Part shown: piece by piece, positions 1-31,071 of the stretch
How the letters are laid out: each line of letters opens with the position of its first letter
Position numbering within the stretch: position 1 is the first letter of the stretch
Virus record (IMG/VR): IMGVR_UViG_3300035698_017884
Coordinates: 1-31,071 of that record
Origin: a virus
Length of the DNA: 31,071 nucleotides
Strand: one strand, 5' to 3'
Program-made: the position numbers and the translations under genes
Notes under the pieces: generated by a model
What the model was told of the DNA's origin: nothing
The model's database searches: none
The model's input: the letters and a program-made list of their open reading frames with translations, nothing else

Positions 1-59
1 AATCAATCTTTTAATAATAAGTGAAGTTGAAAAACTTACTTATGAATTTATAAAAATAA

Positions 60-132
60 GCCGATAGCAGGAATTGAACCCGCAAGCATCCTCATTACAA
101 GTGAGGCGTTCTCCCAGTTGAACTATACCGGC
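60..132 (-). tRNA. tRNA-Thr(UGU)
   Basis: Canonical cloverleaf. The acceptor is GCCGGTA paired with TATCGGC, with one G-U pair. The D stem is GTTC/GAAC. The anticodon arm is CCTCA-CTTGTAA-TGAGG with anticodon TGT, which reads ACA. The T loop is TTCAATT. CCA is not encoded. It is the last tRNA of the minus-strand cluster in this window. Confidence 0.93.
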
Positions 133-147
133 AAATATTATTTTGGA

Positions 148-222
148 GCCCCTAGTAGGATTTGAACCCACGCACCGAGGGTAGAAACCTCGTGCTCTGA
201 TTCCAGACTGAGCTATAAGGGC
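148..222 (-). tRNA. tRNA-Arg(UCU)
   Basis: Canonical cloverleaf. The acceptor is GCCCTTA/TAGGGGC, the D stem GCTC/GAGC, and the anticodon arm CGAGG-TTTCTAC-CCTCG with anticodon TCT, which reads AGA. The T loop is TTCAAAT. AGA is common in an AT-rich phage, which would explain carrying this tRNA. The small membrane-protein gene upstream stops almost exactly at its 5' end. Confidence 0.93.
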
Positions 223-223
223 T

Positions 224-406
224 TTAATCTTTTCTTTGAATCATTGTATAAAATATTCTTGGTATTAAAAGTATTACAACAATACCCATACTAATAGGGT
301 GTCCGTTAGTAATAAATAAAAGACTACCTAAAATCATCAATATAAAAAATGACCATCTATCAACAACTTTATTAATCATATTATTTATATTCAATAACCA
401 ATTCAT
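224..406 (-). CDS. small two-span membrane protein
   Basis: A 60-residue protein of unknown function. A TTG in frame 12 nt further upstream is the first possible start, but it lies in the ribosome binding site. GGAG sits 6 nt before the ATG at 406, so that ATG is the likely start. Two hydrophobic stretches, about residues 19-36 and 42-57, suggest two membrane spans joined by a short polar turn, with a basic C-terminal tail (QRKD). The gene is wedged between two tRNA units. Size and topology would allow a holin-like or superinfection-exclusion protein, but no motif supports either. Confidence 0.6.
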   Translation of the reverse strand: MNWLLNINNMINKVVDRWSFFILMILGSLLFITNGHPISMGIVVILLIPRIFYTMIQRKD

Positions 407-429
407 ACAATTCTCCAATAATTTAAAAT

Positions 430-530
430 ATTAGCCGCCTAGGTCTCCAGTTATTCCCTGACTCGGGAGACTCCACGAATGTCAGGCTAGATGCTTTCTT
501 GTCACGGTTATGGAAAGCCCACGATTTTAT
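430..530 (-). ncRNA. structured non-coding segment inside the tRNA cluster
   Basis: I see no open reading frame and no canonical T arm, yet the stretch is GC-richer than its surroundings. Two perfect 6-bp stems, 443-448 with 466-471 (GTCTCC/GGAGAC) and 457-462 with 481-486 (CCTGAC/GTCAGG), interleave. They therefore form either an H-type pseudoknot or two alternative hairpins. A third pairing, 432-436 with 485-489, encloses much of this. It could be a degenerate tRNA or a small RNA processed from the tRNA transcript. The minus strand is assumed from its neighbours. Confidence 0.35.
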
Positions 531-532
531 GG

Positions 533-607
533 AGCGGACAGGCGGAGTCGAACCGCTCATATACAGCTTGGAGGCTGCTTCTTGATTCCCTCAAGTTAAC
601 TATCCGC
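533..607 (-). tRNA. tRNA-Gly(UCC)-like with a 6-nt anticodon loop
   Basis: The acceptor GCGGATA/TGTCCGC pairs over 7 bp. The T arm is 4-5 bp around a TTCGACT loop. The anticodon stem GCAGC/GCTGT encloses only six nucleotides, CTCCAA. Normal tRNA-Gly(UCC) has CTTCCAA, so U33 or its neighbour is missing. The D arm is also non-canonical: the clearest pairing, CTTG/CAAG, leaves six nucleotides after the acceptor. This is either a decayed gene or a phage tRNA with a deliberately unusual loop. The Gly identity is inferred from similarity of the anticodon arm. Confidence 0.65.
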
Positions 608-615
608 TTAATTTT

Positions 616-1047
616 TTATTTTTCTGCTTTTTTCTCCAACATTAATTCAAAGAAATCTCTTCCTGATTTAACTGAATCAAGGGCAGCTACCAAATCCCAA
701 TCTTGCCCAAATGTCTTATTCAGGTAATATACTGCGCCTTTAAGGAATGTATGAATTATAGGACCATCAACTAATTCAAGATACCACGGAAGTTTAATCA
801 AGTTATCAATTGTATTTGTTGCAGCTAAAAGTTTTTCTTCATTCTTCAAAGTTGAAGTTATTTCTGCTGCTGCAATTTCAACTACCAATACAACATTTTG
901 AGCGAATTTTTGAACTGCTCCAAAGTTTGCCATTATTTCTTCTATTGAATCCCACTCACTTAATTCATCCATTGATTCTTTAAGTGCTACTGAATCTATA
1001 ATAATTTCTTCAATCTTCTCTTTGATTAATTCAAAACCTTCACTCAT
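616..1047 (-). CDS. hypothetical helical protein
   Basis: A 143-residue protein I do not recognise. It starts at the ATG at 1047, preceded by AAGGAG at good spacing. The N-terminal third is strongly acidic and helical (IKEKIEEIIIDS). A hydrophobic Ala/Val-rich stretch follows at about residues 44-63, then amphipathic helices, ending in a Lys/Glu-rich tail. There are no cysteines, signal peptide or known motif. It lies within the tRNA cluster on the same strand, with tRNAs on both sides, so it is probably co-transcribed with them. Confidence 0.7.
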   Translation of the reverse strand: MSEGFELIKEKIEEIIIDSVALKESMDELSEWDSIEEIMANFGAVQKFAQNVVLVVEIAAAEITSTLKNEEKLLAATNTIDNLIKLPWYLELVDGPIIHTFLKGAVYYLNKTFGQDWDLVAALDSVKSGRDFFELMLEKKAEK

Positions 1048-1080
1048 GATAATACTCCTTTTTAAAATTAATAATTATAT

Positions 1081-1153
1081 TGGTGGAGACGGAGGGAATC
1101 AAACCCTCTGCTTCCGAGTGCAAACCGGATGCCCCTACTCATAGCACGCCCCC
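1081..1153 (-). tRNA. tRNA-Ala(UGC)-like, CCA encoded
   Basis: The anticodon arm TCCGG-TTTGCAC-TCGGA gives anticodon TGC (Ala). The T arm GAGGG-TTTGATT-CCCTC is perfect. The 3' end CGTCTCC-A-CCA pairs with GGGGGCG at 1153-1147 over 7 bp, two of them G-U. The D arm is poor: only about three pairs, and no GG in the loop. The sequence just upstream has a perfect D arm (GCTC/GAGC), but the acceptor strand there (TATGAGA) does not match this 3' end. I therefore assign that piece to a separate, permuted tRNA-like locus. Confidence 0.6.
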
Positions 1154-1162
1154 AAAAATCGT

Positions 1163-1253
1163 GCCGGTGCTCTTCCAAACTGAGCTATCTCATACCTTTA
1201 ATCTCGCCGATCAGGATTTAAAGAGAGAAGGAATTGAACCTTCGCCACCCGGC
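1163..1253 (-). tRNA. permuted tRNA-like locus (3' half upstream of 5' half)
   Basis: Read on the minus strand, 1253-1219 is a 3' tRNA half: stem strand GCCGG, variable loop GTGGC, T arm GAAGG-TTCAATT-CCTTC, acceptor strand TCTCTTT, then A. After about 24 nt, 1194-1163 is a 5' half: TATGAGA, T8 A9, D arm GCTC-AGTTTGGAA-GAGC, A26, stem strand CCGGC. The halves fit each other in register. The anticodon stem CCGGC/GCCGG is 5 of 5, the acceptor is 5 of 7, and G15 can pair with C48. No proper anticodon loop can be read from the flanks, so it may be a relic. Alternatives are two unrelated tRNA fragments, or the outcome of a tandem duplication with loss of the outer halves. Confidence 0.45.
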
Positions 1254-1278
1254 TTATTTATTAAATTTATTTTATGGA

Positions 1279-1350
1279 CACCCCTGAGAGGATTTGAACC
1301 CCATCTTTTCATTCGTAGTGAAATATTCTTTCCAGTTGAACTACAAGGGT
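1279..1350 (-). tRNA. tRNA-Arg(ACG)
   Basis: The acceptor ACCCTTG/CAGGGGT pairs over 7 bp with discriminator G, as is usual for Arg. The anticodon arm is TTTCA-CTACGAA-TGAAA with anticodon ACG, which would be modified to ICG to read CGN codons. The T loop is TTCAAAT. CCA is not encoded. The cloverleaf is normal, unlike several neighbours. Confidence 0.9.
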
Positions 1351-1359
1351 AAAAATTGG

Positions 1360-1433
1360 TCAGGCGTGAAGTTCGTGAAGCTCCATTGATTCAGGTTGGT
1401 AGACCTGATCCTCTACTTTAAGGGTAACGCCCG
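1360..1433 (-). tRNA. tRNA-like gene with an 8-nt anticodon loop
   Basis: The acceptor CGGGCGT/ACGCCTG pairs over all 7 bp with one G-U. The D stem is weak (CCCT/GAGG, one mismatch). The anticodon stem TCAGG/CCTGA is perfect but closes an 8-nt loop, TCTACCAA. The T arm GGAGC-TTCACGA-ACTTC lacks the usual G53-C61 pair and A58. If the loop is read with T33 as its third base, the anticodon is ACC (Gly). Extended loops are known in +1 frameshift suppressor tRNAs. It could equally be a decaying gene, so identity is uncertain. Confidence 0.5.
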
Positions 1434-1441
1434 TCATGTGT

Positions 1442-1542
1442 TGGTCGGATGGATAGGAATTGATACCTACATCACCTTCCTGTGCGCATCGGGTTGGTCC
1501 CTACCGCCTCCAGAATGGAGTTTTATCTTAAACTACCTTCCG
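1442..1542 (-). tRNA. 101-nt tRNA-like element with encoded CCA
   Basis: The ends look like a tRNA. CGGAAGG pairs with CCATCCG (6 of 7), followed by A-CCA. T8-A9 and a perfect D stem GTTT/AAAC follow. Near the 3' end is a T arm with an 8-nt loop (TATCAATT, one base longer than normal) closed by TAGG/CCTA. The middle is too long and contains several competing hairpins, such as CTCCA/TGGAG around three bases. No normal 7-nt anticodon loop is visible. It is probably a degenerate or inserted-into type II tRNA. Confidence 0.4.
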
Positions 1543-1550
1543 AAATATTT

Positions 1551-1889
1551 TTAAATTAAACCTTCTAATGACCAAGTTGCAATTAATCCATTAAAAGGTT
1601 TAAAATTATTTCCATTACGATTTGAATATTCAGCTCTTAATTCAATATTGCCAGTAATTAAAATAGCAGGAAAATTCATTCGTGTACTTATTATGTTTAA
1701 TTTTCTGTGCATAAATGTTTCAAACTTTAAATTATTTAATTTTGGTTTAACCGGTTCAAGTTTAATGACTCCTAGTAAACCTTCAGGACAACTAAATGTA
1801 ATATTTGCTATTTCACGCTGTGTCCCTGTAATACTAACTGTTGCGGTTATTTCACTACCTATTTTATGGGTCCTGATAAGAGGTTCCAT
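1551..1889 (-). CDS. hypothetical beta-rich protein
   Basis: A 112-residue protein of unknown function. TTGGAGG lies 6 nt before the ATG at 1889, so this start is preferred over an in-frame TTG inside the ribosome binding site. The sequence alternates short hydrophobic strands with polar turns (SEITATVSITGTQREI, then NFPAILITGNIELRAEYS), as in a beta-sandwich. There is no signal peptide, cysteine cluster or recognisable motif. It stands between the tRNA cluster and the zinc-protein gene, separated from the latter by a hairpin at 1925-1947. Confidence 0.65.
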   Translation of the reverse strand: MEPLIRTHKIGSEITATVSITGTQREIANITFSCPEGLLGVIKLEPVKPKLNNLKFETFMHRKLNIISTRMNFPAILITGNIELRAEYSNRNGNNFKPFNGLIATWSLEGLI

Positions 1890-1924
1890 AAATACCTCCA
1901 ATTAAATATTATCGATAACGCTAC

Positions 1925-1947
1925 AGGTACCTCGTATTGAGATACCT
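1925..1947 (-). promoter_or_regulatory. 9-bp hairpin upstream of the 1551-1889 gene
   Basis: On the minus strand AGGTATCTC pairs with GAGGTACCT over 9 bp (one G-U) around the loop AATAC. No U-run follows, so it is not a normal terminator. It lies in the 84-nt gap between two co-directional genes and could be an mRNA processing or protein-binding site. Confidence 0.4.
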
Positions 1948-1973
1948 TAAAATCGTTTTGCAGCTACTAAATA

Positions 1974-2258
1974 TTACGGTTGAATATAATCAGGATTAGA
2001 TTCCCAAGGGGTGTCGAGAATTTCATCAGCATCCATTGTTCTATCTTGATTTTTATTAATTATTGAATTATTCGGGTCGGGATTAGGTCCTGTATAAGTT
2101 ACTTCATAAGGAACCTTCTGCGCGCCTGTTCCCTGACATGTAGGGCATATGCGGTTTTCGTCAGTACCTTCAACGATTACCCATTTAGCACCAGAACATT
2201 GTGGACATGCTTTACCTGTTTCATAGAAACTTGAAGCATTAAAATTTTGACCAGCCAT
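1974..2258 (-). CDS. small DnaJ-type zinc-ribbon protein
   Basis: A 94-residue protein with two zinc-binding knuckles, C18-x2-C21-x-G and C38-x2-C41-x-G-x-G. This matches half of the CxxCxGxG cysteine-rich domain of DnaJ. No J domain is present, so it is not a full chaperone. Small proteins with this module are common in phages, usually as predicted metal-binding adaptors. AGGAG precedes the ATG at 2258. The recurrent promoter motif at 2288-2300 lies about 30 nt upstream, so this gene probably starts its own transcript. Its partner is unknown. Confidence 0.72.
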   Translation of the reverse strand: MAGQNFNASSFYETGKACPQCSGAKWVIVEGTDENRICPTCQGTGAQKVPYEVTYTGPNPDPNNSIINKNQDRTMDADEILDTPWESNPDYIQP

Positions 2259-2287
2259 TTTTATTCTCCTATCATGAAAAGTACGCT

Positions 2288-2300
2288 TTTATATTTATTC
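2288..2300 (-). promoter_or_regulatory. GAATAAATATWAA promoter-like motif, copy 1
   Basis: The minus strand reads GAATAAATATAAA. The same 13-mer (W = A or T at position 11) occurs at 4027-4039, 8366-8378 and 30197-30209, each time in a gap just upstream of a minus-strand gene. Its core AATAAATA differs by one base from the T4 late-promoter core TATAAATA. Here it lies 30 nt before the zinc-protein start and just after a terminator. Confidence 0.55.
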
Positions 2301-2303
2301 ATT

Positions 2304-2356
2304 GAAAAAAAGAAAAGGATAAACCTAATAAAAATCGCTTTAGATTAAGTTTATCC
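2304..2356 (-). terminator. intrinsic terminator after the 2391-2810 gene
   Basis: On the minus strand GGATAAAC (2356-2349) pairs with GTTTATCC (2324-2317) over 8 bp and is followed by TTTTCTTTTTTT. The loop is long and AT-rich. It sits between a stop codon and the next promoter motif, as expected of an intrinsic terminator. Confidence 0.7.
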
Positions 2357-2390
2357 ATCTCTTTTCAAAAAGAAATAAAGAATGGCAACT

Positions 2391-2810
2391 TTATTTCTCA
2401 CCAGGTTCTTTTCTTTTATAAGTTTTATATTCTCCAGTGTATTTAACATGTATAAAATCTTCAGGTATTACAATTTTAACTGTTTCTAATTTGCTTTTTA
2501 AATAATATTCACGATCAATTGATCTATTTATAACTACCTTAGGACCAAACAATAAGTATTTTTTTATTTTAATTTCATCTACATTAAGATTTAAATAATT
2601 TTCTGGATTATTAGGATAAAAACGAAGATATTCATATTCCATTTTATCACCAGTAATCACAAAAGAATTATCAATTTCAACCATTTCAACATTAGTAATA
2701 ACAAAGTCAGTACATGACCATTCAGGAGGATTTAATGTGAGTATTTTATTTTTAAAGTCAATTAAACATTTTTTAATCTTATTTTTATTATCTTTGTCTT
2801 TATCTGTCAT
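2391..2810 (-). CDS. hypothetical protein
   Basis: A 139-residue protein I do not recognise. Start options are GTG at 2813 and ATG at 2810; the ATG is better placed after an AGGA. The start overlaps the end of the MazG-like gene by 11 nt, which suggests translational coupling. The N-terminus is very polar (DKDKDNKNKIKK). The rest alternates strands and turns, with many Tyr, Lys and Glu residues, and ends in a basic tail. No catalytic motif is visible. Its coupling to MazG hints at a shared role, but this is only inference. Confidence 0.65.
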   Translation of the reverse strand: MTDKDKDNKNKIKKCLIDFKNKILTLNPPEWSCTDFVITNVEMVEIDNSFVITGDKMEYEYLRFYPNNPENYLNLNVDEIKIKKYLLFGPKVVINRSIDREYYLKSKLETVKIVIPEDFIHVKYTGEYKTYKRKEPGEK

Positions 2811-3132
2811 CACCAGATCCTTTAATTACTCCTCTGTCCATTCGGTCAAAGAGTTTTTGAATATTAGCATAAGCTATTGATTCTAAATCAAGATTAAGTT
2901 CAGATGCTACATTACTTACATACCACAATACATCACCAAGTTCTTTTGCGATAGCAGCTTTCTTAATGGATGTTACTTCTCCATTATCATCTCGCATAAT
3001 TTTTTTAACTTTTTCACATACTTCGCCCGCCTCGCCCGCCAATCCTAATGACGGATAATAAAGATTATTACCCATTTCAGGATATACTGCGGTACTTCGT
3101 GCTTTTTCCTGATACTCTTTGAAATCAATCAT
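2800..3132 (-). CDS. MazG-like nucleotide pyrophosphohydrolase
   Basis: A 110-residue single-domain MazG-like protein, a helical enzyme that hydrolyses nucleoside triphosphates, or in some versions (p)ppGpp-related alarmones, to monophosphates. The fold's signature metal ligands are visible: E34-A-G-E37, then E64-L-G-D67 in KELGDVLWYV. AAGGAG precedes the ATG at 3132. Phage MazG proteins are thought to adjust host nucleotide pools during infection, or to remove unwanted dNTPs. The latter could matter in a phage with modified DNA. Its substrate cannot be read from sequence. Confidence 0.88.
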   Translation of the reverse strand: MIDFKEYQEKARSTAVYPEMGNNLYYPSLGLAGEAGEVCEKVKKIMRDDNGEVTSIKKAAIAKELGDVLWYVSNVASELNLDLESIAYANIQKLFDRMDRGVIKGSGDDR

Positions 3133-3480
3133 ATTTCATAACTCCTTATTTTAAATAATAAATTCCTTTAAAAATAAAAACAAGATTCTAAATAGCAGCC
3201 TGCAGTGAAGGTAGGCGGAAGAAAGCGCCATCACTCAATCAGGATTTTTACACGGAATCATTTCTGATTTACCTTAACTTAATACTTCAATACATGATTC
3301 TTGACATACCCCAGGTTTTTACCCTGCTTGGGGGAACAGTGAGTCTTATTGGGTTTTTAATCTTGATGCTTGAAGAAGTTCACGTAAGTTAGCGATATTC
3401 TCGCTGATCTGTTGTCATATTGTATTTTACCTAAATACGGAGGTTCTTCTAGTTTCCTTTTTTACACTACCAAAACCTTG
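3133..3480 (-). other. 348-nt gene-free segment with several hairpins
   Basis: No credible reading frame is found on either strand. Hairpins visible on the minus strand include a C/G-rich one at 3309-3334 (CCCC...GGGG with an inner CAGG/CCTG), one at 3256-3269 (AATCA-GAAA-TGATT, a GNRA tetraloop), one at 3214-3229 (GGCG/CGCC) and one at 3392-3404 (GCGA/TCGC). The segment is more GC-rich than surrounding gaps. It may encode a structured RNA or be a long mRNA leader of the MazG gene. I found no group I intron core sequences. Confidence 0.4.
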
Positions 3481-3993
3481 TTATTTTGTTTCAATTAAAT
3501 CTGTAGTAGCATTAATAACTTCAAGAGACTGAGTGATTGAATCTTGAAGATCCATCCACTTTCTCATATTAGTATTTTTAGTTTTTTCATCATACATTCT
3601 TTCAACACGAGGTCGAGGAGTTTCACCTATTGATACATGTCTCATTTTTGTAGTAGCTGCTTCGTCATTAAGTGCTCTGAATGTATTGATCATTAATCTA
3701 CAACCTTTTCTTGAATAGAAAAGAAAATCCCTTATAGGTGCAGACATACCACCAATAGTAACAAATGTAGTAAGATTGGTTCTCTCAAGAGCATTATTTA
3801 ATTTTACATACTCAGTTACTAAATCTGTATTAGACTGCACTATTTTCTGTAATTCTTCTTTTTGTTCTTTCTCATCTTTAAAAGAAGGTCTCTCTGTTGA
3901 TACCATTGAAGCATATTTTGTTATATCACGTTCGTTATTTTCAATTCTCTTTTCAATAACACGCATTCTTTTTAAACATTCAATAATTTTCAT
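3481..3993 (-). CDS. DIP1984/septicolysin-like coiled-coil protein
   Basis: A 170-residue protein, mostly helical. The N-terminal 70 residues follow the pattern of the DIP1984 family: a leading MKxxE.L..R...KRIE helix, then a second helix ending VKLNNALERTNLTT. The C-terminus (QDSITQSLEVINATTDL) resembles the family's closing IQxxNxTT segment. The function of that family is not established, despite the name septicolysin-like. The assignment rests on pattern memory only. It is preceded by a copy of the recurrent promoter motif at 4027-4039. It is probably cytoplasmic, since no signal peptide is seen. Confidence 0.45.
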   Translation of the reverse strand: MKIIECLKRMRVIEKRIENNERDITKYASMVSTERPSFKDEKEQKEELQKIVQSNTDLVTEYVKLNNALERTNLTTFVTIGGMSAPIRDFLFYSRKGCRLMINTFRALNDEAATTKMRHVSIGETPRPRVERMYDEKTKNTNMRKWMDLQDSITQSLEVINATTDLIETK

Positions 3994-4026
3994 TTTTAAT
4001 CTCCTATATGTAATAATATACCATTT

Positions 4027-4039
4027 TTAATATTTATTC
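4027..4039 (-). promoter_or_regulatory. GAATAAATATWAA promoter-like motif, copy 2
   Basis: The minus strand reads GAATAAATATTAA, about 34 nt upstream of the start at 3993 and in the gap after the 4056-4409 gene. It is identical to copy 4 upstream of the DNA polymerase gene. Confidence 0.55.
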
Positions 4040-4055
4040 TAAGTTATAAAGTTAG

Positions 4056-4409
4056 TCATCTTTTTAAATCTTCATTATCTAGTTTATATAATATATTCTC
4101 AGTATCCGATAAACTATTTATTACTTCAGACATAACTTCCCCTATATTAAAAATTTTATTAAATTGACCAAAATCTAAATCTTTAAATTCAGATTTACAT
4201 TTTTCAAGATTTTTAATCATTTCTAATTTATCAAAATTGCTACCACCTTCAATTAAAGTTAATAACATGGCGTATGATAAAATTGCATTGTTTTTTTGAA
4301 GTTCTTTTACTTCTTCAATATTGGACCCTTGATTAAAACTTACTTGTGCTTCAGATGCCTCATAATCACAATTTATAGTACTCCTGTTCACTCCTCTAAA
4401 TGTTGACAT
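4056..4409 (-). CDS. hypothetical helical protein
   Basis: A 117-residue, acidic, mostly helical protein of unknown function. Its ATG at 4409 lies one base after the stop codon of the upstream 56-residue gene, so the two are almost certainly co-translated. The N-terminal 35 residues are polar and Ser/Asn-rich, and the remainder forms about four helices. No motif is recognisable. Confidence 0.62.
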   Translation of the reverse strand: MSTFRGVNRSTINCDYEASEAQVSFNQGSNIEEVKELQKNNAILSYAMLLTLIEGGSNFDKLEMIKNLEKCKSEFKDLDFGQFNKIFNIGEVMSEVINSLSDTENILYKLDNEDLKR

Positions 4410-4410
4410 T

Positions 4411-4581
4411 TCACAATTCCCTATTTATAGGTTCTTCATCATCATCTTCTTTTATAATAATGATTCTATAATTTTTTGTATTATTAGATGATAATTCTTT
4501 TAAGAGAATTACTGATATATCATCTTGTACATCAATAATATTTGTATGACTATAATCTTTATCGAATATCATTTCAGACAT
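4411..4581 (-). CDS. hypothetical 56-residue acidic protein
   Basis: A short gene found by reading between two larger ones. The ATG at 4581 follows a G-rich GGGGGG Shine-Dalgarno-like run that overlaps the end of the phosphoribosyltransferase gene. The stop is TGA at 4413-4411. The peptide begins MSEMIFDKDYSH and carries the acidic patch KEDDDEEP near its C-terminus. It fills the 178-nt space between neighbours with tight spacing on both sides and keeps the same AT-rich codon use. Function unknown. Confidence 0.6.
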   Translation of the reverse strand: MSEMIFDKDYSHTNIIDVQDDISVILLKELSSNNTKNYRIIIIKEDDDEEPINREL

Positions 4582-4587
4582 ATTCAA

Positions 4588-5010
4588 TTAAACCCCCCTA
4601 TTTGGAATTTCATCTTGTTTTTCATATGGAAATCTAATCCAATAATCACTAGCATCAAATATATGATATGTGGGTTTAATTAAAGATCTACTTTTATAAT
4701 ATAATACAGCAGTATCATACCCTCGATTTACATATTCTAATAATGTTTTTCCTGTATCTGTAATATCATCAGCAATTAAAACTTTATGTTTAGGAAGATT
4801 TGGATCAAGAATAGGTAAATATTCAATTTGTAATTGATAACATATATAAATGGATACAGGAACACCCCCTTTTGGAATACCATATACATATTGATATTTA
4901 TCTTTTGGTAATACATTAATTAAATCAAAAATACAATCATTATACATCTTAGGACTTATACTACGAAATTTCCATTGTTTCACAGTTTCTTTTCCTTTCA
5001 TAATATTCAT
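4588..5010 (-). CDS. phosphoribosyltransferase (gpt/xanthine-type)
   Basis: A type I phosphoribosyltransferase of up to 140 residues. The PRPP-binding loop VLIADDITDTGKTL is at residues 77-90, and YGIPKGGVPVS at 43-53 is the upstream PPi loop. A late segment SDYWIRFPYE resembles the substrate hood of xanthine-guanine PRTases. It would attach a purine base to PRPP for nucleotide salvage. The start is unclear. ATG at 5010 and 5001 lack a good Shine-Dalgarno site, while GTG at 4983 has AAAGGA nine nt upstream. The 5' end overlaps a homing endonuclease gene, so the original start may have been displaced by its insertion. Confidence 0.8.
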   Translation of the reverse strand: MNIMKGKETVKQWKFRSISPKMYNDCIFDLINVLPKDKYQYVYGIPKGGVPVSIYICYQLQIEYLPILDPNLPKHKVLIADDITDTGKTLLEYVNRGYDTAVLYYKSRSLIKPTYHIFDASDYWIRFPYEKQDEIPNRGV

Positions 5011-5797
5011 TAATTTTTTTTCTTATTTTTTCTTTAGTCTCTTCAGATGTCGAAATTCCTTTATTCCAGGGAATTTTCCCTTTTCTAGCTTCACTTATTT
5101 TTTTCTTTGCTTCATTTGATGGAGTTTTCCCTTTAAATCCACTAGATCTTCCTATTGCTTTTAAACTTAATTTATGTTTAGTTTCTTTAGTATGGTGTTT
5201 TCCATAAAAAGGATTATCTTCTCCTGTAAATTTGCCTTTATTATTTTTACTAATAAATTCACATACTTCTTTTGTATGTGTTTTACCATACATTCCATTA
5301 TTTTTCCCTTTTGATTTCAATCCTATTTTTCTTTTTGTTTCTACTGATGTAAGCCTTCCTGTTTGAGATTCACTAATTTTTTTTAATGTTTCTTTAGAAT
5401 GACAATTTTTTAATTCTTTGTTCCAAGGAATTCGCCCACTAGGACCTTCTCCTCCATCAGTCAAATTTGTCAATGGTCCTGTTTTTTTATCTAATCTTCC
5501 AATAAGTAAAATTAATAAAATTTCTAAATCAAAAGCTTCTTGTTCTGATATATTTTCTTTTACCTTTAAAATGATAGGATTTACTTTATCAAACTTAATC
5601 ATTTCAACTAATATTTTTTGTTTTAAACTTAAATTAAGATCATCTAAAAATAAATTTTTATTTTCAATTAAATGACAATCACACCTTTCACCATGACCTT
5701 TGCCAACATAAAATGGTTCATATTCAAATGTATATTCTCTATATGTAAACAATCCTTTTTTTCTTGGATCTAAATAAATATAAGTATAATATTTCAC
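4961..5797 (-). CDS. GIY-YIG homing endonuclease with NUMOD3 repeats (copy 1)
   Basis: A 278-residue free-standing homing endonuclease. The nuclease core has YTYIYLD (GIY position, residues 4-10) and FYVGKG (YIG position, about 29-34), an Arg just after it, and the downstream NLTDGGEG block. From about residue 120 onward a series of NUMOD3-type DNA-binding repeats follows, with motifs such as GKTHTKE and GRIPWNKE. The likely start is GTG at 5797, with AAAAGG upstream. The 3' end overlaps the phosphoribosyltransferase gene by about 50 nt. Two relatives lie at 17335 and 25879. No group I intron is visible around it. Confidence 0.9.
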   Translation of the reverse strand: MKYYTYIYLDPRKKGLFTYREYTFEYEPFYVGKGHGERCDCHLIENKNLFLDDLNLSLKQKILVEMIKFDKVNPIILKVKENISEQEAFDLEILLILLIGRLDKKTGPLTNLTDGGEGPSGRIPWNKELKNCHSKETLKKISESQTGRLTSVETKRKIGLKSKGKNNGMYGKTHTKEVCEFISKNNKGKFTGEDNPFYGKHHTKETKHKLSLKAIGRSSGFKGKTPSNEAKKKISEARKGKIPWNKGISTSEETKEKIRKKINEYYERKRNCETMEIS

Positions 5798-5829
5798 ATC
5801 AATAACCTTTTAATCCATTCTTCAGCCAT
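5794..5829 (-). pseudogene. possible displaced 5' gene fragment (11 codons)
   Basis: A mini-ORF, MAEEWIKRLLM, lies between a stop codon and the endonuclease start. GGGG is 11 nt upstream and the TGA overlaps the endonuclease GTG. It may be the original start of the phosphoribosyltransferase gene, cut off when the endonuclease inserted, or simply a coupling peptide. Low certainty. Confidence 0.25.
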
Positions 5830-5830
5830 G

Positions 5831-6250
5831 TTATTTAGTCCCCTTCCGGATTTTACTAATATCAGTTCTCCACTCAACTTCTCTTTGTTTTATATTTAAA
5901 GCATTATCTGCATCTACAACTTTAAATGTTGGGTTTTCAATAACACGACTATTAATCATTCCTGGTTCCGAATGTCTATATACTTTGCCTGGTCGCTCAA
6001 AAACAACTTCTTCTGAATCTAATATACTACCTTCTTGTATAATTGTTTCATATGCTATTTCTTTCACATATCCATATTGACTTCCACAAGTAGGGCAAAA
6101 CATAAATTGTCCCATGTAAAATACTTTTGATATAAATATGAATACACTATCCCCATTTTTTGTATTAGGAACTTCTACTACATCACCTACTTTAAATTTT
6201 GATTCAGGCACATCAACTTTTAATTTTAAATCAATTTGCTCTTTTGCCAT
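5831..6250 (-). CDS. hypothetical protein with one CxxC knuckle
   Basis: A 139-residue protein of unknown function. It opens with MAKEQIDLKLKVDVP and contains a barrel-like stretch (KFKVGDVVEVPNTKNG, SVFIFISKVFYMGQF), as in small SH3- or RNA-binding-type domains. CPTC at about residues 52-55 is a single zinc knuckle with no obvious second pair, so metal binding would need another site. AAGGA precedes the ATG at 6250. It directly follows the DpdA-like gene, with a gap of about 12 nt, and is probably part of the same operon. Confidence 0.65.
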   Translation of the reverse strand: MAKEQIDLKLKVDVPESKFKVGDVVEVPNTKNGDSVFIFISKVFYMGQFMFCPTCGSQYGYVKEIAYETIIQEGSILDSEEVVFERPGKVYRHSEPGMINSRVIENPTFKVVDADNALNIKQREVEWRTDISKIRKGTK

Positions 6251-6262
6251 TATAATTCCTTT

Positions 6263-7660
6263 TTAAAATTTTATACATCCTCCTTCATCTAGTGTTCCTG
6301 AGTCTCCACCAGACATAAATTTATTAATGATATATTCATTATGTTCTTCATCTAATTTTTCAATCATTTGCATTGAATTCCAAATAGAAAAGGATTTTGA
6401 TTTCTGCTTCCTTGTCATTTTTCCTTGGTTGAATGATTTAGTTATTTCAGTTACTCGTCTTGTAAACTCATTCATGTTTCCTGACTTATAAATATCATAT
6501 AACTCATCAGAAAGATCATTTGCAAAATCTTCAACATCTTTATAAAGTTGTAATACATATAACATAATATAAATAGAAATTGGTTTTGATAATGTGCCTG
6601 TTTCTTCACTATATACAGGTTCTTTTTCATCACTTAATTTTGTAAGTTTATAAACATCAGCTATCCTATTAACTAATGAAAACATTTTATCATTAACAGT
6701 TCCTGTCTTATCAAATCTTAAATGTAATTCATTGCTTTTAAAACTCATTTTCATAAGATTTTTATCATCATTGAATACACTTATATATCTACCATTAAAT
6801 GCACCTTTAAAAATTGATGAAGAATCATATGTTATTTCACAATCAATTCCGTGAAATTCTTTTATATGTTTACTAAATAATCTGTGATGCAATACATCAA
6901 TAAAATTAGCTCCGCCCAACACATGAAATTTAAAAGCTTTTTTACCAGTAGTTTTACAATATTGAATGATTGTAGATAGAGGTATACAATATAAAATTGC
7001 TGGTATTGATATATCTGATGCTCCAAATGCTACGAGACCCCCTGTTGCATAATAATTATAATCAACTCCCAAGTTATCATCAAGTAAAAGTTTACGCCAA
7101 ACGTTATAAATCTGTGGTGTCCTGAAGTGGTGTATATAGATTAACTTGTTTTGTTTTACTTCCATAGGCAGTTGATTTGCTCGTTCATAGGAGCTTTTAT
7201 TCAACTCATATATCTCTTTGTATGATTTAAATATCCCTGCCTCTGTTGTACCAGGACCTGGTGGTATATCAAGCAAGAAAGCGTGAGAGAAATCTTCATG
7301 ATAGTCATTTATAAATTCATAATACATATCAATAAATCCAGGAATATCTTTTGATGGGATTGCTCCCATTGATACTTGGAATCCTCCAGAATCAAGATAT
7401 ATTGTAGAATTCTTCATAAATTTTACTTGATTAAATTTTCTTATTGACTTTATCATTTTTTCAGAATAATTTTTTGCAATTCTCTTGGTTTTATAATTCA
7501 ATCCTGTACCATATGAAAATAAAAATTTACCCACTGAATTCTGAATAAAATTATCTACATTCTCATGTTTAAGATACCCAGGAAAGTCATTAATAAATCT
7601 ATCAATTAATGACGCAAATGTATCAACTCCTGCTAACACATAACTAGCTTGTCTACCCAT
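6263..7660 (-). CDS. dpdA: DpdA-like tRNA-guanine-transglycosylase-family enzyme
   Basis: A 465-residue member of the TGT superfamily. Seen: YLDSGGFQVS with D90 (the general-acid position in TGT), FLLDIPPGPG around D131, TGGLVAFG at 206-213 (the GGL(S)xGE block), FHVLGG at 245-250, and ITYDSSSIF with D279 in the place of the TGT nucleophile. It lacks the classical C-terminal zinc CxC motif of tRNA TGTs. Phage DpdA enzymes replace guanine in DNA with 7-deazaguanine bases and so protect against restriction. QueC and QueE in the same window support that role. A strong AGGAGG precedes the ATG at 7660. The exact DpdA subtype is undetermined. Confidence 0.8.
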   Translation of the reverse strand: MGRQASYVLAGVDTFASLIDRFINDFPGYLKHENVDNFIQNSVGKFLFSYGTGLNYKTKRIAKNYSEKMIKSIRKFNQVKFMKNSTIYLDSGGFQVSMGAIPSKDIPGFIDMYYEFINDYHEDFSHAFLLDIPPGPGTTEAGIFKSYKEIYELNKSSYERANQLPMEVKQNKLIYIHHFRTPQIYNVWRKLLLDDNLGVDYNYYATGGLVAFGASDISIPAILYCIPLSTIIQYCKTTGKKAFKFHVLGGANFIDVLHHRLFSKHIKEFHGIDCEITYDSSSIFKGAFNGRYISVFNDDKNLMKMSFKSNELHLRFDKTGTVNDKMFSLVNRIADVYKLTKLSDEKEPVYSEETGTLSKPISIYIMLYVLQLYKDVEDFANDLSDELYDIYKSGNMNEFTRRVTEITKSFNQGKMTRKQKSKSFSIWNSMQMIEKLDEEHNEYIINKFMSGGDSGTLDEGGCIKF

Positions 7661-7669
7661 TAAAACCTC

Positions 7670-8020
7670 CTATAAATCATGTTCAAGTTTAAACATTATC
7701 CTATCAACATCTGGTAAAATTTCAATTTTTAATAATTCATTATTCGTAATACTTAGTTTGTTAATTAACCAATATTTTATACTATTATCATATTCATATA
7801 ATTCAATATGATGATAAACTGTTGTTTCAATACAATTATTTTTATATTTTTCAATATAATTATCAAGTGTTTCATTATTAGGATCCCAGTTACTAGATAC
7901 TGGTAATAATTTTTGATTTGTTAGTGTCTCTACACTATCGACATATCCAAAGTGTATTTTACCATTTTTAACATCTATTTTTATAAATTTATCTTTTAAC
8001 CACCCAATATAATTTTTCAT
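7670..8020 (-). CDS. hypothetical protein, tandem paralog B
   Basis: A 116-residue protein of unknown function that resembles the next gene upstream (8023-8349). Both begin with a K-I-x-V-K-x-G-K-x-x-x-G-x-V pattern typical of a small beta-barrel. Both carry a central PVSxxW or PIPEDW segment followed by a helix, and both end in MFKLEHDL. The last 26 nt (7671-7696) are identical to 8024-8049. The tandem duplication is therefore fairly recent, or its end is under conversion. It sits about 10 nt upstream of the DpdA-like gene. Confidence 0.65.
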   Translation of the reverse strand: MKNYIGWLKDKFIKIDVKNGKIHFGYVDSVETLTNQKLLPVSSNWDPNNETLDNYIEKYKNNCIETTVYHHIELYEYDNSIKYWLINKLSITNNELLKIEILPDVDRIMFKLEHDL

Positions 8021-8022
8021 TT

Positions 8023-8349
8023 TTATAAATCATGTTCAAGTTTAAACATCAAAGCATCTATATCATCTTGTGGTATAACTTTTATTTCAATTGTATCATT
8101 TGATTTTATATATGCATTTTCTTTTTCTCCTGTAAATATTTCAAGCCTATAAAAATCTTCTGGTTCCTTTACAACATCTTTTAAATATTGGTTAGCTACT
8201 TCATCATTTGTTTCCCAGTCTTCTGGAATAGGAACATTGTCTGATTGAGAACAATATTCAAAATCATGTCGACTACTAATAACAGTACCATAATAAGATT
8301 TTCCATTTTTCATTTTAACACTTATAATCTTATCATCAAACAAATTCAT
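8023..8349 (-). CDS. hypothetical protein, tandem paralog A
   Basis: A 108-residue protein, first gene of the minus-strand block that leads to the DpdA-like enzyme. AGGA lies upstream of the ATG at 8349, and a copy of the recurrent promoter motif is at 8366-8378. The N-terminus (KIISVKMKNGKSYYGTV) looks like an Sm- or SH3-like barrel, and the C-terminus matches paralog B exactly (MFKLEHDL). No catalytic residues are identifiable. Its place in the operon might link it to DNA modification, but this is only position-based inference. Confidence 0.65.
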   Translation of the reverse strand: MNLFDDKIISVKMKNGKSYYGTVISSRHDFEYCSQSDNVPIPEDWETNDEVANQYLKDVVKEPEDFYRLEIFTGEKENAYIKSNDTIEIKVIPQDDIDALMFKLEHDL

Positions 8350-8365
8350 AATATTTATCCTACCT

Positions 8366-8378
8366 TTTATATTTATTC
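8366..8378 (-). promoter_or_regulatory. GAATAAATATWAA promoter-like motif, copy 3
   Basis: The minus strand reads GAATAAATATAAA, identical to copy 1. It lies about 17 nt before the start at 8349, giving a very short leader. It would drive the operon containing the two paralogs and the DpdA-like gene. Confidence 0.5.
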
Positions 8379-8411
8379 TTTAAAGTTAGGTTTACCATCA
8401 TTATACTAACA

Positions 8412-8441
8412 TTGAATGGGAAATACCATTATATATATTAA
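8412..8441 (+). promoter_or_regulatory. sigma70-like early promoter (TTGAATGG...TATATATT)
   Basis: TTGAAT at 8412-8417 is followed after 16 nt by TATATT. The element TTGAATGG plus a TATATATA-type box closely resembles those at 20737 and 24701, each upstream of a plus-strand gene. It would drive the 8603 gene and its leader. Confidence 0.45.
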
Positions 8442-8500
8442 TAAGTAGATAGAGGAATTATAACTAAAATTGTGCCATTAAATTTTAACTGAAAGGAAAA

Positions 8501-8539
8501 ATGCTTATGACAACAAAATTTATAATTGCGAGGGGATAA
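8501..8539 (+). CDS. possible 12-codon leader peptide
   Basis: A short ORF (MLMTTKFIIARG) whose ATG at 8501 has AAAGGA five nt upstream. It ends in AGG-GGA-TAA just before a strong hairpin (8547-8584) and the main gene's ribosome binding site. This arrangement resembles a translational attenuation leader, where ribosome position on the short ORF could control the hairpin. Confidence 0.35.
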   Translation: MLMTTKFIIARG

Positions 8540-8546
8540 CACAACA

Positions 8547-8584
8547 GCGCGGGAAAACATATACAAAAGATATATGTGTCGCGC
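8547..8584 (+). promoter_or_regulatory. hairpin immediately before the 8603 ribosome binding site
   Basis: GCGCG (8547-8551) pairs with CGCGC (8580-8584), and inside it ACATAT pairs with ATATGT. The Shine-Dalgarno GAGGAGG starts four nt after the stem. It may be a translational operator, an attenuator coupled to the leader ORF, or an mRNA-stabilising 5' structure. No U-run follows, so it is not a terminator. Confidence 0.5.
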
Positions 8585-8602
8585 AGCGAGGAGGATATAC
8601 AA

Positions 8603-9394
8603 ATGAAATGTTTTGAAGTCAATGATACAATGGTAAAAGAAGGAATCACATTTAAAGGAAGAAGTTTGGATTTCGGTTTAGGAAATGAAAATTTTGCAAA
8701 AATCATTGTACCTAAATGGAGTGAAAACCAAATAATGCAACCAGTATATTCCGAGTGTGATCGTCAAGGTACATGGGAAATAATGCCTCAAGGCAAAGAA
8801 CCTCATAATGTATCTCCTGAACCATGTGTCAAGTGCGGTGTAATATTACCCGCATGGGAATTTGACTACGATGAAGAACAATGGAAGCGTAGACATCCAG
8901 AGAAAGGAGATGTCAAAGAAAATTTATCATGTGTAAAAAAATGTGATTTTGCTTGGAGATTATTTCCTGTTGAATATAATCAAACCGACATGAAACTTGA
9001 TATGTCAACAGGACCTCGTCCCGTAGTGGAATTAATTCCAGCAAAATCAAAATTCCCAGCAATAGTAGTTGTTTGGAAAATACCAGGAACTAAAATCAGA
9101 TATAATGCAGAGGAAGCAATAAACTTAACATTTGCTCAACAATATATAAGAAAAAATTCTGCAGGAGTAGCAATGTTCATTTGCTTAATTGAAGGTCAAA
9201 GTATATATGTAATCCGTGCTGATAAAAGAACTCACCAGCAAGGGTACAAATTAAAATTGACCTGGACAGGAAATGAATTAAAAGTCCAATCAGGAGATAA
9301 ATCCTTATTTGGCGAAAAGAAGATGGTGTTTTTAACAAATCAAGATCAGGTTAAATTATACCTGAATGAAATGTCAAAACATATAAAAAATTAA
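8603..9394 (+). CDS. hypothetical early protein with zinc knuckles
   Basis: A 263-residue protein I cannot assign. The ATG at 8603 follows GAGGAGG, which decides the start over an upstream in-frame codon. Four cysteines in CVKCG (about residue 81) and SCVKKC (about 113-118) suggest a zinc site. The middle has a beta-rich hydrophobic run (FPAIVVVWKIPGTKI), and the C-terminus is helical and basic. It is an isolated plus-strand gene with its own promoter, leader, hairpin and strong terminator, facing away from its neighbours. That fits a highly expressed, perhaps host-takeover, product; this is inference. Confidence 0.75.
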   Translation: MKCFEVNDTMVKEGITFKGRSLDFGLGNENFAKIIVPKWSENQIMQPVYSECDRQGTWEIMPQGKEPHNVSPEPCVKCGVILPAWEFDYDEEQWKRRHPEKGDVKENLSCVKKCDFAWRLFPVEYNQTDMKLDMSTGPRPVVELIPAKSKFPAIVVVWKIPGTKIRYNAEEAINLTFAQQYIRKNSAGVAMFICLIEGQSIYVIRADKRTHQQGYKLKLTWTGNELKVQSGDKSLFGEKKMVFLTNQDQVKLYLNEMSKHIKN

Positions 9395-9406
9395 TACCAT
9401 GTAATA

Positions 9407-9450
9407 GATCCCTATACATTTTAAATGTGTAGGGGTCATCTTCTTTTTTT
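9407..9450 (+). terminator. strong intrinsic terminator after the 8603 gene
   Basis: GATCCCTATACATTT pairs with AAATGTGTAGGGGTC at almost every position, about 15 bp including a few G-U pairs. ATCTTCTTTTTTTT follows. It lies between convergent genes and ends the plus-strand transcript. Confidence 0.85.
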
Positions 9451-9461
9451 TATAAGTTCCT

Positions 9462-11180
9462 TTAAGATAAATATTTATAATAATATAATTCAATCCCCTC
9501 ATCTTCTTTAGCAGGGAATGTTAATGTAACAGTTTGAGCATCTAAATCAAGACTATAATGTTTTTCATATTCTAACTTGCCAATATAAGACATCATTTTT
9601 AATTGTTTTTTATCTATAATAGCATATGTTAAAGATATAGTAACATGTTCATTACTATTCAAATTAATATCACTATCAGTAAATTCATAATAAGCAACTT
9701 TGGTAACATCTAAATCTTCAGCATTATGTATATCTGTACTAGAAAATATTGTTTGTATTGTAGGTGCTTGATTTGCAAATTTGTTTTTGATATTATCTAA
9801 TTCATCAGGATTAATAGTAGTTAATCCATTTACTTGATCACTACCCCAACCATTACTAGATGTAGATACTAACGCTGCTGTAAATTCACCTAAATATATT
9901 TTATTCTTATAAGGAACAAGAGTAATCACATTTCCATTATAAGAAAGCAATATAGAAATATCACTTAACGAAAGTCCTGAAAATACTGGTCTCTGTAATA
10001 ACCCTGCTTTTGATTTTATATAATCCGTATTAGTAGGATCAATTGTTATAAATCCATTTGCAATTCGTTGTTCTGTAATATTACTATCACTAAAAGTTTG
10101 ACTATATATTATATCTCCTGCTTCGACCAAATCCCAATCAGATTCATCATTTATCATAATCAATCTACCAGAAGCAACAGCATTCCAATCAATTATTTCT
10201 GTCTTATCAGGCCATACATCAGTAACCGTAACAAGTGTAGTAGCATCATCTAATTGAACAGGAGGAATTTCATATATATTCATATATAAAATATTATCAT
10301 ATTCTGGTTCTGGTTTTGAAGTTAAACCCCCTAATGTTTCAATTGGTGTTTGATTTCCATAAAACGTATGTACTCCACCCATTACCAAAGCAACATTAGT
10401 ACTATTTAATTTCCAATCTGCTTTAATATGTAAAAAAGTAGGAAGATCAATTTCAAATTCACATGTAATTTGTAATTTGTATGCTGGAAAATTTGTTCCC
10501 CCAAATTTTTCACCCGCATCAGACAACCCAGTAATTTTATACATAGGGCTTAATATTACAGGATATACTACTCTTTCTTGATCCATACTACGAATAAGAG
10601 TAATTACAGCATCAGATCCTCTCCAATCAATTTGATAAGGATCAACTGAATCACTTCCATCATATTCATAATTTAATACTTCATCAGGTAAAACTATATA
10701 TGACCAATAATGTTCAGGTCTTAAATATCTATTTAACCCGCCTGACCACATTGTCACAAGTGTTCTTAAATCAATATATTCATACACAGAATGAACCCAA
10801 CATGTAATATCAAAAGTCCCAGTAAATCTTGTAAATATAGGAGTAATCATTACCTGATCATCTTTGTATATATTATTAAATAATTTAGCCCCAAATGCTG
10901 GATATAAATTAGGATATTGCCAAAGAAAAGTTCCTCCTCTTTCGCTTGGATTAAAATCTCCTGATGGATCTAATGTAATAGCAGGAAGAATATGATCATC
11001 TGTTTCATGTTGTTCTTCATTTTTTTTATTAAAATATTCTACTGCTTTATCATAAGTACCAATCACTTTATAATTAAATGAATACAAATTATCTGCAAAG
11101 AAATTTAATGTACCCCTATAAAATGCACCAAAACAATTATTTATATAGTGGTGATGGTCAGTCTGTGATGATGTAGGCAT
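9462..11180 (-). CDS. hypothetical protein, probable virion or tail component
   Basis: A 572-residue protein of unknown function. The ATG at 11180 abuts the stop of the upstream gene (TAAATG) behind AGGATT, so the two are coupled. The sequence is beta-rich with few cysteines, many aromatic residues and Asn/Thr/Asp-rich turns. A DHHHYINN segment lies near the N-terminus. Overall composition is like baseplate or tail-fibre proteins, but I recognise no fold. The C-terminal 90 residues read like a beta-sandwich (DAQTVTLTFPAKEDEG). The virion role is inferred from size and composition only. Confidence 0.7.
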   Translation of the reverse strand: MPTSSQTDHHHYINNCFGAFYRGTLNFFADNLYSFNYKVIGTYDKAVEYFNKKNEEQHETDDHILPAITLDPSGDFNPSERGGTFLWQYPNLYPAFGAKLFNNIYKDDQVMITPIFTRFTGTFDITCWVHSVYEYIDLRTLVTMWSGGLNRYLRPEHYWSYIVLPDEVLNYEYDGSDSVDPYQIDWRGSDAVITLIRSMDQERVVYPVILSPMYKITGLSDAGEKFGGTNFPAYKLQITCEFEIDLPTFLHIKADWKLNSTNVALVMGGVHTFYGNQTPIETLGGLTSKPEPEYDNILYMNIYEIPPVQLDDATTLVTVTDVWPDKTEIIDWNAVASGRLIMINDESDWDLVEAGDIIYSQTFSDSNITEQRIANGFITIDPTNTDYIKSKAGLLQRPVFSGLSLSDISILLSYNGNVITLVPYKNKIYLGEFTAALVSTSSNGWGSDQVNGLTTINPDELDNIKNKFANQAPTIQTIFSSTDIHNAEDLDVTKVAYYEFTDSDINLNSNEHVTISLTYAIIDKKQLKMMSYIGKLEYEKHYSLDLDAQTVTLTFPAKEDEGIELYYYKYLS

Positions 11181-11825
11181 TTAATTAATCCTATTAACTT
11201 TTGCTGATTTTTCTGGGAATAATTCACCTAATGATTCTTGTGTATCATATCCCCTTCTTTTGTTTTCAAAATTATCAATATTTTCATCACGATAATGCTC
11301 AGCCAATTTCATCATCGTATCATGACATTCAGGCGTAGATACTTGTATTGAAGATGTTCTTACAATTTTTCTATTTAATATAGTATCAATATGTTGTCTT
11401 TCAACGAGAAAATAAATAAAATCATTTTGATAATCAGTAAATGTAAATCCATATATAAAAATTAGATTTTCAAATACTCCACCTTCAGTTTGAACTTTTG
11501 ATAATTTCACAGATTCATTTGCAACATATTGAATTTTTTCTTTAAATTGCTCCTTAATATTTGAAAACTGACTTCTTATATCAAGGGTATCACTTCTAAA
11601 ATCTTTTATATCTAAAAATGTATCTGCAAATAATGATTGTTTTAAATCTTTATAAATTGTAAGATTTATTTCATTATCTTTTGATAAGTCCTGAAGTTTT
11701 CCGTCAGGCTTAAATCCTATTAATGTATTTGCTTTATGAAAATATACAGCTATCGTAAAATGTTTTTTTATAAATGGTACAAATAAATTATAACATCTAT
11801 TTATTTTAGGTCCAAAAGTGAACAT
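11181..11825 (-). CDS. hypothetical protein
   Basis: A 214-residue protein of unknown function. TTGGAGG precedes the ATG at 11825 at good spacing, so the in-frame TTG within that site is rejected. It is a mixed alpha/beta protein with a hydrophobic N-terminal third (YNLFVPFIKKHFTIAVYF) and a charged helical tail containing NKRRGYDTQES. It is translationally coupled to the 572-residue protein downstream and may act with it, for instance as an assembly partner. No conserved residues can be proposed. Confidence 0.68.
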   Translation of the reverse strand: MFTFGPKINRCYNLFVPFIKKHFTIAVYFHKANTLIGFKPDGKLQDLSKDNEINLTIYKDLKQSLFADTFLDIKDFRSDTLDIRSQFSNIKEQFKEKIQYVANESVKLSKVQTEGGVFENLIFIYGFTFTDYQNDFIYFLVERQHIDTILNRKIVRTSSIQVSTPECHDTMMKLAEHYRDENIDNFENKRRGYDTQESLGELFPEKSAKVNRIN

Positions 11826-11910
11826 AACTTCCTCCAACTTCCTTTTTTAGTACTCTATATTAAACTCAAATTCCCAAGACTATATTTAATTTTTGTTCAT
11901 AGGTTTTTAT

Positions 11911-13935
11911 TTACACATGCATCCCACCAAAATAATCATCCACTTCTTTTAATGACTCATAGTTACGAAACATTGATTGTAAATTTTCTTTATCTATTGA
12001 ACATTCACTTACTCTTTGCTTATAATAAGCATAATTAGTAGCTAATTTTTTATCTGCTTCGGGTGTCCAACAATGTATGGCTTTTAATATTTCTTCTGGA
12101 AATATATTCCATTCAATATTTTCATAATCTACATCTCCCACATCTTTATTAATTTTATTAACTATCTCAAGTAAATAGGTTATATTATCTTCTTTCTCTG
12201 CAACTTTTGAAACATACCTTATAATATTAGTATTATCATAAGTTTCGCTTTTCATACCCAATACATTAATTGCATGAGTATTAAATGAACTTGTATCTAC
12301 TATTTTATTTTCTAAATCAACTTTACCATCATGTTTTTTATAATCAAATTCAAGATCAATAAATGTTTCAATATCACTTTCATTTTTAAACTGACACAAA
12401 TCAAATGATTCACAATCAACTAATGATATTTTTGACTTAAAAAGGGAATTAATAAAAGCACATGAATCAATCTCATCATATCTTTTAATGATTGCATCAT
12501 ATGTTTTACCAGCAACTTCCTCGACTGATTTCATTGCTATTGTTGGTTTATGATGTAATTTATTTTCAATTGCTTCAAAACAAGAATCAAATATCCCTCC
12601 ATCTAAACATAATTGAGCTCTCATTTTTATACTATTTATAAATTCATCTCGTGTATCACATTTAATAAAAGTATAAACAAAAGGGGCAGTTAATACTTTT
12701 AATATAAAACTTATTAATTCTTTATTCTCAGTTGATATATTACTTTTTTCTTTTAATTGTAAATGTATCAATGAATAACAAACACTATATGTATAAAGTG
12801 AATACATTAATGATCGAGTAGTTTCATCATATTCTTGTTCTTTACATCTAACAGGAAATACTCCATTAGGAATTGGGTTTTTTTGTTGAAGGTGTCTTCT
12901 TAATATTTCCTTTAAATATAATGTATTACTATATAAAATTCTGTTATAATCATTCCCACTAGTGTTCGTAAACAATGTTTTAATTTTTAATTTTTCTTTT
13001 ATATGTTCAATGAATACAAGTAAGGGGATCTTTTTTGAAATCAATGAATGAATAAGTGCTTCTAAATTCATTGCATTATTATCAATTACCAATTTCGTAA
13101 AATCATCACCCAAAGTTTTTGAAACATTTTGATTTATTTCTTTTCTCCCATCATTATCAAATATAACATCAGGAATATCCATTTCTTCTGTTTCATCTTT
13201 GATAAAAGTATCAAGATCGTCTTGATTAACTTCTTCTTGTTCTTCAACCGATTCAGGTACTTTATATTCAACCACAGCAGATTCATCACTATCAAATATA
13301 TCACCAGGATCAAATACTTCTAATTCTTCTGCCTGTGGATGGTTATTTACATTAGCAATTGTATTATTATTAGTAATATTAGTTCTATAAATATTGTCTA
13401 GTTTTTCAAGACTATTATGGGTTTTATCTACTAGTCCATCAATACCACAACTAATACCAAAATTGCTTGTAGACATAACATAATTATTTATAACTTGATT
13501 AAATATACTAAACAACGCTTTAAACGAATCAAATGATATAAAAAACTTTTCAGAATCTAAATAATCTTCACCTCTAGTGCTTACAATAATTAAAACGGTT
13601 CTTCCATATTCAGAAGTCTGTAATGTTTTTATAATAAGTTTAATTTTATTAGATATTAATTGTTTAAAGCTAATAGGTACATCAAATATCTTCCTTGAAT
13701 TAACACTTTTCATTATTTCTCTTGAAGATTCAACAAAATTAAATATCTGCTGATATGATAAATTTATTCTACTATCAGTTCGATTTTTAAAATTTGATAC
13801 TTTGATTTGAATTTTAGGTGGTTTAATCCCATAATTATCTTTAATTACAAGAAACCCCACATCTAAATTATTTGAAGTTCTTCCAAAATCATAATCTTGA
13901 AATAAACATGTACTATAAAATGTAGCATCAGCCAT
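11911..13935 (-). CDS. large hypothetical protein with an acidic linker
   Basis: A 674-residue protein I cannot assign. The first 170 residues form an alpha/beta domain (DVGFLVIKDNYGI, RTVLIIVSTRGEDY). Residues of about 205-265 are a very acidic low-complexity linker (EEQEEVNQDDLDTF). The C-terminal 400 residues are helical with scattered cysteines. There is no Walker motif, signal peptide or membrane span. AAAGG precedes the ATG at 13935, 8 nt after the upstream gene's stop. It is large and central, and could be a scaffold or virion component. The 86-nt gap downstream has no clear terminator. Confidence 0.7.
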   Translation of the reverse strand: MADATFYSTCLFQDYDFGRTSNNLDVGFLVIKDNYGIKPPKIQIKVSNFKNRTDSRINLSYQQIFNFVESSREIMKSVNSRKIFDVPISFKQLISNKIKLIIKTLQTSEYGRTVLIIVSTRGEDYLDSEKFFISFDSFKALFSIFNQVINNYVMSTSNFGISCGIDGLVDKTHNSLEKLDNIYRTNITNNNTIANVNNHPQAEELEVFDPGDIFDSDESAVVEYKVPESVEEQEEVNQDDLDTFIKDETEEMDIPDVIFDNDGRKEINQNVSKTLGDDFTKLVIDNNAMNLEALIHSLISKKIPLLVFIEHIKEKLKIKTLFTNTSGNDYNRILYSNTLYLKEILRRHLQQKNPIPNGVFPVRCKEQEYDETTRSLMYSLYTYSVCYSLIHLQLKEKSNISTENKELISFILKVLTAPFVYTFIKCDTRDEFINSIKMRAQLCLDGGIFDSCFEAIENKLHHKPTIAMKSVEEVAGKTYDAIIKRYDEIDSCAFINSLFKSKISLVDCESFDLCQFKNESDIETFIDLEFDYKKHDGKVDLENKIVDTSSFNTHAINVLGMKSETYDNTNIIRYVSKVAEKEDNITYLLEIVNKINKDVGDVDYENIEWNIFPEEILKAIHCWTPEADKKLATNYAYYKQRVSECSIDKENLQSMFRNYESLKEVDDYFGGMHV

Positions 13936-13943
13936 AATAAATA

Positions 13944-14516
13944 TTACCTTTCAATATGAATCCCACTCATAAATGTTTCTAAAGGAGTTTCATTTTTAAT
14001 TATTACTTCCTTTTTTTTAATAGGTACTTCTTCTCTTGCAGATACTTTAGATAGTTCAACTAAATCTTTTTTAGTTGTTTTAGTCTTCTTAGGATTAAAT
14101 AATCCTAGAGTTTCATAAATATTATCTTTTTCTTCACTAACATCAATAATATCTACTAATAATCTAATGTCATCCTTTTTATAATAAGGATGTTTCTGCT
14201 TTAATATTTTTGCAATTTTAGTAGTTGTTTGTCTTTGTTTAGGTATATATTGAGGTTTATATCCACAATCCAAAATACATTTCTTCATGAATTTTAATAT
14301 ATCATTTTTATCAAGTGCATACACCCCAAAATTATTAAAATGTTCATTTACCCATGAATTATAAATAGAATTTTTAAAAAACCAAATAATATATTGAGGA
14401 CCTATTTCTTTACCATCCCGAACATCATCTGGAATTTTAGTTTCATTTGACCCATCATATAACCACCTATTTAAAAGTGTATACGGGGATAATTTTTTAT
14501 CTGTTTGATTAATCAA
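13944..14516 (-). CDS. hypothetical basic protein coupled to queC
   Basis: A 190-residue protein of unknown function. The likely start is the TTG at 14516, which has AAAGGA eight nt upstream and overlaps the end of queC by eight nt. An in-frame codon 33 nt earlier lacks a ribosome binding site. The N-terminal 60 residues contain an aromatic stretch (QYIIWFFKNSIYNSW). A Lys/Arg-rich middle (PKQRQTTTKIAKILKQK) and a basic, Thr/Lys-rich linker follow. That composition fits a nucleic-acid-binding protein. Its coupling to queC may tie it to the DNA-modification pathway, which is inference. Confidence 0.62.
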   Translation of the reverse strand: MINQTDKKLSPYTLLNRWLYDGSNETKIPDDVRDGKEIGPQYIIWFFKNSIYNSWVNEHFNNFGVYALDKNDILKFMKKCILDCGYKPQYIPKQRQTTTKIAKILKQKHPYYKKDDIRLLVDIIDVSEEKDNIYETLGLFNPKKTKTTKKDLVELSKVSAREEVPIKKKEVIIKNETPLETFMSGIHIER

Positions 14517-15276
14517 TATTATTATCCTTTGACCTTTCAATATAATCAATATATTGAAGAGTATTATTTAATCTTGAATCAGTTAAATCAAGATGATTTT
14601 TTGCTTCAAATTCATTTTTATATTGTTCAATTATTTTATCATTATAAAATGGAATATATCCCTTTAAATATGACAACGCTGCATTTTTTCTAAAACATGC
14701 TGGGCATGCAAGACATTGATTAGTAGTTAATTGCATCGTATCAAATTCAACTTTAATATCAACAGTCTGTGGAGTTTCTAAAGGAGTATAACATGAAAAT
14801 GTATTAGTCATTATATCAAGTTCATCGCCATGATTAGAATTTGCCCACCATCTAATCATATCTACTTTATATACATCCCAAAAAGGAGAAGTTATTTTAA
14901 CAACTTCCATTCCATCTATTTTTGTAAGAAAATCAGATAAAATATCAAAACATTCCCTATTATTATCAAATATTCTGTCAGATTTAGATCCTCCTATAAA
15001 TATACTTTTAGCATATCTAGATACAGCCAATGTAGTCAATATAATATTTCTGTTAGGAATAAATGCAGTATCAGTTTCCATATCACCCAAAGAAACAGAT
15101 TCATCAATAATACAATCAGGTTCACTTTTTTTAATAAATTCCTTTTCTACCTCTGAATAATTTGAATGTATATCAAAATAAACTGGTTGGGTATTAGGAT
15201 CAATACATTTACGAACATAATCTAAAAGTATAAATGAATCAATTCCGCCTGAGTATAATACAACTGAGCTATACAT
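14509..15276 (-). CDS. queC: QueC-like 7-cyano-7-deazaguanine synthase
   Basis: A 255-residue PP-loop ATPase that converts 7-carboxy-7-deazaguanine to preQ0 with ATP and ammonia. The PP-loop SGGIDS is at residues 9-14. Four zinc-ligand cysteines are present: C162, C188, C191 and C194 (CLACPACFRK). In classical QueC the first two are nine residues apart; here they are 26 apart, so a loop is inserted into the zinc site. It overlaps the Nmad1-like gene upstream by eight nt and is one gene removed from queE. With a DpdA-like enzyme in the window, the product is probably destined for DNA rather than tRNA. Confidence 0.88.
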   Translation of the reverse strand: MYSSVVLYSGGIDSFILLDYVRKCIDPNTQPVYFDIHSNYSEVEKEFIKKSEPDCIIDESVSLGDMETDTAFIPNRNIILTTLAVSRYAKSIFIGGSKSDRIFDNNRECFDILSDFLTKIDGMEVVKITSPFWDVYKVDMIRWWANSNHGDELDIMTNTFSCYTPLETPQTVDIKVEFDTMQLTTNQCLACPACFRKNAALSYLKGYIPFYNDKIIEQYKNEFEAKNHLDLTDSRLNNTLQYIDYIERSKDNNID

Positions 15277-15664
15277 TATTATCTCCTTCTTTTTGTTTTT
15301 TAATTGATTGAAGTAAAAAATTTGAATATAAAATTAAATCAAAAGTGTTCCTTACAATTAATTCTGCATGTTTATTTGGTTTACCTTTATCTTTATCTAA
15401 CATATTACATATGCGTTTTGATTTTGTCATACACACAAGAGCATTTAATAAAACTTCATAATTAGGAAACTCAGGCATTTCCCACGACTCTCCATATTCA
15501 TCAAATCTTGTAATAAAAAGTCTAATTGCTCTTTCTAATATATCCATAAACGACGTCAAATGTTTTTGAATGAAATTTTTATCATGTATATCAATTAAAG
15601 TATCTTTAATTAATTCCTTATCATAAACAAGTTTGCCGTCATCAGTATATAATTGTATTCTCAT
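15269..15664 (-). CDS. DUF1599/Nmad1-like protein
   Basis: A 131-residue helical protein. The segment FDEYGESWEMPEF (about residues 54-66) followed by SKRICNMLD and a closing NTFDLILYSNFLL helix resembles the DUF1599 or nucleotide-modification-associated domain 1 pattern (DYGxSW, then R...L, then DxxxY). That family often occurs with phage base-modification genes, and placement between queE and queC fits. Activity is unknown. The match is from memory of the motif. ATG at 15664; the 3' end overlaps queC, indicating coupled translation. Confidence 0.5.
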   Translation of the reverse strand: MRIQLYTDDGKLVYDKELIKDTLIDIHDKNFIQKHLTSFMDILERAIRLFITRFDEYGESWEMPEFPNYEVLLNALVCMTKSKRICNMLDKDKGKPNKHAELIVRNTFDLILYSNFLLQSIKKQKEGDNNV

Positions 15665-15672
15665 AATATCTC

Positions 15673-16347
15673 CTATACAAAACCAAATATGATATGGTTT
15701 CTACTTGAAAAATTAACTCCAAATTTTTCAATCAAGTCCATTGTAGGACCTGAATTTTTAATTAAATCTTCACGAGTTTTACCTTCAGGCATTACCCATA
15801 TTTGATTTTTATCTCTTTGTAAAGGAACAATAGCATCTAAACAAGTATAAATATATTGAGCTCCATCATTTACAAATTTCAAATATAAATGTTCATCTTT
15901 GATAACTGATAATATATGTTCAACTTCGGTTTGTAATTCAACCTCACTAAAAAACTTTGGTGAATATATCACTTTGATATCTTTATCACGTAATTCAAAA
16001 TCAGATACTATATTCAACAATGCTGATACATTATATCCATTAGTTTCAATATTACATACACTGAAGTCAGTTTCACGCAGGAGTGTACGAGTATTATCTA
16101 AATTATCACGATATGATGGTTCTCCTCCTGTAATCATTAATCCGCTTGTCAATTTCACTTGTAAATTTATATCTTCGATTGAGTAATCAGCTTCACAACT
16201 AATTCTCATTTTTACAAGAGTATCACACCAAGGACAAGCGTTTTTATGATCAACTCTATCACACGCCCTATGCCGAGCAATTGTCATTTGTCTTCCTGAA
16301 TCAGGTCCTTCTCCTTGATACGTGTTAAATACTTCTATCAATTTCAT
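15673..16347 (-). CDS. queE: QueE-like radical SAM 7-carboxy-7-deazaguanine synthase
   Basis: A 224-residue radical SAM enzyme of the preQ0 pathway, which rearranges carboxy-tetrahydropterin to 7-carboxy-7-deazaguanine. Motifs: the N-terminal YQGEGPDSGR typical of QueE (residues 10-19), the cluster cysteines C29, C38 and C41 ending in CPWCDT, and MITGGEP (71-77) for SAM binding. The cluster spacing is C-x8-C-x2-C rather than the general C-x3-C-x2-C; other QueE variants with inserted cluster loops are known. It heads the queE, Nmad1-like, queC, basic-protein series. QueD and FolE are not seen here, so the pterin precursor steps lie elsewhere or in the host. Confidence 0.88.
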   Translation of the reverse strand: MKLIEVFNTYQGEGPDSGRQMTIARHRACDRVDHKNACPWCDTLVKMRISCEADYSIEDINLQVKLTSGLMITGGEPSYRDNLDNTRTLLRETDFSVCNIETNGYNVSALLNIVSDFELRDKDIKVIYSPKFFSEVELQTEVEHILSVIKDEHLYLKFVNDGAQYIYTCLDAIVPLQRDKNQIWVMPEGKTREDLIKNSGPTMDLIEKFGVNFSSRNHIIFGFV

Positions 16348-16357
16348 ATTAACTCCT

Positions 16358-17272
16358 TTAATATTTTAATACATTTCCTTTGTTTTCAGGAATTATTGAT
16401 ATATCCACATTTTTATCAAGATAATGATAATCAACTCCTTTAATTTCCTCTACAATACCTTTATCACCGGTTGGTAGAAATAAAGTAATTCCATTTATAT
16501 TATGTTCTAAAGCATACTCAATGTAATCTTCTCTAAATGTATAATAACGTCTAGCATAAACAATATAACTTAAAAATGTTTTTTGATCACATTTAGGAAG
16601 TCTCATTACATTAGGTCGTTTTTTCATAAAATGATCTTGTGTATAACTGCTATTATCACCAACCAAATAAATAGTAGTACCTGTAAAATATCTACAAATA
16701 AAATCAATAAATTCATGTGAAAATTTATCGCCATTCCTAGAAGGAGTTATATCTACAACAAAATAAAACCTATTACCTACAATCAATTTATCATCAGGTT
16801 CAGGATATTTAACAGGATCAGTAGATTCTTTTATTTTATTTAATATATCATCATCAATACCATCATCTTTTGGTGGCAGAGGGTTATCTAAAGTTGGATT
16901 TTTAAGCAAAAAAGCATCTGGTTGGGTAGGAGCAGGAGCAGGAGTAATAATGATTTGTTTGGATTTAGCCGTCTTTTTTGGTGTAACTTTTTTAGTAGTA
17001 GCTGGTTTATTCTTTTTCTTAGCATCTACTTCCATTTTATGTCTTAGAGTTGGAACAGGATCTCCTTTATTGACCCATGATTTATTATGCATTGTCCATA
17101 ACTCGCCCGTCTCAAGATCAATATATTTCTGATGTTGTTTTGCCGTAGTAGGTCTAAATCCTATTAATTTTTTGATTGCCTCTGTAAATTTACTAACATC
17201 TTCATGTACTTGAAAATCTGCATATTCAGGTGAAATTTTATCAGTTGATTCTCGTAATTGTTTGTTTTCCAT
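16358..17272 (-). CDS. hypothetical protein with a vWA-like C-terminal domain
   Basis: A 304-residue protein. The start is the ATG at 17272, with AAGGAG eight nt upstream; an earlier in-frame ATG lacks such a site. Residues 85-120 form a Lys/Thr/Pro/Ala-rich linker (KKVTPKKTAKSK). The C-terminal part has YFVVDITPS (D174-x-T-x-S178), close to the DxSxS metal site of von Willebrand A domains, then IYLVGD and later TLFLPTGDKG in the place of the third metal-site loop. Such domains bind partner proteins via a divalent metal. The assignment is tentative; it could be another Rossmann-like fold. Confidence 0.5.
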   Translation of the reverse strand: MENKQLRESTDKISPEYADFQVHEDVSKFTEAIKKLIGFRPTTAKQHQKYIDLETGELWTMHNKSWVNKGDPVPTLRHKMEVDAKKKNKPATTKKVTPKKTAKSKQIIITPAPAPTQPDAFLLKNPTLDNPLPPKDDGIDDDILNKIKESTDPVKYPEPDDKLIVGNRFYFVVDITPSRNGDKFSHEFIDFICRYFTGTTIYLVGDNSSYTQDHFMKKRPNVMRLPKCDQKTFLSYIVYARRYYTFREDYIEYALEHNINGITLFLPTGDKGIVEEIKGVDYHYLDKNVDISIIPENKGNVLKY

Positions 17273-17334
17273 TTTATAAATCTCCTTAATATTAAATTTA
17301 TTAAATATATAACTAAAAATACTTTTTTTCATAA

Positions 17335-18000
17335 TTATTCTTTAATACCTTTATTCCAAGGAATAGAACCCTTTAAAGAATTACTTATTTTTAATCTTGT
17401 TTCTTCTGAACAAGGAATTCCTTTATTCCAAGCTGGTTGTCCTTTTTTTCCATAATTATGATTTTTTTCACCTAATGTAGATTTTTTAATTTTCAATTTT
17501 GTTTCTTCTGATAATGGTTTTCCTCTATTAGCACTACCTATTTTATATTTATCTTCTTTGCTTCTTTTTTTTCCTTTCCAATATCCATCCCACCCTTTTA
17601 ACGATTTACTTATTTTTTCTTTAGTTTCATTTGTATGACTATCTCCCTCTCCGCCATTAGTTAAATTTACAAGAGGACCTAATTTCAAATCATTTCTTCC
17701 GATAGCCCAAATTAACCATATTTCTAAATCAAAAGATTCTTGTTCTTTCAATCCTTCTTCGACTTTTAAAATTATAGGTTCTAAATTTTCTTTTAAAATT
17801 TTTTTAATTTTATAAAATTTATGTTTATTACTTGATGATTTATTACGATTTATAGCTTCTCTTAAATGATATTTATATTGATCATAAGAACCTTTACCTA
17901 CATAAAATGGTTCATATTTAAATACATATTTACCATATGTAAAACCCCCTTTTTTACGAGGATCTAAATATATATAAGTGTAGAATCTATTTTCTTTCAT
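17335..18000 (-). CDS. GIY-YIG homing endonuclease with NUMOD3 repeats (copy 2)
   Basis: A 221-residue free-standing endonuclease. Core motifs are YTYIYLDPRKKG and YEPFYVGKG, then LTNGGEG, followed by NUMOD3-type repeats with SEETKLKI, GKKGQPAWNKG and GSIPWNKG. The start at the ATG at 18000 overlaps the end of the glycosyltransferase gene by 14 nt; a further upstream in-frame ATG lies deeper in that gene. Its stop is about 60 nt before the next gene's start. It is clearly related to copies 1 and 3 but shorter, with fewer repeats. No intron core is seen around it. Confidence 0.9.
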   Translation of the reverse strand: MKENRFYTYIYLDPRKKGGFTYGKYVFKYEPFYVGKGSYDQYKYHLREAINRNKSSSNKHKFYKIKKILKENLEPIILKVEEGLKEQESFDLEIWLIWAIGRNDLKLGPLVNLTNGGEGDSHTNETKEKISKSLKGWDGYWKGKKRSKEDKYKIGSANRGKPLSEETKLKIKKSTLGEKNHNYGKKGQPAWNKGIPCSEETRLKISNSLKGSIPWNKGIKE

Positions 18001-19267
18001 ATCCGTTTTCTTTAGACAAAAGAAGTTTATTACATTTATCATAAATTTCTTCAAAATTAAGAAATTCGTAACAAGGCGCAGTGCCTCCTGGTTTTATTGC
18101 TTCACATGTTTGTCCATGTAAATAACAATATTTTCCATTAAATTTACATACTTGACTTGCTGAAGGTTCAACCCAATCAGCATTTTTATATGTATCCATT
18201 CTCATCTCTCCACCAAAAGGACCATAAATTCCTAAAGTTGGACATTCTACTCCTTGAGCTAAATGAATCATTGAAGTATCAGGCGATATTGCTAATTTAG
18301 ATTTGGCTAACAATGATATACTCATAGGAATTTCTGTAGAATAAGGCGAAAAATTAAATATTTGATTTCTATATTTTTCAGGTATTGCAAGTTTAATAAA
18401 TGCATCTAACCTATCCCTCATTCTAGGAGAATCAGTAATAACAATTCTATGACCATCTTCAAGGAGGGGAATAAATATTTTAGCCCATAACATTGTTCCC
18501 GGTGTTCTTATTGGAGTTGATGATCTTAATTGTGCAGTTATATATTCATAATGATTTATCTTATTTTTCTTAAGAAATTCATCTCGTATTTTATCACATG
18601 AAGGAAGAGTTGTTAAAATAGGTCTAAGTTCTTTGTCTGGAATATTTAATCCCATCCATTTAGAAAACAACCTATATGAATTAGTTGTTTCTGCTTCTTC
18701 ACATCTTTCAATAACCCCCTCATATGTACAATGATAATTACATTTATTAATATAATCTGCAGAAACAGGAAATCCTATTATTTGATCAATACAATCCCAA
18801 TTTTGAATAAGAGGCATATATGATGGAGCACATGTAAAATATATTTTACAAGTAGGCCATTGTTTTTTCATCCATAATAATGAAGGTTGAATAAAACATA
18901 AATCTCCATATCCTCCGGTTCGCCAAATTAATATATTTTTATTATCTAAATTTTCACCCCTATACGGTTTATATAATTTAGCAAACGGTATCATATTTGG
19001 TTTAAGTCTAGATTCCCCTTTTATACCTTTTTCCAATGATAAATAAATATAAGTCGAAAGTACTTTATCAGTTCCTTTTTTCCAAGTTATAGATGAACTA
19101 TTATTTATTGAAAATGAAAATGTTTTCTTAGCAGTAGCAATTACCATACCAGGAGGATATTCAGCTAATTCTTCAATCGTTTTTCTTTTCTTTAACGATT
19201 CAGTAGATATCCCTAATTTAGTGAGAAGCTCTGGGGTTAGATGTTTCTTTAGTTCCTCTGGGTGCAT
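17987..19267 (-). CDS. glycosyltransferase family 9 (heptosyltransferase-like)
   Basis: A 426-residue GT9-type enzyme. The N-terminal Rossmann domain begins with ILIWRTGGYGDLCFIQPSL (112-130), which matches the GxGD nucleotide-sugar motif of heptosyltransferases. The C-terminal domain has the donor-binding block SPDTSMIHLAQG (328-339) and GIYGPFGG. About 100 extra residues precede the first domain. The family transfers heptose or similar sugars to LPS. In a phage it could alter host surface sugars, or glycosylate a virion protein or DNA base. AAGGAG precedes the ATG at 19267. The gene overlaps its neighbours at both ends, by 50 nt upstream and by the endonuclease start downstream. Confidence 0.85.
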   Translation of the reverse strand: MHPEELKKHLTPELLTKLGISTESLKKRKTIEELAEYPPGMVIATAKKTFSFSINNSSSITWKKGTDKVLSTYIYLSLEKGIKGESRLKPNMIPFAKLYKPYRGENLDNKNILIWRTGGYGDLCFIQPSLLWMKKQWPTCKIYFTCAPSYMPLIQNWDCIDQIIGFPVSADYINKCNYHCTYEGVIERCEEAETTNSYRLFSKWMGLNIPDKELRPILTTLPSCDKIRDEFLKKNKINHYEYITAQLRSSTPIRTPGTMLWAKIFIPLLEDGHRIVITDSPRMRDRLDAFIKLAIPEKYRNQIFNFSPYSTEIPMSISLLAKSKLAISPDTSMIHLAQGVECPTLGIYGPFGGEMRMDTYKNADWVEPSASQVCKFNGKYCYLHGQTCEAIKPGGTAPCYEFLNFEEIYDKCNKLLLSKENGYERK

Positions 19268-19712
19268 TTATCAATTCTCCTTCTTTCATCATATTTTCAA
19301 CATCTAATAATGATACCGGACTATCAATATTTTCATAAAGACATTGTAACAATTCCTTTTGTTTTTCAAGAATTAAATCATGTGCAATTTTTAATAATTG
19401 ATCATTTTGTATATTCTTTACTCTTTCTTTCATAACAGTAAGAAATATAAAGTGATGTTCTAAAAAACAAGAAACCACAATAATATTTCCTCTATCAACA
19501 TTGGTATTTGATATAGTATCATAATATAATTTACATATTTCCTTTATATTATGATTATACATTTTATAAGCCATTGGAATTAATTTCATTCTACATAAAG
19601 CTGAATAAGAATTAAATCTTTTACGATAATAATTTTTTAATTTTTTAGCGTTATATTCAACTCGTTGAACTAAATTTACTACTTTATCAATTTTAGTATC
19701 ACCAGTAGACAT
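19218..19712 (-). CDS. hypothetical helical protein
   Basis: A 164-residue, strongly helical, basic protein of unknown function. AAAGGAG lies 11 nt before the ATG at 19712; a GTG three codons earlier is too close to that site. It has repeated Tyr/Lys/Asn helices (KKLKNYYRKRFNSYS) and a hydrophobic helix at about residues 74-93 (GNIIVVSCFLEHHFIFLTV). The last 50 nt overlap the start of the glycosyltransferase gene, so they are co-transcribed and perhaps coupled. No motif suggests activity. Confidence 0.65.
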   Translation of the reverse strand: MSTGDTKIDKVVNLVQRVEYNAKKLKNYYRKRFNSYSALCRMKLIPMAYKMYNHNIKEICKLYYDTISNTNVDRGNIIVVSCFLEHHFIFLTVMKERVKNIQNDQLLKIAHDLILEKQKELLQCLYENIDSPVSLLDVENMMKEGELINAPRGTKETSNPRASH

Positions 19713-19771
19713 ATTACCCACATCTCCTTTTACTTTTGTTCCAATTCCTTCTTTAGAGGTTCTTTGCAGTA

Positions 19772-20281
19772 TTAGGTAGTACGAGCCATTTTTGCAATTT
19801 CAATAGTAGATCGTGCTATATCACGTTGAGCTTTACCTATTACGCCTTGAACCATTCGATGACATTTTTTAGGATTCTTTGCTTCATCACAATGAGAAAC
19901 AGCTTTTCTAGCAATTTGAATTGCTCGTCTTGCTTTCTCTTGATCACATTTAAGTGTACATATTTTCCATTTTTGACTTTTTAATCCAAACCCACCACAC
20001 CTTCTTATACATCTATCAGTAGCCATTTTTATTGCGCGATAACCAGCCCATAATGGAGTAAAAAATGTAGCTCCTAATACTGTACCTAAATGAGTCATTA
20101 CATCTTCACTAAGTTTAATAGCTTTGTTTGTAGTTATACCGTGTTTTTTAACAAACTTTAATATATCACCATCTTTCATTTGAGAAACATGTGTTATAAT
20201 ATGTTTTGCTTTTTTAGGTTGATCATATAGAGTTAATACGGCTTCACGGATAATCAAACTTTTAATTAAATTAGTGTCCAC
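19772..20281 (-). CDS. hypothetical basic, cysteine-containing protein
   Basis: A 169-residue protein of unknown function. GAGG lies six nt before a GTG at 20281, which I prefer. An ATG four codons earlier overlaps that site and has no ribosome binding site of its own. Several cysteines cluster in CIRRCGG, CTLKC, SHCDEA and KKCHRM between about residues 89 and 141, suggesting disulfides or metal binding. A glycine-rich hydrophobic segment (LGTVLGATFFTPLWAGY) could contact a membrane. The protein is very Lys/Arg-rich. Confidence 0.62.
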   Translation of the reverse strand: MDTNLIKSLIIREAVLTLYDQPKKAKHIITHVSQMKDGDILKFVKKHGITTNKAIKLSEDVMTHLGTVLGATFFTPLWAGYRAIKMATDRCIRRCGGFGLKSQKWKICTLKCDQEKARRAIQIARKAVSHCDEAKNPKKCHRMVQGVIGKAQRDIARSTIEIAKMARTT

Positions 20282-20349
20282 TTTAAACCTCATTTAAAAT
20301 ATTAAGTAATGGTTTTATTTTTGTTCATTAGACACTAGGAATAACTAGT

Positions 20350-20384
20350 CAAAAAATAAGTCCCTACCATAAAATGATAGGGAC
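20350..20384 (-). terminator. intrinsic terminator after the H1-like gene
   Basis: On the minus strand GTCCCTA and TAGGGAC pair over 7 bp around an 11-nt loop and are followed by TTATTTTTTG. It lies 22 nt after the stop at 20407. It would keep the small H1-like gene as its own transcript. Confidence 0.8.
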
Positions 20385-20406
20385 CTATTATAATTCAAAT
20401 CAAATA

Positions 20407-20613
20407 TTATTTTGATTCTTTGCGGTTCTTACGAATCTCGTCATCATTTTGGACTGAAACTGTACGAAAATCTTTCATATCGTTTCTAAGTTCCATTGAT
20501 AGTTTACGTGATCTAAGAGCTGCAGCTTGATTCTTCTGCCCGGCTGTTGCCTCTACGATAAATGATTTAAATTTTTCCTGTAACGTATCTAGAGTACTTT
20601 CATATCCTACCAT
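20407..20613 (-). CDS. histone H1/Hc1-like small DNA-binding protein
   Basis: A 68-residue protein. The segment AGQKNQAAALRSRKLSMELR followed by KDFRTVS matches the pattern of chlamydial Hc1/bacterial histone H1-like proteins (GNKxAGxRxRKxxxELxxxxKxxR). Those proteins bind and compact DNA. Here the usual long Lys/Ala-rich tail is missing and only a short charged end (RKNRKESK) remains. AAGGAG precedes the ATG at 20613, and a strong terminator follows, so it is a compact monocistronic unit. It may organise phage or host DNA. The family match is by eye. Confidence 0.55.
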   Translation of the reverse strand: MVGYESTLDTLQEKFKSFIVEATAGQKNQAAALRSRKLSMELRNDMKDFRTVSVQNDDEIRKNRKESK

Positions 20614-20736
20614 AATAATATCTCCTTAATTCTGTTTTTTAGTTACTTACATTACCAAAAGTTAATTTAAAAGTATTTGTTCATTAATATATTGATAACG
20701 TAAGATTTGTTTTGTTTTAAGATAGTTATTCCAATC

Positions 20737-20768
20737 TTGTATGGTATTTTTTTAATATATATATAAAT
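20737..20768 (+). promoter_or_regulatory. sigma70-like early promoter (TTGTAT-17-TATATA)
   Basis: TTGTAT (20737-20742) and TATATA (20760-20765) are spaced 17 nt apart. Over 30 positions it nearly matches the element at 24701: both have TTGNNTGG, a T-run, then TATATATA and AAA. It lies 50 nt upstream of the plus-strand gene at 20821. Confidence 0.55.
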
Positions 20769-20820
20769 GGATAATAAATAAGAAGTTATAACTCAATAAT
20801 TTTAAACAAAGGAGAATCCC

Positions 20821-21279
20821 ATGGCAAAATCAACAATAAAGCAAGTTAAAAAAATGAATAAAGAAATGGAAGTTTTAGCAAAATATCTCGAAGTAGGGGA
20901 TGATAAAGCAATTGAAACTATTATTGGTTCATCAATAATAACTATATTGGCTGTTCTCCGGTATGCTATCAAATACCTGATGGTAAATGAAACTAAAATC
21001 ACCAAGATGTTTTTGAACAAAAAGTTCAGGAAGTCAGCAGCTAAAATTGCCAGGTTGTATACATCTGTTTTTACTACATACTCACTGATATTCAACGAAT
21101 ATGAAATTGTGGGAAAAATTGCCATGAAAGCCACTGCTAAATTCAAAACTCCTGATAGTAGTGACTTAAAAGAAGCAGTGATTCACACAACTACCGAAGT
21201 AGAGAAGATGAAAAAAGATTTCAAACTTCACACAAAATCATGTAAAATAACCCTATTGAAAAAAGGAAATCGTATTTAA
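20821..21279 (+). CDS. hypothetical helical protein
   Basis: A 152-residue, basic, helical protein of unknown function. AAAGGAG is at ideal spacing from the ATG at 20821. A moderately hydrophobic stretch at about residues 30-54 (AIETIIGSSIITILAVLRYA) may be a buried or membrane-associated helix. The C-terminal half is Lys-rich. It is the first gene of a three-gene plus-strand unit under a sigma70-like promoter, suggesting early expression in infection. No homology recognised. Confidence 0.68.
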   Translation: MAKSTIKQVKKMNKEMEVLAKYLEVGDDKAIETIIGSSIITILAVLRYAIKYLMVNETKITKMFLNKKFRKSAAKIARLYTSVFTTYSLIFNEYEIVGKIAMKATAKFKTPDSSDLKEAVIHTTTEVEKMKKDFKLHTKSCKITLLKKGNRI

Positions 21280-21323
21280 ATATATGACTTATTTTTTCAT
21301 AACCCACAAGAAGGAGAACATGT

Positions 21324-22004
21324 ATGAAAATGACAATTCCTATTACAGCAGTAATTCAAAATCTTAATATGAACCAAGCAAAAACCGTAATGGTTAGTAA
21401 TATTGATACTAATATATATATCAAATTCACATCTCATGAGGTAATAAATGATATTATCGAGATCACTGGAAATGTATTACCAACAAGTAAGGGATATCAT
21501 ACAACTAGTATATTTTCAGTTACAAATGATATCACAGTAAACGAAACAGACGAAAAACTAGCACTCGTAGCTGGTGATTATGTATCCTGTACTTTGGTAA
21601 AGAATAAAAAAGATGACGGGTATAAAGGAGCCCTTATATTTAATATAAAAGAAGAAGAAAAAAATGATCTCGTGATTCCTGTATTACATCTTACAAATGA
21701 CAATAATAATGATCTTGTATTAGAAGGTCTTGATTATTTAACCTGCATGTATAATCAGGGTAGACCAAATAGTGAAGATTATATAAAAGTATGTAGTTCT
21801 AACTGTCCTGCCTTTGTATTTGAAGTTATAGGAAAACACATACACGTAGAAACGTGTACAGGGTCTACGTTTTCGTTTGATTTAAGCGGAAATGAAATCA
21901 ATGTAAACGGAAATGAAATCAATGTAAAATGTAATCGTAATATAAATAGGCATGATAGAAAGGATCACCAAAATGACAATCATGCAAATCAAAAAGAACT
22001 TTAA
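21324..22004 (+). CDS. hypothetical protein with a short tandem repeat
   Basis: A 226-residue, beta-rich protein of unknown function. AAGGAG lies just upstream of the ATG at 21324. The first 100 residues alternate strands (VMVSNIDTNIYIKFTS, GDYVSCTLVKN). Near the C-terminus a perfect 21-nt tandem repeat (21887-21907 and 21908-21928) encodes GNEINVN then GNEINVK. The tail is polar and His/Asn-rich. A 7-bp hairpin (TACACGT-AGAA-ACGTGTA, 21841-21858) lies in the coding sequence. The 3' end overlaps the next gene by 32 nt. Confidence 0.66.
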   Translation: MKMTIPITAVIQNLNMNQAKTVMVSNIDTNIYIKFTSHEVINDIIEITGNVLPTSKGYHTTSIFSVTNDITVNETDEKLALVAGDYVSCTLVKNKKDDGYKGALIFNIKEEEKNDLVIPVLHLTNDNNNDLVLEGLDYLTCMYNQGRPNSEDYIKVCSSNCPAFVFEVIGKHIHVETCTGSTFSFDLSGNEINVNGNEINVKCNRNINRHDRKDHQNDNHANQKEL

Positions 22005-22365
22005 AACCAAAACCTTGAAGGAGATCGAAATGCTTCCAGATGATAATGATGATATAGTTAGAATGTCAAATTGTTCTCTCCTGACAAATTCTCTTATTAA
22101 CATATTGAATATGATTGAGATAAGAGAAAACTGTGGTCTTCTGATAAATCTCCTCTCTTTTGGTGAACCCAAAAGTGAATGGGACGACGTTAATAGTGCA
22201 GCAGAGGCAGCTTCAATTCTTTATCATCTGTCAGACAATATGTTTGACATTGAATGTGTAATGGAAGACTTCGAAGAAGTAGGGTGTACTTTCTCATTTG
22301 AAGAAAAGATGAACGGTACCAAAGGGATAATTCATACGCCAAAAGGTGATATTGAATTTTCCTAG
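21973..22365 (+). CDS. hypothetical acidic protein
   Basis: A 130-residue protein of unknown function. The best start is the ATG at 21973, with AAAGGA eight nt upstream; an in-frame ATG seven codons earlier has no site. The N-terminal basic helix (MQIKKNFKTKTLKEIEMLP) is followed by helical acidic segments (EWDDVNSAAEAASILYHL, IECVMEDFEEVGC). It is last in the plus-strand unit and is followed by an intrinsic terminator at 22372-22396. Confidence 0.65.
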   Translation: MTIMQIKKNFKTKTLKEIEMLPDDNDDIVRMSNCSLLTNSLINILNMIEIRENCGLLINLLSFGEPKSEWDDVNSAAEAASILYHLSDNMFDIECVMEDFEEVGCTFSFEEKMNGTKGIIHTPKGDIEFS

Positions 22366-22371
22366 TATTTA

Positions 22372-22396
22372 AAAAAAGGACTCTACATCCTTTTTT
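22372..22396 (+). terminator. intrinsic terminator (potentially bidirectional)
   Basis: AAAAAAGGA pairs with TCCTTTTTT over 9 bp around the 7-nt loop CTCTACA, seven nt after the stop at 22365. The A-run before and T-run within make it usable from both strands. The remaining gap to 22693 is AT-rich with no gene or clear signal; it contains only a weak 5-bp stem at 22429-22451 followed by T7. Confidence 0.75.
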
Positions 22397-22693
22397 CTAG
22401 AAGATCCTTTAAATTTTCAATATTTGAGTCGATGGTGCTATACGGAATCGAGCTGTTTTTTTAAATAATAAAATGCTAAATTTGTATTTAGAGATATTTT
22501 TAATATAATGAATAACAAAATTGAATTTTAATATTTTTATTATTATTAATAAGTTTTTATATAAATCATTAAAATCTTTACTCACTTATCTTTTTATTGA
22601 CCACATTTTTAAAGATATTCAATCCTATAAAAGGGTTTCTTTTTTTGCTTTTTTTAACAAGTATAAATTGTTTTCTTTTTAATTTTTCCCCGA

Positions 22694-24643
22694 CTACAGT
22701 TCAGTAGTTACACATGCAGGCAAATTAAAGAAAATTTCAGAAAATTGAGAATCTTCATGTAAATATCGACATCTTCTGATAGCTTCTTCTGATACTGTGT
22801 CTGCTGCAGAGTAGTATATTTTGACTTTTACTTTATCCATACCATAGGATGACCTATATGCTTTTCTTGGACCTAGGACCCTCCCACAAGCCTGATTGAT
22901 ATAATCAATTCGTCGTTGTATCATTGTTAATTTGTGTAAATTATCAGGTACTTCTTCTTCTGGAAGCAAGTCATAAATTTCAGAGTAATAATTAATTATT
23001 TCATTAGGATTCATTGGATTAAGAAATATACACATTTCTTTAACCTTATCATCTAAGTATATTTTATTACTACCTTTAATTGCATCAATTGTAGTATCAC
23101 ATCCCCATTCTCGTTTACCTATAAATAATGTATTAGGATTTTCTTCTTTTAATTTATGAATGAGTTTAGATAAATCTTTTGAATTTTTCTTTTTTGTATC
23201 AAGTCCGCCACTGGTAATTTTAAATATTTCAATATCATCCCATTCGGGTTTCCATTGTTCCCAATCATTACTTGATTTATAATTATGTTGCCAAACATCA
23301 TAACTAACCATATTCAAATATGTAGCATCTAATATTTCAGTAGTAGTTATTAATACATTCCTATAATCAGTAAACATAGGATTGTGTCTTTCGTTTTTCA
23401 TTCTAAATTGAGGTTGTGCTTGAAAGAAACCAGCTCCATTAGTAACTTGTAAATCTACAATTCCTTGCAGGGGTACAATATGATGTGAATCTGGATTATT
23501 TTTAATTTTATTTCTTGCTCTTGTTATTGCATTTGGATCCATCATTTTTAAAATATTATATTCAAAACTTGTTAAGTCTTCTTCTTTTTTATAAAATGCT
23601 CGACTTAAAACATGATTGCATAATATTCCAATATTTAAAGTGAAGAATTTAGTAATAGGAGTTTCATCTTGAAAGATTCTAAAGTTATTAACAGCCCATT
23701 GTATTCTTCCTTTTGGAAACATTAATGGATTAAATTCATATATAAATTTTTCATGTTGTGTGAATACTACAATACTATCACTTTCATCATTAAATAAATC
23801 TCGTACATATTTAACAAGTCTGCTATTTTCTTTTAATAAATCTTTAGAATTGTTTATGTTATCTTTTGTAAATATACAAAGTTCAAAATTTTCTTTTACA
23901 TCTAAATATTTGCCGTGCAATTTAATTTTATTAGTAATTGCATCTAAAAGATTCTTTTGTTTTACTTTAATTTTAGGATACTTCCAAGGTTCATTTAATG
24001 AATTAATACATTCATCCATAAATACTTTTAATAATTTAGGATTAGGAGAATCTCCATTTTTTGAAACAATTGCTAGTGTATGTTGTTTTACATGATTGTT
24101 TGTTTGCTTTAATTTATTTACAATATGATTACATGATATTACTAAATTAAATTTCTTATTATCTTCTTGATAATTGTAACCAAAATGATCTGGGTGACTA
24201 CTGCTTGGTTTAGTTAGTTTCCAAGTTTTTTGGTGTATACTAATTAAATCAAGTCTTTCAACTCCTTCACATTTCATCCTCATTGTTTCTGCAAACCATG
24301 GTATTTTATCTTTAAATAAATTTCTCGCTATTTCTCTAGTAGAAGGGAGTATTTTTATTTTGTTTTTTATTTTTTCTTCACTCCATCCTAAAGAAGTTAC
24401 AATATCAACTGCAGTATTATATTTTTCATATTGTTGATTAATTGTATTGAATGAACATATGATGGGTATTCCTTTTTTAGTATCTGATAATTTTACCATC
24501 ATATCAATAACAAAATGAGATTTTCTTGATCCTTCAATTCCTAATACACAATGTCTTCCTTCTGTAAGAATATTTTTCGGGAATTCATCTACATCATTAA
24601 AATGTGTAAATTGCTCTAATACGTTTCCTTTATTAGCAATCAC
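22694..24643 (-). CDS. helicase-like ATPase with a deviant Walker A
   Basis: A 649-residue protein with features of an SF2-type motor. A P-loop-like GIEGSRKSH is at residues 35-43, where the usual Gly before Lys is Arg. IFQDE (323-327) fits a DExx Walker B. INQACGRVLGPR at about 582-593 resembles the QxxGRxxR arginine-finger motif VI. A region of about 200 residues after the P-loop is poorly characterised. It may unwind DNA during replication or recombination. The ATG at 24643 follows a GGAAATATAG site, with a weaker AAATAAATATA promoter-like sequence at 24658-24668. Confidence 0.55.
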   Translation of the reverse strand: MIANKGNVLEQFTHFNDVDEFPKNILTEGRHCVLGIEGSRKSHFVIDMMVKLSDTKKGIPIICSFNTINQQYEKYNTAVDIVTSLGWSEEKIKNKIKILPSTREIARNLFKDKIPWFAETMRMKCEGVERLDLISIHQKTWKLTKPSSSHPDHFGYNYQEDNKKFNLVISCNHIVNKLKQTNNHVKQHTLAIVSKNGDSPNPKLLKVFMDECINSLNEPWKYPKIKVKQKNLLDAITNKIKLHGKYLDVKENFELCIFTKDNINNSKDLLKENSRLVKYVRDLFNDESDSIVVFTQHEKFIYEFNPLMFPKGRIQWAVNNFRIFQDETPITKFFTLNIGILCNHVLSRAFYKKEEDLTSFEYNILKMMDPNAITRARNKIKNNPDSHHIVPLQGIVDLQVTNGAGFFQAQPQFRMKNERHNPMFTDYRNVLITTTEILDATYLNMVSYDVWQHNYKSSNDWEQWKPEWDDIEIFKITSGGLDTKKKNSKDLSKLIHKLKEENPNTLFIGKREWGCDTTIDAIKGSNKIYLDDKVKEMCIFLNPMNPNEIINYYSEIYDLLPEEEVPDNLHKLTMIQRRIDYINQACGRVLGPRKAYRSSYGMDKVKVKIYYSAADTVSEEAIRRCRYLHEDSQFSEIFFNLPACVTTEL

Positions 24644-24700
24644 TATATTTCCTTTCTGCTATATTTATTTGTTCGGTAATTTAATGTTAAAAATCTTACT

Positions 24701-24732
24701 TTGGTTGGCATTTTTTTACTATATATATAAAA
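24701..24732 (+). promoter_or_regulatory. sigma70-like early promoter (TTGGTT-17-TATATA)
   Basis: TTGGTT (24701-24706) and TATATA (24724-24729) are spaced 17 nt apart, with the TTGNNTGG start, T-run and TATATATA box shared with 20737. It lies about 135 nt before the plus-strand gene at 24866. The leader between them holds no convincing further element. Confidence 0.55.
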
Positions 24733-24865
24733 GTATGAAACGGTAAAATACACTTTGAATTTAACGACATTTTAAACATAGAAAGGCTATATAAAATGTT
24801 GTAAGTGGTAGTTTTAATTTGATAATTAATGTAGTATAATTTAAACCAATATAGGAGAAATGAAA

Positions 24866-25678
24866 ATGACTGACACAAAATGTACGTTTAAAAGGTTTGA
24901 AGGATTTACAAAAGCTGAACTTATGGAACTTTGTGAAATGAATGATATTATTAACGTTCCTAAGTCAACTCCGGTAATTGATCTGAAAAAGATCCTTGAT
25001 GGAATTGACCCTGCCCAGTTTACCATTGGTGATAAGTATCGGGAGAAGATGAATAATAATATTCATACTCAACAGGAAGATGCTAAGTCTCCTGGTGCAA
25101 GCGACCAGAAAAGTGAACCATCTACTGATGAGGATAAAAATATCTTTCGGGAGAAAATAAATCAGTTTCTCGAGGATGTTGAAAAACTTTCAGCGGGTGC
25201 AAAATCTTTTGAAGAGATGGTTGATTCAGTTACAAACATGGTTGATGATATAAGTACATCTGCCGGGATGTTTGTTTCTGATAAAGATCAGTCTCCTGAA
25301 GATTCAAAATTGATTGATGATGAGATCAAATCCTGGAAAACAAACCTGAAAGGTAAACGACTAACCGCGAATCAGTATGATAATATGATGGGTAAAGAAA
25401 TGCCTGTTATGCGCAAAAAGAAAGCCGCCCTGTTAATTGGTGCCACTGCCGTTGTCACTGCCGGTGTAACCTATTTTGTAAAAGAAGCAGCTACACAAGC
25501 AGCTCCTGTTGCAGCGAGTATAAGTATTGCTCCTGCCATGATGGTAGCAGGTCCCGCAACGGGTCCTGTCGGTGTTGTTGCTGCTCCTATTATAATGGTG
25601 GGGTCAGAAGTCAGAAGTAATAAAAAAAATAACAAGAAGCATGATGAAATGTCTTCTTCTATAATGTCATCCTTCTAG
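24866..25678 (+). CDS. SAP-like N-terminus fused to a hydrophobic C-terminus, unknown function
   Basis: A 270-residue protein. Two ATGs (24860, 24866) follow AGGAG; the second has better spacing. Residues of about 10-45 (FTKAELMELCEMNDI, then TPVIDLKKIL) resemble a SAP/helix-extension-helix DNA-binding motif. A long acidic, helical middle follows. From about residue 187 two hydrophobic Ala/Gly/Val-rich segments (AALLIGATAVVTAGVTYFV and a longer one) look like membrane spans, ending in a Lys/Asn tail. Its GC content is visibly higher than its neighbours, with many GCC and CTG codons, which suggests a different origin. It could link DNA to a membrane. Confidence 0.68.
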   Translation: MTDTKCTFKRFEGFTKAELMELCEMNDIINVPKSTPVIDLKKILDGIDPAQFTIGDKYREKMNNNIHTQQEDAKSPGASDQKSEPSTDEDKNIFREKINQFLEDVEKLSAGAKSFEEMVDSVTNMVDDISTSAGMFVSDKDQSPEDSKLIDDEIKSWKTNLKGKRLTANQYDNMMGKEMPVMRKKKAALLIGATAVVTAGVTYFVKEAATQAAPVAASISIAPAMMVAGPATGPVGVVAAPIIMVGSEVRSNKKNNKKHDEMSSSIMSSF

Positions 25679-25761
25679 CAGGGCAACCCTGTTGGAAGGC
25701 TAGTGATTAACCGGGTTATCATGTCCTTCGGAGGGGATATGATATTCTTGGTTGACCACGG
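25679..25761 (+). ncRNA. structured RNA between the 24866 gene and its terminator
   Basis: Immediately after the TAG stop, CAGGG-CAA-CCCTG (25679-25691) can fold. Next GTGATTAACC (25703-25712) pairs with GGTTGACCAC (25750-25759) over 9 of 10 positions. Inside it ATCATGTCC (25718-25726) pairs with GGATATGAT (25735-25743) over 9 bp. A strong terminator follows directly. This nested, GC-rich fold in an AT-rich genome resembles a 3'-UTR-derived small RNA or cis element. It matches no RNA family I recognise. Confidence 0.5.
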
Positions 25762-25806
25762 AAAAGTGCCCTGTCGGTCCCCTCAATGGGGCACTTTTTT
25801 TTTTCT
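25762..25806 (+). terminator. strong intrinsic terminator
   Basis: AAAAGTGCCC pairs with GGGCACTTTT over about 10 bp, followed by a run of ten Ts. It ends the transcript of the 24866 gene and the structured RNA before the third homing endonuclease. Confidence 0.9.
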
Positions 25807-25878
25807 AGAAGTTTAAAAAACCGTTCTAATAACAACTCACATCAATTAATATGAACAAAATATAAAAGGTAATTAATT

Positions 25879-26766
25879 ATGAATATTTTTTATACATATA
25901 TCTATCTTGATCCTCGTAAAAAAGGACCTTTTACATATGGAGAATTTGAGTTTGAATATGAACCATTTTATGTCGGTAAAGGACATAATAACAGATATTT
26001 ATCACATTTAATTGAAGCTAACAATATAAAAAATAAATCTTGGAAACATAATAAAATTCGAAAAATAAAAAAAGAATTAAAATGTGATCCTATTATAAAA
26101 ATAATTCATAATAATTTATATGAAAAAGAAGCATTAAAATTTGAAATATGGCTTATATGGTTAATTGGTAGAAAACAATTGATTAATGGTCCATTAATCA
26201 ATTTAACTGATGGGGGTGAAACTATTATAGGACTTATTTTTAGTGATGAACATAAAAGAAAAATCAGTCTTGCAAATAAAGGAAAATTAATAGGATCAAA
26301 AAATCCCATGTGGGAAAAACATCATTCAATTACAACTCGTCAAAAAATTAGTAAAGCAAGTACAGGTAAAACACATTCAGAGGTAACTCGTCAAAAAATT
26401 AGTAAAGCAAATAAAAATAAACCAAAATCAGAAGAACACAAAAAGAAGTTAAGTAAACCAAAATCAGAAGAACATAAAAACAAAATATCAAAAAGTATGA
26501 AAGGGAAAATTTCTGGGATGAAAGGAAAAACCCATTCAGAAGAAACTCGTCAAAAAATTAGTAAAAAATGTAAAGGATATAAACATACATCTGAAGCAAA
26601 AAATAAAATGGGACATTCATATAAAATAAATTATATAAATGGAGAACAAAAAATAATTAAAAATTTATCAACTTTTTGTTCTGAACATAATTTTAATTAT
26701 TTTCAAGTATATGGGTGCATGAAACAAAATTTACAATATCAAAATTTTTTTGTTATTAAAATTTAA
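25879..26766 (+). CDS. GIY-YIG homing endonuclease with NUMOD repeats (copy 3)
   Basis: A 295-residue endonuclease on the opposite strand to copies 1 and 2. Core motifs are YTYIYLDPRKKG (residues 5-16) and YEPFYVGKG, then NLTDGGE. Near-identical NUMOD3-like repeats follow (GKTHSEVTRQKISKA, GKTHSEETRQKISKK). The C-terminus (KIIKNLSTFCSEHNFNYFQV) resembles a NUMOD1-type helix-turn-helix. AAAAGG precedes the ATG at 25879. Its stop overlaps that of the convergent DNA polymerase gene. The internal repeats, a tandem SEEH.KK block included, suggest recent repeat expansion. Confidence 0.9.
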   Translation: MNIFYTYIYLDPRKKGPFTYGEFEFEYEPFYVGKGHNNRYLSHLIEANNIKNKSWKHNKIRKIKKELKCDPIIKIIHNNLYEKEALKFEIWLIWLIGRKQLINGPLINLTDGGETIIGLIFSDEHKRKISLANKGKLIGSKNPMWEKHHSITTRQKISKASTGKTHSEVTRQKISKANKNKPKSEEHKKKLSKPKSEEHKNKISKSMKGKISGMKGKTHSEETRQKISKKCKGYKHTSEAKNKMGHSYKINYINGEQKIIKNLSTFCSEHNFNYFQVYGCMKQNLQYQNFFVIKI

Positions 26767-29700
26767 AAAGTCAATATTTCATTACTCTTGGTAAATAATG
26801 GCGATAATAACAAATTTATTCTGTCATCAACTGCAAAACTTACCATTGTTTTTATATCAATTTTAAAATAGTCTGGAACTTTTTCTTCTTGGTCAGGAAC
26901 AACAATACTTTTAATTCCACTAATTTGAATTAATCCTGAATTAGTTTTTATGTGAGGCATATCATTCCAAATCTCTCTAACTTCATCAGGAGCTTTTGAA
27001 AGATCAACTCCTAAAATAGGAAATTCTCGACCTCTCATTCCCGGTCTAAATATATCATAACATAAATGATTCCATAATAACATTCCCCTAACTCCCCGAG
27101 GGATCATTTTATATTCATTTAAAGGTTTTCCATAACCTACCGGTTTACCTATTCTTGAGTCACCATTAAATGCTAAATCTTGAACCATAACTTTTCTTAC
27201 TTCAACATAATCTAATATTTCATCTAAATCAGTTTCACTTTTTTCAAGAAGCATGTCGATTATTTTTTTGAGCATTTCTTTTGTAATTTCTGAGAAATCA
27301 CTTCTTTGAGTTTCAATCCCTTTAATATCAATTTCATCTACATCATTTCCTTCTTGGTTGACAATATGACAAGCATACCTTTTCTTTGCTTCAAGGAAAT
27401 ATGCTCTATCAGCAACAATTTCCTGTTTCAAATCTAGATATGACCATTCTTGTGGTATGTTATGTCTTTTTACAAAATTACTTAACATTGTTTTATTTAC
27501 AACGGTATCTAATTTTGCTACTTCATTTAATACTCGTTTAGTAGTAATTGTACCCCCTCCACATTTATCATCAATAAAATCTCCCATTTTAAGAAACATT
27601 GAATCAGTATCAATATATAATAAGTATTTTAGATTATTATCAATCTTTTGCTCGAACTCAATATCAAACTCAAATTTATCACTTATCATATAATTATTCA
27701 TATGATATGCTGCAAATCTAATTGCTTCTTTTCCTGGTCTAGTAACTGAATAACCTAAGTCAGCATTATAAAATCTGAAATGTTCATTTAATAAAACACC
27801 GTATAATGAATTGGCTAGTATCTTCAATGACCATTGTTTATTATCATACTGTTTCTTTTTTGTTTCATCTTTTTCTTGAAATTTTAATTTTTTAAATTTC
27901 TTTCTATCTTCAAGTAACATATCATATATATTAAAGAATATTGATTTTTCTTTGTTATGTCCACAAAATAAACATCCTGATAAATTTATGGTAGCATTAT
28001 TTTCTTTTATTATATCAAATAATTTTTTCCATGTAATAGTAACTTTATTGTTAGTATGAATTGGATCTTCTACATACCATAAGGTTTCAGTTTTATCAAT
28101 TGAATCAGGATCATAAATTAAAGTAAATGCTAATTCTTCATCAATTTTACCAACCAGTGTATTAGGTCCAATATTCCAAGTACGAATTATATTAGGATAT
28201 AAACTTGAATAATCAAAGTCAACAAGCCATTCATATTTTCCTCCTACTGGTTCTTTTACATATGCTCCAGCTACATCTCCCTTTATAACATTGTCTCGTT
28301 TAGTTCTCATACATAATCCTTGTCCTTTTAGATTACGTAAAAACAAACCTTCAGCTTGCCCAATTGTTGATGAAGCCCCTTTCCAGGTAGTTGTAGCAGT
28401 TGTTCTCAAAGCATTTGTTAATTCAATATGTCTAAGTTTAGTATTTAGTTTTACAATTAGTTCAACATCTTTTCTATTATATATTATATACTCGTCAATG
28501 TATTGTTCATATAAATCAAACCAAGGACATGAAAATGGATGCTTGCCTTGTTTAAGATGTTTTTGTGAAACTGCTTCAAGTGTATTACTCGCATCTTTTT
28601 GTTGATTATAACTTTTGTATATTGTTAACATATCAATTACAATATATCCTGATATAATAATAAGGAATGATTTTGCATCTACATAACAATCATCATATCG
28701 AGATAAGTCTCTTGGGTTCATTCCTAAGTTATGCATCCTATTATAAATATAGCCTATATCAAAAGCAACATTCCATGCAGTTAACACATCTGGATTTATT
28801 TGATGAAGTCTTTTTGTAAACCTATTTAACATTGCTACTTCGCTTGTGAATACTGTTAACTTATCTTTGTGTTCATAAGTTTCAATCCACTTATCTAATT
28901 TAGGATCAATTCTTTCGGGAATTTTATAAAGTATAGTTTCAATTTCTCCATCATCAAGAGCATATGATATTAATGAAATAGGATGAGCAGCTTTAGATGC
29001 TTCTGGAAATGATCTGTCATCAAAAGTATATACTTCAATATCAATAAATAATATATTTTCATTTAATATTTCAGGTTCACCTTGATTGTGCATATAATAA
29101 TCTACAGAATGTTTAAGTGCAATATCAATATCTGACTCGTATGTATTAACTCCTCGTTTTCTATCTCGGTAATTACACATAACAGGTCTAAGATTTTTGA
29201 ATGATTCAACCATTCTTGAATTACCACTAGCTGATTCATAATAGTAATAATTTTTTGTAGTATTAGGATATTCATAATAAATTTTAGTGTTTTGTTTATC
29301 TCTGAATACATACATAAGTCTATCAAACTTTGCATAATATTGAATATCAACAAGTCGGTATTCATCAGTATAAAATTTGTCGTTTAATCGGTATGAAACA
29401 GGGTTATCTTCGTCGTTCTTATATAAGGGAAGGGGTTCTACAGATACTTCTTTATCGGGAGTTTTATTACATATAGGTTCTGCTGGGGTTATATTCTTCG
29501 CTTCTTCTGAGTTAAATAAATCTCCGAGACCAAAGGCTAGAATATCCTCATTTTCTATATCTCCTTTACCTAAGTTTCTTCTAACTTCCATAAATCCATT
29601 TTCAAATTCAATTCCTTTATCAGATTGTAATCCCCCATTTTTATTTATATAAGAAGGATGAGGCATTACATATATTTTTCTTTCTTCCCACAAATGTGTT

Positions 29701-30128
29701 TGATAAGCTTTTTTCAATATTCCTGTTTTACCTAATCCATAAGTATACAATGACATATTACCAAAACATACAATTAATTTTGGATTACATATTTTAATTA
29801 ATTCATATAGGTTAGATTTACAATTATCAACCTCATGATAAGTAGGACTGCATGGAGTATCATCTTCATTTATTGTTAAACATAATACTGAATTTGTAAG
29901 AACATAATTAAAGTCTTGTTCAATAAATTCTTTAAAAGGCTTTTTAAATGTATTTTCTGTAAAAGGAGTTTCATTATTTATATCTTCTTGAGTAGGACTT
30001 TCACCGGAAAATATAATATCACATTTTGATAAATCTCCATCTTGTATATTAGTTTTAAGAATACAAGATGGGGCGGCAAGCAATTTACACTTATCACAAT
30101 TACCATATGACTTGGTTATAGTAAACAT
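26763..30128 (-). CDS. family B DNA polymerase with N-terminal family-4 UDG domain
   Basis: An 1121-residue fusion. Residues 1-185 match family-4 uracil-DNA glycosylase: C11, C14, C83 and C103 with 4Fe-4S spacing, SGESPTQED (41-49), NPKLIVCFG (115-123) and MPHPSY (155-160). A linker of about 170 residues follows. The polymerase has Exo I FIDIE (361-365), Exo II around NVAFD (453-457) and Exo III YNRKD (550-554). It also has motif A DFDYSSLYP (637-645), motif B KILANSLYG and motif C YIDTDS (838-843). KKRY lies in the thumb-side region. The enzyme should replicate the phage genome with proofreading. The fused glycosylase may scan or remove uracil, or a modified base. Only a promoter-like motif separates it from the upstream small gene. 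Confidence 0.93.
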   Translation of the reverse strand: MFTITKSYGNCDKCKLLAAPSCILKTNIQDGDLSKCDIIFSGESPTQEDINNETPFTENTFKKPFKEFIEQDFNYVLTNSVLCLTINEDDTPCSPTYHEVDNCKSNLYELIKICNPKLIVCFGNMSLYTYGLGKTGILKKAYQTHLWEERKIYVMPHPSYINKNGGLQSDKGIEFENGFMEVRRNLGKGDIENEDILAFGLGDLFNSEEAKNITPAEPICNKTPDKEVSVEPLPLYKNDEDNPVSYRLNDKFYTDEYRLVDIQYYAKFDRLMYVFRDKQNTKIYYEYPNTTKNYYYYESASGNSRMVESFKNLRPVMCNYRDRKRGVNTYESDIDIALKHSVDYYMHNQGEPEILNENILFIDIEVYTFDDRSFPEASKAAHPISLISYALDDGEIETILYKIPERIDPKLDKWIETYEHKDKLTVFTSEVAMLNRFTKRLHQINPDVLTAWNVAFDIGYIYNRMHNLGMNPRDLSRYDDCYVDAKSFLIIISGYIVIDMLTIYKSYNQQKDASNTLEAVSQKHLKQGKHPFSCPWFDLYEQYIDEYIIYNRKDVELIVKLNTKLRHIELTNALRTTATTTWKGASSTIGQAEGLFLRNLKGQGLCMRTKRDNVIKGDVAGAYVKEPVGGKYEWLVDFDYSSLYPNIIRTWNIGPNTLVGKIDEELAFTLIYDPDSIDKTETLWYVEDPIHTNNKVTITWKKLFDIIKENNATINLSGCLFCGHNKEKSIFFNIYDMLLEDRKKFKKLKFQEKDETKKKQYDNKQWSLKILANSLYGVLLNEHFRFYNADLGYSVTRPGKEAIRFAAYHMNNYMISDKFEFDIEFEQKIDNNLKYLLYIDTDSMFLKMGDFIDDKCGGGTITTKRVLNEVAKLDTVVNKTMLSNFVKRHNIPQEWSYLDLKQEIVADRAYFLEAKKRYACHIVNQEGNDVDEIDIKGIETQRSDFSEITKEMLKKIIDMLLEKSETDLDEILDYVEVRKVMVQDLAFNGDSRIGKPVGYGKPLNEYKMIPRGVRGMLLWNHLCYDIFRPGMRGREFPILGVDLSKAPDEVREIWNDMPHIKTNSGLIQISGIKSIVVPDQEEKVPDYFKIDIKTMVSFAVDDRINLLLSPLFTKSNEILTF

Positions 30129-30196
30129 AAAACTCCTTTTTTAAGGGGAAGCGATCGGTTGTAGTTCCTTTAACTAGTTGGTAACGATCACCCTAT

Positions 30197-30209
30197 TTAA
30201 TATTTATTC
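30197..30209 (-). promoter_or_regulatory. GAATAAATATWAA promoter-like motif, copy 4
   Basis: The minus strand reads GAATAAATATTAA, about 68 nt before the polymerase start and just after the terminator at 30238-30286. It would start the polymerase mRNA independently of the small upstream gene. Confidence 0.5.
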
Positions 30210-30231
30210 TTAATTAGTAGAAGTGATATCA

Positions 30232-30405
30232 TTATACAAAAAAAGAAACACCAAAGGGTTCATCATACCTCCCACTTTGGTGTTTCATTTTTCTTGTATA
30301 CTTCGTTTTGTCTTTCATTGCTTTACCAGGAGGGGGTATCGGTTTTCGAAACCCTTTTATTATATCCCGGTATGAAATGAAATCTGGTACTTTGCGTATT
30401 TTCAT
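30232..30405 (-). CDS. small ArfA-like protein with terminator inside the ORF
   Basis: A 57-residue basic protein. AAGGAGG lies seven nt before the ATG at 30405, the strongest ribosome binding site in the window. The segment KDKTKYTRKMKH (about residues 31-42) follows the pattern K-x-K-x-x-Y-x-R-K-x-K-H of ArfA, the alternative ribosome-rescue factor that recruits RF2 to stalled ribosomes. A 12-bp terminator hairpin plus T7 lies before the stop codon, so most transcripts should lack a stop. In bacterial arfA this same design makes production depend on failure of tmRNA. The ArfA match is short and by eye; the N-terminal part is not obviously alike. Confidence 0.55.
   Translation of the reverse strand: MKIRKVPDFISYRDIIKGFRKPIPPPGKAMKDKTKYTRKMKHQSGRYDEPFGVSFFV
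30238..30286 (-). terminator. intrinsic terminator overlapping the 3' end of the small gene
   Basis: GAAACACCAAAG (30286-30275 on the minus strand) and CTTTGGTGTTTC (30256-30245) pair perfectly over 12 bp around an 18-nt loop. Seven Ts (30244-30238) follow. The stop codon of the small gene is at 30234-30232, three nt beyond the T-run. Termination in the T-run would give an mRNA without a stop. Confidence 0.88.
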
Positions 30406-30511
30406 AACACACCTCCTTATTTTTTTGTTCTTAAATATTAAATATCCTTCTTAATTATATAAGATTACTAACTTATAAGTCAAGAACAAAAGATAAAAAG
30501 GAAATTATGAC

Positions 30512-31071
30512 ATGGCTGATTCAAGGAATTTTATAGTATATGATATAGAAACTCGTAACACAACAGATGAAGTTGGCGGGTGGAATCACGTATTTGAAAT
30601 GGGTATTGCTACTTGTGTAACTTATTCATATAACGAAAATCTTTATAGGTTTTGGGATCATACTGAAAAGGATCACAGAAAACTTGTTGAATATATGGAT
30701 GGAAGTATTGCAGTAGGATATAATATTATAAATTTTGATTCTAAAATATTACTTGGCAATAACAGAAAATTGTTAGCTAACGGTTCTACTATGGGTGATC
30801 CCTTTGGAGAAGGTAAAACATATGGATGGAGAAATTTTGATATATTTACAGAAATATGGAAAACAATCTTCAAAACAAAAAATGTAGCAGATGCAATGCA
30901 AAAACAAGCTGAAGCAAAACAATTTCATATATCAGGATTGTTTACTTTAGATAGTGTTGCTCAAAATACTTTAGGTGGTACATGTATGAAAACTGCTAAT
31001 GGTAAGACTGCACCTGCTAAATTTAAAATGGGATTGTTGAAAGAATTGTGGGAATATAACTTACAAGATGT
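30512..31071 (+). CDS. DEDD-family 3'-5' exonuclease (partial, runs off the window)
   Basis: The first 186 codons of a plus-strand gene. Its ATG at 30512 has AAAGGA nine nt upstream. The protein opens with NFIVYDIET (Exo I, D-x-E), then GYNIINFDSKIL (Exo II with its Asp), and at the window end WEYNLQDV (Exo III, Y-x3-D). This is the RNase-H-like exonuclease fold of polymerase proofreading domains. An internal segment (FTLDSVAQNTLGG) matches the usual helix before Exo III. It may be a stand-alone exonuclease or the front of a larger helicase or nuclease. The divergent position next to the polymerase group suggests a replication or repair role. Confidence 0.82.
   Translation, partial: MADSRNFIVYDIETRNTTDEVGGWNHVFEMGIATCVTYSYNENLYRFWDHTEKDHRKLVEYMDGSIAVGYNIINFDSKILLGNNRKLLANGSTMGDPFGEGKTYGWRNFDIFTEIWKTIFKTKNVADAMQKQAEAKQFHISGLFTLDSVAQNTLGGTCMKTANGKTAPAKFKMGLLKELWEYNLQD

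Follow-up and report, generated by a model that had tools for sequence, protein, structure and literature searches.

Near one end of a 31-kb record from an uncultured virus, analysed here over its whole length of 31,071 nucleotides (the window), the minus strand carries a small gene whose terminator precedes its own stop codon. This layout raises the question of whether the gene encodes a ribosome-rescue factor of the ArfA type that is made from nonstop mRNA. From the sequence comparisons described below, we consider it probable that it does, with the encoded protein belonging to a DUF7230-like branch of the ArfA superfamily.

The gene and its terminator

The open reading frame (ORF; 30405-30232, minus strand) starts with an ATG at 30405 and comprises 57 codons followed by TAA. 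Its translated product has 57 residues, MKIRKVPDFISYRDIIKGFRKPIPPPGKAMKDKTKYTRKMKHQSGRYDEPFGVSFFV*, and we annotate it as an ArfA-like (DUF7230-type) gene on the basis of the translation, PHROG and DUF7230 matches and the family alignment. A putative sigma-70-type promoter, TTGACT-18 nt-TATAAT, is located upstream on the same strand (30483-30454). This site was assigned by consensus match only, agreeing at 11 of 12 positions, and scores best in a consensus scan of the final 5 kb of the window; the transcript is expected to start near 30447. The Shine-Dalgarno sequence AAGGAGGT (30418-30411, minus strand) is found 5 nt upstream of the ATG. Within the ORF, near 30335 on the minus strand, CCCCCTCC shows complementarity to GGAGG in this gene's Shine-Dalgarno sequence (30411-30418), a pairing that is absent from the predicted fold.

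A preliminary description of the locus reported a small basic protein with a K.K..Y.RK.KH segment like that of ArfA, and the motif is indeed present at residues 31-42 (KDKTKYTRKMKH; 30315-30280, minus strand), where both the family and the ArfA alignments show a conserved tail. Judged from these alignments and from published ArfA and BrfA structures (PMC5378476, PMC6881298), the tail is the counterpart of the ArfA segment that is located in the ribosomal mRNA channel. The same description noted a perfect 12-bp hairpin and a run of seven T residues within the last codons, ahead of the stop, and both are found there as well. The arms of the hairpin, GAAACACCAAAG and CTTTGGTGTTTC (30286-30245, minus strand), enclose an 18-nt loop, and the T-run (30244-30238, minus strand) marks the predicted 3' end of the RNA. 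The placement can be refined, as the hairpin already begins in the KH codons and the T-run ends just 3 nt (GTA) ahead of the genomic TAA (30234-30232, minus strand), so that hairpin and T-run lie wholly in frame.

Folding energies are -29 kcal/mol for the 76-nt 3' end and -11.4 kcal/mol for shuffled sequences (z -6.15), with none of 200 shuffles equally stable. Stems of at least 12 bp with at least five GC pairs and a T-run did not occur in 40 shuffles of the whole window, scored on one strand. An Rfam search gave sub-threshold microRNA chance matches only. Two more strong terminator-like hairpins with T-runs, of similar quality, are present elsewhere in the window (25762-25798, plus strand; 20356-20388, minus strand).

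Because the only in-frame stop codon starts 3 nt past the T-run, most transcripts of the gene, perhaps not all, should lack it; the position of the terminator thus predicts a TAA outside most transcripts. A minority could include the stop, since termination a few bases later would take it in. The terminator stands between the promoter of the small gene and its downstream neighbour, which encodes a fusion of uracil-DNA glycosylase (UDG) and family B DNA polymerase (26763-30128, minus strand; Pfam UDG E 3.4e-13, DNA_pol_B 9e-41). This left-hand gene is encoded on the minus strand, and its right-hand counterpart is directed away from 30512. As no plus-strand gene needs a terminator here, the hairpin most plausibly serves the small gene's own transcript of about 210 nt.

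Relationship to DUF7230 and ArfA

The window protein matches PHROG_18092 (E 7.9e-7) and PHROG_2701 (E 1e-5) and scores 21.3 bits (E 3e-4) against DUF7230 (PF23876), below the curated cut-off of 27 bits. By these scores it is a divergent DUF7230-type member. A profile search against the ArfA family PF03889, named in the preliminary description as a check, gave no match at E 10 and places the protein outside that family. Its N-terminal half, ISYRDIIKGFRKPIPPPGKAM, is without a clear counterpart of ArfA Leu19, Leu24 and Phe25; the region of the RF2 patch is occupied by DIIKGFRKPI, where no confident alignment is obtained. With the window protein alone as query, the PDB search produced repeat-protein and scaffold noise and no ArfA, phage records gave weak Campylobacter and Staphylococcus matches only, and a defence library gave no match. 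In viral contigs, peptide patterns led to no confirmed close relatives, and searches based on the exact hairpin and on the polymerase gave no matches.

The family to which the protein is assigned is a large set of phage proteins ending in K.KY.RK.KH (PHROG_18092/2701, Pfam DUF7230). Searching viral contigs with a DNA pattern for KTKYxRKxKH yielded at least 120 matches; those listed are mostly proteins of 34-70 residues with variable N-terminal halves and tails that end in DKTKYxRKxKH. The K, Y, R, K, K and H of the tail are invariant in an alignment of 46 family members, and 45 of the 46 relatives match the DUF7230 profile at E 1 or better. Set against E. coli ArfA, several members exhibit an unmistakable ArfA layout, e.g. 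L031 (AKSLIAQPLFRSRITKDKTKYSRKQKHK) and L029 (KVKDNALKALVTSPTYRPKVERDKTKYKRKQKHK), and the ArfA-like N-terminal half is kept in these two as well as in L063 and L125.

Profile comparisons extend this likeness to the family. In an hmmsearch of all PDB chains, a profile of the 46 phage members (A2) finds E. coli ArfA as its sole match (E 1.9e-6), and ArfA is still the sole PDB match (E 0.005) of a profile from which all obviously ArfA-like members were removed (A3). Aligned to classical ArfA with hhalign, A2 gives E 3e-8 (95%) and A3 gives E 2e-5 (76.5%). L029 and a protein of Pseudoalteromonas phage J2-1 score above the curated cut-off in both families, with 48.4 and 41.3 bits for PF03889 (cut-off 25.5) and 31.0 and 28.6 bits for DUF7230 (cut-off 27). 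Chains of BrfA, the Bacillus subtilis protein YqkK, were absent from the PDB matches of the window protein and of profiles A2 and A3. We take these comparisons to mean that the DUF7230 family and ArfA are homologous. The likeness to ArfA claimed in the preliminary description therefore holds at the family level, through the PDB profile search and the bridging phage proteins, but not for the window protein alone against PF03889.

Occurrence of in-frame terminators in the family

Several unrelated phage subfamilies have ORF-internal terminators that start at the KH codons, and the in-frame nonstop layout initially proposed for the window gene thereby recurs within the family. These terminators were scored with a strict detector (a T-run and an uninterrupted stem of 8 or more with three or more GC pairs), which replaced a loose energy-based hairpin control that produced many false internal hairpins. 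Among 173 distinct viral members, part of which had been found by patterns demanding a T-run 12-42 nt after KH, the terminator lies inside the ORF in 9, spans the stop in 5 and follows it in none. The corresponding numbers for 3180 control ORFs from the same contigs and the same search interval are 1, 3 and 112 (Fisher p 9e-10). The p value is 6e-8 without the window and L144 (RPKYPRKSKH), a member that was counted in the 173-member test, judged doubtful and removed in the recount, and 6e-6 with one count per hairpin family. Because of the T-run-selected sampling, we also scanned the interval of 43-73 nt, where one further terminator inside the ORF and none after the stop were seen. Among the 94 members that were not selected for T-runs, the terminator is inside the ORF in one and after the stop in none.

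The strict internal hairpins differ in sequence and begin -12 to +6 nt from the end of the KH codons. They are found in L130, L151, L159/L170/L232, L166 and L310, and a looser rule adds L229 and L258. L029 was not counted as a nonstop case, as its hairpin is 3 nt ahead of the stop and the transcript probably includes the stop codon. The design appears to come and go, since L020 and L085, close relatives of L232, are without any terminator. In 159 of the 173 viral members the terminator is missing from this position and the ORF has a normal stop, ending about 18 nt past KH; the nonstop layout is therefore not a family-wide requirement.

DUF7230 is rare in bacteria, occurring in 13 of 369 gammaproteobacterial genomes. 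Ten genomes (L312, L313, L315, L343, L344, L347, L349, L356, L357 and L364) carry a terminator immediately behind the motif, and the frame stays open past it. The L315 frame continues for about 290 nt after the hairpin, so that its stop codon clearly falls outside the gene, and L312 follows lgt-thyA-folA, a cellular neighbourhood. The genomes of L312, L313 and L315 contain no PF03889 match above the cut-off. In L350, L351 and L352, very long stems that lack a T-run (-35 to -59 kcal/mol) come immediately after the KH codons and in two cases cover the stop codon. These stems resemble a double-strand cleavage site and may represent a nonstop design that depends on RNase III, like that of E. coli arfA. 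The classical arfA gene L366, which served as a positive control, has the design known from the literature. A statistic for the bacterial loci was dropped, as their control ORFs were too few and partly mis-framed.

The many members with an ordinary end are what one would expect if this small, basic protein served the phage in another way, e.g. by binding RNA, DNA or ribosomes, and the frame were open over the terminator by chance in a compact genome. A frame that stays open across 15 codons is not rare at random, and in five members the stop lies inside the hairpin. However, terminators lie inside the ORF in 9 of 14 family cases compared to 1 of 116 in control genes of the same contigs, and unrelated hairpins have this position in several subfamilies and in bacteria, with frames that continue for as much as the roughly 290 nt seen in L315. 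We therefore regard a chance overlap as unlikely.

Proposed function and genomic context

If the gene encodes an ArfA-type rescue factor, transcription would stop at the internal terminator to give an mRNA of about 210 nt without a stop codon. Such a nonstop mRNA would place the factor under repression by tmRNA: as long as host tmRNA/SmpB is active, every product would be tagged and degraded. When trans-translation is overwhelmed or blocked in infection, e.g. by many broken mRNAs, the product of about 55 residues would accumulate, and its basic KH tail could enter the vacant mRNA channel of ribosomes that have stalled at an mRNA end. A release factor would then be recruited or activated and the peptide freed. 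A product ending at the T-run should keep its functional tail, since everything through KH precedes or lies within the hairpin. In ArfA, the tail sits in the empty mRNA channel and Leu19, Leu24 and Phe25 bind RF2; ArfA cut at Asn47, two residues beyond KH, is active, whereas ArfA cut after Met40 is inactive (PMC5378476). BrfA and ArfA both use Lys-His to contact U534 of 16S rRNA (PMC6881298).

More generally, the phage DUF7230 family, part of which is nonstop-built, may rescue stalled ribosomes. A wider and more tentative proposal, which we hold to be plausible rather than probable, is that DUF7230 and its PHROG counterparts in many phages and scattered bacteria constitute an unrecognised ArfA-related rescue superfamily, in part autoregulated via nonstop mRNAs. 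Its divergent members, among them the window protein, may use a release factor or an activation mode other than that of ArfA-RF2. ArfA and BrfA both act in a species-specific way.

Conservation throughout the family is confined to the tail, while the N-terminal half, which activates the release factor in ArfA, is highly variable and divergent in the window protein. This would also be compatible with an ArfA-derived inhibitor or decoy that plugs the mRNA channel with its tail without activating a release factor, and that competes with tmRNA-SmpB or slows host translation. Yet the nonstop design suits a backup rescue factor better than an inhibitor, and the ArfA-like N-terminal half has been kept by four members (L029, L031, L063 and L125), making a decoy decidedly unlikely. 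A leader-ORF attenuator, in which the ribosome position decides hairpin formation and thereby read-through into the DNA polymerase gene, would fit the same-strand start of that gene some 100 nt downstream and the region's strongest promoter match upstream of the small ORF, but it is very improbable, as relatives of the same design occur in other neighbourhoods, the hairpin goes with the gene, and the observed conservation of the protein sequence would be superfluous in an attenuator peptide.

As a candidate rescue-factor gene, the window gene resembles that of ArfA (YhdL, PF03889), found in gamma- and beta-proteobacteria, in its small basic product, KxKxxYxRKxKH tail, hairpin in the coding sequence and nonstop mRNA design. 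It differs in being phage-borne, in its divergent N-terminal half without a PF03889 match and in its tail, which has DKTKY in place of KKGKGSY and is three residues shorter in alignments. The hairpin starts at the KH codons, whereas that of E. coli arfA lies about ten codons later. PHROG score and invariant residues make DUF7230 (PF23876)/PHROG_2701, 6310 and 18092, of unknown function, the protein's own family, although it scores below the DUF7230 cut-off and the majority of members end in a normal stop without a terminator. BrfA shares the internal terminator, the tmRNA-repressed nonstop mRNA and the Lys-His tail contact in the mRNA channel, a design that is convergent with that of ArfA (PMC6881298). 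In contrast, its N-terminal helices have no ArfA counterpart, and BrfA was absent from all of our search results. ArfT from Francisella is likewise a small, release-factor-dependent rescue protein, but its gene has no internal terminator (PMC6299226).

Phage-encoded ArfA-type proteins have been annotated in Citromicrobium phage RXM (g10; PMC8953757), pelagiphage HTVC027P (gp30; PMC12753301) and Pseudoalteromonas phage J2-1. The two papers mention phage ArfA in passing only, by domain or name, and it also appears in a few sequence records. Of ten ArfA genes checked in phage records, one has a strict ORF-internal hairpin; it belongs to an unverified Pseudomonas record that is perhaps host DNA. 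In the open-licence literature we found no mention of DUF7230 or its link to ArfA, and no description of the nonstop design in phage genes. Phage ArfA itself has thus already been named, and the DUF7230-ArfA link and the phage nonstop design may be new. If the proposed rescue role is correct, it would provide a testable function for a widespread phage protein family. It would also mean that phages, which need host translation amid mRNA cutting, come with backup ribosome-rescue factors of their own, and that viruses too use the nonstop mode of control known from arfA and brfA.

The neighbouring fusion protein has 1121 residues, with the UDG domain at the N-terminus and a complete family B DNA polymerase after it (26763-30128, minus strand); the nearest phage polymerases are merely about 25% identical across the polymerase part. 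The window copy of the family adjoins a replication gene, as does L002 (786-917; Campylobacter phage NCTC12673 gp049), a member without a terminator that is located between clamp-loader and RNase H genes. Elsewhere in the window, TGT-like, QueC-like and QueE-like genes (6263-7660, 14509-15276 and 15673-16347, minus strand) suggest a 7-deazaguanine modification pathway. Three similar ORFs that start with YTYIYLDPRKKG.FTY (4961-5797 and 17335-18054, minus strand; 25879-26766, plus strand) presumably represent a homing-endonuclease-type (GIY-YIG-like) family inserted at different places.
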